Origin: an uncultured Isoptericola sp.
Lineage (GTDB): Bacteria; Actinomycetota; Actinomycetes; Actinomycetales; Cellulomonadaceae
Direction: 5' to 3'
Assembly: GCA_947497265.1 (NCBI GenBank)
Contig: CANMFP010000002.1
Span: forward strand, 1 to 64,000
Length of the DNA stretch: 64,000 nt
A program made the translations under genes and the position numbers. Below the pieces are notes generated by a model, which searched no databases, was not told where the DNA came from, and worked only from the letters and a program-made list of their open reading frames with translations. This document shows, one piece after another, positions 1-64,000 of the stretch (the stretch's first letter is position 1; each line of letters starts with the position of its first letter).

Positions 1-54
1 CGCGACAACTACCGCCTACGCATGCTCCTCGTCGCCGGCGGACTCACCCCGTGA
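1..54 (+). mobile_element. C-terminal end of an ISL3-like transposase (cut by window edge)
   Basis: An open frame enters from the left edge and stops at 52-54. Its last residues read NYRLRMLLVAGGLTP, which resembles the C-terminus of actinobacterial ISL3 (IS204/IS1001/IS1096/IS1165) transposases. The following bases (about 60-76, TCAACTGCGAAGAGCC) resemble the short tail that follows such genes inside the element. Only 17 residues are visible, so the family assignment is an inference from memory of the C-terminal motif and could be wrong. If correct, the right end of the IS lies within about the first 80 bases. Confidence 0.5.
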
Positions 55-240
55 CCCCCCTCAACTGCGAAGAGCCCGAATGGACGACGGACTGATGGCA
101 TCAGCAAACGACCCTCAGGCATTGGACGGTGAGGGTCGCAACGTCACCGGGTCGGCGTTCGAGAAGATCGCGCGCGACTACGACCTCGCCATCCTGACTC
201 GCCGCCCGTAGGGCCCTGTGTTGCCCACCCGCTCGTGACG

Positions 241-795
241 TCAGGCGAGGTGTCGGCGGACTGTGGACACCGACACCCCAAGGGCACGAGCGACGGCCGC
301 GACAGACTGACCACCGGCAACAGAGGCCTGCGCGGTCGCCAGGCGTTCCGGTGACATCACCGTCGGGCGACCGCCTACCCGTCCGCGCGAGCGGGCGGCC
401 GCCAGACCATCAAGGGTGCGTTCGCGGATCAGGTCAGCCTCCATCTGGGCGAGGGCCGCGAGCATGTGCACCATGAATCGGCCGGCCGAAGTGCTCGTGT
501 CGATCTGCTCCGACAGCGACCGCAGGGCAACGCCGCGGCGCTCCAGCTCATCGACGACGTGCACCAGGTGGGAAAGGCTGCGCCCGAGTCGGTCGAGCTT
601 GGTCACGACGACGGCGTCACCGTCGGCGACCTCGGCCAGAAGCGCAGCGAGGACCGGTCGGTCGTCCCGCCGGCCCGACGCCATCTCGACGCGCAGGTGC
701 CGGACATCAACGCCCGCGGCGAGGAGCGCGTCGCGCTGCGCGTCGAGGCTCTGCGTCGACGTGGAGACCCGGGCGTAGCCGAAGGTGATCGTCAT
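241..795 (-). CDS. Serine recombinase (resolvase/invertase family)
   Basis: This 184-residue protein is a small serine recombinase. The N-terminus reads FGYARVSTSTQS, with the catalytic serine at about residue 11. It is followed by TKLDRLGRSL, the helix E region (AQMEADLIRERT) and a C-terminal helix-turn-helix (QSVAAVARALGVSVSTVRRH). The length and layout match Tn3-type resolvases and Gin/Hin-type invertases. The open frame extends much further upstream, but the family N-terminus starts at ATG 793-795. Repeats resembling recombinase half-sites lie just upstream (826-925), where a res or crossover site normally sits. It probably acts on those sites and was brought in with a mobile element. No tnpA-size transposase is visible next to it. 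Confidence 0.9.
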   Translation of the reverse strand: MTITFGYARVSTSTQSLDAQRDALLAAGVDVRHLRVEMASGRRDDRPVLAALLAEVADGDAVVVTKLDRLGRSLSHLVHVVDELERRGVALRSLSEQIDTSTSAGRFMVHMLAALAQMEADLIRERTLDGLAAARSRGRVGGRPTVMSPERLATAQASVAGGQSVAAVARALGVSVSTVRRHLA

Positions 796-825
796 CCCGC
801 GACCGTAGCGAAAACCACTGCCGGG

Positions 826-925
826 GGTTCTGAACCGGCAGGGGTTTTGAACGAGGTTTTTGAACGGCGTGTCGACGGCGCGCCCCGCGCGCGGGCCGGC
901 GGCGTCAGAAACGGTCAGTTCTGAC
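826..925. repeat. Cluster of GGTTC/GAACC-type repeats upstream of the recombinase (res-like)
   Basis: Between the recombinase start and the cadD stop are several related short repeats. There is a perfect 11-bp palindrome GGTTCTGAACC at 826-836. Two degenerate versions follow at about 843-852 (GGTTTTGAAC) and 856-866 (GGTTTTTGAAC). An interrupted inverted repeat has GTCAGAA at 904-910 and TTCTGAC at 919-925. Clustered inverted sites directly upstream of a serine recombinase gene are the usual form of a res site. The assignment is inferred from position and symmetry. Confidence 0.5.
908..923. repeat. Left copy of a 16-bp direct repeat flanking the cadD-cmtR module
   Basis: GAAACGGTCAGTTCTG at this position matches GAAACGGTCGGTTCTG at 2071-2086 at 15 of 16 bases in the same orientation. 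The two copies enclose cadD and cmtR and almost nothing else. They could be recombination-site cores or element ends. Confidence 0.7.
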
Positions 926-970
926 GCGGTGCACAACCTTGTGGGAAGTGTCCAACGCGTCGCCTCTGGG

Positions 971-1582
971 TCACAGCAGCGAGGCGATGTGGGCCAGGGT
1001 GCCGGACTCGATGAGGATGAACACGCCGAGGCCGATGAACACCACGGGCACGAGCCAGTGCTCGACCTTCTCAAGCGCCTCGGTGACCATCTCGTTCGTG
1101 CCGATCGCCCGGGCGAGCAGGCACCACCCGGCGAGCAGGACGAGGAACACCACGATCGTGACCAGGGCGTCCGTGGTGGACATAGTGCGGAACACCGGGG
1201 TGTAGATCGCGATGTTGTCTCCGCCGTTGGCAATCGTGATGCCGGCGACGCCGAGCAGTCCGACCGCCTTCAGCGCCGACTCGGCCTCGTCGTCGTCGCC
1301 CGTGCCGCGCAGCGTGCGCACCAGCCCGAGCACACCGATCGCCAGCGGGATCAGACCGAGCAGGCCGACCCATTCGTCCGGCACGATCGTCAGGCCCAGG
1401 GCGGCCAGGAAGCTGACCGCGATCAGGGTGATCAGCCCAAGGTACTGGCCCGCCACGATCTGCCACCCGCGCAGCTGCGAGGTGCCCCGTGCCGCGACGG
1501 CGAACAGGACGGTCAGCACCACGATGTCGTCGAGGTTGGTCGCGACGAACAACCCGGCCGCGGCCGCGATCGTGCTCAGCAC
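971..1582 (-). CDS. cadD: CadD-type cadmium resistance transporter
   Basis: This 203-residue protein is almost entirely hydrophobic and matches the CadD (LysE-superfamily) family in length and layout. The start reads VLSTIAAAAG and is followed by the family motif ATNLDDIVVL; near the middle it has GLLGVAGITIANGGDNIAIYTP, given here only as a landmark. It should export or sequester Cd2+ at the cytoplasmic membrane. The open frame continues upstream, but the family N-terminus fits GTG 1580-1582. This start overlaps the cmtR stop by 7 bp, so translation is probably coupled. Control by the adjacent CmtR-like repressor is likely. Confidence 0.88.
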   Translation of the reverse strand: MLSTIAAAAGLFVATNLDDIVVLTVLFAVAARGTSQLRGWQIVAGQYLGLITLIAVSFLAALGLTIVPDEWVGLLGLIPLAIGVLGLVRTLRGTGDDDEAESALKAVGLLGVAGITIANGGDNIAIYTPVFRTMSTTDALVTIVVFLVLLAGWCLLARAIGTNEMVTEALEKVEHWLVPVVFIGLGVFILIESGTLAHIASLL

Positions 1583-1947
1583 GCCGACACCTGCCCGTCG
1601 ACGCCGTACGTCGGGCACAGGGCGACCGCGCTGCCCGTCGCGGCGAGCAGCGTTTCGGCTGCTGCGAGCATGTCCAGCAGCTCGGGGCGGGCCAGGGAGT
1701 AGTACACCCGCCGGCCCTCCATGCGCCCCTCGATCAGGCCGCAGTCCTTCAGGCATGCGACGTGCGAGGACACCGTCGACTGCGCCAGGCCCAGATCGCG
1801 CGTCAGTTCCGCGACCCTCGCTTCCCCGACCGCGAGCCGGCGCACGATGGCCAGCCGCGCGGGGTCACCTAGCGAGCGGAACAACGCGACTGCCGGCTCG
1901 ACGTCTGCCGTGCTGGCCGCGCACACCTCAGAATCTATGATCGACAC
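1576..1947 (-). CDS. cmtR: CmtR-like Cd(II)/Pb(II)-sensing ArsR-family repressor
   Basis: This is a 123-residue winged-helix regulator of the ArsR/SmtB family. The DNA-reading helix is around LGLAQSTVSSHVACLKDCGL. It carries Cys65 and Cys69 (CLKDC) inside that helix region and a third Cys at residue 111 (ALCPTYG). This Cys-X3-Cys plus distal C-terminal Cys pattern is the metal site described for mycobacterial CmtR, as opposed to the CXC of ArsR or the alpha5 site of SmtB. The protein should repress its own operon with cadD and release DNA on binding cadmium or lead. The start is GTG 1945-1947, which coincides with the predicted transcription start (leaderless mRNA). Confidence 0.9.
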   Translation of the reverse strand: MSIIDSEVCAASTADVEPAVALFRSLGDPARLAIVRRLAVGEARVAELTRDLGLAQSTVSSHVACLKDCGLIEGRMEGRRVYYSLARPELLDMLAAAETLLAATGSAVALCPTYGVDGQVSAC

Positions 1948-1981
1948 GGGTCGATGATACCCGCTGCGAATCGATCATCAA
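1948..1981 (-). promoter_or_regulatory. cmtR-cadD promoter with overlapping operator
   Basis: On the minus strand there is a -35 TTGATG (1976-1981), a 16-bp spacer and a -10 TATCAT (1954-1959). The predicted start lies six bases on, at the GTG of cmtR, so the transcript is leaderless. GATGAT at 1953-1958 and ATCATC at 1974-1979 form an inverted repeat across both hexamers. This is a natural place for a CmtR dimer to block RNA polymerase. Confidence 0.75.
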
Positions 1982-2009
1982 CCACGGGCTGGCGGCGTTA
2001 CGGCTGCGG

Positions 2010-2086
2010 CAGAACCAGCGCAGAACCCTACGTTTGTCGGGCGCACAGAACCTTCTTTTGAAGCGCCCCGGAAACGGTCGGTTCTG
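2010..2086. repeat. Second cluster of CAGAACC repeats, including the right copy of the 16-bp repeat
   Basis: CAGAACC occurs three times in direct orientation (2010-2016, 2021-2027, 2046-2052) and once inverted (GGTTCTG, 2080-2086). The inverted copy is part of GAAACGGTCGGTTCTG (2071-2086), which repeats 908-923 with one mismatch. The sequence type is the same as the cluster by the recombinase, so the cadD-cmtR module lies between two related site arrays. No gene is visible in 1982-2159. Confidence 0.6.
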
Positions 2087-2159
2087 CGCCCTCTGGCGCC
2101 GCTGTGGCCCTTCGACAAGTCGAGCGAGACGGCCCAGCGGGGCGTCGGGCTCGGGGCAG

Positions 2160-2951
2160 CTACTTCCGGCGGAGAGACTTGGCAGTCTCAGCGATGAAGC
2201 GCGCCGCCAGGGCGAACACAAGGTCACACTCCCCGACCGTCGAGTCGCGCGTTCGGTGGTGCCGCTTCCGACCCAAGGAAGACTCTGGGTCCACGTAGTC
2301 CATCCCATGCACGATCGCGTTTCGGGCCTCGAAGAACGGGTCGAGGGCTGCAAGGTCTGGGTCGGGGACCGAGCTGCGCCCGATGCCGAGAGCCTCGCGA
2401 ACACGGGTCCTGAGTTCCCGGGAGCCTTGATAGCTCGCCTTGGTGCGTTCCTTTACGTAGAAGTTGATCAGTTCGGCCTCGGGATCGGCCGCGAGCACCG
2501 CGTCTCGAAACGGCTCGGACGGCTTGGGCGCGCTCAGCTCGTGCTTTAGAAACTCCTGGTATCTGGCTCGTGCGCCCGAGTCCGGTCGTCGGATGAGGGC
2601 CGGTAGAGCATCCCGGCACAACCGCTGGAGGCTCGCGTCAAGTCCGCTCGACGTGAAGACGAGCGCTGCGCGCAGCAACTCGATCTCGTCGTTCGAGTAC
2701 CGTCCGCGTGTCTCCCCGGTGGCGACCTTCTTCTGCTTGCGCACGATGGCCAACGATTCGAGCAGTGCGCTCGTGCTCCCGTGTGCAGCTTCGAGGTACT
2801 TCCGCGCTTGGCGAACCTGAGGCGCATGCCCGCTCGGCGCCGTTGGTAGTGGTGCGAGAGCCGGGGGTAGCTGGAGTGCTGGCGAGGGGACGGGGACAAC
2901 CGTCATCTCGAGCACCGGCAGCGGTGCGCTCGTCGTCGGTTCGCTCCCCAT
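2160..2951 (-). CDS. Hypothetical protein with a HEPN-like RNxxxH motif
   Basis: This 263-residue protein is not assigned to a named family. The first 45 residues are rich in Pro, Ala and Leu and look disordered. Residues 45-170 are helical. Near the C-terminus, residues 205-220 read FFEARNAIVHGMDYVD. Arg210-Asn211 and His215 match the RNxxxH active-site signature of HEPN ribonucleases of the MAE_28990/RiboL-PSP kind. Many HEPN proteins cleave RNA in toxin-antitoxin or phage-defence systems, but no partner (such as an MNT nucleotidyltransferase) is adjacent. It is a lone gene with weaker codon bias than the core genes, in an accessory region, which suggests transfer. The start at ATG 2949-2951 has only a weak ribosome-binding site; ATG at residue 16 is an alternative. 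Confidence 0.7.
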   Translation of the reverse strand: MGSEPTTSAPLPVLEMTVVPVPSPALQLPPALAPLPTAPSGHAPQVRQARKYLEAAHGSTSALLESLAIVRKQKKVATGETRGRYSNDEIELLRAALVFTSSGLDASLQRLCRDALPALIRRPDSGARARYQEFLKHELSAPKPSEPFRDAVLAADPEAELINFYVKERTKASYQGSRELRTRVREALGIGRSSVPDPDLAALDPFFEARNAIVHGMDYVDPESSLGRKRHHRTRDSTVGECDLVFALAARFIAETAKSLRRK

Positions 2952-2977
2952 GGATCGATGGTCCCAGACAACTAGGG

Positions 2978-3040
2978 CATGTCTCCTAAAAGCGGGTCCA
3001 GGTGATGCAGGCTGAGATCACGACGGCGGACGGGGTACCG
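2978..3040 (-). mobile_element. Remnant of a transposase 3' end (copy 1)
   Basis: On the minus strand one frame reads SAVVISACITWTRF and stops at 2986-2988. A second site at 5070-5130 reads RAAVVLSACITWTRI and then stops. Bases 2993-3015 and 5085-5107 are identical over 23 bp, and a further 15 bp outward (2978-2992 versus 5070-5084) match partly. A shared C-terminal peptide, stop and downstream flank indicates two decayed copies of one insertion sequence, probably of an IS5-like DDE type. The family is uncertain. The bodies of the elements are gone. Confidence 0.6.
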
Positions 3041-3069
3041 AGTTCGAGCATGACGACGGACGACCCCGA

Positions 3070-3100
3070 GCCGCGCCCGCCGCCAGGCGGCGGGCGCGGC
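3070..3100 (-). terminator. Hairpin downstream of the protease-lipoprotein operon
   Basis: A perfect 14-bp GC-only stem (3070-3083 with 3087-3100) closes a 3-base loop about 70 bp beyond the lipoprotein stop. There is no clear T-tract, as is common in high-GC actinobacteria. Confidence 0.6.
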
Positions 3101-3169
3101 GGGCGACGCTTGGAACGCGCATGCCCCCTCAGAGCCGACATCCGGAATCCTGAGGGGTTGTCGCGCGCT

Positions 3170-3646
3170 CTACTCCGTCAGCTTCTCGACAGAGCCCAAG
3201 ACATACCCAGGCTCGCCCTCCGCCACGCAGCCCGCGACTGCCTCACCCTTGTGCTCCTGAAGGTCGTCGAACATCTCGCCACCGCCGAACACCTTGTCGC
3301 CAACGACGAGCGCCTCCCCAGAGGAGGTCTTGAGCTCTCCTTCGCCAGAAAGCGATACGCCCGCCGGCCAGACGACGACAGTGACATCGTCACTGCCATC
3401 AGGTGGAGCGAGCCCGAGACATCCTTCGGGGCTCACGGTCACGATGCCTTCGAATGCAGCATCGCCGCCGCCCAGGTCCGCTACCTGCATCAGGGCAGTG
3501 GTTCCGGCTTGCGTCTCGATCGTCACATTGGACGCCGCCCCTGACGTGCCGGATACGGAGCCACATGCTCCCAGCAGTGCTCCCACGAGTAACACAGCTG
3601 TCACCGTCGATGGGCTACGGGAAGGGAGCCGGCCCAGCCCAGTCAT
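3170..3646 (-). CDS. Putative secreted lipoprotein coupled to a serine protease
   Basis: This 158-residue protein starts with a charged N-terminus, a hydrophobic stretch and a lipobox (LLGAC, with the lipidated Cys at about residue 28), so it should be anchored to the outer face of the membrane. The rest is a small soluble domain with two Cys that may form a disulfide (SPEGCLGL and VAGCVAEG). The domain contains VVVWPAGVSL, a pattern seen in small actinobacterial lipoproteins of unknown function. Its ATG (3644-3646) overlaps the protease stop by the four bases ATGA, so the two are translated together. A role as inhibitor, tether or folding partner of the protease is possible but not shown. 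Confidence 0.75.
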   Translation of the reverse strand: MTGLGRLPSRSPSTVTAVLLVGALLGACGSVSGTSGAASNVTIETQAGTTALMQVADLGGGDAAFEGIVTVSPEGCLGLAPPDGSDDVTVVVWPAGVSLSGEGELKTSSGEALVVGDKVFGGGEMFDDLQEHKGEAVAGCVAEGEPGYVLGSVEKLTE

Positions 3647-4872
3647 AGCTTGGTTCCGATGTCGAGGTGAGTGACAGCCTTCTGAAGAGGCGTGAAGACG
3701 TCTCGTCGCTGGCTGTCGATGGTGATGTATCCGCTGTGCACGCCGTAGGCCACGTTTCCGTAGTACCAAGGGCCTCCACTGTCCCCCGGGGCAGCCCTGC
3801 GCTCGTAAACCATCGCGAGACCGCAGTAGTTCCCCCGGCACTGGTTCAGCAGCGCGACCCTGTCACAGGTCGCGTCGTTGGTGCGTCCATAGCGGCATAC
3901 CCGCGTACCCACCGGAGGGTTCGACGAGACGTCCACGTTTCTCAACGTCGTGTCCGCGACGTAGAACTTGGGCGGCGCTGTCTGATTGTCGCTGTGCCAC
4001 TGGACATCGCGTGTCGACGACGCCTTCCTGAAGTTCAGCGAGTTCGAGCCGTACTTCAGAGTGTTGGGACAGTGCGCTGCGGTGATCAGTCCGTTGTTGT
4101 ACGTAGTGCCCTTGCGGACCGAGAATCCTGAGGTGCAATAGCTGCTTCCTGAGGTCAGCTTCCCGCCTCCGTAGATCGCGTCCAGCCCACCGTCGAGATC
4201 AACGTCGACGAAGTACTCGACCTCGATGCCAGGGACGCCCGACGCCTCGGCACTGCGAGCCACATCGGATCGCGCCTCGACGCTACTGAGGGCCGACCTC
4301 GCCCTATCGATCGACATACCATCTGCCGGCTCCACGTAGACACTTACCCTGCCGGACGCGGCATCGGTGTTCGTGTAGACGTCCTTGAAGGACGCAGTCT
4401 CCTTCAGGGCTGCGTAGTGGGCCTGCTCGCCAACAGAGGCGATCTCCTCCTCGCTCCATCCGACGCCCTCCCGGATCTCGATGTCGACCGGCAACTCCCC
4501 GAGAAGAGCAAGCGCGCCGGCAGGGGCATCCTGGGCAAACGAGACCCAGGCCTGCCCCGCGTCGGTGTCAACCGCCGAGGCGCTGTAGGCTTTCGGGTAC
4601 TGCTCCTGCAGCGTCGTGACCGCGACCGAAAAGTCGTTCTGCCACAGCAGCGGGTCCTCCAGATCGACGGATTCACTTCCGCGCACTGCAGCAATGTCAT
4701 CGATCAGGTCATCGGATGGTGCCGCAACTATGCCCTCGCCCTGCAGCACGAATACATCGGGCGCGCCTTCAGCCGCGTCGCTGGCGGCAAGAGCCCCTGC
4801 TGTCACGCCCGCTGTGAGCGATAGAGCGACTACCAAGACTCCTGCGCCGCGAATCTGAGTTCGGTTCTTCAC
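3643..4872 (-). CDS. Secreted chymotrypsin-like (S1) serine protease with pro-region
   Basis: This 409-residue preproprotein has a signal peptide over about the first 31 residues. A pro-region of roughly 180-200 residues follows, as in streptogrisin and alpha-lytic protease precursors. The mature catalytic domain occupies the C-terminal 190 residues. The triad is visible as TAAHC (His267), a candidate Asp in RDVQWH (Asp289), and GDSGGP (Ser365). Six Cys in the mature domain can form disulfides. The start was set at GTG 4870-4872 because it follows an AGGGG ribosome-binding site by 5 bases and opens directly on the signal peptide; the frame upstream lacks these. Flanking transposase remnants suggest the protease-lipoprotein pair was acquired. 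Confidence 0.88.
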   Translation of the reverse strand: MKNRTQIRGAGVLVVALSLTAGVTAGALAASDAAEGAPDVFVLQGEGIVAAPSDDLIDDIAAVRGSESVDLEDPLLWQNDFSVAVTTLQEQYPKAYSASAVDTDAGQAWVSFAQDAPAGALALLGELPVDIEIREGVGWSEEEIASVGEQAHYAALKETASFKDVYTNTDAASGRVSVYVEPADGMSIDRARSALSSVEARSDVARSAEASGVPGIEVEYFVDVDLDGGLDAIYGGGKLTSGSSYCTSGFSVRKGTTYNNGLITAAHCPNTLKYGSNSLNFRKASSTRDVQWHSDNQTAPPKFYVADTTLRNVDVSSNPPVGTRVCRYGRTNDATCDRVALLNQCRGNYCGLAMVYERRAAPGDSGGPWYYGNVAYGVHSGYITIDSQRRDVFTPLQKAVTHLDIGTKL

Positions 4873-5243
4873 TGACCCCTCGTCTCCCCGGGCATTCGTT
4901 GCCAGGACGGGAGAATAGTGACACGCTTCACACCTGACCACAAGAGGTACTGGGCATCACAACTGGATGACCACGGCACCACCACGACCACGGCGGTCGG
5001 GGGCGCGAGTAGATGCCACACCACCGGCGCCGGCGGAGTGTCCGGGCCGGTGCAGGCCCGGGGCGCGACTATGTCGCTTAGATTCGGGTCCAGGTGATGC
5101 AGGCTGACAGGACGACAGCGGCACGGTAGGTGATGGCCCGTCGTGGAGGGCTGGTGGGGCATCTGGGACATCGTCGCCGGCCTCACGCTGGCTTCGGTGT
5201 GGGCGCGTCGCAGCAGGCTCTGGGCGGCGCACGGAGCGGTGGC
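4873..5243. other. Gene-free stretch between the protease and the epimerase
   Basis: This 371-bp stretch holds the divergent upstream region of the protease and the second transposase remnant (5070-5130). No other coding signal, tRNA or clear terminator was found. Bases 5130-5243 give only overlapping GC-rich frames without a ribosome-binding site. Confidence 0.6.
5070..5130 (-). mobile_element. Remnant of a transposase 3' end (copy 2)
   Basis: On the minus strand this reads AITYRAAVVLSACITWTRI followed by a stop, matching copy 1 at 2978-3040. Identity is perfect over 5085-5107 and partial outward to 5070. Both copies have the same orientation and bracket the protease-lipoprotein genes. Confidence 0.6.
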
Positions 5244-6185
5244 ATGAGGCGCGTCCTGGTCACGGGGGGATCGGGCTTCCTCGGTTCTCACGCGGTCGAG
5301 GCGCTCGCGGTGCACGACGGCGTGGCATCGGTCGTGTCCGCCGACCTGCGTCCGGCCCCGGGGGTGCCCGACGGCGTCACGGAGATCACGCTGGACGTGA
5401 CCGACGCCCCGGCGGTGCGGCAGGCCGTCGTCGACCATCGGATCGACACGGTGGTGCACCTCGCGGCGATCGTGAACCCGGGCACCCTCGACGAGGCGGC
5501 TGAGCGTCGCGTGGACGTCGACGGCACCCGCCACGTGCTGGAGGCGTGCGTGGCCGGCGGCGTGGAGCGGGTGGTGGTCTCGTCGTCGGGCGCCGCCTAC
5601 GGGTATCACGCCGACAACCCCGTACCGCTGCGCGAGGGTGACGCGCTGCGCGGCAACGAGGAGTTCACGTACTCGCGGCACAAGCGGCTCGTCGAGGAGA
5701 TGCTTGCGACGTTCCGGCAGGAGCACCCGGGGCTCGGGCAGGTGGTCCTGCGGATCGGCACGATCCTCGGGCCCGGGGTGGCCAACCAGATCACCGCGCT
5801 GTGGGACGCGCCGCGCCTGCTCCGGGTGCGGGGGAGCGACAGCCCGTTCGTGTTCGCCTGGGTCGACGACGTCACGGGGGCGATCGTGGCGGGCGCCACC
5901 GGGGGAGTCACGGGGGAGTTCAACGTGTGCGGCGACGGCGTCATGACCGTCGCGGACATCGCCGCCCGGCTCGGCCGGCGGACGGTCGACGTCCCGGCGC
6001 CGGTGCTGGCCGGCGCCCTGCGGGTGGGCCGGGCCCTGCGCCTGACCGTCCACGGCCCGGAGCGGGTCGGGTTCCTGCGGTACCGACCCGTGCTCGACAA
6101 CACCCGTCTCAAGGAGGTTCTCGGCTACGTGCCGCGCCGCTCGAGCCGGGAAGCCTTCGACGACTGGGTGGCACGGCGGGCGTGA
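5244..6185 (+). CDS. NAD-dependent epimerase/dehydratase (extended SDR)
   Basis: This is a 313-residue extended short-chain dehydrogenase. The Rossmann nucleotide-binding motif TGGSGFLGSH is at residues 7-16, and VHLAAIVNPG marks the following beta strand. The catalytic Tyr-Lys pair is in EFTYSRHKRL (YxxxK). The C-terminal half carries the substrate domain typical of sugar-nucleotide epimerases. The substrate cannot be told from sequence. The frame extends upstream, but ATG 5244 opens directly on the Rossmann fold. It is a lone gene at the boundary between the accessory region and the conserved chromosome. Confidence 0.85.
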   Translation: MRRVLVTGGSGFLGSHAVEALAVHDGVASVVSADLRPAPGVPDGVTEITLDVTDAPAVRQAVVDHRIDTVVHLAAIVNPGTLDEAAERRVDVDGTRHVLEACVAGGVERVVVSSSGAAYGYHADNPVPLREGDALRGNEEFTYSRHKRLVEEMLATFRQEHPGLGQVVLRIGTILGPGVANQITALWDAPRLLRVRGSDSPFVFAWVDDVTGAIVAGATGGVTGEFNVCGDGVMTVADIAARLGRRTVDVPAPVLAGALRVGRALRLTVHGPERVGFLRYRPVLDNTRLKEVLGYVPRRSSREAFDDWVARRA

Positions 6186-6193
6186 CGCGGCGA

Positions 6194-6236
6194 CGCCGGT
6201 CTCCTGCCCGCACGAGGTGCGGACAGGAGACCGGCG
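6194..6236. terminator. Bidirectional terminator between convergent genes
   Basis: A 13-bp perfect stem (6194-6206 with 6224-6236) is extended, after one mismatch, by six more pairs (6208-6213 with 6217-6222) around a GAG loop. It sits between the epimerase stop and the LPMO stop. Confidence 0.85.
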
Positions 6237-6254
6237 CCGGTGGGTGTGGCTCGC

Positions 6255-7571
6255 TCAGCCTGCCGAGCAGACCGTGCTCAACGAGCTCGGGTCACCGCTG
6301 CCGATGAACCCGGCGGAGGTCGAGGCGCCGGCGGCGAGGCTGCCGTTCCAGCTCGCGTTGGTGAAGACGTTGCCGGAGACCTGGGCGCTCCACGCCTGGT
6401 CGACGGTCGCGCCGTCCACCGTGACCTCCCAGCCGGTGAGCGCCTCGGACCCCGCGGTCACGACCAGGTCCGCCTGGAACCCGCCGCTCCACGAGTTGAC
6501 GACGCTGACCTCGGCCGTGCAGTCGCCGGTGGGCAGCGGCTCCTCGTCGTCCTCGGCAGCGGTGGTGAACGAGGTGGAGGTGGTCGTCGCCGAGACCTCG
6601 CCCGTGTTGTCGTTGCGTGCCTGGACCGCGACCTCGTACGTCGTCTCGGGGTCCAGACCCGTCAGGTCCACCATCGGCGAGCCGTCGGTGGACGCCAGGA
6701 CGTCACCCGAGGCCGGGTCGACGACGTCGTAACCGGTGACGCAGCCATCCTGCGCCATGCCCCACATGACGTGGGCGCTGGTGGCGCGGACGTCGGAGGC
6801 CATGACGTCACCCGGCACGCCAGGCGCCTCGTCCGGGCAGACGGGGTCGGGCTCCGGCTCCGGGTCGGTGTCGCCGCCGATCCCGGTCACCTCGCCGTTG
6901 CCGCCGTCGAACGCGACGTCGGAGCAGCTGTAGAAGTTCTCGTTGCTGTCCGAGCGCACCCAGTGGGTGAAGATGATGTGGTCGCCGCTGCGGTCGGACG
7001 GCAGCGTCACGTCCCAGTAGTAGTAGTTGTCCCCGCCGGGTCCGCCGGTGTCGGGCGGGTTGGTCGCGGTGTCGATCAGCTCGAGGTCGCTCCATGCCAG
7101 CGGGCTACCCGGGTCCCAGCCCTGCTCGGTGACGTAGACGTCGAACCGCCCTGGGTGCTCCGCCCAGTTGTTGTGCTGGAACTCGTACGTCGCGCCAGCC
7201 GTGAGGTGCGTCGTCGGCCAGTCGTCGCGCACGGCGTTGAAGCTCGAGAAGTCGTACGGGCCGCTGCCGCCGCCGTCGCAGATCTGGCCGTCAGGGATGT
7301 ACCCCTCGGTGCGCCCGGCCCCGTTGGAGTCGAGGTTGCCGAACCAGTTGTAGAACGACGCCGTGCCGTCGGCGGCGTAGGCGTCGGCGCACGCCGGGTT
7401 CTGCGGGTTGACGGCTCCGGACCCGGTGAGCCCGTCGACGTAGCAGAGGTACTGACGGCTGCCGGGGAACACCTCGGCGCCGTGGGCCTCCGCGGGGGCG
7501 GGCTCGGTGGCCACCACGAGGCCGGTGGCGCCCACCAGCGCCGCGACGGCCAGGGCTGCGAGTCTTCGCAT
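6255..7571 (-). CDS. Secreted AA10 lytic polysaccharide monooxygenase with FnIII and CBM2 domains
   Basis: This 438-residue protein is a copper-dependent oxidase that cleaves crystalline polysaccharide. The signal peptide is predicted to be cut before His30 (APAEA/HGAEV), exposing the N-terminal His of the copper brace; His139 in AEHPGRFDVY is the second brace residue and Phe213 in NFYSCSD fits the axial position. The AA10 domain spans about 30-225, an Asp/Glu/Pro linker 233-250, a fibronectin III domain about 250-337, and a CBM2 domain about 350-438 (VVNSWSGGFQAD). CBM2 suggests a cellulose target. ATG 7569-7571 was chosen over GTG 7584-7586 because AAGGAG lies seven bases before the ATG. 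The upstream operator-like palindrome suggests sugar-responsive control. Confidence 0.93.
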   Translation of the reverse strand: MRRLAALAVAALVGATGLVVATEPAPAEAHGAEVFPGSRQYLCYVDGLTGSGAVNPQNPACADAYAADGTASFYNWFGNLDSNGAGRTEGYIPDGQICDGGGSGPYDFSSFNAVRDDWPTTHLTAGATYEFQHNNWAEHPGRFDVYVTEQGWDPGSPLAWSDLELIDTATNPPDTGGPGGDNYYYWDVTLPSDRSGDHIIFTHWVRSDSNENFYSCSDVAFDGGNGEVTGIGGDTDPEPEPDPVCPDEAPGVPGDVMASDVRATSAHVMWGMAQDGCVTGYDVVDPASGDVLASTDGSPMVDLTGLDPETTYEVAVQARNDNTGEVSATTTSTSFTTAAEDDEEPLPTGDCTAEVSVVNSWSGGFQADLVVTAGSEALTGWEVTVDGATVDQAWSAQVSGNVFTNASWNGSLAAGASTSAGFIGSGDPSSLSTVCSAG

Positions 7572-7642
7572 GTCGAGCTCCTTCACTCGTTGCGGTCAAG
7601 ATCCCCTCGACCGTGCCCGACCACAGCGTTGCCCGACAGGTA

Positions 7643-7656
7643 CCAAAACGTTTCGG
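7643..7656. promoter_or_regulatory. LacI-family operator-like palindrome upstream of the LPMO
   Basis: CCAAAACGTTTCGG is a 14-bp palindrome with one asymmetric pair, centred on CG as LacI/GalR-family operators are. It lies about 70 bp before the LPMO start. Cellulase genes in actinobacteria are often repressed by LacI-type regulators such as CelR/CebR, but this sequence is not their exact consensus, so the regulator is not identified. Confidence 0.5.
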
Positions 7657-7676
7657 GTCGCCGCCTCCGCGACCTC

Positions 7677-8033
7677 TCAGCCAGTGGCCCAGACGCCCAG
7701 CTCGTTCCCGCTCGGGTCCGTGAAGTGGAACCGGCGGCCACCAGGGAACTCGTACGGTCCCTCGACGACGGTGCCGCCGGACGCGGTGACCGCCGCGGCC
7801 GTCACGTCGAGGTCGTCGGAGAACAGCAGGACCAGGGGGCCGGAGCGTCCTGGTTCGCGGTGGGGGTTGAGACCGCCCGCCTCGCCGTCGCCCGCGGGGG
7901 CGCGGATACCGGCGTAGTCGGGGCCGTAGTCGTTGAACCGCCAGCCGAAGGCCGCCTCGTAGAACGCCCGGGTACGGGCCAGGTCGGTGACCCCCAGCTC
8001 GACGTAGTCGATCGCGTGATGCGTGGTCGTCAT
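7677..8033 (-). CDS. VOC-family (glyoxalase/bleomycin-resistance-like) protein
   Basis: This 118-residue protein has the paired beta-alpha-beta-beta-beta layout of the VOC superfamily. The first module reads IDYVELGVTDLARTRAFYEAAFGW and the last ends FTDPSGNELGVW, where a metal-ligand Glu is normally found. The substrate is unknown. ATG 8031-8033 is preferred over GTG 8046-8048 because it opens on the first beta strand. It is divergent from the M20 peptidase gene. Confidence 0.85.
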   Translation of the reverse strand: MTTTHHAIDYVELGVTDLARTRAFYEAAFGWRFNDYGPDYAGIRAPAGDGEAGGLNPHREPGRSGPLVLLFSDDLDVTAAAVTASGGTVVEGPYEFPGGRRFHFTDPSGNELGVWATG

Positions 8034-8090
8034 GTGGCCAGGGTGCACGCCGCCACCGACACCGCAGGCCTGGCGTCTGCGCGGGCTGGG

Positions 8091-8096
8091 TACCGT
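8091..8096 (+). promoter_or_regulatory. -10 element for a leaderless M20 peptidase mRNA
   Basis: TACCGT ends six bases before the GTG start of the peptidase, and no Shine-Dalgarno sequence is present. Confidence 0.55.
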
Positions 8097-8102
8097 AAGC
8101 CC

Positions 8103-9446
8103 GTGACTTCACCGCGACCCGACCTGAACCACCCCACCGCCGAGGACGAGGTCGTCGGCATCTGCCAGGACCTGCTGCGGATCGACACCTCGAACTACGG
8201 CGAGAACCAGGGACCGGGGGAGCGCAAGGCGGCGGAGCTCGTCGCCGGGCTGCTGGCCGACGTCGGGCTGGAGCCCGCGCTGTTCGAGTCCGCCCCCGGG
8301 CGGGCGTCCGTGGTCGCGAGGTTCGCCGGCCAGGACCCCTCGCGTCCCGCCCTCGTGCTGCACGGCCACACCGACGTGGTGCCCGCCGCCGCAGCGGACT
8401 GGTCGGTCGACCCGTTCGCCGGCGAGGAGATCGACGGGCTGCTCTGGGGCCGTGGCGCCGTGGACATGAAGGACATGGACGCCATGATCCTGGCGGTGGT
8501 GCGGCAGATGGCGCGAGAAGGCCGCCGGCCGGCCCGCGACGTCGTCATCGGCATGTTCGCCGACGAGGAGGCGGGCGGCGTCCTCGGCGCCCGCTGGCTG
8601 GTCGACCACCATCCCGAGATCTTCGAGGGCGCCACCGAGGCCATCAGCGAGGTCGGCGGGTTCTCCGTGGACGTCGGTGGACGCCGGGCCTATCTCGTCC
8701 AGACGGCGGAGAAGGGGCTCGCCTGGTTGCGGCTGGTGGCCGACGGCCGCGCGGGTCATGGTTCGCAGGTCAATCACGAGAACGCCGTCACCGAGCTCGC
8801 CGCCGCCGTGGCGCGGATCGGCAAGCACGCCTGGCCGTACACGCTCACGCCCACCGTGGAGCGGCTGCTGCAGGGCGTGAGCGACCTGACCGGGCTGCCG
8901 TTCGACCGTGAGGGCGGCGCGGACCCGGACCAGGTCGACGCGCTCGTCGCGGCGCTGGGGCCGGCCGCGAAGTTCGTGGGAGCCACGGTGCGGCACACCA
9001 CCAACCCGACACAGCTCGACGCCGGGTACAAGGCCAACGTCATCCCCGGCTCCGCGACGGCGACCCTCGACATGCGCACGGTGCCCGGCCACGACGCCGA
9101 GGCCATGGGCGTCCTGCGCGAGCTCGCCGGCCCGCACGTGCGGATCGAACCGATCCACACCGACCGGTCGCTCGAGGTGCCGTTCAGCGGCGGCCTGGTG
9201 GACGCGATGGTCGACTCCCTGCACGCCGAGGACCCGGGCGCCGCCGTGCTGCCCTACACGCTCTCCGGCGGCACGGACAACAAGTCCCTGGCCCGCCTCG
9301 GCATCACCGGCTACGGGTTCGCGCCGCTGCAGCTGCCGGGCGACCTGGACTTCGCCGGGATGTTCCACGGCGTCGACGAGCGGGTCCCCACCGACGCCCT
9401 CAAGTTCGGCACCCGGGTCCTGGACCGCCTGCTGGCGACCTGCTGA
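8103..9446 (+). CDS. M20/M28-family metallopeptidase (dipeptidase-like)
   Basis: This 447-residue cytoplasmic metalloenzyme belongs to the M20 peptidase/deacylase family (DapE, ArgE, CPG2 and carnosinase relatives). Zinc-site motifs are visible: HGHTDVVP (His89), RGAVDMKD (Asp121, bridging), ADEEAGG (general base Glu155, ligand Glu156) and a late His in FHGVDERV. The dimerisation insert spans about residues 200-330. Actinobacterial proteins of this type are usually annotated M20/M25/M40 hydrolase; the substrate is not deducible. The start is GTG 8103, set by the leaderless promoter and the family N-terminus. Confidence 0.88.
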   Translation: MTSPRPDLNHPTAEDEVVGICQDLLRIDTSNYGENQGPGERKAAELVAGLLADVGLEPALFESAPGRASVVARFAGQDPSRPALVLHGHTDVVPAAAADWSVDPFAGEEIDGLLWGRGAVDMKDMDAMILAVVRQMAREGRRPARDVVIGMFADEEAGGVLGARWLVDHHPEIFEGATEAISEVGGFSVDVGGRRAYLVQTAEKGLAWLRLVADGRAGHGSQVNHENAVTELAAAVARIGKHAWPYTLTPTVERLLQGVSDLTGLPFDREGGADPDQVDALVAALGPAAKFVGATVRHTTNPTQLDAGYKANVIPGSATATLDMRTVPGHDAEAMGVLRELAGPHVRIEPIHTDRSLEVPFSGGLVDAMVDSLHAEDPGAAVLPYTLSGGTDNKSLARLGITGYGFAPLQLPGDLDFAGMFHGVDERVPTDALKFGTRVLDRLLATC

Positions 9447-9450
9447 GCCG

Positions 9451-10224
9451 TCAGGCGCCCAGCTCGGCCAGCGACCGTCGCGTCGACGCCACGTAGCCAC
9501 CACCGAAGAGCACCGCGTGGACGGCCAGCGGGTAGAGCTGGTGGAGCGGCACGCGTCCGGCAGCGCCCGGGCACAGCGGGTGGACCTCGGCGTACCCGGC
9601 CAGGATCTCGTCCAGGTGTGGTGCGCCGAACAGGGCCAGCATCGCCAGGTCCGCCTCCCGGTGCCCGCCGTGCGCCGCCGGGTCGACGAGCACGGCCTCG
9701 GTGGCGCCGCCGGCGTCCGACCAGAGGACGTTCCCCGACCACAGGTCCCCGTGCAGCCGTGCGGGCGGCTCGGCCGGTCCGGCGAGGCGGGGCAGCCGCT
9801 CGCACACCCGCTCGAACGCGGTCTCGTCGTCGGGCCCGAAGACCCCGCGGCGTCGGCCCTGCGCGAGGACCGGTCGCAGGCGGGCGTCGGCGTAGAACGT
9901 GGACCAGTCGGTCCACGATCCGGCCGCCATCTCCAGCGGGTCGTCGAGCGGTCCGAACCAACCGGCACCGGCTCCCGGCGGCAGCGCGCCGAAGCCGTCG
10001 GCGCCCGCGTCGTGCAGCACCGCCAGGCGACGGCCGAGGTCCCGCGCCGCGTCCGCGGTGGGTGTGGCCGGTGTGACCCGCTCGAGGTCGAGGTGACCGG
10101 GCCCGACCTCGACCACACGCGCCACCCGAGGTCCGCCGCCCACGGCGAGCCAGCGCAGGCCGGCCGCCTCCGTGGCGAAGAATCCCTCCGGTGCGTCCGT
10201 GCGGGACTTGCGGAACCCGGCCAT
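9451..10224 (-). CDS. Fructosamine kinase family protein
   Basis: This 257-residue protein belongs to the fructosamine/ketosamine-3-kinase family, whose members phosphorylate sugar adducts on proteins so that they fall off. The protein-kinase-like fold shows FRKSRTDAPEGFFATEA near the N-terminus (ATP-binding Lys6), the catalytic loop RLHGDLWSGN (Asp160) and the metal-binding VDPAAHGGHREADLAM. The length is typical for the actinobacterial branch. It converges on the M20 gene with a 4-bp gap, and a small DUF5703 gene lies immediately upstream (1-bp gap), probably in the same transcript. Confidence 0.85.
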   Translation of the reverse strand: MAGFRKSRTDAPEGFFATEAAGLRWLAVGGGPRVARVVEVGPGHLDLERVTPATPTADAARDLGRRLAVLHDAGADGFGALPPGAGAGWFGPLDDPLEMAAGSWTDWSTFYADARLRPVLAQGRRRGVFGPDDETAFERVCERLPRLAGPAEPPARLHGDLWSGNVLWSDAGGATEAVLVDPAAHGGHREADLAMLALFGAPHLDEILAGYAEVHPLCPGAAGRVPLHQLYPLAVHAVLFGGGYVASTRRSLAELGA

Positions 10225-10225
10225 C

Positions 10226-10432
10226 TCAGAGGGTCGAGGTCGCCCGGATGACCTTGCGGCGCAACCACACTCGTCGCTCGCCCCCCAGGTACAGGCGGGT
10301 GCGGGCGAGCTCCCAGCGGCCGTACTCCGCTTCCTCGGTGAGCAGCTTGCGCGCGTCGGGCACGGACGTGCCCCGGTCGATCGTGAGCACGCGGTACTCG
10401 TACTGCCCGTGCTTGCGCCAGCTCGATGCCAT
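10226..10432 (-). CDS. DUF5703-family small protein
   Basis: This 68-residue basic protein opens with SWRKHGQYEYRVLTIDRGTS and matches the small actinobacterial DUF5703 family of unknown function. The start at ATG 10430-10432 follows a good GGGAGG ribosome-binding site by six bases; the longer open frame upstream is a shadow of the neighbouring acidic gene. The fructosamine kinase starts 1 bp after its stop, so they are probably cotranscribed. Confidence 0.8.
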   Translation of the reverse strand: MASSWRKHGQYEYRVLTIDRGTSVPDARKLLTEEAEYGRWELARTRLYLGGERRVWLRRKVIRATSTL

Positions 10433-10492
10433 TCGTCGCCTCCCAGGTGACCGTCCGGCGATTTCGTGTGCCCATTGTGCCCCGTATGGCGC

Positions 10493-10498
10493 TACCGT
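10493..10498 (+). promoter_or_regulatory. -10 element for the leaderless acidic-protein mRNA
   Basis: TACCGT is followed by six bases and then ATG 10505; no Shine-Dalgarno sequence is present. Confidence 0.55.
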
Positions 10499-10504
10499 CA
10501 GAGC

Positions 10505-10783
10505 ATGACCGCTGATCCGCGTGCCGCGTTGGACCGCTTCGTCGCCGCTCTCGAAGGGCACTACCACGCCGTGTCCTCCCGCCGCGGCGAGGAGGACCCG
10601 GCCGTCGACGACGCCTACGAGGTGCTCGCCGACGCGTTCGAGGTGTACGAGGACGCCCTGGCGCAGGTGTACACCGAGGTGACGCCCTTCTACCTCGACG
10701 ACGACGATGACGACGACGAGGATGACGACGAGGACGGTGACGACGACGGCGAGCTCGACGTCGACGTGCCCGGCGGGCACTGA
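10505..10783 (+). CDS. Small acidic hypothetical protein with poly-Asp tail
   Basis: This 92-residue cytoplasmic protein has a helical N-terminal 60 residues (ALDRFVAALEGHYHAV... and DDAYEVLADAFEVYEDAL). The tail from residue 65 to 81 is almost only Asp and Glu. Similar short actinobacterial proteins are annotated as hypothetical or, loosely, as primosomal proteins; no function is established here. The tail is extremely acidic and presumably disordered. It is a single gene divergent from DUF5703 and convergent with the aldo/keto reductase (9-bp gap). Confidence 0.75.
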   Translation: MTADPRAALDRFVAALEGHYHAVSSRRGEEDPAVDDAYEVLADAFEVYEDALAQVYTEVTPFYLDDDDDDDEDDDEDGDDDGELDVDVPGGH

Positions 10784-10792
10784 ACCGGCCGG

Positions 10793-11764
10793 CTACCAGC
10801 GCTCGGGATAGCCGGGGACGACGGCGGAGACGTCGTCGAGCGCCGCGTGGACCTCGCTCGGCAGGACCAGGTCGACGGCCTCCAGCGTGCCCTCGAGCTG
10901 TGCAGGGGTGCGGGCACCGACGACGGCGGACGCCACCGTGGGCCGAGCCAGCAGCCAGGCGAGGGCGACCTCCAGCGGCGCCCGACCGAGACCGTCGGCG
11001 GCGGTGACGACGGCCTCGGCGACCGCCGCGGCGTCGCGGTCCTCCAGGTACTGCCCGACGAAGTCGGCGAGATGGTCCGAGGCTGCGCGTGAGCCCACGG
11101 GGACCGAGCGCCGGTACTTGCCGGTGAGCATGCCGCGGCCCAGCGGCGACCAGGCGAGCAGGCCGAGGCCCAAGGCTTCCGCCGCGGGGACGACCTCGCG
11201 CTCCACGCCGCGCTGCAGCAACGAGTACTCGGTCTCGAGGGCGGCCATCCCGATGCCGTCGCCCGCCTCGAGGAGGGTGGCGGCGCGCGCCGACGCCCAC
11301 GCGGGGAAGTTCGACAGGCCCACGTACCTCGCGCGGCCGGAGGTGACGGCGAGCCGGAGCGCCGAGACCGTCTCCTCGAGCGGCGTCGTCGCGTCCGGGC
11401 ACGCCACCAGGAAGAGGTCGACGTGGTCGACGCCGAGGCGGACCAGCGAGGCGTCGAGGTCCGCCAGGAGCGACCCCCGGGACGCGTCGCGCCGTGGGCC
11501 GGCGGGCCCTTGGCGCACGCCGCCCTTGGTGCACAGCACGAGCTCGTCGCGCGGCACGGACCCGGCGAGCTGCTCCCCGAGGACGCGCTCGGCGTCGCCG
11601 TCACCGTACGAGGCGGCCGTGTCGACCAGCGTGCCGCCGGCGTCGACGAACGAGCGCAGGATCGCCCCCGCGTCCCCCGCGTCCGTGTCCCGCCCCCAGG
11701 TCATCGTGCCCAGCCCGAGCGTGGAGACGCGCAGTCCCGAGGCGCCCACCTGCCGTCGTTCCAT
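10793..11764 (-). CDS. Aldo/keto reductase family protein (catalytic His replaced)
   Basis: This 323-residue TIM barrel belongs to the aldo/keto reductase superfamily. The Asp and Tyr of the tetrad are in LVDTAASYGDGDAE and the Lys is in LCTKGG. Where the family has Asp-Leu-x-x-x-His before the PD or WD, this protein reads DLFLVACPDATTPLEE, so the catalytic His position is Ala. NADPH-binding segments (ARYVGLSNF, YSLLQRGVEREVV, SAVVGARTPAQL) are intact. It may be a reductase with altered chemistry or a nucleotide-binding protein. The start is ATG 11762-11764, with TAGGGT (11772-11777) ending seven bases upstream, so it is probably leaderless. Confidence 0.85.
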   Translation of the reverse strand: MERRQVGASGLRVSTLGLGTMTWGRDTDAGDAGAILRSFVDAGGTLVDTAASYGDGDAERVLGEQLAGSVPRDELVLCTKGGVRQGPAGPRRDASRGSLLADLDASLVRLGVDHVDLFLVACPDATTPLEETVSALRLAVTSGRARYVGLSNFPAWASARAATLLEAGDGIGMAALETEYSLLQRGVEREVVPAAEALGLGLLAWSPLGRGMLTGKYRRSVPVGSRAASDHLADFVGQYLEDRDAAAVAEAVVTAADGLGRAPLEVALAWLLARPTVASAVVGARTPAQLEGTLEAVDLVLPSEVHAALDDVSAVVPGYPERW

Positions 11765-11845
11765 GCGCGGAACCCTACCGGCGCCGACCCCCGACCAGGG
11801 GGTCCCGCGCCGGAGGGCTCCTGCGCGCGGGTAGTGTTGCCGCCC

Positions 11846-12724
11846 GTGAGTGCGTGGGAAGCGATCCTCCTCGGTCTGGTGCAGGGTTTCACCGAGTTCC
11901 TGCCGGTCTCGTCCAGTGCGCAGCTGCGCATCGTGGGCGAGCTCGTCGGCGGTGCCGACCCGGGAGCCCTGTTCACGGCGGTGTCGCAGATCGGTACGGA
12001 AGTCGCCGTGCTGCTGTACTACCGCCGCAAGATCCGCGACATCTGCGTGGCCTGGTGGGTGTCGCTGCGCGGTGACCACGGGTCCGGCTGGCGCGCCCGG
12101 ATGGGGGCCCACGACATCGATGCGCGGATGGCCTGGTACATCGCGCTGGGCTCCGTGCCGATCGTCGTCCTCGGCGTGCTGTTCGACGACGCGATCGAGA
12201 CGTCGCTGCGCAACCTGTGGATCACGGTGGTCACGCTGGTCGTCTTCGGTGTGCTGCTGGACGTGGCGGACCGGCTCGGGGCGCGCGTGCGGCCCGTCGA
12301 CGACATGACCCCCCGGCGGACCATCGGGCTCGGGCTGGCCCAGGCGCTCGCCCTGATCCCGGGCGTCTCCCGCTCGGGCGGCACCATCACGGCCGGGCTC
12401 GCGATGGGCTTCACCCGCAAGGCGGCGGCCGACTACTCGTTCCTGCTCGCCATCCCGGCCGTGCTGGGTTCGGGGTTCTACCAGCTCGCGAAGGCCGCGG
12501 GAGGCGACCCCGCACCGGGGTCGGCCGGCTGGGGTGCCACCCTCCTCGCCACGATCGTCGCGTTCGCCGTCGGATACGTCGTCCTGATCGGGTTCCTCAA
12601 GATCGTCTCGACGTACTCGTACCGACCGTTCGTCTACTACCGCTACGCCCTGGCGGCGTTCGTCGTCGTCCTGCTGCTCACCGGCGTCCTGGAGGCGGAC
12701 GCCGGTGCCGTGACCACCGGCTGA
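11846..12724 (+). CDS. uppP: Undecaprenyl-diphosphatase (UppP/BacA family)
   Basis: This 292-residue polytopic membrane protein dephosphorylates undecaprenyl diphosphate to recycle the lipid carrier for peptidoglycan and confers bacitracin tolerance. Both family signatures are present: QGFTEFLPVSSSAQL at residues 13-27 and ALIPGVSRSGGTIT in the second half. In E. coli BacA the first motif carries Glu17, Glu21 and His30; here the matching positions are Gln13, Glu17 and Gln26, so the His is missing. GTG 11846 was chosen at the family N-terminus (SAWEAILLG); TAGTGT (11832-11837) lies eight bases upstream. Confidence 0.9.
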   Translation: MSAWEAILLGLVQGFTEFLPVSSSAQLRIVGELVGGADPGALFTAVSQIGTEVAVLLYYRRKIRDICVAWWVSLRGDHGSGWRARMGAHDIDARMAWYIALGSVPIVVLGVLFDDAIETSLRNLWITVVTLVVFGVLLDVADRLGARVRPVDDMTPRRTIGLGLAQALALIPGVSRSGGTITAGLAMGFTRKAAADYSFLLAIPAVLGSGFYQLAKAAGGDPAPGSAGWGATLLATIVAFAVGYVVLIGFLKIVSTYSYRPFVYYRYALAAFVVVLLLTGVLEADAGAVTTG

Positions 12725-12730
12725 CGCCGG

Positions 12731-12736
12731 TAGCCT
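12731..12736 (+). promoter_or_regulatory. -10 element for leaderless mshC
   Basis: TAGCCT ends six bases before the GTG of mshC, with no ribosome-binding site. It lies just after the uppP stop. Confidence 0.55.
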
Positions 12737-12742
12737 GGCCCC

Positions 12743-14032
12743 GTGCTTTCCTGGCCCTCCCCTCAGATCCCCGAGCTGCCCGCGCCCACGGACGGTCGTC
12801 GGCCCGTCGTCCGGGTCCACGACTCCACCTCCGGGACGCTGGTCGATCCGGCCCCCGGCGCCGTGGCCCGGTCTTTCGTGTGCGGGGTCACCCCGTACGA
12901 CGCGACGCACCTGGGGCACGCCGCCACCTACGTGGCGTTCGACCTGCTGCACCGTGCCTGGGCCGACGCCGGCAAGCAGGTGACGTACTGCTCGAACGTC
13001 ACGGACGTCGACGACCCGCTGCTCGAGCGCGCCGACGCCACCGGGGTCGACTGGCGCGACCTCGCCCGTGACCAGACCGCCCTGTTCGCCGAGGACATGA
13101 CCGCACTGGGCGTGGTCCCACCGGCCCCGTGGACCGGCGTGGTCGAGTACGTCGAGCCGATCGCCCGCGCCGTGGCGCAGATGCTCGCCGACGGCACGGC
13201 GTACCGCGTGCCCGTGGAGCCGGGCGCCGGCGGCGCGGCACCGGAGCTCGGCGACGTCTACGCGGACCTGAGCGCGGACCCCGCCTTCGGGACCGTGTCC
13301 GGCCTCGACGAGGCGACGATGGCGGAGCTCTTCGCCGAGCGCGGAGGGGATCCCGACCGGGACGGCAAGAAGAACGCGCTCGACCCGCTGCTGTGGCGCC
13401 GCGAGCGCGTCGGCGAGCCCGCCTGGGACGGCGGCGTCCTCGGCACCGGGCGTCCCGGGTGGCACGTCGAGTGCTCGGTCATCGCGCGCGACGGTCTCGG
13501 CCTGCCCTTCGACGTTCAGGGCGGGGGCGCGGACCTGCTGTTCCCGCACCACGAGATGTCGGTCTCGCACGCCCGCATGCTGGCCGGTCCGGACGCCGCG
13601 CCGACGGCGCACGTCCACGCGGGTCTGGTGGCCTACGAGGGTCACAAGATGAGCAAGTCCCGGGGCAACCTCGTGCTCGTCTCGGCGCTGCGGCGCGAGG
13701 GCGTGGACCCCATGGCCGTCCGCCTGGGTATCCTCGCCCAGCACTACCGCTCCGAGTGGGAGTGGACCGACGCGACGCTTGAGGCGGCCCGAGGGCGCCT
13801 GGACCGCTGGCGCGCCGCCGTCTCCGGCAACGGTGCGCCGTCGGCGGACGCGCTGCTCGCGGAGCTCCGCGCGGCGCTCGCCGACGACCTCGACGCGCCG
13901 CGGGCGGTGGCGGCGGTCGACGACTGGGCCCACCGGGCGCTGGCGCCGGGGCGTGACACGTCCGGCGACGAGGAGGGCGCACCCGGGGTCGTCGCCCGAG
14001 CGGTCAATGCGCTCCTCGGGGTGCGACTGTGA
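12743..14032 (+). CDS. mshC: Cysteine:GlcN-Ins ligase of mycothiol synthesis
   Basis: This 429-residue enzyme joins L-cysteine to glucosaminyl-inositol using ATP, the third dedicated step of mycothiol synthesis. It is a cysteinyl-tRNA synthetase relative shortened at the C-terminus. The HIGH signature appears as HLGH (residues 56-59) and the second signature as KMSKS. Zinc-site residues include Cys47 (FVCGVTPYD) and the Cys in WHVECSV. MshC is distinguished from true CysS by its length of about 410-430 residues, the lack of an anticodon-binding domain and its place beside the PAC2 gene, a common actinobacterial arrangement. The GTG start is set by the leaderless promoter. Confidence 0.92.
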   Translation: MLSWPSPQIPELPAPTDGRRPVVRVHDSTSGTLVDPAPGAVARSFVCGVTPYDATHLGHAATYVAFDLLHRAWADAGKQVTYCSNVTDVDDPLLERADATGVDWRDLARDQTALFAEDMTALGVVPPAPWTGVVEYVEPIARAVAQMLADGTAYRVPVEPGAGGAAPELGDVYADLSADPAFGTVSGLDEATMAELFAERGGDPDRDGKKNALDPLLWRRERVGEPAWDGGVLGTGRPGWHVECSVIARDGLGLPFDVQGGGADLLFPHHEMSVSHARMLAGPDAAPTAHVHAGLVAYEGHKMSKSRGNLVLVSALRREGVDPMAVRLGILAQHYRSEWEWTDATLEAARGRLDRWRAAVSGNGAPSADALLAELRAALADDLDAPRAVAAVDDWAHRALAPGRDTSGDEEGAPGVVARAVNALLGVRL

Positions 14033-14034
14033 TC

Positions 14035-14054
14035 CCGGCGGTCTGAACCGCCGG
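14035..14054. terminator. Terminator between convergent mshC and the PAC2 gene
   Basis: An 8-bp stem (14035-14042 with 14047-14054) closes a CTGA loop immediately after the mshC stop. Confidence 0.65.
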
Positions 14055-14072
14055 ACCGGCCCGGGGCCGGCG

Positions 14073-14960
14073 TCAGCCCTTGTCCGGGCTCCCGTGGCCG
14101 GGACCGCCCCGGCCGGGCCCGTGGTCCCGTCGGCGCAGGTAGCGCTCGAACTCGCGCGCGATCGCGTCGCCCGAAGCCTCCGGGAGGTCGGCCGTGTCCT
14201 TGGCCTCCTCGAGCTGCTGGACGTACTCCGAGATCTCTGCGTCCTCGCTGGCCAGCTCGTCGACGCCGTGCTGCCACGCCTCGGCGTCCTCCGGCAGCTC
14301 GCCGAGCGGCACGGTGGCGGCCAGCAGCTCCTCGACCCGTGCCAGGATCGCCAGCGTCGCCTTCGGCGACGGCGGGTTCGCGACGTAGTGCGGCACCGCC
14401 GCCCACAGCGAGACCGACTGGAGCTCGCGCGCCGTCGCCTCGTGCTGGAGCACACCGACGATGCCGGTCGGGCCCTCGTACGTGCTGGGCTCGACGTCGA
14501 GAACGGCCTGCAGGCCGGGGCTGTCGGTGGTGGCGGTGAGCGGGATCGGGCGGGTGTGCGGCACGTCCGCCAGCAGCGCGCCCAGGGTGACGACGGTCTG
14601 GACGTCGAGCTCCTCGGCGATGTCGAGCAGCTCGCGGCAGTACGACCGCCAGCGGAACGACGGTTCGATGCCGTGGACGAGCACGACCTGGCGGTCCGGC
14701 AGGTCGGCCACCGAGACCGTGGTCGTCGGCCACGTCACGTCCCGGGACCCGTCCGCTCCCGTCGTCACCATCGGACGGTTCACCTGGAAGTCGTGGTACT
14801 CCTCGGGGTCCAGCTCTCGCAGCGGTGACGAACCCCACACGTCGGCCAGGTGCTCGAGGGCGCCGGTCGCGGCGCTGCCGGCGTCGTTCCAGCCCTCGAA
14901 GGCAGCGATCATGACGGTCTGACGTGCGGCGTGGCGGCCGACCGGCTGCTCGGTGCTCAT
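14073..14960 (-). CDS. PAC2-family protein
   Basis: This 295-residue protein belongs to the PAC2 family, named after the eukaryotic 20S-proteasome assembly chaperone PAC2. It starts with MIAAFEGWNDAGSAATGALEHL, a family hallmark, and has VLVHGIEPSFRWRSY and VTLGALLADVPHTR. The Gly/Pro/Asp-rich end looks disordered. Actinobacterial PAC2 genes are conserved near the Pup-proteasome locus, which begins 4 kb away here; a role in proteasome assembly is a family-based guess. The start is ATG 14958-14960, with TAGGGT (14967-14972) six bases upstream, so it is leaderless. Confidence 0.85.
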   Translation of the reverse strand: MSTEQPVGRHAARQTVMIAAFEGWNDAGSAATGALEHLADVWGSSPLRELDPEEYHDFQVNRPMVTTGADGSRDVTWPTTTVSVADLPDRQVVLVHGIEPSFRWRSYCRELLDIAEELDVQTVVTLGALLADVPHTRPIPLTATTDSPGLQAVLDVEPSTYEGPTGIVGVLQHEATARELQSVSLWAAVPHYVANPPSPKATLAILARVEELLAATVPLGELPEDAEAWQHGVDELASEDAEISEYVQQLEEAKDTADLPEASGDAIAREFERYLRRRDHGPGRGGPGHGSPDKG

Positions 14961-15027
14961 TCGACAACCCTATACAGCCGAGCGGCCTCGACGGCGGTCG
15001 TCGTGCGCCGGGGCCGCGGGCCGTCCG

Positions 15028-15033
15028 TACGAT
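15028..15033 (+). promoter_or_regulatory. -10 element for the leaderless HAD phosphatase gene
   Basis: TACGAT ends six bases before GTG 15040; no Shine-Dalgarno sequence is present. Confidence 0.55.
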
Positions 15034-15039
15034 GGTGCG

Positions 15040-15726
15040 GTGCCGAATCCTGCCCCGCCTGCCACGCTGCCCGCCGCCGTCCTGTGGGACATGGACGGCA
15101 CCCTCGTCGACACCGAGCCCTACTGGATCTCCGCCGAGCAGGAGCTGGTCGCCGAGCACGGTGGTACCTGGACCCACGCGCAGGCCCTGCAGCTCGTCGG
15201 GAATCCCCTGGCGGTGTCGGCCGGGGTGCTCCGGGAGGCCGGGGTGGACCTGCCCGTGCCCGAGATCGTCGACCGGCTGCTGACCAGGGTGACCGCCCAG
15301 GTGCGCGACGACGTCCCCTGGCGCCCCGGTGCGCGCGACCTGCTCGACGTGCTCGGTGCCGCCGGCGTGCCGTGCGCCCTGGTGACGATGAGCTACGCGG
15401 TGCTGGCCGAGGCCGTCACGGCCCACGTGCCGGGGGCCTTCGTCACTCTTGTGACGGGCGACCAGGTCGAGCGGGGCAAGCCCGACCCGGAGCCCTACCT
15501 CGTGGCAGCACGACGGCTCGGCGTCCGGCCGTCCGACTGCGTCGCGATCGAGGACTCGCCGGCGGGCCTCGCCTCCGCGCTCGCCGCCGGGACGCGCACC
15601 CTGGGCGTGGAGGCGGTCCTGCCGATCGAGGCTCGCGAAGGGCTCAGCCGGGCGGCCTCACTGGCAGACGTCGACCTGACGTTCCTGCGGCGGCTGGCCG
15701 CGGGCGAGGTGCTCGACCTCGTCTGA
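15040..15726 (+). CDS. HAD-superfamily phosphatase (beta-phosphoglucomutase-like)
   Basis: This 228-residue protein is a HAD hydrolase of subfamily IA. Motif I is WDMDGTLVDTEP (nucleophile Asp17, acid/base Asp19), motif II the Thr in LVTMSY, motif III the Lys in RGKPDPEPY and motif IV AIEDSPAG. A four-helix cap sits between motifs I and II. Such enzymes dephosphorylate small phosphate esters such as sugar phosphates; the substrate is unknown. It is convergent with the RecB-like nuclease gene (17-bp gap). Confidence 0.87.
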   Translation: MPNPAPPATLPAAVLWDMDGTLVDTEPYWISAEQELVAEHGGTWTHAQALQLVGNPLAVSAGVLREAGVDLPVPEIVDRLLTRVTAQVRDDVPWRPGARDLLDVLGAAGVPCALVTMSYAVLAEAVTAHVPGAFVTLVTGDQVERGKPDPEPYLVAARRLGVRPSDCVAIEDSPAGLASALAAGTRTLGVEAVLPIEAREGLSRAASLADVDLTFLRRLAAGEVLDLV

Positions 15727-15743
15727 CGTCCGTGGTCCGGGGA

Positions 15744-16646
15744 TCAGAGGTCCAGGCCGAGGCGTTCGCGCAGCGCGCCCTCGGGGATCGGCGGGGGAGT
15801 ACCGCCGAACTCCGGGCAGATGTCCTGGTGGGCGCACCAGCCGCACAGCTTGCTGGGCCGCGGCACGAACTCCCCGCGACGGGCCGCCGTGGTGATCGCG
15901 TCCCACACGCCGCGGATCTTGGTCTCCGTGACCTCGAGCTCGCGCTCCTGCGGCTCGGCACGCAGCACCTGGCCGTCACCGAGGTAGACGAGCTGCAGCA
16001 TCTTCGGCAGCACGCCGCGCTCGCGCCAGACCACCAGCCCGTAGAAGCGCATCTGGAAGAGCGCCTTGTTCTCGAACCCTGGTCGCGGCGACCGGCCCGA
16101 CTTGTAGTCCACCACCCGGATCGCGCCGTTCGGGGCCACGTCGAGGCGGTCGACGATCCCGCGCAGCAGGGGGCCGTCCTCGAGCTGGCTCTCGACGTAC
16201 AGCTCACGCGCCTCGGGCTCGAGCCGGTTCGGGTCCTCGAGGGTGAAGTAGGTGCCGAGGAGTCGCCCGGCACCGTCCAGCCAGGTCTCCAGCGGCTGGT
16301 CCGCCGCGTCGCCGTCAGGCAGGAACAACCGCGCATAGCGCGGCTCCGCCTCGACCAGCCGGTCCCACTCGCCCGGGAGCAGGTCCAGGGCGGCCTCGCG
16401 CGTGCGCTCACCCAGCGGGGCGTCGTACAGCCGCTCGAGCACGGAGTGCACCAGCGTGCCGCGCGCGGCGGCGGACGACGGCGGTTCCGGCAGCCGGTCG
16501 ACGGCGCGGAACCGGAACAGCAGCGGGCACTGCATGAAGTCTCCCGCCCGGGAGGGGGAGAGCGCCGGCGGGCGCCGCGCACGGACGTCCGGGGCGTCGG
16601 CAGGGGTGGCCACCGGGTCCGGGGTGCGGTCCGCCGTCGTCGTCAT
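15744..16646 (-). CDS. RecB-like PD-(D/E)XK nuclease with Fe-S cluster
   Basis: This 300-residue protein is a stand-alone RecB/Cas4-type nuclease domain. It has GTLVHSVLERL (motif with His), GIVDRLDVAPNG and VVDYKSG (catalytic Asp and Lys), and QMRFYGLV (Gln/Tyr motif). A Cys at FMQCPLLFRF near the N-terminus and three at KLCGWCAHQDICPEF near the end match the split four-Cys pattern of 4Fe-4S AddB/Cas4 nucleases. It should cut or resect single-stranded DNA in repair. Actinobacteria carry it at this conserved place beside the M50 and trmI genes. The start at ATG 16644-16646 has TAGGGT (16654-16659) seven bases upstream (leaderless). Confidence 0.87.
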   Translation of the reverse strand: MTTTADRTPDPVATPADAPDVRARRPPALSPSRAGDFMQCPLLFRFRAVDRLPEPPSSAAARGTLVHSVLERLYDAPLGERTREAALDLLPGEWDRLVEAEPRYARLFLPDGDAADQPLETWLDGAGRLLGTYFTLEDPNRLEPEARELYVESQLEDGPLLRGIVDRLDVAPNGAIRVVDYKSGRSPRPGFENKALFQMRFYGLVVWRERGVLPKMLQLVYLGDGQVLRAEPQERELEVTETKIRGVWDAITTAARRGEFVPRPSKLCGWCAHQDICPEFGGTPPPIPEGALRERLGLDL

Positions 16647-16706
16647 GTCTGCCACCCTACGGCCGGCCACCGACGCCGGTGCGGGCCGTCCACAGGCCCG
16701 CACCGA

Positions 16707-16712
16707 TAGCCT
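16707..16712 (+). promoter_or_regulatory. -10 element for the leaderless M50 protease gene
   Basis: TAGCCT ends six bases before GTG 16719, without a ribosome-binding site. It is divergent from the nuclease promoter. Confidence 0.55.
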
Positions 16713-16718
16713 GAGCCG

Positions 16719-17849
16719 GTGCCTCCCCGTTCCTCCGGCTGGCGGATCGGCCGCGTCGCCGGCGCACCTGTGCTCGTGACGCCGTCGTGGTTGCTCGCCG
16801 CCGTCGTCCTGACCGTCCTCTTCGCGCCCACCGTGCGCTTCTGGGCGCCCGCCACGGGCACGCCCGGGGTGCTGGTCGTGTCGTTCGTGTTCGTGCTCCT
16901 CCTCTTCGGCTCGGTGTTCTGCCACGAGGTCGCGCACGCGCTGGTGGCGCGCTCCCGCGGGCACCGCGTCGACGAGCTCGCCCTGACGCTCTGGGGCGGC
17001 CACACCGCCTACTCGGGCGGTGCGCACCGCCCGGGGGACACCGCGCTGGTGGCCGTGGTCGGGCCGCTGACCAACCTCGCGCTCGCGCTCGCCTTCTGGG
17101 TGGGGTTCCAGGCGCAGAGCGTCGAGTCGGTCCCGGCGCTCCTGCTGTACGCCGGGGCCTTCTCGAACGCGTTCGTCGGCGCGTTCAACCTCCTGCCCGG
17201 TCTCCCGCTCGACGGCGGCCAGGTGCTCGAGGCGGCGGTCTGGAAGGCGACGGGCTCGCGCGCCCGCGGCACCGTCGTCGCCGGCTGGGTCGGCCGCGTC
17301 GTCGGCGTGGGCGTGGTGGTCGGGGTGCTCCTGTGGCCACTGACGTCCGGGAGCCGGCCCGACGTGGTACAGGTCATGTGGGCGGCGCTCATCGGGGCGT
17401 TCCTGTGGTCCGGAGCGACCGAGGCCATGCGGACCGGACGGCGACGCGAGGCCCTCGCGGGCCTCACCGTGCGATCGCTGGCGACACCCGCCGTCCTCGT
17501 CACGCAGGGTTCCGGCGTGGCCGACGTCGGGCGCGCGGCCGAGGGCCGCGGCGAGACGGTCGTCGTGGTGGTGGACCGGTCGCACGCGCCGGTCGGCTGG
17601 GTGGACCCCCGGGCGGTGGCCGCGGTCCCGGCGGACCAGGTCGCCGCCACGACCGTGGACGCCGTCGTCGTGCCGTTCCCGGCGGGCTCTGCCGTCCGGG
17701 CCGACGCCTCCGGACCGGAGCTCCTGCAGCACCTCGCCGGGACCTCCGGCGGGTCGAGGGTCGTCCCCGTGGTCGACGACGGCCGGGTGACCGGCGTGCT
17801 GGACGTCGCGAGGGTGGCCGCGGCGTTGCGCCCCGGCAGTCGTCAGTAG
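16719..17849 (+). CDS. M50 (site-2-like) membrane metalloprotease with C-terminal CBS-like region
   Basis: This 376-residue membrane protein is an SREBP site-2-type zinc protease of the SpoIVFB/Rip3 subgroup. The zinc motif HEVAH is at residues 69-73 in the second or third membrane helix; the third ligand is in NLLPGLPLDGGQ. About six membrane helices occupy residues 20-235. The C-terminal 130 residues are soluble and resemble a pair of CBS repeats, which in this subgroup sense nucleotides. It probably cleaves a membrane-anchored regulator. It lies directly upstream of trmI, whose -10 element overlaps this gene's stop codon. Confidence 0.88.
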   Translation: MPPRSSGWRIGRVAGAPVLVTPSWLLAAVVLTVLFAPTVRFWAPATGTPGVLVVSFVFVLLLFGSVFCHEVAHALVARSRGHRVDELALTLWGGHTAYSGGAHRPGDTALVAVVGPLTNLALALAFWVGFQAQSVESVPALLLYAGAFSNAFVGAFNLLPGLPLDGGQVLEAAVWKATGSRARGTVVAGWVGRVVGVGVVVGVLLWPLTSGSRPDVVQVMWAALIGAFLWSGATEAMRTGRRREALAGLTVRSLATPAVLVTQGSGVADVGRAAEGRGETVVVVVDRSHAPVGWVDPRAVAAVPADQVAATTVDAVVVPFPAGSAVRADASGPELLQHLAGTSGGSRVVPVVDDGRVTGVLDVARVAAALRPGSRQ

Positions 17850-17860
17850 ACTCGGCGCTC

Positions 17861-18844
17861 GTGACTTCTACTGCCGCCACCGGTGCCGACGAGCGGCGTG
17901 GTCCGCTGCACGTCGGCGACAAGGTCCAGCTCACCGACCCCAAGGGCCGGATGCACACGATCACGCTCGCCGAGGGAGCGACGTTCCACACCCACAAGGG
18001 TTACTTCCGCCACGACGACCTCATCGGCCGGCCGGAGGGCTGGGTGGTGACCAACACCGCCGGCGTCGAGTACCTCGCGCTCCGGCCGCTGCTCAGCGAC
18101 TACGTGCTCTCCATGCCGCGCGGCGCCGCGGTCGTCTACCCGAAGGACGCCGGCCAGATCGTCCAGATGGCGGACATCTTCCCGGGTGCGCGCGTCGTCG
18201 AGGCGGGCGTGGGCTCCGGGGCGCTCACCCTGTCGCTGCTGCGGGCCGTCGGTGACGCGGGCGAGCTGCACTCGATCGAGCGGCGCGAGGACTTCGCGGC
18301 GATCGCCCGCGGCAACGTCGAGACCTTCTTCGGCGGCGAGCACCCCGCCTGGCACCTGCACGTGGGCGACCTCGCCGACCGGGTGGACGACGTCGTCGAA
18401 CCGGGCACCGTCGACCGCGTGGTGCTCGACATGCTCGCCCCGTGGGAGAACGTCGACGCGGTGGCGCGTGCCCTCGTGCCTGGCGGGGTGCTGATCTGCT
18501 ACGTCGCCACGGCCACCCAGCTCTCGCGGACCGCGGAGGACCTGCGGGCCGACGGCCGGTTCGCCGAGCCGACGGCATGGGAGTCGATGGTGCGCGGCTG
18601 GCACCTCGAGGGTCTCGCGGTGCGCCCGCAGCACCGCATGATCGGTCACACGGGGTTCCTCGTCACCGCCCGGCGGCTGGCGGACGGCGTCGAGCCGCCC
18701 GAGCGCAAGCGGCGGCCGGCCAAGGGGTCCTCCGTGGGCACGACCGACGCGGAGTGGACGGAGTCGGACCTCGGCGAGCGTCCCGTCTCCGACAAGAAGG
18801 CACGGCGGGTCCGGCGGGAGGTCGGGCAGGCGCCCGAGGAGTGA
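17861..18844 (+). CDS. trmI: tRNA (adenine-58-N1)-methyltransferase
   Basis: This 327-residue enzyme methylates adenine 58 in the T-loop of tRNA using SAM. A small N-terminal beta domain (VGDKVQLTDPKGRMHTITL, ...THKGYFRHDDLIG) precedes the Rossmann methyltransferase. The SAM motif is VVEAGVGSGALT, and VVLDMLAPWENV is motif IV. The basic C-terminal tail beyond residue 275 is longer than in Thermus TrmI. In actinobacteria trmI commonly precedes the proteasome ATPase gene, as here. The start is GTG 17861, with TAGACT (17847-17852) eight bases upstream; the TAG of that hexamer is the stop of the M50 gene. Confidence 0.92.
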   Translation: MTSTAATGADERRGPLHVGDKVQLTDPKGRMHTITLAEGATFHTHKGYFRHDDLIGRPEGWVVTNTAGVEYLALRPLLSDYVLSMPRGAAVVYPKDAGQIVQMADIFPGARVVEAGVGSGALTLSLLRAVGDAGELHSIERREDFAAIARGNVETFFGGEHPAWHLHVGDLADRVDDVVEPGTVDRVVLDMLAPWENVDAVARALVPGGVLICYVATATQLSRTAEDLRADGRFAEPTAWESMVRGWHLEGLAVRPQHRMIGHTGFLVTARRLADGVEPPERKRRPAKGSSVGTTDAEWTESDLGERPVSDKKARRVRREVGQAPEE

Positions 18845-19034
18845 GCCGCCGCGGCCCACGATGCGCCCCGGCCGTGTCACAGGCTGGTCACGACGAGGGC
18901 CGGATCGTGTGAACACGGCGACCGGTCCGTGAAATGACCGACGCGATCGCGGTGTTGCCCCTTAGTGTGCTGTGTCTCGGGGGTTCCTCCTCGCCGGTGG
19001 AGGACACCGCCCGGGCCGCACGAGAGGGGACGCG

Positions 19035-20687
19035 ATGACTGACCACCCTGTCCGCCCGGAGTCCGACCGGCCCGCGCCGTCGGGCCGAGACACGCAGCTG
19101 GCGCTGCTCGCGGCCAAGAACGAACGGCTCGCCGAGGCGTTGCGCGCGGCACGCGAGCAGATCGTCGAGCTGAAGAAGCAGATCGACGACCTGGCGAAGC
19201 CCCCCGGGACGTACGCCACGTACCTCGCGGGGCACGACGACGGATCGGTCGACGTGATCTCCTCCGGGCGCAAGATGCACGTGCAGGCGAGTCCTGGCCT
19301 GGACCTCGACGCGCTGGCGCCGGGCCAGGAGGTCAAGCTCAACGAGGCCATGACGGTCGTGGCGGCCGGTGGCTACGAGCGCATCGGCGAGCTGGTGACC
19401 GTCAAGGAGGTCCTCGACCCGGAGCGGGTCCTGGTCGTGGGACGCGCCGACGAGGAGCGTGTCGTCCGACTCGCGGGGTCCGTGCTCGGGGCGCCGCTGC
19501 GGGTGGGTGACGCCCTGACCGTCGACATGCGCAGCGGGTTCGTCTTCGAGGTCGTGCCCAAGTCGGAGGTCGAGGAGCTCGTGCTCGAGGAGGTCCCCGA
19601 CATCGCGTACGAGGACATCGGTGGCCTGGGTCCGCAGATCGAGCAGATCCGCGACGCGGTCGAGCTGCCGTTCTCCCACCCCGACCTCTATCGCGAGCAC
19701 GGCCTGCGCCCGCCCAAGGGCGTGCTGCTGTACGGTCCGCCCGGTTGCGGCAAGACCCTCATCGCCAAGGCGGTCGCCTCGTCGCTGGCCACGATGGTGG
19801 CCGAGAAGCGTGGCGGGGACCCGAGCGCGAAGAGCTTCTTCCTCAACGTCAAGGGACCGGAGCTCCTCAACAAGTACGTGGGCGAGACGGAGCGGCACAT
19901 CCGCCTGATCTTCGCGCGGGCCCGGGAGAAGGCCACGCAGGGCATGCCCGTGGTCGTCTTCTTCGACGAGATGGAGTCGCTGTTCCGCACGCGGGGGACC
20001 GGGCTCTCGTCGGACGTCGAGACCACGATCGTGCCGCAGCTGCTCGCCGAGATCGACGGTGTCGAGCGGTTGGACAACGTGATCGTGATCGGGGCGTCGA
20101 ACCGCGAGGACATGATCGACCCCGCCATCCTGCGGCCGGGCCGCCTCGACGTGAAGATCAAGATCGAGCGTCCCGACGCGGAGGGCGCCACCGAGATCTT
20201 CGGCAAGTACCTCACCGCGGACCTGCCGATCAACGCCGACGACGTCGCGGAGCACGGGGGCGACCCGCGCCAGGCCGTCGAGGCGATGATCGGGTCGGTC
20301 GTCGAGCGGATGTACTCCGAGGACGAGGAGAACCAGTTCCTCGAGGTCACCTACGCCAGCGGTGACAAGGAGACGCTCTACTTCAAGGACTTCAACTCCG
20401 GGGCGATGATCGAGAACGTCGTCGACCGGGCGAAGAAGTCCGCGATCAAGGACCTGCTGGCCACGGGCAAGCGGGGCATCCGCGTGGAGCACCTGCTGTC
20501 CGCCTGCGTGGACGAGTTCCACGAGAACGAGGACCTGCCCAACACCACCAACCCGGACGACTGGGCGCGGATCAGCGGCAAGAAGGGCGAGCGGATCGTC
20601 TTCATCCGCACGATCGTCACGAAGAAGGGTGAGAGCGCCACCCCGCGCACCATCGACACGGTGAGCTCGACCGGTCAGTACCTCTGA
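19035..20687 (+). CDS. arc: Proteasome-associated AAA+ ATPase (ARC/Mpa)
   Basis: This 550-residue hexameric ATPase unfolds pupylated proteins and feeds them into the 20S proteasome. A coiled coil (about residues 20-55) binds Pup and is followed by an OB domain (60-200). The AAA+ module has Walker A GPPGCGKT (about 235-242) and Walker B VVFFDEME. The C-terminus ends GQYL, the penultimate-Tyr tail that docks into the proteasome and opens its gate. The start at ATG 19035 follows a GAGAGGGG ribosome-binding site. The 190-bp upstream region holds TAGTGT (18963-18968) as a possible -10 and a CGTGT/ACACG inverted repeat at 18906-18917. A terminator separates it from dop. Confidence 0.96.
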
Positions 20688-20704
20688 CCTGCGGCGCTGT
20701 CGCG

Positions 20705-20741
20705 GCTCTCCCGTCCACCGTGCGTCGGTGGACGGGAGAGC
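20705..20741 (+). terminator. Terminator between arc and dop
   Basis: A perfect 16-bp stem (20705-20720 with 20726-20741) closes a TGCGT loop 18 bp after the arc stop. It makes arc a separate transcription unit from dop-pup-prcB-prcA-pafA. Confidence 0.85.
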
Positions 20742-20761
20742 GGGGTGGCCGTGCGGACGCC

Positions 20762-20767
20762 TAGGCT
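20762..20767 (+). promoter_or_regulatory. -10 element for leaderless dop
   Basis: TAGGCT ends six bases before GTG 20774. It favours that codon over the in-frame GTG at 20771. Confidence 0.55.
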
Positions 20768-20773
20768 GGGGTG

Positions 20774-22396
20774 GTGACCGTGCGACGCGTGATGGGGATC
20801 GAGACCGAGTACGGAGTGCTGGCCCCGGGACGCCCGATGGCCAACCCGATGCTGATGAGCTCCCAGGTGGTGACCACCTACCGGGCATCGGTGCAGGACG
20901 GCCGGCCCGGGCACCCGCCGGCGCGCTGGGACTACGACGACGAGGACCCGCTGGCGGACGCGCGCGGATTCCACCTCCAGCGCGCGTCGGCGCACCCGTC
21001 GCTCCTCACCGACGACCCCACGGCGCCGGCGCCGTCCGGACCGACGGCGGGCCCCGAGGACCTCGAGCGTCCCGAGACCGAGGAGTACGACGACCCGAGC
21101 GCCGCGAACTGCATCCTGACGAACGGTGCGCGGCTGTACGTGGACCACGCCCACCCCGAGTACTCCTCGCCCGAGGTCACCAACCCCCGCGACGGCGTGC
21201 TGTGGGACGTCGCGGGGGAGCGCGTGATGCTCGCGGCGACCCGGCGCCTCGCCCAGGTGCCGGGGTCGGAGGTGGTCCTGTACAAGAACAACGTCGACGG
21301 CAAGGGCGCGAGCTACGGCACCCACGAGAACTATCTCGTGGACCGGGGCGTCGCGTTCGGCACGCTGGTCGAGCTGCTCACCCCGTTCCTGGTCACGCGG
21401 CAGGTGTTCACGGGCTCAGGGCGCGTGGGTCTGGGGCCGTCGGGCGAGGACCCGGGCTTCCAGCTCTCCCAGCGGGCCGACTACATGGAGGCCGAGGTCG
21501 GGCTGGAGACGACCCTGCGCCGCCCCATCGTGAACACCCGCGACGAGCCCCACGCCGACCGGACGCGGTGGCGACGGCTGCACCTCATCGCGGGCGACGC
21601 CAACCACCTCGAGGTCGCGACGTACCTCAAGCTCGGCACCACGTCGCTCGTGCTGTGGGTGGCGGAACACCTGGACGAGCTCGCCGGAGCGGGGGTGCCG
21701 GCGCACGCCGAGCTCGCCGCGCTGCGGCTCGCGGACCCGGTGCGCGACGTGCAGCGCGTCTCGCGCGACCTCGACCTCACCGTGCCCCTGGAGCTCGCGG
21801 ACGGGACGACGGCGACGGCGCTCGAGGTCCAGGAGCGGTACGTCGACGTGGTGCACCGCTCGCTCGCGGCGCTCGGCTCCGACGACGACACCGACGACGT
21901 GGTCGCCCGGTGGCGCTCGGTGCTGGGACGGCTCGGCACCGACCCGGCCTCGTGCGCGCGGGAGGTCGAGTGGGTCGCCAAGCTGCGGCTGCTGGACCGC
22001 CTGCGTGTCCGCGACGGCCTGGCGTGGGACCACCCCCGCCTGCACGCCATGGACCTGCAGTGGGCGGACGTGCGACCGGAGCGCGGCGTCTACCACCGGC
22101 TGGTCGCGGCGGGTGCGGTCGAGCGGCTGGTGACCGAGGAAGAGGTGACGCGCGCCGTCCACCACCCGCCGGTCGACACCCGGGCCTGGTTCCGTGGCGA
22201 GGTCATGGAGCGGTATCCGGACGAGATCTCTGCGGCGAGCTGGGACTCGGTGATCTTCGACGTGCACGGCGCGGCGTCGTTGCAGCGGGTGCCGATGCTG
22301 GACCCGACGCGGGGCACGGCGGCGCACATCGGTGCGCTGCTCGACGCGAGCCCGGACGCCGCCACGCTGCTGGAAGGTCTGCGGGGCGACACGTGA
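20774..22396 (+). CDS. dop: Pup deamidase/depupylase
   Basis: This 540-residue enzyme deamidates the C-terminal Gln of Pup to Glu and also removes Pup from substrates. It belongs to the carboxylate-amine ligase fold shared with PafA and glutamine synthetase. The N-terminus MGIETEYGVL holds the metal-binding Glu pair. The insert at about residues 70-110 (ending EYDDPSAAN) is the Dop-loop that separates Dop from PafA. YKNNVDGKGASYGTHENYLV and NTRDEPHAD are active-site segments shared with PafA. It is the first gene of the pupylation operon. Confidence 0.95.
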   Translation: MTVRRVMGIETEYGVLAPGRPMANPMLMSSQVVTTYRASVQDGRPGHPPARWDYDDEDPLADARGFHLQRASAHPSLLTDDPTAPAPSGPTAGPEDLERPETEEYDDPSAANCILTNGARLYVDHAHPEYSSPEVTNPRDGVLWDVAGERVMLAATRRLAQVPGSEVVLYKNNVDGKGASYGTHENYLVDRGVAFGTLVELLTPFLVTRQVFTGSGRVGLGPSGEDPGFQLSQRADYMEAEVGLETTLRRPIVNTRDEPHADRTRWRRLHLIAGDANHLEVATYLKLGTTSLVLWVAEHLDELAGAGVPAHAELAALRLADPVRDVQRVSRDLDLTVPLELADGTTATALEVQERYVDVVHRSLAALGSDDDTDDVVARWRSVLGRLGTDPASCAREVEWVAKLRLLDRLRVRDGLAWDHPRLHAMDLQWADVRPERGVYHRLVAAGAVERLVTEEEVTRAVHHPPVDTRAWFRGEVMERYPDEISAASWDSVIFDVHGAASLQRVPMLDPTRGTAAHIGALLDASPDAATLLEGLRGDT

Positions 22397-22471
22397 GCGG
22401 TGCGGGTGCGCCGTCCCCGTCACGGCATAGGCTGACCACACCCTCGCAGGGAACCACGAAGGAGGCGGACC

Positions 22472-22669
22472 ATGGCAGGTCAGGAACGCATCAACCCGCA
22501 GCGGGACGACAGAACGCCCGACGACGACGCGGACGCCCCGGAGCCTGTCGCTCCGCAGACTTCCGAGCGGGACGCGGAGGTGGACTCGCTGCTGGAGGAG
22601 ATCGACGAGGTCCTCGAGTCGAACGCCGAGTCGTTCGTGCGTGGCTTCGTGCAGAAGGGCGGGCAGTGA
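22472..22669 (+). CDS. pup: Prokaryotic ubiquitin-like protein
   Basis: This 65-residue, mostly disordered acidic protein is the tag attached to Lys residues of proteins for proteasomal degradation. It ends in Gly-Gly-Gln, so it needs Dop to convert the last Gln to Glu before PafA can ligate it. The helical stretch SLLEEIDEVLESNAESFV is the ARC-binding region. An AAGGAGG ribosome-binding site seven bases before the ATG makes this one of the strongest translation starts in the window. The prcB GTG follows its stop directly. Confidence 0.97.
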   Translation: MAGQERINPQRDDRTPDDDADAPEPVAPQTSERDAEVDSLLEEIDEVLESNAESFVRGFVQKGGQ

Positions 22670-23527
22670 GTGTCGACGAATCCTGACGCGTCGGGCCGGC
22701 TCCCGGACGCCTTCCTGCGTCCGGGGTCGAGCTCGTTCGTGGAGTTCCTGGACGCGCACGCCCCGGAGCTGCTCCCGGGCAGGCGGCTGGCCGCCGGCAC
22801 GGGAGCCGTCACGACGACGGCGGACCTCGCCCCGCACGCCACCACGATCGTCGCGCTGACGTTCGGCACGTCGCAGGGCGGCCGCGGCGTGGTGCTCGCC
22901 GGTGACCGCCGGGCCACGATGGGCAGCATGATCGCCAGCCGGGAGATCGAGAAGGTCTTCGCGGCCGACGAGTACTCGGCCGTGGGGATCGCCGGGTCCG
23001 CCGGGATCGCGGTCGAGATCGTGCGGTTGTTCCAGCTGGAGCTCGAGCACTACGAGAAGATCGAGGGCTCGTTGCTCTCCCTCGACGGCAAGGCGAACCG
23101 GCTGGCGACGATGATCCGCGGCAATCTGCCGATGGCCCTCCAGGGGCTCGCCGTGGTGCCGCTGTTCGGCGGGTACGACCTCGACCAGCAGATCGGGCGC
23201 ATCTTCAGCTTCGACGTGACCGGCGGCCGGTACGAGGAACGGGACCACCACTCGGTGGGCTCGGGCTCGGTCTTCGCCCGCGGCGCGCTGAAGAAGCTGT
23301 GGCGGGCCGGCCTGGACGCCGACGGCGCGGTCTCGGTCGCCGTCGAGGCCCTCTACGACGCGGCGGACGACGACAGCGCGACCGCCGGACCCGACACCGT
23401 CCGCAGGATCTGGCCGGTCGTGGCGACCGTGACCGCCGACGGCTACCGCAGGGTGGACGACGACTCGCTCGCCGCCGTCGTCGGCCGGATCGTCGCCGAG
23501 CGCAGCGAAGGGAACCTGCACGCATGA
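22670..23527 (+). CDS. prcB: 20S proteasome beta subunit
   Basis: This 285-residue precursor is the catalytic subunit of the proteasome core. A propeptide of 57 residues is removed to expose Thr58 ([12 protein letters not shown]), the nucleophile. [12 protein letters not shown] and the following Lys of the active site ([13 protein letters not shown]) are in place. The GTG start directly follows the pup TGA, and its ribosome-binding site lies within the pup end (GGGCGGG). The stop overlaps prcA by ATGA, so pup, prcB and prcA should be translated in step. Confidence 0.96.
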
Positions 23528-24246
23528 GCATGCCGTTCTACGTCTCGCCCGAGCAGCTGATGAAGGACCGGGCGGACTTCGCGCGCAAGGGCATCGGCCG
23601 GGGCCGCTCCGTCGTGGTGCTCGCCTACGCGGGCGGGATCGCGTTCGCGACGGAGAACCCGTCGCGGGCGCTGCACAAGATCTCGGAGATCTACGACCGC
23701 ATCGCCTTCGCCGCGGTCGGCAAGTACAACGAGTTCGAGAACCTCCGGGTCGCGGGCGTGCGGTACGCCGACCTGCGCGGCTACTCCTACGACCGCTCGG
23801 ACGTGACGGCGCGCGGTCTCGCGAACGCCTACGCCCAGACGCTCGGCACGGTCTTCACGACGGAGTCGAAGCCGCTCGAGGTCGAGCTCGTCGTGGCGGA
23901 GGTCGGCGCCTCTCCGGCGGACGACCAGGTCTACCGGTTGTCCTACGACGGGTCGGTGGCGGACGAGCACGGCTTCGTCGTGATGGGTGGCCAGGCCGAG
24001 CAGCTCACCACGCGCCTGCGTGAGTCGTGGCGGGAGGGCATGGAGCTCGGCGCGGTGCTGCGGCTGGCCGTGGCGACGCTCGGCACGGTGGCGCCGGACG
24101 GGTCCGTCGCGGCGGAGGGCTCGGAACGTGCCATCCCGGCATCCGGCCTCGAGGTCGCGGTGCTCGAGCGGGACCGGCCCCGGCGCGCCTTCCGGCGCCT
24201 GCACGGCGGATTGCTGGCCGATCTGCTGGCCGACGGCGACGACTGA
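23524..24246 (+). CDS. prcA: 20S proteasome alpha subunit
   Basis: This 240-residue subunit forms the outer heptameric rings and gate of the proteasome. The N-terminus [20 protein letters not shown] is the gating segment, followed by [20 protein letters not shown]. The substitution-prone C-terminus is acidic. It overlaps prcB by 4 bp and is followed 12 bp later by pafA. Confidence 0.95.
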
Positions 24247-24258
24247 GAGGCGGCCATC

Positions 24259-25620
24259 ATGGAACGACGGATCTTCGGCCTGGAGACGGAGTACGGCGTC
24301 ACGTGCGCCGCCGACGACGGGCGTGGGCTCAGCGCGGACGAGGTGGCGCGCTACCTCTTCCGCAAGGTCGTGGCGTGGGGCCGGTCGTCCAACGTGTTCC
24401 TGCGCAACGGGTCGCGGCTCTACCTCGACGTCGGATCGCACCCGGAGTACGCGACCGCCGAGTGCGACGACGTCCGCCAGCTCGTGGCGTACGACCGTGG
24501 CGGCGAGCGCATCCTCGAGGGTCTGGTCGCCGACGCCCAGCAGCGACTGGAGCACGAGGGCCTGCCGGGCAAGGTCCACCTGTTCAAGAACAACACCGAC
24601 TCGGCGGGCAACTCCTACGGCTGCCACGAGAACTACCTGGTGCGCCGGCAGGGCGACTTCTCGCGCCTGAGCGACGTGCTCGTGCCGTTCCTCATCACCC
24701 GGCAGGTGCTCACGGGTGCGGGCAAGGTGCTGACCACCCCGCGTGGCGCCACCTACTGCCTCTCCCAGCGCGCCGACCACATCTGGGAGGCGGTCTCGAG
24801 CGCGACGACGCGGTCGAGACCGATCATCAACACGCGGGACGAGCCGCACGCCGACGCCGAGCACTACCGCCGGCTGCACGTGATCGTCGGTGACTCGTCG
24901 ATGTCCGAGGCCACGACGATGCTCAAGGTGGGTTCCACCGACCTGGTGCTGCGCCTGGTCGAGGCCGGCGTCCCCGTCCGCGACCTCACCCTCGAGAACC
25001 CCATCCGTGCGATCCGTGAGATCAGTCACGACTCGTCGGGCCTGCAGCCGGTCCAGCTCGCGAACGGCCGGTCGGCGACCGCGGTCGACCTCCAGTGGGA
25101 GTACTTCCAGCGGGTCCGCGAGCACGTGGAGTCGCACCTCGAGGCCACCCCGCAGGTGAAGCAGGTGCTCGACCTGTGGGAGCGAGGGCTGCGTGCGCTG
25201 GAGAGCGGCGACCTGACGCTGGTCGAGCGTGAGCTCGACTGGGTCATCAAGAAGCGTCTCATCGAGCGCTACCAGGCCAAGCACGGGCTCACGCTCGACG
25301 ACCCGCGCATCGCCCGGCTGGACCTCGCCTACCACGACATCTCGCGGACGGAGGGTCTGTACAACCTGCTCGCGGCGCGCGGGATGGTCGATCGCGTGGT
25401 GACCGACCTCGAGATCTTCGAGTCCACGGCCGTCCCGCCGCAGACGACGCGGGCGAAGCTGCGCGGGGACTTCGTGCGCGCCGCCCAGGAGGCCCGGCGG
25501 GACTACACCGTCGACTGGGTCCACCTGAAGCTCAACGACCAGGCCCAGCGCACCGTGCTGTGCAAGGACCCGTTCCGCAACGTCGACGAACGCGTGGAAC
25601 GGCTCATCGAGTCCATGTGA
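24259..25620 (+). CDS. pafA: Pup-protein ligase
   Basis: This 453-residue ligase uses ATP to join the C-terminal Glu of Pup to a Lys of a target protein. [15 protein letters not shown] carries the metal-binding Glu residues; [35 protein letters not shown] and NTRDEPHAD are the family motifs. It lacks the Dop-loop insert seen in the paralogue at 20774. The C-terminal domain from about residue 385 is present. A GAGAGG ribosome-binding site precedes the ATG. It is the last gene of the operon, with a terminator-like hairpin immediately after. Confidence 0.96.
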
Positions 25621-25627
25621 CGCGGTT

Positions 25628-25658
25628 CGGGCGCCCGGCGGTGGCGCCGGGCCGCCCG
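25628..25658 (+). terminator. Terminator after pafA
   Basis: Stem arms 25628-25640 and 25645-25658 pair over 13 bases with a single bulged C (25652) and a GTGG loop, just past the pafA stop. Confidence 0.65.
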
Positions 25659-25690
25659 GGCGACCCCTGTTGCCGTGGCAGACTGTCCCG

Positions 25691-26659
25691 GTGCCGTTCC
25701 GCCCACCTCGCCTGATCGCGACCCTCGTGGCCGGCGCCGTCGGCGCGGCTCTGGCCCTCGCGGGCTGCTCGTCGCCGCTCGTGGACGACCTGACCCCGTC
25801 GTCGGCGCCGTCCCAGGTGCCGGTCGACGTGTCCGGCCCGGAGGGTGAGCCACCGGTCGTGGACTACCCGAAGCCCTACGACATCGTCCGTTCCGGCTCG
25901 CGGACGTTGCGCCCGGGCTCGGGCGAGCCGCTCGAGGACGGCGGCCCCGTGCTGCTGCACATGTACGCCGAGGACGGCCGCGACGGCAGCGTCATCTCGT
26001 CGACCTACCTCGACGCTCCCGCCTGGTACACCTTCGACGCCGGGTCGTTGGGGCAGAACCTGTACGAGTCGCTGCGCGGCAAGCGGGTCGGGGCGCGGGT
26101 CCTGGTGGTCGAGCAGGACGACGAGGTCCCCGTGGTGCTCGTCGTGGACGTGCTGCCCACCCGCGCCTCGGGGACCGACGTCGAGCCGCAGGAGGGTCAC
26201 CCGCGGGTGCTGCGGGACACGGACGGCACGCCGATGGTCCGCGTCCCGGACGCGGAGCCGCCCGGCGAGCTCGTCGTCCAGCCGCTGATCCGTGGGTCCG
26301 GGCCGCAGGTCGACATCGGCCAGGTCGTGACCGTCCGCTACGTGGCCGTGCGATGGAGCGACGGGTCGGTCGTGGACTCGAGCTGGGAGCCCGGGGTGGC
26401 GCCGCAGTCGGCGACCATCGGCATCGGCCGGCTCGTCGAGGGCTGGGACCAGGGCCTGCTCGAGCAGGCGGTCGGCTCGCAGGTGATGCTCGTCGTGCCC
26501 CCGGAGCTCGGCTACGGTGGCACCGGCAGCGAGCTGGCCGACGAGACGCTCGTGTACGTCGTCGACATCCTCGACGCGCGATACCAGGTCGCCGAGGACG
26601 TCCCGGAAGAGGACGGCGAGGATGCCGAGGCGACCGAGGACCGGACCACTGAAGGGTGA
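25691..26659 (+). CDS. Membrane-anchored FKBP-type peptidyl-prolyl isomerase
   Basis: This 322-residue lipoprotein has a signal sequence ending in the lipobox LALAGC (Cys at about residue 26). The C-terminal 110 residues are an FKBP domain: [34 protein letters not shown] and [10 protein letters not shown]. The central region (about 55-200) resembles a second, degenerate FKBP-like domain. It should help fold secreted proteins. An acidic tail of 25 residues follows. GTG 25691 is preferred because CAGACT (25679-25684) ends six bases upstream. An FKBP gene directly after pafA is a frequent actinobacterial neighbour. Confidence 0.87.
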
Positions 26660-26666
26660 TCAGCAC

Positions 26667-27437
26667 ATGACCGTGGCCGTACGGGTGATCCCGTGCCTGG
26701 ACGTCGACGCCGGTCGCGTCGTCAAGGGCGTGAACTTCACGAACCTGCGCGACGCGGGCGACCCGGTCGAGCTGGCGGACCAGTACGACGCCGAGGGTGC
26801 GGACGAGGTGACTTTCCTCGACGTCTCGGCGTCCTCGGCCGGGCGCGACACGATGGTGGACGTGGTGCGCCGTACCGCGGACCAGGTCTTCGTACCGCTC
26901 ACGGTGGGCGGTGGCGTGCGCACCACCGACGACGTGGACCGGCTGCTGCGGGCGGGGGCCGACAAGGTCGGGGTGAACACGGCCGCGATCGCCCGGCCCG
27001 AGCTGCTGGCGGAGATCGCCGACCGGTTCGGCAACCAGGTGCTGACGCTCTCGGTCGACGCGCGCCGGGTGACGGGAGACACCACCACGGAGTCCGGCTA
27101 CGAGGTCACGACCCACGGCGGTCGCCGGGGGACGGGGATCGACGCCGTGGAGTGGGCCGAGCGGGCCGCCGGTCTCGGCGCCGGCGAGATCCTGCTCAAC
27201 TCCATGGATGCGGACGGCACGACCGCGGGCTTCGACCTCGAGATGCTCGCCGCGGTGCGCGGGCGGGTGTCCGTCCCGCTGATCGCCTCGGGCGGTGCCG
27301 GGATGCCGGAGCACTTCGTCGCGGCGGCCCGGGCCGGTGCCGACGCGGTGCTGGCCGCGAGCGTCTTCCACTTCGGCACGCTGTCCATCGCCGAGGTGAA
27401 GACCGCGATGCGCGAGGCCGGCATCGAGGTGCGCTGA
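26667..27437 (+). CDS. hisF: Imidazole glycerol phosphate synthase, cyclase subunit
   Basis: This 256-residue TIM barrel makes imidazole glycerol phosphate and AICAR from PRFAR and ammonia in histidine synthesis. Catalytic Asp12 is in [15 protein letters not shown] and the second Asp is in LSVDARRV. Phosphate-binding GGG and SGGAG segments are present. It partners HisH, which is not in this window. It starts 7 bp after the FKBP stop with a GAAGGGTG ribosome-binding site. hisI lies 3.8 kb downstream, with two ABC exporter genes in between. Confidence 0.94.
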
Positions 27438-27503
27438 CCGCGGACGCTCTGTCGGAGGGGGAGGCTAGGATCGATTCGATCCCCGACGACTGCGAGGTCT
27501 GCT

Positions 27504-29405
27504 GTGCCCGAACCCGCCCGACAGGCGACCCTGACCGGGTCGCGGCTCCGCCGCGGCACCGCGCTGGTCTGGCGCGGCATGCGGAGCGAACCGCGGCTGT
27601 ACGTGCTGGCCGTGCTCGCCTCGGCCGTGTTCGGAGCCGCGACCGTAGCGGTGAGCCGCGCGGTGGGCTGGGCGACCGATGCCGTGGTCGTCCCGGCGAT
27701 CTCCGGTGACCCGGCGGCGCGGGGTGACATCTGGCTCGCCGGCGGCGTGCTGGCGGCCGTCGCGCTGACGCTGGCGCTGTCGGTGGCCGGTCGGCGCATC
27801 TGGGCGGGCTGGGGCGTGGCCGGCATCCAGGCGGACCATCGCCGTGGCGTCACCTGGCAGTACCTGCGCCTGCCCATGTCGTGGCACCGGTCGCACCCCA
27901 CCGGGCAGCTGCTGAGCAACGCGAGCGCCGACGTCGAGGCGGCGACCGGCGTGTTCAACCCGATCCCCTTCGCCTTGGGCGTGGTGGTGATGATCGCGGT
28001 CGCGACCGTGATGCTCTTCACCATCGACCCGTGGCTGGCCACGGCTGCGCTCGTCGTGATCCCGGCGGCCATCGCGGCGAACCTCGTCTTCCAGCGGTAC
28101 ATGTCGCCCGCCGTCACGCGCGCCCAGCAGCTGCGTGCCGAGGTTGCCGACGTCGCCCACGAGTCCTTCGAGGCGGCCCTGCTGGTCAAGTCCATGGGGT
28201 CGGCGGACCGTGAGGAGAGCCGCTTCGCGCAGCGGACCGACGCGCTGCGGGCCGCCAACGTCCGGGCCGGCCAGATCCGCGCGGTCTTCGACCCGGTGAT
28301 CGAGCTGCTGCCGAACCTCGGCACGCTGCTCGTGCTGGGAGTCGGCACCTGGCGCGCCGCCAGCGGAGCCGTCGACGTCGGCGACGTCGTCACCGCCAGC
28401 TACCTGCTGACGATGATGGCAGTGCCGGTTCGCGCGTTCGGCTGGGTGCTCGGCGAGATCCCGCGCGCGCTGGTCGGGTACGAACGGATCAGCCGGGTGC
28501 TGGACGCCCGCGGCACGATGTCCGCGGGCAGCGGCACGCTGCCCGTCGGAGAGGCTGGCCTGGCCGTCCGCCTGGAGGACGTCGGCGTCGACGTCCCCTC
28601 GGCGGGTCGCACCGTGACGCTCCTCGACGCCGTGAACCTCGACGTGGCGCCCGGCGCGACTGTCGCCGTCGTCGGCTCCACCGGCGCCGGCAAGACGACG
28701 CTCGTCTCGCTACTGAGTCGCCTGAGCGACCCCACCCGCGGCCGGGTCCTCCTGGACGGCACGGACCTGCGTGACCTCGCCGAGGGCGAGATCCCGGCGC
28801 AGGTGGCGTACGTGGCGCAGCAGACCTTCGTGTTCGAGGACACCGTGCGCTCGAACGTCACGCTCGCCGACGAGGTCTCCGATGAGGTCGACGAACGCGT
28901 CTGGGAGGCACTGCGCCTGGCTCGGCTCGACGACGTGGTCCGCGCCCTGCCCGACGGCCTGGACGCGCCGCTCGGCGAGCGGGGTGCCAACCTCTCCGGC
29001 GGGCAGCGGCAGCGCCTGGCCATCGCCCGCGCACTCGTACGGCGACCTCGCCTGCTCGTGCTCGACGACGCCACCAGTGCCGTCGACCCGCGCGTCGAGC
29101 AGCAGATCCTCGCGGGGCTCACCACCAGGACCGCCAGCGGTGCACGGTCGGTCACGGTGGTGATGGTGGCCTACCGGATGAGCTCGGTGACGATGTCCGA
29201 CGTCGTCGTGCACGTCGACGGCGGGAGGATCGTGGACGTGGGCAGCCATGACGAGCTGATCGCCCGCGACGACGGATACCGCGAGCTCGCGACGGCCTAC
29301 GAGCGGGAGAGCGCACGGCGCGAGCGCGAGCTCGTCGACGAGCGGGCCGCGGGCGTGGACGTCCACGAGCCGTGGGAGGACGACGAGAAGGAGGCCGTGC
29401 GATGA
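27504..29405 (+). CDS. Heterodimeric ABC exporter, half with degenerate ATP site
   Basis: This 633-residue half-transporter has six membrane helices in residues 30-320 and an ATPase domain from about 355. Walker A is GSTGAGKTT (391-399) and the signature LSGGQRQ (498-504) is canonical. Two catalytic residues are replaced: the Glu after the Walker B Asp is Asp522 (VLDDATSAVD), and the switch His is Tyr557 (VAYRMSSV). This is typical of the non-hydrolysing half of heterodimers such as TM287/288. TAGGAT (27466-27471) is a possible -10. It overlaps the partner gene by ATGA. The substrate is unknown; multidrug or lipid export is typical. Confidence 0.9.
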   Translation: MPEPARQATLTGSRLRRGTALVWRGMRSEPRLYVLAVLASAVFGAATVAVSRAVGWATDAVVVPAISGDPAARGDIWLAGGVLAAVALTLALSVAGRRIWAGWGVAGIQADHRRGVTWQYLRLPMSWHRSHPTGQLLSNASADVEAATGVFNPIPFALGVVVMIAVATVMLFTIDPWLATAALVVIPAAIAANLVFQRYMSPAVTRAQQLRAEVADVAHESFEAALLVKSMGSADREESRFAQRTDALRAANVRAGQIRAVFDPVIELLPNLGTLLVLGVGTWRAASGAVDVGDVVTASYLLTMMAVPVRAFGWVLGEIPRALVGYERISRVLDARGTMSAGSGTLPVGEAGLAVRLEDVGVDVPSAGRTVTLLDAVNLDVAPGATVAVVGSTGAGKTTLVSLLSRLSDPTRGRVLLDGTDLRDLAEGEIPAQVAYVAQQTFVFEDTVRSNVTLADEVSDEVDERVWEALRLARLDDVVRALPDGLDAPLGERGANLSGGQRQRLAIARALVRRPRLLVLDDATSAVDPRVEQQILAGLTTRTASGARSVTVVMVAYRMSSVTMSDVVVHVDGGRIVDVGSHDELIARDDGYRELATAYERESARRERELVDERAAGVDVHEPWEDDEKEAVR

Positions 29406-31216
29406 GCGACTCACGGATCGCGTCGAGCAGCGACCTCGGTGTACTCGCGACCCTGCGCCGCGGGGTGCAGATCTCGCCGCAGATCGTGCAGGGCCTGTGG
29501 CTCACGCTCGCGCTCGCGGTGCTGGCGGCCGCCGGGCGCGTGGTCGTCCCCCTGGCGGTGCAGCGCACCGTCGACGACGGCATCCTCGCCGACGGCGGTC
29601 CGGACGCGAGCCGCGTCCTGCTGATGTCGGCCGCCGCCGCGGGTGCCATCGTCCTGGCCGGGCTGTGCACCGCGGTGGTCAACGTCCGCTTGTTCCGGGC
29701 CACGGAGTCCGGCCTCGCGACCCTGCGGGTGCGCGCCTTCCGGCACGTGCACGACCTGTCCACCCTCTCCCAGGGATCCGAACGCCGCGGCGCGCTGGTC
29801 TCGCGCGTGACCAACGACGTCGACACCATCTCCATGTTCGTGCAGTGGGGCGGGATCATGCTCATGGTCTCCACGCTGCAGCTCGCGGTGGCGACCGTGC
29901 TGATGGCCGTCTACTCACCCGTCCTGACGGTGGTCGTGTGGGTGTGCTTCGTCCCGCTGTTCCTGGTCATCCGCTTCGCCCAGAAGGCGGTGGGCCGCCG
30001 GTTCACGCTGGTCCGCGAGAAGGTCGGTGCTCTGCTCGGGGCTGTCTCGGAGGCCGTGGTCGGCGCCGAGACGGTGCGGGCCTACGGGGTGGCGGCCCGC
30101 ACGGGTCGACGCATCGACGGTGCGGTCGAGGACGCGCGACGTGCCCAGGGGCGCGCGATGACGCTGGTGGGGATGGTCTTCTCCTCCGGGACGTTCCTCG
30201 CCAACCTGGTCCTCTCGGTGGTCGTGGTGGTCGGTTCCTACCTCGGCATCGGCGGGGGCCTGACGGCGGGCGAGCTGATCGCCTTCCTGTTCCTGGTCCA
30301 GCTGTTCACCGGTCCGGTCCAGATGGCCACCGAGATCCTCAACGAGCTGCAGAACGCGGTGGCCGGGTGGCGTCGCGTCCTGGCCGTCGTCGAGACCCCG
30401 CTCGACGTCACCGACGCGGCGGACGACGGCGCCGACGACGAGGTCAGCCCGCGCGGGGACGCGCAGGTCACGCTGCGCGGCATCCGGTACCGGTACCCGG
30501 ACGGTCCCGAGGTGCTGCACGGCGTGGACCTCGAGCTGCCGGTCCGCACCAAGGTCGCCGTCGTGGGCCAGACCGGCTCGGGCAAGACGACGATCGCCAA
30601 GCTCGTCGCACGCCTCATGGATCCCACCGAGGGCCGGGTCGAGCTGGACGGGACGGACCTGCGCGAGATCCCGCTGGCACGGCTGCGCGAGCGGGTCGTG
30701 CTCGTGCCCCAGGAGGGGTTCCTCTTCGACGGGACCGTCCTGACCAACGCGGCCTACGGTCTGCGCGAGCTGCCCGCCGACCCGGAGTCGCCCGAGGTGC
30801 GGGCGCGGGTCGCGGCGGCGTTCGACGCGCTGGGGCTGGCCGACTGGGTCGCCGACCTGGCCGACGGGCTGGACACCGACGTGGGCCAGCGCGGCGAGGA
30901 CCTCTCGGCCGGCGAGCGCCAGCTCGTCGCGGTCGCACGGGCCTATCTCGCCGCGCCGGACCTCCTCGTCCTGGACGAGGCGACCTCCGCCGTCGACCCC
31001 GCCACGGAGGTGCGGATCGCCCGGGCGCTGGACGCGCTGACGTCCGGGCGCTCCACGATCACGATCGCGCACCGGTTGTCGACGGCGGAGGCGAGCGACC
31101 TCGTGGTCGTGGTCGACGACGGTCACGTCGTCGAGGTCGGCCCGCACGCCGAGCTCGCGGCGGCCGGCGGCGTCTATGCGCGCATGCACGCGAGCTGGGT
31201 CGCCCAGACCCGCTGA
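29402..31216 (+). CDS. Heterodimeric ABC exporter, catalytically complete half
   Basis: This 604-residue half-transporter has membrane helices in residues 25-330 and an ATPase domain from about 355. Walker A GQTGSGKTT, Walker B with Glu (VLDEATSAVD) and the switch His (TIAHRLSTAE) are intact. Its signature is LSAGERQ instead of LSGGQ. In a heterodimer that signature faces the degenerate Walker motifs of the partner, so one composite site is degenerate and one active. The start overlaps the upstream gene by 4 bp, with an AAGGAGG ribosome-binding site eight bases before. Confidence 0.9.
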   Translation: MSDSRIASSSDLGVLATLRRGVQISPQIVQGLWLTLALAVLAAAGRVVVPLAVQRTVDDGILADGGPDASRVLLMSAAAAGAIVLAGLCTAVVNVRLFRATESGLATLRVRAFRHVHDLSTLSQGSERRGALVSRVTNDVDTISMFVQWGGIMLMVSTLQLAVATVLMAVYSPVLTVVVWVCFVPLFLVIRFAQKAVGRRFTLVREKVGALLGAVSEAVVGAETVRAYGVAARTGRRIDGAVEDARRAQGRAMTLVGMVFSSGTFLANLVLSVVVVVGSYLGIGGGLTAGELIAFLFLVQLFTGPVQMATEILNELQNAVAGWRRVLAVVETPLDVTDAADDGADDEVSPRGDAQVTLRGIRYRYPDGPEVLHGVDLELPVRTKVAVVGQTGSGKTTIAKLVARLMDPTEGRVELDGTDLREIPLARLRERVVLVPQEGFLFDGTVLTNAAYGLRELPADPESPEVRARVAAAFDALGLADWVADLADGLDTDVGQRGEDLSAGERQLVAVARAYLAAPDLLVLDEATSAVDPATEVRIARALDALTSGRSTITIAHRLSTAEASDLVVVVDDGHVVEVGPHAELAAAGGVYARMHASWVAQTR

Positions 31217-31258
31217 GACGCACCGCGGGCACGACCGCACGCGTGGAAGGATGGCACC

Positions 31259-31678
31259 GTGCTGAACCAGACCACGCTCGAGCCCATCGTCGCCGACCGT
31301 CTCAAGAGGGACGACCACGGCCTGGTCGCCGCGATCGTCCAGCAGCACGACACCGGCGAGGTGCTGATGCTCGGCTGGATGGACGACGAGGCGCTCCGCC
31401 GCACCCTGTCCGAAGGGCGGGTGACGTTCTGGAGCCGCTCGCGCGCGGAGTACTGGCGCAAGGGCGACACGTCGGGTCACTTCCAGCACGTCCGGTCCGT
31501 CGCGATCGACTGCGACGGCGACGCCCTGCTCGTGCGTGTCGACCAGGTGGGCGCCGCGTGCCACACCGGCGCGCGCACCTGCTTCGAGGCCGGCGGCGAG
31601 CTGCCCGCCGTCGTCGGCTCCCGACCCGACGAGCCCCGCTCAGACGAACGCACCGACGACGACGAGGAGAACCGGTGA
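31259..31678 (+). CDS. hisI: Phosphoribosyl-AMP cyclohydrolase
   Basis: This 139-residue metalloenzyme opens the adenine ring of phosphoribosyl-AMP in histidine synthesis. [35 protein letters not shown] and the zinc-site CHTGARTCF are the family motifs. It is the cyclohydrolase alone, without the HisE pyrophosphatase domain. An acidic tail follows. The GTG start has AAGGAT (31247-31252) six bases upstream (leaderless, weak -10). The stop overlaps the trpE GTG, so it is translationally coupled to tryptophan synthesis. Confidence 0.93.
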
Positions 31679-33270
31679 CCACGCCCTCCACCACCACGCC
31701 CGCACCAGGACGAGCCGCCGCCCCGACGGCCGACGAGCTCGTCTGGGGTGCCACGTGGCCGGGCCTGGAGACGTTCCGCGACCTCGCCCGCGACCGGCGG
31801 GTGATCCCGGTGGTGCGGCGTGTCCTGGCCGACGACGTCACGCCGGTCGGGCTCTACCGCACCCTCGCGCAGGGACGGCCGGGGACGTTCGTGCTCGAGT
31901 CCGCCGAGGCGGGCGGGGCCTGGGCGCGTTGGTCCTTCGTCGGTGTCGAGTCGCGCGCCACACTGCTGTCCGACGGCGGCCGGGCGCTCTGGCGGGGGGA
32001 CGTCCCGGCGGGCGTCCCACGCGAGGGTGACGTGCTCGACGTCCTCGGTGCGGCACTCGAGGCGCTGCGCACCGAGCCGATCGACGGCCTGCCGCCCCTT
32101 ACGGGCGGGTTCGTCGGGGCGATGGGCTGGGACATCGTGCGGCACTGGGAGCCGACCCTGCCCGCGACGGCGCCCGACGAGCTCGACGTGCCGGAGGTCG
32201 CGATGTCGCTGGCCACGGACATGGTCGCGATCGACCACCACTCGGGCGCGGTGTGGCTCGTGGCCAACGCCATCAACGGCGACGGCACGGACGAGCGGGT
32301 GGACGAGGCGCACGCGGATGCCGTCGAGCGGCTCGACGCCCTGGCGCGCCGGCTGGCAGCCTCGGCCCCCCCGGTGCGCACCGTGGTGGCGCCGGACGTC
32401 GCCGAGCCCGAGCTCGAGTTCCGGTCGACGCGCGAGGAGCACGAGGACGCCGTCCGCGCGGGCCAGGAGGCGATCCGTGACGGCGAGGTCTTCCAGGTGG
32501 TGCTCTCCCAGCGCCTCGACCTCGACTGCCCGGCCGCCCCGCTGGACGTCTACCGGGCGCTGCGCACGATCAACCCGAGCCCGTACATGTACTACTTCCA
32601 GCTCCGCGACCACCGGGACCGCGACTTCGCCGTGGTGGGCTCGAGCCCGGAGACGCTCGTCAAGGTCGACGCGGAGCACGTGACCACCTACCCCATCGCG
32701 GGGTCGCGGCCGCGCGGTGCGACCGTCGAGGAGGACGTCGCCCTCGCCGACGAGCTGATCGCCGACCCCAAGGAACGGGCCGAGCACCTCATGCTGGTCG
32801 ACCTGTCCCGCAACGACCTGGTCAAGGTCTGCGAGCCGACGTCGGTCGAGGTGGTGGAGTTCATGTCCACCCGCCGCTTCAGCCACATCATGCACCTGTG
32901 CTCCACGGTGGTGGGCCGGCTCAGGCCGGGGGCGAGCGCGCTCGACACGTTGCGGGCGACCTTCCCGGCCGGCACCCTGTCCGGTGCGCCGAAGCCGCGG
33001 GCGATCGCCCTGATCGACGAGCTGGAACCCGCCTCGCGCGGGATCTACGGCGGGACGTGCGGCTACCTGGACTTCGGCGGCAACATGGACATGGCCATCG
33101 CCATCCGGACCGCCTTCCTGCGGGACGGGCGCGCCTCGGTGCAGGCCGGCGGCGGGATCGTCGCGGACTCCGTGCCCGCGCTGGAGTACGCCGAGTCCCG
33201 GAACAAGGCGGCCGCGGCGGTCCGGGCCGTCCAGCTCGCCGCGCGGTTCGCCGACCTGGGGGGCGCATGA
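31675..33270 (+). CDS. trpE: Anthranilate synthase component I
   Basis: This 531-residue enzyme makes anthranilate from chorismate. The C-terminal chorismate-binding domain has [37 protein letters not shown] and the motif around AGGGIVADS. The N-terminal domain contains the tryptophan feedback site ([18 protein letters not shown], with LES conserved). TrpG is not in this window. The start is GTG 31675, overlapping the hisI stop as GTGA, with GAGGAG six bases upstream. No leader peptide precedes it, so attenuation is unlikely here. Confidence 0.95.
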
Positions 33271-33863
33271 GTCTCGCGATCCGCTCGAGGTCTCGCGCCG
33301 TCGTGGTCCTGCTGGCGCTCGGCGGGGCGACCTTCGCGGTGTCCGCACCGGTGTGGTTGCGCACCACGGTCGCGACGGCGCTCGAACCCGAGGTCGTGGT
33401 CGAGGTGGCCGGCACGACGGCGGCTCCTGCGGTGAGCGCGGCCGCGTTCGTCGTCCTGGCCGGCGCCCTCGCGTCGACGCTGGCGGGGTGGGTGGCGCGA
33501 TGGGTCGCGCTCGCGGCGGTCGGCCTGGCGGGTGTGACGGTCGTGGTCGGTGCGGCAGCCGTGCTCCGGGACGTGCGGGCGCCGGCGGTGTCGGCCGCCG
33601 CGGACGCCGCGGGTGTGACGACGCTCACCTCGCCCGTCGAGGTGACGCCGTGGCCGTGGTCGGCGCTGGTGGTCGGTGGTGCGGTCGTGGTCGCGACCGC
33701 GCTCGCCGCGCTGGGCACGTCCTCGTGGTCAGGCGGCGGCAGCCGGCACGAGCGGCCCCCGGCCGGCCGGGGGGTCGCCGCAGGGCCGGTGGACGGGGGT
33801 CCCGACGCGCAGGCCGACTGGGACGCCCTCTCGCGGGGCACCGACCCGTCCGCCGACCGGTAG
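33267..33863 (+). CDS. Trp-biosynthesis-associated membrane protein
   Basis: This 198-residue protein has four predicted membrane helices (about residues 10-30, 55-75, 80-100, 130-150) and a disordered C-terminal tail rich in Gly, Arg and Asp. Its length, topology and position directly after trpE match the actinobacterial TIGR02234/PF09534 family, whose role in tryptophan metabolism rests on gene context only. It overlaps trpE by ATGA. Its TAG stop is also the first half of a TAGTCT hexamer that may be the -10 of the next gene. Confidence 0.82.
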   Translation: MSLAIRSRSRAVVVLLALGGATFAVSAPVWLRTTVATALEPEVVVEVAGTTAAPAVSAAAFVVLAGALASTLAGWVARWVALAAVGLAGVTVVVGAAAVLRDVRAPAVSAAADAAGVTTLTSPVEVTPWPWSALVVGGAVVVATALAALGTSSWSGGGSRHERPPAGRGVAAGPVDGGPDAQADWDALSRGTDPSADR

Positions 33864-33903
33864 TCTGACCCTCAGCACCACGCGACGAAAGGTATGCCCG
33901 CCC

Positions 33904-34182
33904 ATGACCGACAACAGCCCCGCCGAGCCGATGTACCTGCCGACGGCGGTCCCGCCCACCAACCACGGCCACACCGTCGCGGCCTGGACCGCCATGATCG
34001 GCATCATCGCCGGTGCGCTCGTGTCGGCGGTCGGTTGCCTGCCGGGCGTGCCCTTCCTGCTGTTCTGGGCCGGCCTCGTGATCGTCGCGGCCTCCTGCGT
34101 GGCCGGGGTGGTCCTGCGCAACATGGGTTACGGCCAGGCCAAGGACGGCGTCGAGCCGAGGCGCGCACCGACGTCGCACTGA
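33904..34182 (+). CDS. HGxxPAAW-motif small membrane protein
   Basis: This 92-residue protein has two membrane helices (about 28-45 and 47-70). Before the first it carries NHGHTVAAWTA, the HGxxPAAW signature (with Val for Pro) of a small actinobacterial family of unknown function that is regularly found between trpE and trpC. A GAAAGG ribosome-binding site lies upstream, and a strong terminator lies 30 bp after the stop. TAGTCT (33861-33866) is a possible -10. Confidence 0.82.
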   Translation: MTDNSPAEPMYLPTAVPPTNHGHTVAAWTAMIGIIAGALVSAVGCLPGVPFLLFWAGLVIVAASCVAGVVLRNMGYGQAKDGVEPRRAPTSH

Positions 34183-34211
34183 AGCGTCCCGCCCGCGCGA
34201 GGAGCAGCTGG

Positions 34212-34250
34212 GACGGCGCCCGTATCTCGACCGGAGGTGCGGGCGCCGTC
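34212..34250 (+). terminator. Terminator before trpC
   Basis: An 11-bp perfect stem (34212-34222 with 34240-34250) closes a 17-base loop. It implies that trpC starts its own transcript. The rest of 34183-34418 holds TACCAT (34383-34388), a possible -10 for trpC. No Trp-rich leader peptide was found. Confidence 0.7.
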
Positions 34251-34418
34251 GTGTCCGAGCCTGCGGCGCCGACGTCACGGAGCCATAACGATGTGGGTGG
34301 GGCCGCGGGGTGAACCGCGTGGGCGTGGTGGCGTGCCCGTCTCGTACCTCGGGCGGTGGTCGGCCTGCGGGTGTGGCGGGCCTACCATGGCAGCAACACG
34401 ACCGAGGGAGGGGAGAGC

Positions 34419-35243
34419 ATGACTGTCCTGGAGGACATCGTCGCGGGTGCCCGCGAGGATCTTGCCGTGCGGCAGGCCCGTACCTCGCTCGACGAGCTCA
34501 AGGAACGCGCCGCCAAGGTGCCGGGTGCCCTCGAGTGCTGCAGCCGGCTGCTGTCCGAGGACAAGGTCGCCGTCATCGCCGAGGTGAAGCGTTCGAGCCC
34601 GAGCAAGGGTGCTCTCGCCGAGATCTCCGACCCGGCCGCGCTGGCGGTCGAGTACGCGGCGGGCGGCGCCAGCGTCATCTCGGTGCTGACCGAGCAGCGG
34701 CGCTTCGGCGGCAGCCTCGCCGACCTCGACGCGGTGCGGGCACGGGTCGACGTGCCGGTGCTGCGCAAGGACTTCGTGGTGACTCCGTACCAGGTGTGGG
34801 AGGCGCGGGCGCACGGCGCCGACGTCGTCCTGCTCATCGTCGCAGCGCTCGAGCAGACGGTCCTGACGTCGCTCGTGGAGCGCGTGCACTCGCTCGGCAT
34901 GACGGCGCTCGTCGAGGCGCACACCGAGGACGAGGTGCGGCGTGCGCTGGACGCCGGCGCCCGCGTCGTGGGCGTCAACGCCCGGGACCTCAAGACGCTC
35001 GAGGTCGACCGGGACACGTTCGCGCGGCTGGCCCCGCTGATCCCCGACGACGTGGTCCGCATCGCGGAGTCCGGCGTGCGGGGTCCGCACGACGTCATGG
35101 ACTATGCCCGTGCAGGAGCGCACGCCGTGCTCGTCGGCGAGGCCCTCGTCACCGACGGTGAGCCGCGCCGCTCGGTCGCCGACCTCGTGGCGGCGGGGCA
35201 GCACCCTGCGCTCTGGTCGGTACGGCCCGCAGCACAGCCTTGA
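34419..35243 (+). CDS. trpC: Indole-3-glycerol phosphate synthase
   Basis: This 274-residue TIM barrel closes the indole ring in tryptophan synthesis. [12 protein letters not shown] carries the catalytic Lys, [10 protein letters not shown] the second Lys, and GVNARDLKT plus IAESGVRG the phosphate and substrate sites. It is the single-function enzyme; in actinobacteria the TrpF step is served by PriA. ATG 34419 follows a GGAGGGGAGAG ribosome-binding site and is preferred to the upstream ATG at 34356. Confidence 0.95.
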
Positions 35244-35299
35244 GGCGTGGCCCGAGCCGCTGTACCGATCTGACACCCCGACGCCACGAAGGAGCGCCT

Positions 35300-36619
35300 G
35301 TGCCTGAGCAGCCCGAGCAGCCCGTGCGAGACGCGCTGACCGAGACACTGGCCCATCAGGTCACCGAGAAGCTCGCCGACGTCCAGGGCCCGTACTTCGG
35401 GCAGTTCGGCGGCAGGTACGTCCCCGAGGCGCTGATCGCCGCGCTCGACGAGCTGGAGACGGAGTTCCGCAAGGCTCAGGGGGACCCGGGGTTCGCCGCC
35501 GAGCTGTCCCAGCTGCACCGCGACTACACCGGGCGCCCGTCGCCGCTGACCGAGGTGCCGCGGTTCGCGGCGCACGTCGCCGGGCCGGACGCCGACGGGG
35601 AAGCACCTGTGCGGGTGTTCCTCAAGCGCGAGGACCTCAACCACACCGGCTCCCACAAGATCAACAACGTGCTCGGGCAGGCGCTGCTCGTCAAGCGCAT
35701 GGGCAAGTCGCGGGTCATCGCGGAGACGGGGGCCGGCCAGCACGGTGTCGCCACCGCGACGGCGGCCGCGCTCCTCGGCCTCGAGTGCGTCGTCTACATG
35801 GGCGAGGAGGACACGCGGCGCCAGGCGCTCAACGTCGCGCGCATGGAGCTCCTCGGTGCGACCGTCGTCCCCGTGACGATCGGGACGCGCACCCTGAAGG
35901 ACGCCATCAACGAGGCGCTGCGGGACTGGGTCACCAACGTGGACCACACCCACTACCTGCTCGGCACCGTGACGGGACCGCACCCGTTCCCGGAGATGGT
36001 CCGCGAGTTCCACCGGATCATCGGCGAGGAGGCGCGCGAGCAGGTCCTCGAGCGCGTCGGCCGCCTGCCCGACGTCGTCGCGGCGTGCGTGGGCGGCGGC
36101 TCGAACGCCCTCGGCCTGTTCAACGCGTTCCTGGACGACGACGGCGTGGCGCTCTACGGGTTCGAGGCCGGGGGAGAGGGCATCGAGTCCGGCCGCCATG
36201 CGGCGCGGTTCTCCGGTGGCGCCCCCGGAGTGCTGCACGGCGCGCGGTCCTACCTGCTCCAGGACGACGACGGGCAGACCCGCCCGAGCCACTCCATCTC
36301 GGCAGGGTTGGACTACCCGAGCGTCGGGCCCGCGCACTCGTGGCTGCACGACATCGGCCGCGCCACGTACGAGCCGGTGACGGACGCGGAGGCGATGGAG
36401 GCCTTCCAGCTCCTGTGCCGCACGGAGGGGATCATCCCGGCGATCGAGTCGGCGCACGCTCTGGCGGGCGCCCTGCGGGTCGGCCGTCGGCTCGCCGAGG
36501 CGGGCAGGTCGGACCAGGTACTGCTCGTCAACCTCTCGGGCCGGGGCGACAAGGACGTGGCCACCGCTGCCCGATGGTTCGGGCTGCTGGAAGACGACGC
36601 GGCGGAGGGCGACCAGTGA
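35300..36619 (+). CDS. trpB: Tryptophan synthase beta subunit
   Basis: This 439-residue PLP enzyme joins indole and serine. The PLP Lys is in [16 protein letters not shown], the phosphate loop is VGGGSNALG, and [11 protein letters not shown] contains the catalytic Glu. The N-terminus is about 30 residues longer than the E. coli enzyme, as is common in actinobacteria. The GTG start has GAAGGAG seven bases upstream. It overlaps trpA by GTGA. Confidence 0.96.
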
Positions 36620-37458
36620 GCATCGTGACGACATCGAGGACCGCAACGAGGCTGGACGAGCTCGCCGACGCGGGGCGCGGCGCCCTCGTCGGCTACCTTC
36701 CGGTCGGGTTCCCGGACGTCGCCCGTTCCGTCGAGGCGGTCACGACGATGGTCGACGCCGGGGTGGACGTCGTGGAGATCGGCGTGCCGTACACGGACCC
36801 GGTGATGGACGGGCCGGTCATCCAGCGGGCCGCCGAGGCTGCGCTGGCCGGCGGCGCCCGGCTGCGCGACGTGCTCACGGTCGTCGAGGCCGTCGCCGAG
36901 CACTCGGGCGGCAGCGTGCCGACGCTGGTGATGTCGTACTACAACCCCGTGCTGCGGTACGGGGTCGAGGCCTTCGCCCGGGACCTCGCCGCGGCGGGCG
37001 GTGCCGGGATGATCACCCCGGACCTCATCCCGGACGAGGCTGCGGAGTGGGTCGAGGCCGCCGACGCCCACGAGCTGGACAAGGTCTACCTGGTCGCACC
37101 GAGCTCGACGCCCGAGCGGCTGCGCCTGACGGCAGGGGCGTCCCGCGGCTTCGTCTACGCGGCCTCCACGATGGGTGTCACGGGCACACGGGAGTCCGTC
37201 GGGCAGCGTGCCGAGGAGCTGGTGGCCGCGACCCGGGCCGCCGGCGCCCGCCACGTGTGCGTGGGGCTCGGCGTCTCGACGGGCGACCAGTCGGCCGAGG
37301 TCGGCCGGTACGCCGACGGCGTCATCGTCGGCTCGGCCCTGGTCCGCACCCTGCTGACCGACGAGCCGTGGGCAGACCGTCTCGACGCCCTCGGCAAGGT
37401 GACCGGCGAGCTCGCGGCCGGAGTCGCGCGCGCCCGCACCACCGAAGGAGCCTCGTGA
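36616..37458 (+). CDS. trpA: Tryptophan synthase alpha subunit
   Basis: This 280-residue TIM barrel cleaves indole glycerol phosphate and passes indole to TrpB. The catalytic Glu and Asp are in [37 protein letters not shown] and the glycine-rich phosphate sites follow. The start is GTG 36616, overlapping the trpB stop. Its own stop overlaps lgt by GTGA, so trpB-trpA-lgt is a coupled chain. Confidence 0.95.
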
Positions 37459-38453
37459 CCGTCATCGGCCAGCTCGCGGCCTCGATCCCGAGCCCGGACC
37501 AGCACACGTGGCATCTCGGGCCCGTGCCGATCCGGGCGTACGCGCTGGCGATCCTCGCGGGCATCGTCGTCGCGGCCTGGCTGACCATGCGCCGGTGGAA
37601 GGCCCGCGGCGGCGACCCGGACGACGTCCTGGAGATCGCCTTCTGGGCCGTCCCGTTCGGGATCGTCGGCGGGCGGCTCTACCACGTGTTCTCCACGCCC
37701 GACCCGTACTGGGGAGAGAACGGCGACCCGGTCAGCGCGCTGTACATCTGGGAGGGCGGGCTCGGCATCTGGGGGGCCGTCGCGCTCGGCGCCGTCGGCG
37801 CCTGGATCGGCTGCCGGCGGCTGGGTGTGCGGCTGTCGACCTTCGCCGACGCCCTCGCGCCGGGCCTGCTGATCGCCCAGGCGATCGGACGCCTCGGCAA
37901 CTGGTTCAACCAGGAGCTCTTCGGCGCGCCGACGGAGCTGCCCTGGGGGCTCGAGATCGACGTGGCCTATCTGCCCGTCGATCCGGCCACTGGTCTGCAG
38001 TACGCCGAGGGAACTCTGTTCCATCCCACGTTCCTGTACGAGATGCTGTGGAACCTGGCGGCCGCCGCTCTTCTCATCTGGCTCGACCGCCGGTACAGGC
38101 TCGGTCATGGGAGGGTATTCTGGGCTTACGTCGCGATCTACACCCTGGGAAGGGTGTGGATCGAGATGCTCCGCATCGACACCGCCGAGGTGGTGCTCGG
38201 GATGCGGCTGAACGTCTGGACCTCGCTCGTCGTGGGCCTCGGTGCCCTCGTCGCGTTCGTCGTCGTCGGCCGGTTGCATCCCGGTCGCGAGGACGGTGTC
38301 TCGCTGCCGGGCTCCTCCGAGGGCCCGGCCGCACACGAGACCGACGGTGACCTCGGAGGCACGGCCGAGGCCGCTGCCGACGAGGACACCGACACGACCG
38401 ACACGGAAGCGTCGGCCGCCGGACCTGACCAGGGTCCGGCACCGCGCGCCTGA
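37455..38453 (+). CDS. lgt: Prolipoprotein diacylglyceryl transferase
   Basis: This 332-residue polytopic membrane enzyme adds diacylglycerol to the lipobox Cys of prolipoproteins, including those encoded in this window. The signatures are GGRLYHVF, the Lgt motif around AIGRLGNWFNQELFG, and HPTFLYEMLWN. The tail from residue 285 is acidic, disordered and longer than in most bacteria, as in other actinobacteria. It follows trpA with a GTGA overlap and has AAGGAG seven bases before its GTG. Confidence 0.93.
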   Translation: MTVIGQLAASIPSPDQHTWHLGPVPIRAYALAILAGIVVAAWLTMRRWKARGGDPDDVLEIAFWAVPFGIVGGRLYHVFSTPDPYWGENGDPVSALYIWEGGLGIWGAVALGAVGAWIGCRRLGVRLSTFADALAPGLLIAQAIGRLGNWFNQELFGAPTELPWGLEIDVAYLPVDPATGLQYAEGTLFHPTFLYEMLWNLAAAALLIWLDRRYRLGHGRVFWAYVAIYTLGRVWIEMLRIDTAEVVLGMRLNVWTSLVVGLGALVAFVVVGRLHPGREDGVSLPGSSEGPAAHETDGDLGGTAEAAADEDTDTTDTEASAAGPDQGPAPRA

Positions 38454-38575
38454 GGCAGCGCCGACCGGGTCACCCACCCGGGGAGCGTCGCCTGGCATGT
38501 CCGACGGGCCGACGACGTCCCGAACACCTTTGAAGCAGACGCGCCCGCGTGCGGGCGCACAGGAGGACGGTGTTG

Positions 38576-43136
<4,561 letters not shown>

Positions 43137-43144
<8 letters not shown>

Positions 43145-44615
43145 CCCGCGCGGATTCCTGAAGGTTCGAGAGCGTGAGCTCCCGCCGAACCGCCCTGTCG
43201 AGGTACGCCTGCGTGACTGGAAGGACGTGCACGAGCACCGGAAGGAAGGTGAGCCGCTCCTCGGTGGTCGGTTGTCCGAGCAGGCCGGCCGCTGCATGGA
43301 CTGCGGCATACCGTTCTGCCACCAGGGGTGCCCGCTCGGAAACCTGATCCCCGAGTGGAACGACCTCGTGCGGCAGGACCAGTGGGCGGACGCGATCGAG
43401 CGGCTGCACGCCACGAACAACTTCCCGGAGTTCACGGGGCGCGTGTGCCCCGCTCCGTGCGAGACGAGCTGTGTGCTGGGCATCAACCAGCCGGCCGTGA
43501 CCATCAAGAACATCGAGGTCTCGATCATCGACGAGGCCTTCGAGCGCGGGCTGGTGCACCCCCAGGTGCCTCAGCGGCTCACCGGTTCGACGGTCGCCGT
43601 CGTGGGCTCCGGCCCCGCCGGCCTGGCCGTCGCGCAGCAGCTGACCCGTGCCGGACACACCGTCGTCGTCTACGAGCGCGACGACGCGATCGGCGGCCTG
43701 CTCCGCTACGGCATCCCCGACTTCAAGCTCGAGAAGACGCACATCGACCGTCGGCTCGCCCAGATGGAGGCGGAGGGCACCCGGTTCCGCGCCGGTGTGG
43801 AGATCGGCAGGGACATCACGTGGGACGCCTTGCGTCGCCGCTTCGACGCGATCGTGGTGGCGACGGGCGCCACCGTGCCCCGCGAGCTGACGGTCCCGGG
43901 CAACGACCTGGCCGGGGTGCACCCGGCCATGGACCTCCTCACGCCGTCGAACAAGGCCGTGGCAGGCCGGCCCGTCGAGGACGCACCCGACGCGCAGGGC
44001 AAGCACGTCGTCGTCATCGGCGGCGGCGACACCGGTTCGGACTGCGTCGGCACGTCGCTGCGGCAGGGTGCGGCAAGCGTGACGACGCTCGCGATCGGCA
44101 AGAAGCCGTCGACCGAGCGCCCGCCGCACCAGCCGTGGCCCACCGACCCGATCGTCTTCGAGGTCTCGACCTCGTACGAGGAGGGCGGTGAGCGGACGTT
44201 CCTCGCCTCGACCGTGAAGTTCCTCGGCGACGAGGACGGTGCGGTCCGGGCGCTGAGGGTCGCGGAGACGGAGTACCTGGCCGACGGACGTCGCGTGCCG
44301 AAGCCCGGCACCGAGCGCGACATCCCGGCGGACCTGGTCCTCGTCGCGATGGGCTTCACCGGTCCGGAGACGGACCTGCTGGTCGAGCAGACCGGCATCG
44401 AGACCACGAGCCGCGGCCTGGTGCGCCGCGGTGACGACTACGCGACCACACTGCCGGGCGTCTTCGTGGCCGGCGACGCCGGCCGCGGACAGTCGCTCAT
44501 CGTGTGGGCGATCGCCGAGGGGCGGGCGGCCGCGGCCGCCGTGGACACGTTCCTCCAGGGGAGCACCGAGCTGCCGGCCCCGGTGGGCCCGCGCACCGTT
44601 GCCCTGAGAGAATGA
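43137..44615 (+). CDS. gltD: Glutamate synthase, small subunit
   Basis: This 492-residue subunit takes electrons from NADPH and passes them through FAD and 4Fe-4S clusters to GltB. Cys clusters are [17 protein letters not shown] and [12 protein letters not shown]. The FAD site is [16 protein letters not shown] and the NADPH site [14 protein letters not shown]. It starts at GTG 43137 inside the end of gltB, with GGAGG upstream, so the two subunits are translated in step. Confidence 0.96.
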
Positions 44616-44692
44616 GCACGAACCCGGGCGTCGTGTGGCGTCCGGGACGGCCCCGGTCGGTACCGGGGCAGTACGACGACGAGGCTGGAGAC

Positions 44693-46132
44693 ATGCGCAG
44701 AGCGAAGATCGTGTGCACCATCGGACCCGCGACAGCATCCCCGGAGAAGCTCCGGGAGCTGGTGGACGCGGGTATGGACGTGGCCCGGATCAACCGGAGC
44801 CACGGCGAGCAGTCGGAGCACGAGGCCGTCTATCACGGTGTGCGCGCGGCGGCGAAGGACGCGGGGCGCAACGTCGCCGTCCTGGTCGACCTGCAAGGCC
44901 CCAAGATCCGGCTGGGCCGGTTCGGTGGCGACGAGAAGCACTTCCTGAACGAGGGCGACACGCTCACCATCACGACCGAGGACGTCGTGGGCACCCGGGA
45001 GCTGGTCTCCACCACGCACAAGGGGCTCCCGCAGGACGCCCGGGTGGGCGACCCGATCCTCATCGACGACGGCAAGGTGCGCGTGCGCGTCACCGCGGTG
45101 GAGGGCCCTCGAGTGGTCACCACGGTCGAGGTGCCGGGTCCGGTGTCGAACAACAAGGGGCTCAACCTGCCCGGCGTCGCGGTCTCGGTCCCGGCCCTGA
45201 GCGAGAAGGACACCGACGACCTGCGGTGGGCGCTGCACATGGGTGCGGACATCATCGCGCTGTCGTTCGTGCGCAACGCCGCGGACTACGAGGACGTCCG
45301 CAAGATCATGGACGCCGAGGGACGCGTGGTCCCGGTGGTCGCGAAGATCGAGAAGCCGCAGGCGGTGGACAACCTCGAGGAGGTCATCGCGGCGTTCGAC
45401 GGCTTCATGGTGGCCCGCGGTGACCTGGCGGTCGAGATGCCGCTGGAGCAGGTACCGCTGGTCCAGAAGCGCATCGTGGAGCTGGCACGCCAGAACGCGA
45501 AGCCGGTCATCGTGGCGACGCAGGTGCTGGAGTCGATGACCACGAGCCCGCGCCCGACGCGTGCCGAGGCATCCGACTGCGCCAACGCCGTGCTGGACGG
45601 CGCCGACGCGGTCATGCTCTCGGGCGAGACGTCCGTGGGCGACTACCCGATCCTCACGGTGCAGACGATGGCCTCGATCATCGAGGCCACCGAGGAGATG
45701 GGGCGCGAGCGCATCGCCCCGCTCGGCTCCGCGCCGCACACCCGGGGCGGGATCATCACGCGCGCTGCCGCGGAGATCGGCAACTCGCTGGGGGTCAAGT
45801 ACCTGGTGACGTTCACGCAGTCCGGTGACTCGGCCAAGCGGATGTCGCGCCTGCGCTCGGGCATCCCGCTGCTGGCCTTCACCCCCGAGGAGTCGGTGCG
45901 CAACGTCCTGGCGCTGACCTGGGGCACGACCACGTACGCGGTGCCGGAGGTCGGTTCGGTGGACGCGATGGTCGGTCAGGTGGACCAGACGCTGCAGGCC
46001 AACGGTCTGGCCGAGGTGGGCGACCGCGTCGTCATCGTCTCGGGTGCACCGGTGGGCGTGCCGGGAACGACGAACTCGATCCTCGTGCACAAGGTGGGTA
46101 CCCACGGTGACGGTGGCGCCGTCGCCGAGTGA
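44693..46132 (+). CDS. pyk: Pyruvate kinase
   Basis: This 479-residue enzyme converts phosphoenolpyruvate and ADP to pyruvate and ATP. It opens RRAKIVCTIGPATASPEKL; the active site includes AKIEKPQAV and GFMVARGDLAVEMPLE, and MLSGETSVGDYP follows. The usual N-L-S-H-G reads N-R-S-H-G here. The C-terminal allosteric domain is present. The frame extends upstream, but ATG 44693 has GGAG five bases upstream and starts at the family N-terminus. Two hairpins follow the stop. Confidence 0.95.
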   Translation: MRRAKIVCTIGPATASPEKLRELVDAGMDVARINRSHGEQSEHEAVYHGVRAAAKDAGRNVAVLVDLQGPKIRLGRFGGDEKHFLNEGDTLTITTEDVVGTRELVSTTHKGLPQDARVGDPILIDDGKVRVRVTAVEGPRVVTTVEVPGPVSNNKGLNLPGVAVSVPALSEKDTDDLRWALHMGADIIALSFVRNAADYEDVRKIMDAEGRVVPVVAKIEKPQAVDNLEEVIAAFDGFMVARGDLAVEMPLEQVPLVQKRIVELARQNAKPVIVATQVLESMTTSPRPTRAEASDCANAVLDGADAVMLSGETSVGDYPILTVQTMASIIEATEEMGRERIAPLGSAPHTRGGIITRAAAEIGNSLGVKYLVTFTQSGDSAKRMSRLRSGIPLLAFTPEESVRNVLALTWGTTTYAVPEVGSVDAMVGQVDQTLQANGLAEVGDRVVIVSGAPVGVPGTTNSILVHKVGTHGDGGAVAE

Positions 46133-46150
46133 CCCCACGGCTGTGACCAA

Positions 46151-46172
46151 CGGCACCGGGAGACCGGTGCCG
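46151..46172 (+). terminator. First hairpin after pyk
   Basis: A perfect 9-bp stem (46151-46159 with 46164-46172) closes a GAGA tetraloop, 18 bp after the pyk stop. It stacks in front of a second, stronger hairpin. Confidence 0.6.
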
Positions 46173-46180
46173 TGAGGACG

Positions 46181-46218
46181 ACGAGAGCCCGGACCGCTCC
46201 TGCGGTCCGGGCTCTCGT
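46181..46218. terminator. Strong bidirectional terminator between pyk and the tRNA gene
   Basis: A perfect 16-bp stem (46181-46196 with 46203-46218) closes a CTCCTG loop. It lies between the convergent pyk and tRNA genes and can serve both. Confidence 0.85.
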
Positions 46219-46224
46219 GCTGCG

Positions 46225-46298
46225 TGCCCCGAGCGGGATTCGAACCCGCACTGGATCGGGTTTGAGCCGATTGCCTCTGCCGGTTGGGCTACCGGGGC
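46225..46298 (-). tRNA. tRNA with anticodon CAA (Leu by codon, but class I shape)
   Basis: This 74-nt gene on the minus strand folds as a standard cloverleaf. The acceptor stem is GCCCCGG with TCGGGGC, the D-stem GCC/GGC, the anticodon stem ATCGG/CCGAT around the loop CTCAAAC, and the T-arm GCGGG-TTCGAAT-CCCGC. The anticodon is CAA, which reads UUG (Leu). The variable region is only five bases (CCAGT), whereas bacterial tRNA-Leu normally has a long variable arm and 83-90 nt. CCA is not encoded. The tRNA call itself is firm; the amino acid is uncertain. Confidence 0.85.
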
Positions 46299-46426
46299 GC
46301 GGTCGGCAGCGGCCTTATCGAACCACACGGGCACGCCCGGTGCCCAACCGGCCGCGACCGGGTAGGGTGCGCACGGTCACACCGCGGTGGGTGTGGTGAA
46401 AGCACACGGCTGGTGCTCGCGGGGTC

Positions 46427-46432
46427 TACGAT
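46427..46432 (+). promoter_or_regulatory. -10 element for pdtaR
   Basis: TACGAT ends seven bases before GTG 46440; no ribosome-binding site is present. The in-frame ATG at 46431 overlaps the hexamer, so it would not be in the transcript. Confidence 0.5.
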
Positions 46433-46439
46433 GGTCCCT

Positions 46440-47096
46440 GTGACCGACGAGAAGCTGCCGCTCGACCTGCCCCCGCTGATCGACGCCGAGCCGGAGGCGT
46501 CGCCTCCCGAGCCCCCGGCGAAGCCTTCGCGGCGAGCCGTCGTCGCCGAGGACGAGGCGCTGATCCGCATGGACGTCGTCGAGACGCTGCGCGAGGCTGG
46601 CTTCGACGTCGTCGGTGAGGCCGGGGACGGCGAGACGGCTGTCAACCTGGCCACCGAGCTCAAGCCCGACGTCGTCGTCATGGACGTCAAGATGCCGGAG
46701 CTGGACGGAATCTCCGCGGCCGAGCGGATCGGCAAGGCGCACGCCGCCCCCGTCGTGCTGCTCACCGCGTTCTCCCAGACGGAGCTCGTCGAGCGCGCCC
46801 GCGACGCCGGCGCGATGGCCTACGTGGTCAAGCCGTTCACGCCGGCGGATCTGCTGCCCGCGGTGGAGATCGCGATCTCCCGCTACCAGCAGATCGGCGC
46901 GCTGGAGTCCGAGGTGGCGGACCTCCAGGAGCGTTTCGAGACCCGCAAGCGTGTGGACCGCGCCAAAGGCCTGCTCATGACGAAGATGGGCCTGAGCGAG
47001 CCGGAGTCGTTCCGCTGGATCCAGAAGACCTCCATGGACCGCCGCCTGACCATGCGCGAGGTCGCGGACGCGGTCATCGACCAGGTGGGCGCCTGA
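46440..47096 (+). CDS. pdtaR: Two-component response regulator with ANTAR domain
   Basis: This 218-residue regulator binds RNA and prevents termination. An N-terminal extension of about 30 residues is rich in Pro and Glu. The receiver domain has AEDEALIRMD, phospho-acceptor Asp82 (VVVMDVKMPE), the Thr in LLTAFS and the Lys in VVKPFTP. A coiled coil leads to the C-terminal ANTAR domain (VDRAKGLLMTKMGLSEPESFRWIQ). The mycobacterial homologue PdtaR is activated by the kinase PdtaS, which is not in this window. A strong terminator follows. Confidence 0.92.
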   Translation: MTDEKLPLDLPPLIDAEPEASPPEPPAKPSRRAVVAEDEALIRMDVVETLREAGFDVVGEAGDGETAVNLATELKPDVVVMDVKMPELDGISAAERIGKAHAAPVVLLTAFSQTELVERARDAGAMAYVVKPFTPADLLPAVEIAISRYQQIGALESEVADLQERFETRKRVDRAKGLLMTKMGLSEPESFRWIQKTSMDRRLTMREVADAVIDQVGA

Positions 47097-47107
47097 GACA
47101 CGTTGTG

Positions 47108-47144
47108 CGACTCCCTGGTGACGGCTATGGTCACCAGGGAGTCG
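47108..47144 (+). terminator. Terminator after pdtaR
   Basis: A perfect 15-bp stem (47108-47122 with 47130-47144) closes a 7-base loop and is followed by TGATCTTTTCG. It is the closest to a classic intrinsic terminator with a T-run in this window. Confidence 0.88.
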
Positions 47145-47204
47145 TGATCTTTTCGTGACCTTTGCGCAGCGAGGGGAACGTACGAAGTGTCGGAGGGAGT
47201 GTCG

Positions 47205-47909
47205 ATGCGTGCAGCGGTCGCAGTTCGGCCCGCGACGGAGGACGATCTGCTGGAGGTCGCCGAGCTGGCGGCGAGCGTCGCCCCGGACGGTACGACCACA
47301 GCCGCCGCCGACCCCGGCCGGCTGTGCGAGCACCTCAGCGTCCTCCTGGCCGCCGGGGGAGAGGTGCTGGTGGCGGTCGAGGACGACGCCGTCGTGGGGT
47401 TCCTCCTGGTCCGTGTGCTCGGCCCGCGCTTCTACGCGCTGACGCCGAGCCTGTACATCGACGCTATCCTCGTCGCCCCCCGGACCCGGCGGCACGGTGT
47501 CGGTCGGTCGCTGCTCGTCGCGGCCCTCGACCTGGCCGCCCGCGCCGGCGCCGAGAACATCTACTGCGCGCCCGCGCCCGGTGCCCGGGAGATGCACAGG
47601 TTCCTCGCCCGTCTCGGGTTCGCCCCGGCGGCCGGCCACCGTGTCGTCGCGGTGCCGGTCCTGGAGCGCCGCCTGGCCCAGGGAGCGTCGCCGGGCGCGA
47701 CCGTCGTGCGTCGCCGTGACGGCGGCCGCCGGCGCCGGGACGCGACGCGCGCGGCCATCGAGGACCTGGTGGCCAGGCGCCGACGCGCCCGCGAGGCGGG
47801 ACTTCCCACCGGTCCCGTGGACCTGCGCGCCTTCCAGGTCGAGCACGCCGCGGCCGAGGCCGCCCGCCAGGCCGGACCGGCCGCCGAGCAGGCGTCCCAC
47901 GTCTCCTGA
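47205..47909 (+). CDS. GNAT-family N-acetyltransferase
   Basis: This 234-residue protein has a GNAT domain in residues 1-155. Motif A, the acetyl-CoA pyrophosphate loop, reads VAPRTRRHGVGRSLL, and FLARLGFAPAAGHRVVAVP closes the fold. The C-terminal 75 residues are Arg- and Ala-rich and probably helical. The substrate is unknown. GTG 47187 is in frame, but ATG 47205 is preferred because GGAGGG lies eight bases upstream of it. Confidence 0.82.
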   Translation: MRAAVAVRPATEDDLLEVAELAASVAPDGTTTAAADPGRLCEHLSVLLAAGGEVLVAVEDDAVVGFLLVRVLGPRFYALTPSLYIDAILVAPRTRRHGVGRSLLVAALDLAARAGAENIYCAPAPGAREMHRFLARLGFAPAAGHRVVAVPVLERRLAQGASPGATVVRRRDGGRRRRDATRAAIEDLVARRRRAREAGLPTGPVDLRAFQVEHAAAEAARQAGPAAEQASHVS

Positions 47910-47945
47910 CGGGTCGCCCGCCGCGGCACGGCCGGACGCGCCGGT

Positions 47946-48368
47946 CTAGACCGTGCCGAGCAGCATGCAGGTGAGCCGCGCCGTCGCGACCCGCCGTCCG
48001 TCGTCGTCGGTGATGACGACCTCGTAGGAGGCGGTCGACCGTCCGAGGTGCGACGCCGTGGCGACACCGTGCACCTGACCGCCGCGCACGCCTCGATGGT
48101 GCGTGACGTTGAGCTCGAGGCCGACCGCCGCACGACCCGTGCCGGCATGGCTCTGCGCGGCCACCGAGCCGAGCGTCTCGGCGAGCGACGCTGTCGCACC
48201 GCCGTGCAGGAGCCCGGCCGGCTGGGTGTTCCCCGCCACCGGCATGGTGCCCCGCGCCGTCGCCGCGGTCACCTCGGTCAGGACGATGCCGGTGCGCTCG
48301 ATGAGGGTGCCGGCGGCCGCCCGCTGCCAGGCGGCGGCATCCTGCGGGAAGGCGTCTGTGTCAGTCAT
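47946..48368 (-). CDS. PaaI-type hotdog thioesterase
   Basis: This 140-residue protein has the single hotdog fold of PaaI/YdiI acyl-CoA thioesterases. AGLLHGGATASLAETLGSVAA is the active-site helix region with the family His-Gly-Gly, followed by GLELNVTHHRGVRGGQVHGVAT. It should hydrolyse acyl-CoA esters; in other bacteria relatives act in menaquinone or phenylacetate metabolism. It is divergent from polA, and the two starts are 19 bp apart, so their promoters overlap. Confidence 0.85.
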   Translation of the reverse strand: MTDTDAFPQDAAAWQRAAAGTLIERTGIVLTEVTAATARGTMPVAGNTQPAGLLHGGATASLAETLGSVAAQSHAGTGRAAVGLELNVTHHRGVRGGQVHGVATASHLGRSTASYEVVITDDDGRRVATARLTCMLLGTV

Positions 48369-48374
48369 GGAGGA

Positions 48375-48380
48375 TAGGTT
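48375..48380 (+). promoter_or_regulatory. -10 element for polA
   Basis: TAGGTT ends seven bases before GTG 48388, with no ribosome-binding site; a leaderless polA mRNA is implied. Confidence 0.5.
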
Positions 48381-48387
48381 GGCACCC

Positions 48388-51081
48388 GTGACGACCTCAG
48401 CGCGAACCGGTGGCCGACTGCTCCTCATCGACGGCCACTCGATGGCCTACCGGGCGTTCTACGCCCTGCCCGACACGCTGGTGACCTCCAGCGGCCAGGT
48501 GACCAACGCCGTGTACGGCTTCTTCTCGATGCTCACCAACCTGCTGCGCGACGAGGAACCGACGCACGTCGCGGTCGCCTTCGACGCCGGCCGGGTGACG
48601 TTCCGCACGGAGAGGTTTGCCGAGTACAAGGGGAACCGTGACGCGACGCCCGAGGTCTTCCGGGGCCAGGTGCCGCTGATCAAGGAGGTCCTCGAGGCGC
48701 TGCGCGTCCCCGCGCTGGAGCGTGAGGGCATCGAGGCGGACGACATCCTCGCGACCCTCGCACGCCAGGGTGCGGAGGCCGGGCTCGAGGTCCTGATCTG
48801 TTCCGGCGACCGTGACGCGCTGCAGCTCGTGACCGACGGTGTCACGGTGCTCTACCCGAAGAAGGGCGTCTCGGAGCTCGCGCGGATGACCCCGACGGCG
48901 GTCGAGGAGAAGTACAAGGTCCGTCCCGAGCGCTATCCCGACCTGGCCGCTCTGGTGGGGGAGACGAGCGACAACCTGCCCGGTGTCCCCGGTGTGGGTC
49001 CCGGCGTCGCCGCCAAGTGGATCAACCAGTTCGGCGACCTCGACTCGCTGCTGGAACGCCAGGGCGAGGTGACCGGCAAGCGGGGGGAGGCGTTGCGTGA
49101 GCACGCCGTCCAGGTGCGCCTCAACCGAGAGCTCAACGCGTTGCTGACCGACGTCGCGCTGCCGCTGGCGATCGATGACCTCGCCGTCGTGGGCTTCGAC
49201 CGCGAGGCGGTCCACAGCGTCTCCGACGCGTTGCAGTTCGGCGCGCTGCGCGACCGGCTGCTCGCGGTCGACCCCGCGGGCGGCGATCTCGAGGAGGTGG
49301 CCGCGCCCGGCGTCGCGGTCGCGGTGCACGAGGGCCCGTTCGCCGACTGGGTCGCGCGGCATCCCGGCAAGCTGCTGGGTCTGGACGTGACGGGGGTGGC
49401 CCGGCCCGCCCGAGCGGACGCGTGGCAGGTGGCCGTGGCGACGGGTGGCACCGACGGGACGGCGAGCGCGGTGGTCCTCGACCTGGCCGAGCTGGACACC
49501 GCCGACGAGCGCGCCCTCACAGGCTGGCTGGCTGACGAGTCGGCGCCCAAGGCGGTGCACGGGGCCAAGGCGGCCTGGCACATGCTCGCGGCGCGCGGAC
49601 TCGAGCTCGCCGGCGTGACGTGGGACACCGAGCTCGCTGCCTACCTCTGCTACCCGGACCAGCGCGGGTACGACCTGGCGGACCTGGTCGTCCGGCACCT
49701 GCACCGCGAGCTCGCGGTGGCGGACGACGCCGCGCAGGGAGCGCTCGACCTCGATCTCTCCGAGGGCTCCGGTCCGGGAAGCGAGGCTGCGGGCCGCGCG
49801 GTCGCCGTCGTGGATCTTGCGGGCGCACTCGCCGACGGGCTCGACGACCGGGGGGCGCGCAGCCTCCTGCACGACGTCGAGATGCCTCTGGCCGGCGTGC
49901 TGGCGCGGATGGAGGACACGGGGATCGCCGCGGACACGACGTTCCTCACCGAGCTCGAGCAGCACTTCGCCGACGCCGTCGCACGATCAGCCGCGGAGGC
50001 GTACGACGTCATCGGCCGCGAGGTGAACCTGGGCAGCCCGAAGCAGCTCCAAGAGGTCCTGTTCGACCAGCTGGGCATGCCGCGGACGAAGAAGATCAAG
50101 ACCGGGTACACCACGGACGCCGCGTCCCTGCAAGATCTCTTCACCAAGACCGAGCACCCGTTCCTGGCGCACCTGCTGGCCCACCGGGACGCGGCGAAGC
50201 TGCGGACCACCGTGGAGGGCCTGCTCAAGTCGGTGCAGCCGGACGGGCGGATCCACACCACGTTCCAGCAGACGATCGCCGCGACCGGCCGGCTGAGCTC
50301 GATGGACCCGAACCTGCAGAACATCCCGATCCGTACGGAGTCGGGCCGGCGGATCCGTCGGGCCTTCCGGGTCGGTGAGGGGCACGAGGTCCTCCTCACC
50401 GCTGACTACAGCCAGATCGAGATGCGGATCATGGCGCACCTGTCGGGCGACGAAGGGTTGATCGCCGCGTTCCGCTCGGGCGAGGACCTGCACCGTTACG
50501 TGGGCTCGCGCGTCTTCGACGTCGAGCCGGCCGACGTCACCGCCGAGATGCGCGCGAAGGTCAAGGCGATGAGCTACGGCCTGGCGTACGGGCTGAGCGC
50601 GTTCGGTCTGTCCCAGCAGCTCAGCATCGCCACGGGTGAGGCGCAAGGACTGATGGACGACTACTTCACCCGCTTCGGGGGCGTGCGCGTCTACCTGGCG
50701 GGGATCGTGGAGGAGGCTCGTGCCACGGGATACACCGCGACGATCCTGGGCCGGCGTCGATACCTCCCGGACCTGACGAGCGACAACCGGCAGCGACGGC
50801 AGATGGCGGAGCGGATGGCCCTGAACGCGCCGATCCAAGGCAGCGCGGCCGACATCATCAAGCTCGCCATGCTCGGGGTGCAGCGCGAGTTCGACGAGCG
50901 CGACCTGCGGTCGAGGCTGCTGCTGCAGGTGCACGACGAGCTGGTGGTCGAGGTCGCGCCGGGCGAGCGTGACACCGTCGAGGACGTCCTGCGGTCGAGG
51001 ATGGGGGCCGCCTACTCGTTGGACGTGCCGCTCGACGTCTCGGTCGGGGCGGGCGAGACCTGGCACGACGCCGGGCACTGA
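48388..51081 (+). CDS. polA: DNA polymerase I
   Basis: This 897-residue enzyme fills gaps and removes RNA primers. The 5'-3' exonuclease domain covers about 1-300 (LLIDGHSMAYRAFYAL, ICSGDRDALQLV, GETSDNLPGVPGVGPG). The middle domain (310-500) has the 3'-5' exonuclease fold but reads LLGLDVTGV where active enzymes have Asp-x-Glu, so proofreading is probably lost, as in Taq and mycobacterial PolA. The polymerase domain has TADYSQIEMRIMAHLS (motif A), the O-helix segment RAKVKAMSYGLAYGLSAFG, and LLQVHDELVVEV (motif C). Confidence 0.95.
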   Translation: MTTSARTGGRLLLIDGHSMAYRAFYALPDTLVTSSGQVTNAVYGFFSMLTNLLRDEEPTHVAVAFDAGRVTFRTERFAEYKGNRDATPEVFRGQVPLIKEVLEALRVPALEREGIEADDILATLARQGAEAGLEVLICSGDRDALQLVTDGVTVLYPKKGVSELARMTPTAVEEKYKVRPERYPDLAALVGETSDNLPGVPGVGPGVAAKWINQFGDLDSLLERQGEVTGKRGEALREHAVQVRLNRELNALLTDVALPLAIDDLAVVGFDREAVHSVSDALQFGALRDRLLAVDPAGGDLEEVAAPGVAVAVHEGPFADWVARHPGKLLGLDVTGVARPARADAWQVAVATGGTDGTASAVVLDLAELDTADERALTGWLADESAPKAVHGAKAAWHMLAARGLELAGVTWDTELAAYLCYPDQRGYDLADLVVRHLHRELAVADDAAQGALDLDLSEGSGPGSEAAGRAVAVVDLAGALADGLDDRGARSLLHDVEMPLAGVLARMEDTGIAADTTFLTELEQHFADAVARSAAEAYDVIGREVNLGSPKQLQEVLFDQLGMPRTKKIKTGYTTDAASLQDLFTKTEHPFLAHLLAHRDAAKLRTTVEGLLKSVQPDGRIHTTFQQTIAATGRLSSMDPNLQNIPIRTESGRRIRRAFRVGEGHEVLLTADYSQIEMRIMAHLSGDEGLIAAFRSGEDLHRYVGSRVFDVEPADVTAEMRAKVKAMSYGLAYGLSAFGLSQQLSIATGEAQGLMDDYFTRFGGVRVYLAGIVEEARATGYTATILGRRRYLPDLTSDNRQRRQMAERMALNAPIQGSAADIIKLAMLGVQREFDERDLRSRLLLQVHDELVVEVAPGERDTVEDVLRSRMGAAYSLDVPLDVSVGAGETWHDAGH

Positions 51082-51100
51082 CGGGCCACGGCCGCGCAGG

Positions 51101-51892
51101 TCAGTCCTTGGTCGTGACGAAGACCGCCGTGCCGGGCAGGTATGCGCCCCGCACCGGTCCCCATCCGCCCCACGTCTCGGTGTTCCAGGCGGGCCACTCG
51201 GGCTCGACGAGGTCGCGCAGGCGCAGCCCGGCGGCCACGACGTCCCGGACGTGGTCGCCCACGGTCCGGTGGTGCTCCGCGTAGACGACGCGGCCCGACG
51301 CGGTGGCCTCGACGTAGGGACGTCGGTCGAAGTACGAGCGGTGCGCCGTCAGCCCGTCGGGGCCGGGGTCGTCGGGGAACGCCCAGCGCAGGGGGTGCGT
51401 CACCGAGAACACCCACCGCCCGCCGGGCCGCAGCACGCGCGCCGCCTCCGCGTGCACGCGGTTCGCGTCGGCGACGAACGGGATCGCGCCGAACGAGGTG
51501 AACACGACGTCGAAGCTCACGTCGGCGAACGGCAGCGCGCGGGCGTCCGCCTCCACGACGGGGACCCGGGTGCCGGTGCGCGCGTCCAGGCGCGCCGCAG
51601 CATCCATCATGGCCGGAGCGACGTCGGTCGCGACCACGCGCGCACCCTGCCCGGCGAGCCACCGCGAGCAGTGCGCCGCACCGGCGCCCACCTCGAGGAC
51701 GTCCGCGCCGCGCACCTCGCCGAGCAGGCGGGCCTCGGCCTCGGTGAGTCCCTCGGGGCCCCACCGGAACCCGGCGTCGCCGAGGAACCCGCCGTGGTCC
51801 TCGAGGTACTCGTCGGCGTGCGCGTCCCACCACTCGCGGGCCGCTCCGTCGTCGTCGGGGACATCTCGGTAGCCGAACCAGGTCGCGGTCAC
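51101..51892 (-). CDS. Class I SAM-dependent methyltransferase
   Basis: This 263-residue protein has a UbiE/type-11 methyltransferase domain. Motif I is DVLEVGAGAAHCSRWL, motif II VVATDVAPAMMDAA, and VVEADARALPFADVSFDVVF and EAARVLRPGGRWVFS follow. The substrate is unknown. GTG 51890-51892 is preferred because CACGAT (51899-51904) ends six bases upstream and the family N-terminus starts there. It is divergent from rpsA and convergent with polA. Confidence 0.83.
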   Translation of the reverse strand: MTATWFGYRDVPDDDGAAREWWDAHADEYLEDHGGFLGDAGFRWGPEGLTEAEARLLGEVRGADVLEVGAGAAHCSRWLAGQGARVVATDVAPAMMDAAARLDARTGTRVPVVEADARALPFADVSFDVVFTSFGAIPFVADANRVHAEAARVLRPGGRWVFSVTHPLRWAFPDDPGPDGLTAHRSYFDRRPYVEATASGRVVYAEHHRTVGDHVRDVVAAGLRLRDLVEPEWPAWNTETWGGWGPVRGAYLPGTAVFVTTKD

Positions 51893-51953
51893 GCCCTCAT
51901 CGTGCCACCGGAGGACCTGTGACGGACGCGGCTCGGCCGCGGTGCCGTCCGCA

Positions 51954-51982
51954 TTGACCCTTCCATACCGCGCGGATAAGAT
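51954..51982 (+). promoter_or_regulatory. Consensus-like promoter of rpsA
   Basis: TTGACC (51954-51959), a 17-bp spacer and TAAGAT (51977-51982) form the best housekeeping sigma promoter in the window. The start should be near 51989, leaving a 5' leader of about 130 nt before rpsA. Such a leader could carry S1 autoregulation, but no known motif was recognised in it. Confidence 0.75.
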
Positions 51983-52120
51983 GGTCCGCGGTGCAGTGCG
52001 CCCGTGGGGCTGGCCCATGCGTGGCCGGCGCGTCCGTCGGCCTGGTCGACAGCCGCACGATACACCTGCACCGCGACCCCTGTCCGCACTATGCCCTGTC
52101 CGCATCGGAGCAACTACTCA

Positions 52121-53626
52121 ATGACCATCTCCACCACGAAGTCCGCCCCGCAGGTCGCCGTCAACGACATCGGCACCGAGGAAGACTTCCTTGCCGCCGT
52201 CGACGCCACCATCAAGTACTTCAACGATGGTGACATCGTCGAAGGCACGATCGTCAAGGTCGACCGCGACGAGGTCCTCCTCGACATCGGATACAAGACG
52301 GAGGGCGTGATCCCGTCCCGGGAGCTCTCCATCAAGCACGACGTGGACCCGGGCGAGGTCGTCACCGTCGGTGACGCCGTCGAGGCTCTCGTCCTCCAGA
52401 AGGAGGACAAGGAGGGTCGTCTGATCCTGTCCAAGAAGCGCGCGCAGTACGAGCGCGCCTGGGGCACGATCGAGAAGATCAAGGAGGAGGACGGCGTCGT
52501 CACCGGCACCGTCATCGAGGTCGTCAAGGGTGGCCTCATCCTCGACATCGGCCTGCGCGGCTTCCTCCCCGCCTCGCTGGTGGAGATGCGCCGTGTCCGC
52601 GACCTCGCGCCGTACGTCGGCAAGGAGATCGAGGCCAAGATCATCGAGCTCGACAAGAACCGCAACAACGTGGTCCTGTCGCGCCGCGCCTGGCTCGAGC
52701 AGACGCAGTCCGAGGTCCGTTCCACCTTCCTGCAGACGCTGCAGAAGGGCCAGGTCCGTCCCGGTGTCGTCTCCTCGATCGTCAACTTCGGTGCGTTCGT
52801 CGACCTGGGTGGCGTGGACGGTCTCGTGCACGTCTCCGAGCTCTCCTGGAAGCACATCGACCACCCCTCCGAGGTCGTCGAGGTCGGTCAGGAGGTCACG
52901 GTCGAGGTGCTCGACGTCGACTTCGACCGCGAGCGTGTCTCCCTGTCGCTGAAGGCGACGCAGGAGGACCCGTGGCAGACCTTCGCCCGCACGCACGCCA
53001 TCGGCCAGGTCGTGCCCGGCAAGGTGACGAAGCTCGTGCCGTTCGGTGCGTTCGTCCGCGTCGAGGACGGCATCGAGGGTCTCGTGCACATCTCCGAGCT
53101 GGCGGTCCGCCACGTCGAGCTGCCGGAGCAGGTCGTCCAGGTGGGCGCCGAGGTCTTCGTCAAGGTCATCGACATCGACCTCGAGCGTCGCCGCATCTCG
53201 CTGTCCCTCAAGCAGGCCAACGAGGGCATGGACCCGGAGTCCGAGGACTTCGACCCGGCGCTCTACGGCATGGCTGCCGACTACGACGAGAACGGGGAGT
53301 ACAAGTACCCCGAGGGCTTCGACCCGGAGACCAACGAGTGGCTCGAGGGCTTCGAGACGCAGCGTGAGGCCTGGGAGGCGGAGTACGCCAAGGCGCACGC
53401 CCGCTGGGAGTCGCACCGCGAGCAGGTCCGGGCTGCGCTGTCGGCCGACGCCGACGCCGCGGCCGGGGACGTCGTCTCCGGTGGGTCGAGCAGCAGCTCG
53501 TCCTCCTCGTCGTCGTCCTCGTCGTCCTACTCCTCCGCGGCCCCCGTGCAGGAGGAGGAGACCGGCGGCACGCTGGCTTCCGACGAGGCGCTGGCCGCGC
53601 TCCGCGAGAAGCTGACCGGCAACTGA
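52121..53626 (+). CDS. rpsA: 30S ribosomal protein S1
   Basis: This 501-residue RNA-binding protein helps mRNAs bind the 30S subunit. Four S1 OB-fold repeats are visible at about residues 35-105, 120-190, 205-275 and 290-362. Typical segments are GTIVKVDRDEVLLDIGYKTEG, GLRGFLPASLVE, FGAFVDLGGVDGLVHVSELSW and FGAFVRVEDGIEGLVHISEL. The C-terminal 130 residues are acidic and disordered and include 14 consecutive Ser (456-469). GGAG lies 10 bases before ATG 52121. A strong promoter and terminator make it a single-gene unit. Confidence 0.95.
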   Translation: MTISTTKSAPQVAVNDIGTEEDFLAAVDATIKYFNDGDIVEGTIVKVDRDEVLLDIGYKTEGVIPSRELSIKHDVDPGEVVTVGDAVEALVLQKEDKEGRLILSKKRAQYERAWGTIEKIKEEDGVVTGTVIEVVKGGLILDIGLRGFLPASLVEMRRVRDLAPYVGKEIEAKIIELDKNRNNVVLSRRAWLEQTQSEVRSTFLQTLQKGQVRPGVVSSIVNFGAFVDLGGVDGLVHVSELSWKHIDHPSEVVEVGQEVTVEVLDVDFDRERVSLSLKATQEDPWQTFARTHAIGQVVPGKVTKLVPFGAFVRVEDGIEGLVHISELAVRHVELPEQVVQVGAEVFVKVIDIDLERRRISLSLKQANEGMDPESEDFDPALYGMAADYDENGEYKYPEGFDPETNEWLEGFETQREAWEAEYAKAHARWESHREQVRAALSADADAAAGDVVSGGSSSSSSSSSSSSSSYSSAAPVQEEETGGTLASDEALAALREKLTGN

Positions 53627-53663
53627 GCCGACGGTTGCCGACCCGCTGAGGGTCGCTGACCGA

Positions 53664-53697
53664 GAAGGCCCGTCACCCCGCAGGGTGACGGGCCTTC
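53664..53697. terminator. Bidirectional terminator after rpsA
   Basis: A perfect 15-bp stem (53664-53678 with 53683-53697) closes a CGCA loop between convergent rpsA and the ABC exporter gene. Confidence 0.87.
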
Positions 53698-53719
53698 GTC
53701 GTGCTCGGCCGGCTGACGG

Positions 53720-55642
53720 CTACGAGGCCGGCCGGTCGTCCAGATCGGCGAACTGCGTGCGGTACAGCTCGGCATAGAGCCCGCTCGACGCCAGGAGCTC
53801 GGCGTGCGTGCCCTGCTCGACGACGGCGCCGTCGTCGAGCACCACGATGGAGTCGGCGGCGCGCACGGTCGACAGCCGGTGCGCGATCACGAGCGAGGTG
53901 CGGCCGGCCAGCGCCTCGTCGAGCGCCGCCTGCACCGCCGCCTCGGACTCGGAGTCGAGGTGGGCGGTCGCCTCGTCGAGGACGACGACGTCGGGAGCCT
54001 TGAGCAGGAGCCTGGCGATCGCCAGCCGCTGCCGCTCGCCACCGGAGAGGCGGTAGCCGCGGTCCCCGACGACCGTCTCGAGCCCTTCGGGCATGCGGGC
54101 GACGAGGTCGCCGATCCGCGCCTGCTCGAGGACGTGCCAGATCTGGTCGTCGGTCGCGTCCTGCCGTGCGTACCGCAGGTTGCCCGCGACCGTGTCGTGG
54201 AACAGGTGGGCCTCCTGCGACACGACGCCCACGGTCGCGCGCAGCGACGCGGCGGTGACGTCTCGCAGGTCCTGACCGGCGATGCGCACGGCGCCCGTGG
54301 TCGGGTCGTACATCCGGACCACGAGCTGTGAGAGGGTCGTTTTGCCGGCCCCGGAAGGCCCGACGAGCGCGACCATCGTCCCGGCGGGCACGGCGAAGGA
54401 CACGTCGCGCAGGGTCGCGCCGACGGGGTCCTTGCGCACCGTGGCGACGGACTCGAGCGAGGCGAGCGAGATCTCGTCGGCTCGGGGGTACCGAAACGTG
54501 ACGGCGTCCAGCTCGATGCCGGCTCCGTGCGCGGTCACGGCGTGCCGCAGGTCGCCGGCGTCCGGCTTCTCCGCCACCGTGGGCTCGAGATCGAGGACCT
54601 CGAGGACCCGCTCGAAGCTGACGAGGGCGGTCATGACGTCGATCTGGACGTTGGACATCGCGCTCAAGGGGCCGTAGAGCCTCCCGAGGTAGGCCGTCAG
54701 CGCGACGATCGTGCCGACGGTGAGCTGACCGGCGATCGCCTGCAGCCCGCCGACACCGTAGACGACGGCGATGGCGACCGACGCGAGCGTCGTCAGCCCG
54801 ATCCGGAACCAGGTCGAGTACAGCGCCCTGGCGACGCCGACGTCACGCAGCGCCCGCGCGTGCTCGGCGTAGTGCGCGGCCTCGCGCTCCGGGTCGCCGA
54901 ACACCTTGGCGAGGTGCGCCCCGGCGACGTTGAACCGCTCGTTCATCAGCTGGCCGGCGTCGGCGTCGAGCTCGTAGCCGCGGTGCGCCAGAGCGGCGAT
55001 CCGTCGGCCGAACCAGCGTGCCGGCAGGACGAAGGCCGGCAGCAGGGCCAGCGCCAGGAGCGTGAGGCTCCACGACATCACGAACATGGCCGTGAGCGTG
55101 AAGACGATCGTGAGACCGTTGGAGACCACCGTCTGCAGGGTCGAGGTGAAGGCCTGCTGCGCACCGAGCACGTCCCCGTTGAGCCGCTGCACCAGCGCAC
55201 CGGTCCGCGCCCGCGAGAAGAAGGCCAGCGGCATCCGTTGCACGTGGTCGTAGACGCTGGTGCGCAGGTCGACGATCAGCTCCTCGCCCACCACGGCGGA
55301 TACCCATCGCTCGGCGAGCGCCAGCAGCGCGGTCAGGGCGGCCAGGCCGGCCGCCGCGGCCGCCATGAGGAGCACCACCTCTCGGTCGTCGCCGCCGATC
55401 CCGACGTCGATGAGGCGCCGGAACAGCAACGGGACCGCCGCGCCGGCGGCCGCCCCCACCAGGAGCAGTGCCACGAAGACGGCCAGCCGGCCGCGGTAGG
55501 GCCGGGCGAAGGCCAGGATCCGGCGCAGGGTCTCGCGGGGGAGTCGACGGCGGCGCACCGACGCGTCCTGCACGTAGGACCGCATCGGCCCGCCCATCCC
55601 GACCCCGGGCCGTCCACCAGGTGCTCGCCCGCCCATGCTCAT
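53720..55642 (-). CDS. ABC exporter with fused membrane and ATPase domains
   Basis: This 640-residue protein has six membrane helices in residues 45-330 and an ATPase domain from about 375. Walker A is VGPSGAGKTT, the signature LSGGERQ, Walker B VVVLDEATAHLD and the switch His is in VIAHRLST. All catalytic residues are present, so a homodimeric exporter is likely. The N-terminus is rich in Gly, Pro and Arg. The substrate is unknown. The start at ATG 55640-55642 has TAGGCT (55650-55655) seven bases upstream; it is divergent from coaE with a 34-bp gap. Confidence 0.88.
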   Translation of the reverse strand: MSMGGRAPGGRPGVGMGGPMRSYVQDASVRRRRLPRETLRRILAFARPYRGRLAVFVALLLVGAAAGAAVPLLFRRLIDVGIGGDDREVVLLMAAAAAGLAALTALLALAERWVSAVVGEELIVDLRTSVYDHVQRMPLAFFSRARTGALVQRLNGDVLGAQQAFTSTLQTVVSNGLTIVFTLTAMFVMSWSLTLLALALLPAFVLPARWFGRRIAALAHRGYELDADAGQLMNERFNVAGAHLAKVFGDPEREAAHYAEHARALRDVGVARALYSTWFRIGLTTLASVAIAVVYGVGGLQAIAGQLTVGTIVALTAYLGRLYGPLSAMSNVQIDVMTALVSFERVLEVLDLEPTVAEKPDAGDLRHAVTAHGAGIELDAVTFRYPRADEISLASLESVATVRKDPVGATLRDVSFAVPAGTMVALVGPSGAGKTTLSQLVVRMYDPTTGAVRIAGQDLRDVTAASLRATVGVVSQEAHLFHDTVAGNLRYARQDATDDQIWHVLEQARIGDLVARMPEGLETVVGDRGYRLSGGERQRLAIARLLLKAPDVVVLDEATAHLDSESEAAVQAALDEALAGRTSLVIAHRLSTVRAADSIVVLDDGAVVEQGTHAELLASSGLYAELYRTQFADLDDRPAS

Positions 55643-55649
55643 GGCGTGA

Positions 55650-55670
55650 AGCCTACGGCGAGGGCAGGAT
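55650..55670. promoter_or_regulatory. Divergent leaderless promoters for the ABC exporter and coaE
   Basis: On the minus strand TAGGCT (55650-55655) ends seven bases before the exporter ATG. On the plus strand CAGGAT (55665-55670) ends six bases before the coaE ATG. The promoters must overlap within the 34-bp gap. Confidence 0.5.
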
Positions 55671-55676
55671 GGGCCT

Positions 55677-56315
55677 ATGTTCCGCATAGGCCTCACCGGT
55701 GGTATCGCCGCAGGCAAGTCCGTCGTCTCCCGCCGTCTCGACGAGCTGGGCGCCGTGGTGATCGATCACGACGTCCTGGCGCGCGAGGCGGTCGCCCCGG
55801 GTTCGGTGGGGCTCGCCGAGGTCGTCGAGGAGTTCGGTGACCAGGTGCTCGCCGACGACGGCGCGCTCGACCGGCCCGCGCTCGGGCGGGTGGTCTTCGG
55901 CGACACCCGGGCGAGGACCCGGCTCGAGGGGATCGTCCACCCGCAGGTCCGCCGTCTGGCGGCCGAACGCGAGGCTGCGGCGGGCGCCGCGGACCCGCGT
56001 GCCGTCGTCGTGCATGACGTCCCGCTGCTCGTCGAGACCGGTCAGGCCGACCGGTTCCACCTGTTGGCGGTCGTCGACGCGCCGGCCGCGCAGCGTGTCG
56101 AGCGGCTCGTGACCGGTCGATCGATGACCGAGGCGGAGGCGAGGTCGCGCGTGTCGGCGCAGGCCGAGGACGGCGAGCGCCTGGCCGTGGCAGACGTCGT
56201 GCTCGACGGGACGGGCACGGAGGACGGGCTGCGGGCACAGGTCGACGAGCTGTGGTCGCGCGTGACCACGGAGGTCGCGCAGGAGCTGGACGCCGAGGAG
56301 GCCGAGCGGGCGTGA
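55677..56315 (+). CDS. coaE: Dephospho-CoA kinase
   Basis: This 212-residue P-loop kinase carries out the last step of coenzyme A synthesis. The P-loop GLTGGIAAGKS is at residues 6-16; DHDVLAREAVAPG and VVVHDVPLLVETG are family motifs. It is the plain kinase without the extra GrpB-like domain found in mycobacteria. It overlaps pcp by GTGA. Confidence 0.92.
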   Translation: MFRIGLTGGIAAGKSVVSRRLDELGAVVIDHDVLAREAVAPGSVGLAEVVEEFGDQVLADDGALDRPALGRVVFGDTRARTRLEGIVHPQVRRLAAEREAAAGAADPRAVVVHDVPLLVETGQADRFHLLAVVDAPAAQRVERLVTGRSMTEAEARSRVSAQAEDGERLAVADVVLDGTGTEDGLRAQVDELWSRVTTEVAQELDAEEAERA

Positions 56316-56941
56316 ACATCCTCGTCACAGGGTTCGAGCCCTTCGGCGGCGCGGCGGTCAACGAGTCGTGGCAGGCCGTGCAATGCCTCGAGGAGCGGTG
56401 GGTGGCCGAGCGGCACCCGGAGCGTCTCGTCGTCGCACGTCTCCCGGTCACCTTCGCCGGCGCGCCGGCGAACCTGAGCCGGCTGCTCGTGGAGCACTCG
56501 CCGCAGGTGGTGGTGTGCGTCGGGCTCGCGGCGGGCTCGCGCACCGTGCGGCTCGAACGCGTCGCGCTCAACGTGGTCGACGCGCGGATCCCCGACAACG
56601 CAGGGCGATCCCCGGTCGACGAGCCCGTGGTGGCCGACGGGCCGATCGCCCACCTGAGCTCGCTGCCCCTCAAGGCCGCACTGGGAGCCGTGCGCGAGAC
56701 CGGGGTCCCGGTCAGCGTGAGCAACACGGCCGGCACCTACGTCTGCAACGCCACGTTCTACGCACTGGCGCACGCGCTGGCGGGCACCGACGCCCGCGCC
56801 GGGTTCGTGCACGTCCCCGGGGCCGACGCCGTCCCGCCGGCGGAGGCGGCACGGGCCCTCGCTGCGGTGGTCCGCACGGCGGCGGACCACCGCGCCGGAC
56901 GGATCGAGGAGCTCGTCCTGGCGGCCGGTACCGAGCACTGA
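56312..56941 (+). CDS. pcp: Pyroglutamyl-peptidase I
   Basis: This 209-residue cysteine peptidase (family C15) removes N-terminal pyroglutamate from peptides. Catalytic residues are Glu82 (RLERVALNVVDARIPDN), Cys145 (SNTAGTYVCNATFY) and His167 (GFVHVPG). GTG 56312 overlaps the coaE stop, with GAGGAGG upstream, so it is coupled to coaE. Both are followed by uvrB on the same strand, which has its own promoter. Confidence 0.9.
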   Translation: MNILVTGFEPFGGAAVNESWQAVQCLEERWVAERHPERLVVARLPVTFAGAPANLSRLLVEHSPQVVVCVGLAAGSRTVRLERVALNVVDARIPDNAGRSPVDEPVVADGPIAHLSSLPLKAALGAVRETGVPVSVSNTAGTYVCNATFYALAHALAGTDARAGFVHVPGADAVPPAEAARALAAVVRTAADHRAGRIEELVLAAGTEH

Positions 56942-57006
56942 CCGTGACCACCGCGCGCTGACCGCACCGGGGCGGCGGCGGCGAAGCGGTTGTCGGTGGC
57001 CGGGCC

Positions 57007-57012
57007 TACCGT
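57007..57012 (+). promoter_or_regulatory. -10 element for leaderless uvrB
   Basis: TACCGT is followed by six G residues and then ATG 57019. The G run resembles but is not a Shine-Dalgarno sequence; no LexA box was found upstream. Confidence 0.5.
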
Positions 57013-57018
57013 GGGGGG

Positions 57019-59127
57019 ATGCGACCCGTGACCGACCTGCAGCGCACCGTTGCCCCCTTCGAGGTGATCTCCGAGTTCGAGCCCAGCGGGGACCAGCCCG
57101 CCGCGATCGGGGCGCTCGCGGAGCGTATCCAGGCGGGGGAGAAGGACGTCGTCCTGCTGGGTGCCACCGGTACGGGCAAGAGCGCCACGACCGCCTGGCT
57201 CATCGAGAAGCTACAACGACCGACGCTCATCATGGCGCCGAACAAGACGCTCGCTGCACAACTCGCCACGGAGTTCCGCGAGCTCCTGCCCCACAACGCC
57301 GTCGAGTACTTCGTGTCGTACTACGACTACTACCAGCCTGAGGCGTACATCGCCCAGACGGACACCTACATCGAGAAGGACTCGTCGATCAACGACGAGG
57401 TGGAACGGCTGCGGCACTCGGCGACGTCGAACCTCCTGACCCGGCGCGACACGGTCGTGGTGGCGTCCGTGTCGTGCATCTACGGGCTGGGCACGCCGCA
57501 GGAGTACGTCGACCGGATGGTGCGGCTCGAGGTCGGCGACGTCGTCGACCGCGACGAGATGCTCCGTAGGTTCGTGCAGATGCAGTACTCGCGCAACGAC
57601 ATGGCGTTCACCCGGGGGACGTTCCGGGTGCGGGGCGACACCGTGGAGATCATCCCGGTGTACGAGGAGCTCGCGATCCGCATCGAGATGTTCGGCGACG
57701 AGATCGAGTCCATCCAGACGCTGCACCCGCTCACCGGCGACGTGATCCGCACGGAGCAGAGCGTGTACCTCTTCCCGGCGACGCACTACGTAGCAGGTCC
57801 GGAACGGATGGAGCGGGCGATCGGAAGCATCGAGGCGGAGCTCGAGACCCGCCTGGCCGAGCTCGAGAAGCAGGACAAGCTGCTCGAGGCCCAGCGGCTG
57901 CGCATGCGCACCACCTACGACATCGAGATGATGCGCTCGATCGGGACCTGCAACGGTATCGAGAACTACTCACGGCACATCGACGGCCGCGAGGGTGGCA
58001 CGCCGCCGAACACGCTGCTCGACTACTTCCCCGAGGACTTCCTGCTCGTCATCGACGAGTCGCACGTGACGGTGCCGCAGATCGGCGCGATGTTCGAGGG
58101 CGACATGTCACGCAAGCGCGCCCTCGTCGACCACGGGTTCCGGCTGCCGAGCGCGACGGACAACCGACCGCTGCGCTGGGAGGAGTTCGTCGAGCGGATC
58201 GGGCAGACGGTCTACCTCTCGGCCACGCCCGGCGACTACGAGCTGTCGATGTCCGACGGCGTGGTCGAGCAGATCATCCGACCCACCGGCCTCGTGGACC
58301 CGGAGGTGGTGGTCAAGCCCACCACCGGCCAGATCGACGACCTGCTCGGGGAGATCCGCGACCGCGTGGAGCGCAACGAGCGGGTCCTGGTCACGACGCT
58401 GACCAAGAAGATGGCCGAGGACCTCACCGACTACCTGCTGGGCAAGGACGTGCGGGTGCGTTACCTGCACTCCGAGGTGGACACCCTGCGACGCGTCGAG
58501 CTGCTCCGCGAGCTGCGCCTGGGCGAGTACGACGTCCTCGTGGGCATCAACCTCCTGCGCGAGGGTCTCGACCTGCCCGAGGTCTCGCTGGTGGCGATCC
58601 TCGACGCCGACAAGGAGGGGTTCCTGCGCTCCGAACGCTCCCTCATCCAGACCATCGGCCGTGCCGCGCGCAACGTCACCGGCCAGGTGCACATGTACGC
58701 CGACAAGGTCACACCGGCGATGCGATTCGCACTCGACGAGACGGACCGGCGCCGGGAGAAGCAGAAGGCCTACAACGCCGAGCGCGGCATCGACCCGCAG
58801 CCGCTGCGCAAGCGGATCGCGGACGTGACCGACATGCTGGCGCGCGAGGACATCGACACGGCCGAGCTGTTGGCCGGCGGCTACCGGAAGGCGCCGGGGG
58901 ACGGCCGCGGAAAGGCTCCCGTGCCCGGGTCACCGAAGGAGGCCTCGACGTCGGGCAACCGGCTGGCCGGGCTGGCGGCGGAGGAGCTCGCCGAGCTGAT
59001 CCAAGAGCTCAGCGACCAGATGCACGCCGCCGCCGCCGAGCTGCAGTTCGAGGTGGCGGCGCGCCTGCGTGACGAGATCGGCGGGCTCAAGAAGGAGCTG
59101 CGCCAGATGCGGGCGGCCACGGGTTGA
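57019..59127 (+). CDS. uvrB: Excinuclease ABC subunit B
   Basis: This 702-residue helicase-like protein verifies DNA damage in nucleotide excision repair after UvrA loads it. Walker A is [11 protein letters not shown]. The beta-hairpin region reads [21 protein letters not shown]. Helicase motifs [23 protein letters not shown] and QTIGRAARN follow. The C-terminal UVR motif that recruits UvrC is in [25 protein letters not shown]. uvrA lies 1.8 kb downstream. Confidence 0.96.
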
Positions 59128-59158
59128 CCCGGCCCCCGGAACCACAGTTCCCCGACCA

Positions 59159-59347
59159 GAGGACCTGAGTACCCTCGACCTGAACGTCAGTGCCGGCCGC
59201 GCCGGCGACGAACGCCTCCCGGCCCTGACGGCGGAGGCCGAGCGTCTCACGGCCCTCGGAGCGACCGTGCTGAGCGAGGGCGCAGAGCTCGGGGACGTCT
59301 GGATCGTGATGCAGGACCCCGAGGGCAACGAGTTCTGCCTGCAGTGA
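59159..59347 (+). pseudogene. C-terminal fragment of a glyoxalase-like (VOC) protein
   Basis: The frame ending at 59347 reads LDLNVSAGRAG..., then ERLTALGATVLSEGAELGDVWIVMQDPEGNEFCLQ. This matches the second half of actinobacterial Glyoxalase_6-type VOC domains, which normally read HLDL...ERLxxLGAxV and end DPEGNEFC. The first half is absent; upstream bases belong to the end of uvrB in another frame. No start codon with a ribosome-binding site exists. It is best read as a truncated remnant, although a short translated product cannot be excluded. Confidence 0.65.
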
Positions 59348-59388
59348 GCGACGGCTCCGTGCGGGTGCCCCGCACCGTCGTCGTGCCG

Positions 59389-59394
59389 TATGCT
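59389..59394 (+). promoter_or_regulatory. Probable -10 element for the riboswitch-terC transcript
   Basis: TATGCT lies about seven bases before the predicted 5' end of the riboswitch. No good -35 hexamer was seen. Confidence 0.45.
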
Positions 59395-59401
59395 TGACGC
59401 T

Positions 59402-59516
59402 CGTTGGAGGGGAGTATCTCCCAAGTGGTGAGGCCGTCAGTACGACCGGCACGGACGCCGGTTCGGTCTCATCCACCCGGGTTGCCCGCGGGTGAGAGAG
59501 ACCTCCGGTGCCTTGT
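59402..59516 (+). promoter_or_regulatory. yybP-ykoY (Mn2+) riboswitch
   Basis: The leader of the TerC gene carries the hallmarks of the yybP-ykoY manganese riboswitch. The 5' side reads GGAGGGGAGTA (59406-59416), the inner loop CCGTCAGTAC (59435-59444), and the 3' side GGGTGAGAGAGACCTCC (59490-59506). GGAGG at 59406-59410 can pair with CCTCC at 59502-59506 to form P1. A stem around GGTTGCCCGCGGG sits between. In other bacteria Mn2+ binding to this RNA switches on TerC/Alx/YkoY-type genes, exactly the type found downstream. The 34 nt between aptamer and start contain the GGAAGGAT ribosome-binding site, so control may be at translation. Confidence 0.85.
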
Positions 59517-59539
59517 CCTGCGTACCGGAAGGATCTGTC

Positions 59540-60544
59540 ATGGACGTACCCGTGTGGGTATGGATCGTCACTGTCGCCGCGATCCTGGCGATGCTCGTCG
59601 TCGACTACCTCGGCCACGTGCGCACGCCGCACGCGCCGACGATCAAGGAGTCGGCGTGGTGGTCGCTCGCCTACGTGGCGGTGGCCCTCGTGTTCGGAGC
59701 GATCGTCTTCGCCGGTTGGGGCAGCCAGTACGGCGGTGAGTACTTCGCCGGCTACATCACGGAGAAGTCGCTCAGCGTCGACAACCTGTTCGTGTTCGTC
59801 CTGATCATGACGAGCTTCCGTGTGCCGAGGGAGCACCAGCAGCGCGTGCTGCTGGTCGGCATCACGATCGCGCTCGTGCTGCGGACGATCTTCATCCTGG
59901 CCGGAGCGGCGCTCATCGCGAACTTCGCCTGGATCTTCTACCTCTTCGGCGCGTTCCTCGTGTGGACCGCGATCGCCCAGGCCCGCGCGGGAACCTCCCA
60001 CGACGAGGAGTTCACCGAGAACGCGGTGCTCCGCCTGACCCGGCGGCTGTTCCGGACCACCGACGACTACGTCGAGCACCGCATGACCGTCCGGATGGAC
60101 GGCAAGCGATACATCACGCCGATGCTCATCGTCATGGTCGCGATCGGCAGCGCCGACCTGCTCTTCGCCGTCGACTCGATCCCGGCGATCTTCGGCCTGA
60201 CCCAGGAGACGTTCCTCGTCTTCGCGGCCAACGCGTTCTCGTTGCTCGGCCTGCGGCAGCTCTACTTCCTCGTCGACGGCCTGCTCGACCGCCTCGTGTT
60301 CCTCAACTACGGGCTCGCCGCGATCCTCGGATTCATCGGGGTGAAGCTGGTCATCCACGCGCTGCACACCAACGAGCTGCCGTTCGTCAACGGCGGCGAG
60401 CACGTCGAGGTGATCCCGGAGATCCCGACGAGCTACTCGCTGGCGTTCATCGTGGTGGTGCTCGGCATCACCACCGTGACGTCACTGATGAAGACGCGCC
60501 GGGACAGGCGCATCAGCGCGACCGTCGAGAAGGGTGACGGCTGA
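59540..60544 (+). CDS. TerC/Alx-family membrane protein, probable Mn2+ exporter
   Basis: This 334-residue protein has eight or nine membrane helices and belongs to the TerC family. Acidic helix motifs EKSLSVDNLFVFVLI and ADLLFAVDSIPAIFG contain the conserved Asp residues thought to carry the metal. Members such as E. coli Alx and B. subtilis YkoY export manganese or help metallate secreted enzymes. The riboswitch directly upstream supports manganese. ATG 59540 has GGAAGGAT upstream. It is a single-gene unit, convergent with the YCII gene. Confidence 0.9.
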   Translation: MDVPVWVWIVTVAAILAMLVVDYLGHVRTPHAPTIKESAWWSLAYVAVALVFGAIVFAGWGSQYGGEYFAGYITEKSLSVDNLFVFVLIMTSFRVPREHQQRVLLVGITIALVLRTIFILAGAALIANFAWIFYLFGAFLVWTAIAQARAGTSHDEEFTENAVLRLTRRLFRTTDDYVEHRMTVRMDGKRYITPMLIVMVAIGSADLLFAVDSIPAIFGLTQETFLVFAANAFSLLGLRQLYFLVDGLLDRLVFLNYGLAAILGFIGVKLVIHALHTNELPFVNGGEHVEVIPEIPTSYSLAFIVVVLGITTVTSLMKTRRDRRISATVEKGDG

Positions 60545-60553
60545 CGGCCGACC

Positions 60554-60850
60554 TCAGCCCGCGAACCCGCCGATGACGGGCACCCACTCCCGTACGGAGA
60601 CCTCCGCGACGAGCCCTTCGCGACGGAACGGGTCGGTGCCGAGCAGCGCGTCCGCCTCCGCGGCCGACGGTGCGGTCACCACGATGAGGGCGCCGTCGGG
60701 CTCGTCGTCGGTCGCGGGCAGGGGTCCGGAGACGAGGACCGCGCCGTCGGCGCACAGCGCCTGCAGGTGGTCGCGGTGCGCGGGACGTGCCCGGTCGCGC
60801 GCAGCGACGCTGTCGGGGGCATAGACGTAGGTGACGGCGTAGACACTCAT
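60554..60850 (-). CDS. YCII-domain protein
   Basis: This 98-residue protein has the YciI/ferredoxin-like fold. It starts [13 protein letters not shown], has [23 protein letters not shown] with the conserved His-x3-Leu and Gly-x2-Gly region, and ends [17 protein letters not shown]. Such proteins are putative small enzymes or dehydrochlorinase-like; the function is unknown. The start at ATG 60848-60850 has TTGGAT six bases upstream, so it may be leaderless. It is divergent from uvrA. Confidence 0.85.
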
Positions 60851-60920
60851 GCCGTCATCCAAGCATCTCGCGGCAGCACCCGGCCGGAGCGTCCACGGTG
60901 CGTGCCGCGGCGACGTGACA

Positions 60921-60936
60921 TGGAACACCTGTACGA
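60921..60936. promoter_or_regulatory. LexA (SOS) box-like site before uvrA
   Basis: TGGAACACCTGTACGA differs from the actinobacterial LexA consensus TCGAAC-N4-GTTCGA at one base in each half. Its right half lies 17 bp before the TACGAT -10 of uvrA, so a bound repressor would cover the -35 region. Confidence 0.6.
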
Positions 60937-60953
60937 ATGTCGGTGGTGGGCCG

Positions 60954-60959
60954 TACGAT
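60954..60959 (+). promoter_or_regulatory. -10 element for leaderless uvrA
   Basis: TACGAT ends six bases before GTG 60966; no ribosome-binding site is present. Confidence 0.6.
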
Positions 60960-60965
60960 GCTGCG

Positions 60966-63929
60966 GTGAGCAATCGCCTCGTCGTCTCCGGTGCCCGCGA
61001 GCACAACCTGCGCAACGTCGACCTCGACCTGCCGCGGGACTCGCTCATCGTCTTCACCGGCCTGAGCGGCTCGGGCAAGTCGTCACTGGCCTTCGACACC
61101 ATCTTCGCCGAGGGGCAGCGGCGCTACGTCGAGTCGTTGTCCGCCTACGCCCGGCAGTTCCTGGGCCAGATGGACAAGCCGGACGTCGACTTCATCGAAG
61201 GGTTGAGCCCGGCGGTCTCGATCGACCAGAAGTCGACGAACCGCAACCCGCGCTCGACGGTCGGCACGATCACGGAGGTCTACGACTACCTCCGTCTGCT
61301 CTTCTCGCGGGCCGGCACCCAGCACTGCCCGGTGTGCGACGAGCCGGTCCAGGCGCAGACGCCCCAGCAGATCGTGGACAAGATCCTCGACCTGCCGGAG
61401 GGGACGCGATACCAGGTGCTCGCCCCGGTGGTGCGGGGTCGTAAGGGTGAGTACACCGATCTGTTCGCCGAGCTGCAGACCCAGGGCTTCTCGCGAGCAC
61501 GCGTCGACGGCGACGTCGTCCAGCTCAGCAGCCCGCCCGCGCTGGAGAAGAAGGTCAAGCACGACATCGAGGTGGTCGTCGACCGGCTGGTCGCGCGCGA
61601 CGGCGTGCAGCGCCGGCTGACCGACTCCGTCGAGACAGCGCTCGGTCTGGCCGGCGGTCTGGTGATGATCGACCTCGTCGACGTCGCGGACGACGCGGAG
61701 GCCGGCGACGAGCTACCGGGTCTGCTGAAGTACTCGGAGAAGCGCTCCTGCCCCAACGACCACCCGCTGAGCCTGGACGAGATCGAGCCGCGGACCTTCT
61801 CGTTCAACGCGCCGTACGGCGCGTGCCCGGAGTGCACCGGCATCGGCTTCCGGTTGGAGGTCGACCCCGAGCTGGTCGTGCCCGACCACGAGCGGACCCT
61901 GCGCGAGGGTGCGGTCGCGCCCTGGTCGCAGACCTCCTCGGAGTACTTCGCACGAGTCCTCGGTGCGCTCGCCGAGGAGATGAAGTTCTCGATGGACGTC
62001 CCGTGGCGGGCGCTGCCGCAGCGGGCGCGTGACGCCGTCCTGCACGGGCGCAACCATCAGGTGCACGTCAAGTACCGCAACCGGTGGGGCCGCGAACGCC
62101 AGTACTCGACCGGGTTCGAGGGTGCTGTGACGTTCATCGAGCGCCGGCACACGGAGACCGAGTCGGACTGGTCGAAGGAGCGCTACGAGGCCTACATGCG
62201 CGAGGTCCCGTGCCCCGAGTGCCACGGAGCACGCCTCAAGCCGGAGGTCCTCGCCGTCAAGGTCGGCTCGAAGTCGATCTGGGACGTGTGCCGGCTGCCG
62301 ATCGGCGCCGCCAAGGAGTACCTGGACGCCCTCGAGCTCGGGTCCCGGGAGACGGCGATCGCGGGCGAGGTGCTCAAGGAGATCCACGCCCGGCTGGGCT
62401 TCCTGCTGGACGTCGGTCTGCACTACCTGACCCTGGAGCGGGCCGCGGGGACGCTGTCGGGCGGCGAGGCGCAGCGCATCCGACTGGCGACCCAGATCGG
62501 CTCCGGCCTGGTCGGGGTCCTGTACGTGCTCGACGAGCCCAGCATCGGGCTGCACCAGCGTGACAACCGGCGGCTGATCGACACCCTCACCCGCCTGCGG
62601 GACCTCGGCAACACCCTGATCGTCGTCGAGCACGACGAGGACACGATCCGCGCGGCCGACTGGATCGTCGACGTCGGTCCCGGCGCGGGCGAGCACGGCG
62701 GCGCCGTCGTGCACTCCGGCGACTACGCCGGCCTGCTCGAGGCCGAGGGTTCGATGACCGGCGCGTACCTGGCCGGCCGGCGGAGCATCGCGCTGCCCGC
62801 GGTGCGCCGCGGCGTCGATCCCGCGCGGCAGGTGTCCGTCGTCGGTGCGCGGGAGAACAACCTGCGAGACATCGACGTCTCGTTCCCGCTCGGCGTGCTC
62901 ACCGCCGTGACGGGCGTCTCGGGCTCGGGCAAGTCGACCCTGGTGAACTCGATCCTGCACACCGTCCTGGCCAACGAGCTGAACGGGGCCCGCCAGGTCC
63001 CCGGACGGCACACGCGCGTGACCGGGACGGACCAGCTGGACAAGGTCGTGCACGTCGACCAGGGTCCGATCGGCCGGACGCCGCGCTCGAACCCCGCGAC
63101 CTACACGGGGGTGTGGGACCGGGTGCGCAAGATCTTCGCCGAGACCGAGGAGGCGAAGGTCCGAGGCTACGGACCCGGGCGGTTCTCCTTCAACGTCAAG
63201 GGCGGCCGCTGCGAGGCGTGCTCGGGCGACGGCACGCTGAAGATCGAGATGAACTTCCTGCCCGACGTCTACGTCCCGTGCGAGGTCTGCCACGGTGCGC
63301 GGTACAACCGCGAGACCCTCGAGGTGCACTTCAAAGGCAAGACGGTCGCCGACGTGCTCGCCATGCCCATCGAGGAGGCCGCCGAGTTCTTCGCGGCGTT
63401 CCCCGCGATCTCCCGGCACCTGTCCACGCTCGTGGACGTCGGCCTGGGCTACGTGCGGCTCGGACAACCGGCCCCGACGCTCTCCGGCGGCGAGGCGCAG
63501 CGGGTGAAGCTCGCCAGCGAGCTGCAGAAGCGGTCGACCGGCCGCACGGTGTACGTGCTGGACGAGCCCACCACAGGCCTGCACTTCGAGGACATCCGCA
63601 AGCTCCTGGGCGTCCTGCAGTCGTTGGCGGACAAGGGCAACACGGTGCTCGTCATCGAGCACAACCTCGATGTCGTCAAGAGCGCCGACTGGGTCGTCGA
63701 CATGGGCCCCGAGGGCGGCTCGGGCGGCGGCACGGTGGTGGCGCAGGGCACCCCCGAGCAGGTCGCGGAGGTCGAGGAGAGCCACACGGGGCGCTACCTC
63801 GCCGAGGTCCTCGCGGCACATCCAGACGTCCCGGTCGAGCCGCCGGCGCCGTCGTCCGCCGCGGCCGCGGTGCCTGCGGGACGCAAGAGCACGAAGAAGG
63901 CCCGAGCCACCAAGCGCGACGCCGCCTGA
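60966..63929 (+). CDS. uvrA: Excinuclease ABC subunit A
   Basis: This 987-residue ATPase finds DNA damage and loads UvrB. It has two ABC modules. Walker A motifs are [14 protein letters not shown] and [14 protein letters not shown], and signatures are LSGGEAQRI and LSGGEAQRV. Zinc-finger Cys pairs are visible ([39 protein letters not shown]). The basic Lys/Arg-rich tail of about 30 residues is extra. GTG 60966 is set by the -10 element and the family N-terminus ([14 protein letters not shown]). A LexA-box-like site suggests SOS control. Confidence 0.96.
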
Positions 63930-63934
63930 ACCTC

Positions 63935-63940
63935 TACGGT
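63935..63940 (+). promoter_or_regulatory. -10 element for the gene at the right edge
   Basis: TACGGT ends seven bases before ATG 63948. It lies 5 bp after the uvrA stop. Confidence 0.45.
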
Positions 63941-63947
63941 GTTGGCC

Positions 63948-64000
63948 ATGGGAGCTCACCACGGATACTCGGTCGCGGTCCGCTGGCCCGCTGCAGGCGT
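63948..64000 (+). CDS. Start of a further gene, possibly OsmC-family (cut by window edge)
   Basis: Seventeen codons are visible: MGAHHGYSVAVRWPAAG. The pattern of a short polar start followed by Y-x-V-x-V-R-W is common at the N-terminus of OsmC-type peroxidases, but too little is seen for a firm call. The start is supported by a TACGGT hexamer seven bases upstream. Confidence 0.4.
   Translation, partial: MGAHHGYSVAVRWPAAG

Follow-up and report, generated by a model that had tools for sequence, protein, structure and literature searches.

The window analysed here, a 64,000-nucleotide stretch from an uncultured Isoptericola sp. (contig CANMFP010000002.1), carries a single gene cassette beside a small serine recombinase, and this locus likely belongs to an integron-like gene-capture system run by that recombinase. 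This reading is inferred from sequence alone, and no activity has been measured. The recombination sites, their division into two classes, their arrangement in arrays, the boundaries at a short core, and one cassette that is present or absent between near-identical flanks are all shown by comparison of the sequences.

The proposed cassette integrase is a small serine recombinase of the resolvase/invertase type (184 aa, positions 241–795, minus strand), in which PF00239 (E 2.9e-42) and HTH_7 both score above cut-off. Residues R9, S11, D68, R69 and R72, which we take to be the catalytic residues, are invariant across 8 aligned relatives, and the best solved relatives of the protein are DNA-invertase and gamma-delta/Tn3 resolvase. 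In a maximum-likelihood tree, the window recombinase and 21 others (62–92% identity) form one group with support of 94/97, separate from TniR-like and other small serine recombinases, with TniR-like proteins among its closest neighbours. This support sits just below the level starred by the tool, and the group is present in 93% of 200 bootstrap trees. For a recombinase from Microbacterium oxydans (54% identical; locus L116, excluded from the set), no array-like direct repeats were seen among 20 of its 50 repeat families.

Two 16-bp repeats, GAAACGGTCAGTTCTG (908–923) and GAAACGGTCGGTTCTG (2071–2086), lie in direct orientation with a single mismatch between them. With two further bases each becomes an 18-bp imperfect palindrome, namely the left core CAGAAACGGTCAGTTCTG (906–923, plus strand; match to model R1, E 5.8e-05), centred on G914–T915, and the right core CGGAAACGGTCGGTTCTG (2069–2086, plus strand), centred on G2077–T2078. 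These central dinucleotides are the inferred points of crossover. Allowing at most 2 mismatches, GAAACGGTCRGTTCTG occurs at 3 places in the 3,765,509-base genome (41 contigs): both window sites, at 0 mismatches, and one other, at 2. The backwards control of this pattern gave no match in the whole genome. Because the only exact copies in the genome are the window pair, the cores are not a common promoter motif, and that candidate was ruled out. A transposon-end reading was also ruled out, since the repeats are direct and no Tn3 transposase was found in the genome.

Between the cores lie only two genes, both on the minus strand: cadD, encoding a cadmium-resistance transporter (about 971–1597; PF03596, E 1e-39), and a cmtR-like gene for an ArsR-family metalloregulator (1576–1947; PF01022, E 7.8e-13). 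The proposed mobile cassette, taken as the distance between the two central GT dinucleotides, spans 1163 bp (915–2077). It is predicted to excise as a circle; this remains an inference from the sequence, and no circle or excision has been observed.

The left core ends an attI-like site (about 796–923, plus strand), which was aligned with 7 other recombinase-proximal sites; its cluster of GGTTC/GAACC repeats is kept beside the recombinases of other species. The right core lies in an attC-like site (2018–2089, plus strand), a 72-bp imperfect palindrome laid out as R'' (2018–2044), arm (2045–2062) and R' (2063–2089), the two halves being 78% complementary. The DNA-fold z of this inverted repeat is −5.35, with 0 of 200 shuffles as good, compared with −1.30 for the left site. 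It matches models R1 (E 1.5e-11) and R2 (E 8.3e-14) and itself belongs to the alignments behind both. An accessory half-site pair of 15 bp, CAGAACCTTCTTTTG (2046–2060, plus strand), stands at a fixed spacing to the core. In addition, a cassette-head box, CTTGTGGGA (938–946, plus strand), is found 14 bases past the core. Boxes of this type, with at most 1 mismatch, occur at the same offset in 9 of 58 sites including that of the window, with one more shifted by one base, and in none of 58 control flanks.

A sequence-only reading had reported the 16-bp repeats with their positions, orientation and one mismatch, had stated that they enclose only cadD and cmtR, and had placed a serine recombinase just outside the left cluster; all of this held. 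The paired repeat clusters that it described are real but unlike each other, one attI-like and the other palindromic. Its coordinates bound the cassette correctly, with the left site extending to about 796 and the right palindrome beginning at 2018. The refutation it had allowed for, a promoter motif scattered through the genome, failed, as there are just two exact copies.

Among relatives, this core is repeated in arrays, with as many as seven sites separating unrelated cassettes. Contig 14 of genome G011 carries a recombinase-proximal site and six cassette sites (locus L043: 9320, 10382, 11458, 13434 (weak), 14198, 15647 and 16306), and contig 4 of G004 carries seven sites (L080, 7617–14416). 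Shorter series occur on G004 contig 10 and in G005, G006, G172 and G003, and several genomes hold arrays of three or more sites. When a fixed rule was applied to chosen loci, giving 63 sites, all 31 neighbouring pairs spaced 150–6000 bp apart were co-oriented. A rule without the central GGT gave 68 sites, with 30 pairs in the same direction and 1 opposite, the latter involving the R'' half of one palindrome (L089). The pattern of arm plus core with the right spacer (11) matched 51 times in 19 of 221 family genomes, and its reversed form did not match at all; with a spacer of 12, one base longer, a match was found in 1 of the 221. Arrays are found in a minority of the 19 pattern-bearing genomes because nine of them (G014, G024, G026, G027, G035, G167, G179, G198 and G200) carry just one match, as does the window genome.

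The sites fall into two classes: attI-like sites, which are recombinase-proximal, and attC-like sites, which stand at cassette ends and are often palindromic. The block adjacent to the recombinase is conserved over about 125 bp and terminates in the core. The left core of the window begins 111 bases from the recombinase start codon, and of 24 recombinase loci, two of which encode a truncated enzyme, 17 have a core with at most 3 mismatches at 111–122 bases from this codon, the distance being 111–113 bases in 16 of them. The remaining 7 loci have no recognisable core at the expected place and are interrupted or joined to other sequence. Cassette-end sites follow the order CAGAACC-N3-TTNTG, fixed spacer, core, and appear in two dialects. 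In dialect 2, to which the right site of the window belongs, the site is a long imperfect palindrome, with a degenerate core in inverted orientation as its upstream half. The fold z values of eight cassette sites were −5.35 (window), −1.71, −1.20, −3.19, −2.46, −8.84, −8.55 and −2.87, and those of three attI-like sites were −1.30 (window left), −2.04 and −1.54. Palindromy is thus clear for the window right site and the dialect-2 sites, and two dialect-1 sites of the G011 array (−1.71 and −1.20) overlap the attI range. The central G is kept in 39 and the central T in 38 of 41 arm-selected sites, and the sites of one array are alike over about 60 bp.

Cassettes recur between genomes with boundaries at the core. 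A 1717-bp cassette, the fourth interval of the G004 array, is 90% identical in G006; the match begins 3 bases ahead of the first core and runs through the whole of the second, and its flanks are unrelated between the two genomes. The cassette after the third G011 site recurs at 89.6% identity in the G004 contig 4 array, where it follows the first of the sites listed; this match begins 10 bases before the core and stops 75 bp short of the next, weak G011 site. On the recombinase side, the attI-like blocks of the window, G003, G011 and G004 are 79–88% alike, and the identity stops no more than about 10 bases from where the core ends, with the exception of the window and G003, where it continues for 35 bases past the core. 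Between plasmid ORNL-0100 and Cellulosimicrobium composti, 9139 bp match at 99.9% as far as a core, beyond which the two diverge. Across all comparisons of different genomes, 1261 alignment ends were counted, and 45 of them coincide with a core in both partners, where 0.011 would be expected. This expectation assumes uniform, independent ends, and many of the comparisons share sequences, so the figure is no formal probability.

The clearest single case is provided by plasmid pTL2A and Cellulosimicrobium funkei JCM 14302. As far as the attI core the two share 99.8% identity (2008 bp), and from the following core through a cad cassette they share 98.2% (2163 bp). Between the pTL2A cores lies a 2202-bp histidine kinase/response regulator cassette that is absent at that place in C. 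funkei, where attI is joined straight to the cad cassette. Counted by base, the two agree at 498 of 499 positions left of the core and at 479 of 480 counted positions to its right. The C. funkei core agrees with attI in its left half and with the cad cassette in its right half, which places the crossover within AAACGGTCGGTT (12 bp). The sequence-only reading had looked to an empty site in relatives for support, and this pair, attI–cad in one and one extra cassette in the other, matches that expectation. It had also regarded the repeats in strains without cadD-cmtR as a possible refutation; the sites do flank other cargo, in arrays, which points the other way.

For the window itself, the cadD cassette is 84.8% identical to Isoptericola cucumis DNA beginning at a core, and the cadD-cmtR homologue of that species sits after the second site of its locus. 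The mobility of the window cassette rests on homology, with one cassette only and no same-species strain in the comparison.

The cargo is unrelated and mixed. In a Pfam search of 40 of the 50 cassette ORFs, 23 were matched and 17 had no match at 1e-5. The matches comprise HIT, NmrA-like, MerR, AAA_33, inositol phosphatase, lysine decarboxylase-like, TetR, F420 oxidoreductase, histidine phosphatase, sigma factors, APH-like kinase, GNAT, formyltransferase, sulfate permease, aldo/keto reductase, P-type ATPase, a two-component pair, FAD oxidoreductase, metallophosphatase, alcohol dehydrogenase and RibD_C. The ORFs run in both directions, 29 along the array and 21 against it, so the cassettes probably carry their own promoters and one shared promoter is unlikely. 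The gene caller was crude and GC3-based, and some ORFs or starts may be wrong.

The recombinase (at least 62% identity) was found in 16 of the 221 family genomes and cassette sites, by R1 or R2, in 25 (R1 in 22, R2 in 15). Both occur together in 9 genomes compared with 1.8 expected (hypergeometric P 5e-6, treating genomes as independent). Full co-distribution of enzyme and sites was not borne out, with 9 genomes shared out of 16 and 25. Of the 25 genomes with sites, 16 lack a full-length recombinase at or above 62% identity, and among the 16 with the recombinase, 7 show no recognised cassette site. The longest arrays, those of G004 and G011, are both in genomes without a close full-length recombinase: a search of the entire G004 genome, which has two arrays, gave none at E 1e-40, and G011 has only a truncated piece beside the array. 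Such arrays would be orphans unless another enzyme serves them, which is not excluded. In wider samples, R1 matched 3 of 396 genomes in an order sample (two inside the family, one outside) and 1 of 394 in a class sample, the window's own genome; these searches used stricter filters, and weak matches were lost. Given this scarcity, we make no claim of wide spread. The named carriers of the recombinase at or above 62% identity are Isoptericola, Oerskovia, Luteimicrobium, Cellulosimicrobium and one MAG labelled Mycobacterium, and plasmid carriers include three Cellulosimicrobium records and one Paraoerskovia record.

In five genomes (plasmid ORNL-0100, G035, G006, G005 and Oerskovia turbata), a TniABR-like transposon of one type is present, its tniB lying no more than about 150 bp away from either a site or the start of the recombinase. 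TniA, TniB and TniR are our own names for proteins annotated as Mu-type transposase, AAA ATPase and recombinase. Elements of this kind have been termed res-site hunters (PMC7765201, PMC12217951), and their presence here fits resolvase-type sites. In the first 12 kb of the window, no match to tniA or tniB was found, and the tniR match is the recombinase itself; there is almost no contig to the left of the window, so that this side could not be seen.

We propose that the recombinase (241–795) would act on the attI-like site in its own upstream region (796–923) and also on attC-like sites at cassette ends (2018–2089 in the window). The case for its acting on these sites rests on inference from linkage and co-occurrence. 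Crossover would take place inside the shared 18-bp core, most likely at the central GT, and because this dinucleotide is non-palindromic, the orientation of the cassette would be fixed. Recombination of attI with attC would insert a circular cassette beside the recombinase, and recombination of direct repeats would remove one. The window platform would then hold one cassette, cadD-cmtR (1163 bp), and the relatives arrays. Four points are inferred: which enzyme acts, that the intermediate is a circle, exactly which dinucleotide the crossover uses, and that the system is active in this strain today. The sequence-only reading had envisaged a resolvase-excisable cassette between two res-like sites. 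The comparative evidence supports this, without excision having been observed, but the idea was too small: it missed an array-forming, integron-like system with two unequal site classes.

A bolder reading is that attC-like sites are folded into hairpins or cruciforms when they are recognised or recombined. We consider this improbable, although it is not excluded, and single-strand recombination would be a conjecture by analogy with integrons. In its favour, the strongest palindromes are cassette sites. In dialect 2, the 8-bp spacer that lies outside the core and the arm shows a complementarity of 6.44 of 8 positions with its own partner, compared with 5.70 with the partners of other sites; permutations as good numbered 0 of 20000 with 16 sites and 4 of 20000 without the window. 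This test omitted the near-duplicates L034 16140 and L035, and the site at L034 13952–14029, which has a different fold, was included in the covariation-score alignment and left out of the spacer and dialect-1 tests. The covariation score was 0.133 compared with 0.091 after shuffling (0 of 500), and cells changed on both sides numbered 24 compared with 13.5 (2 of 500). Two further covariation measures were unremarkable (double-change pairs, 58 of 500; further pair types, 136 of 500), and neither the R''/R' core itself nor any of the dialect-1 sites showed a covariation effect. Kinship among sites can mimic such a signal. Also against the hairpin reading, the fold leaves the central GT in a bulge or an internal loop, and known serine recombinases work on double-stranded DNA. 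If the hairpin reading were true, this would be a second, independently evolved capture system that reads DNA structure, with a serine recombinase.

The most serious rival to the capture system is an ordinary resolvase–res pair, serving multimer resolution or left as a transposon remnant, with stray second sites and rare accidental cassettes and without dedicated capture. The enzyme is indeed of the resolvase/invertase kind, with DNA-invertase and gamma-delta resolvase as its best solved relatives and TniR-like proteins near in the tree; its half-site pairs with different spacing look like a res site, and, as noted above, 7 of 16 recombinase genomes lack a recognised cassette site. However, a PF01526 search found no Tn3-type transposase in the genome (as a control, it gave hits in 2 of 14 genomes), the cassette sites form a conserved, co-oriented class of their own rather than copies of the recombinase-proximal site, and arrays of at least three sites occur in several genomes. 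We therefore regard this explanation as unlikely. Less likely still is that the cassettes are real but many are moved by another recombinase, the neighbouring serine enzyme being one of several or not the main one. The 16 of 25 site genomes without a close full-length recombinase, and small serine recombinases of about 42–50% identity near some sites, favour this view. Against it stand the attI-like core at a fixed distance from the recombinase in 17 of 24 loci and the co-occurrence above chance; moreover, arrays without an enzyme are also common in integrons, where orphan arrays are well known.

Movement of the cassettes by homologous recombination among the repeated sites, in which the recombinase would be only a bystander, is similarly very improbable. 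The similarity of about 60 bp within an array suffices for some homologous deletion, but attI and attC share little past the core, and yet the pTL2A/C. funkei joint lies in the 12-bp interval inside it; cassettes also recur amid unrelated flanks. Finally, the modules could be XerCD–dif (pdif) modules or classical tyrosine-integron cassettes that lie by chance beside a serine recombinase, as modules bounded by short sites and palindromic cassette sites look similar in those systems. We regard this as highly improbable. For the tyrosine integrase, no protein scored above the integron-integrase cut-off (TIGR02249) in any of the 18 genomes searched, though weak tyrosine-recombinase matches occurred in all 18 and in all 14 controls. 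As for pdif sites, they are known to alternate in orientation.

The proposed capture system resembles integrons in having a recombinase gene with a proximal site, co-oriented cassette arrays with one site per cassette, boundaries at a short core, unrelated cargo, the presence or absence of a single cassette, and arrays lacking an enzyme. Cassette sites are often palindromic, as in integrons, but the contrast with the proximal site is clear only for the window and the dialect-2 sites, two dialect-1 sites falling in the attI range. It differs from them in using a 184-aa PF00239 serine recombinase instead of a tyrosine integrase, in its core, CAGAAWCGGTCRGTTYTG rather than the GTTRRRY known from integrons, and in cassette ORFs that run in both directions (29 vs 21). 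With the TnpR/TniR–res systems of Tn3 and Tn402 it shares the protein family and size, a site just upstream of the gene, dimer-like half-sites with varied spacing and TniABR-like transposons at sites, and it differs from them in its second, often palindromic site class, in the cargo arrays between sites and in that no transposase was found beside the platform in the first 12 kb of the window. Acinetobacter pdif modules likewise place accessory genes between short recombination sites and depend on XerC/XerD (PMC12907356, PMC6449649); pdif sites are not known to have an adjoining serine recombinase. In SCCmec, the serine recombinases CcrAB also put cargo at one place, sometimes in tandem. The large SCCmec recombinases ride inside the mobile element, whereas the small recombinase here stays with the platform.

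We found no description of cassette arrays of a serine recombinase in the open-access literature searched (titles and abstract openings; preprints and most subscription journals fell outside). Integrons are the textbook case of bacterial gene capture, and those described use one lineage of tyrosine recombinases. If the present reading is true, the same architecture would rest on an unrelated serine recombinase, and the design would have evolved at least twice. It would also provide a small recombinase of 184 aa with two distinct short sites, and it raises the question of why cassette sites should be palindromic if the enzyme cuts double-stranded DNA. For actinomycetes, the system would constitute a cassette route for metal-resistance, regulatory and enzyme genes.

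The cassette-head box CTTGTNGGA, found at window positions 938-946 and in the right flanks of 9 other sites, lies 13-14 bases past the core. It was present at this distance in 10 of the 58 sites, including that of the window, compared with none of the 58 control flanks. The box may represent a promoter or an additional recombinase half-site, although neither role is more than a possibility.

In five genomes, one type of TniABR-like transposon (Mu-type transposase, AAA ATPase and recombinase; names assigned here) is located with its tniB end no more than about 150 bp from a site or from the recombinase start (L035 5250-8072, L041 14552-17367, L042 10326-13135, L084 8608-11420 and L112 7037-9852). 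Two further loci, L110 and L164, also contain a more distant TniA, and there the attI-like block is interrupted by other sequence after GTGTCG.

An intact close recombinase does not accompany every long array. In G011 contig 14 (L043 9044-9208), the close recombinase is only a truncated piece, and the neighbouring piece is inverted. In G004, which holds the long arrays L079 and L080, no recombinase was found at E 1e-40 when the whole genome was searched.

The left contig end (window 1-76) matches the end of contig 20 of the same genome (L095 6378-6453) at 91%. A repeat immediately to the left of the recombinase is therefore the probable place where the assembly was interrupted. This 6.5-kb contig carries another attC-like palindrome (L095 5478-5565), whose right side recurs after the attI core in Oerskovia douganii (L113, near 9888). 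A recombinase about 40% identical is close by at both loci. The element could conceivably be a self-mobile cassette carrying its own recombinase.

One cassette-site match (model R1, E 8.3e-10) was located outside the family, on contig 16 (L130) of G396, a genome of the same order. In the Cellulosimicrobium protaetiae plasmid pCPRO01, the attI core is followed by a gene (L036 12753-13295) whose annotated product is an abortive infection protein of the AbiV family. It is therefore possible that phage defence genes, too, are among the cassette cargo.
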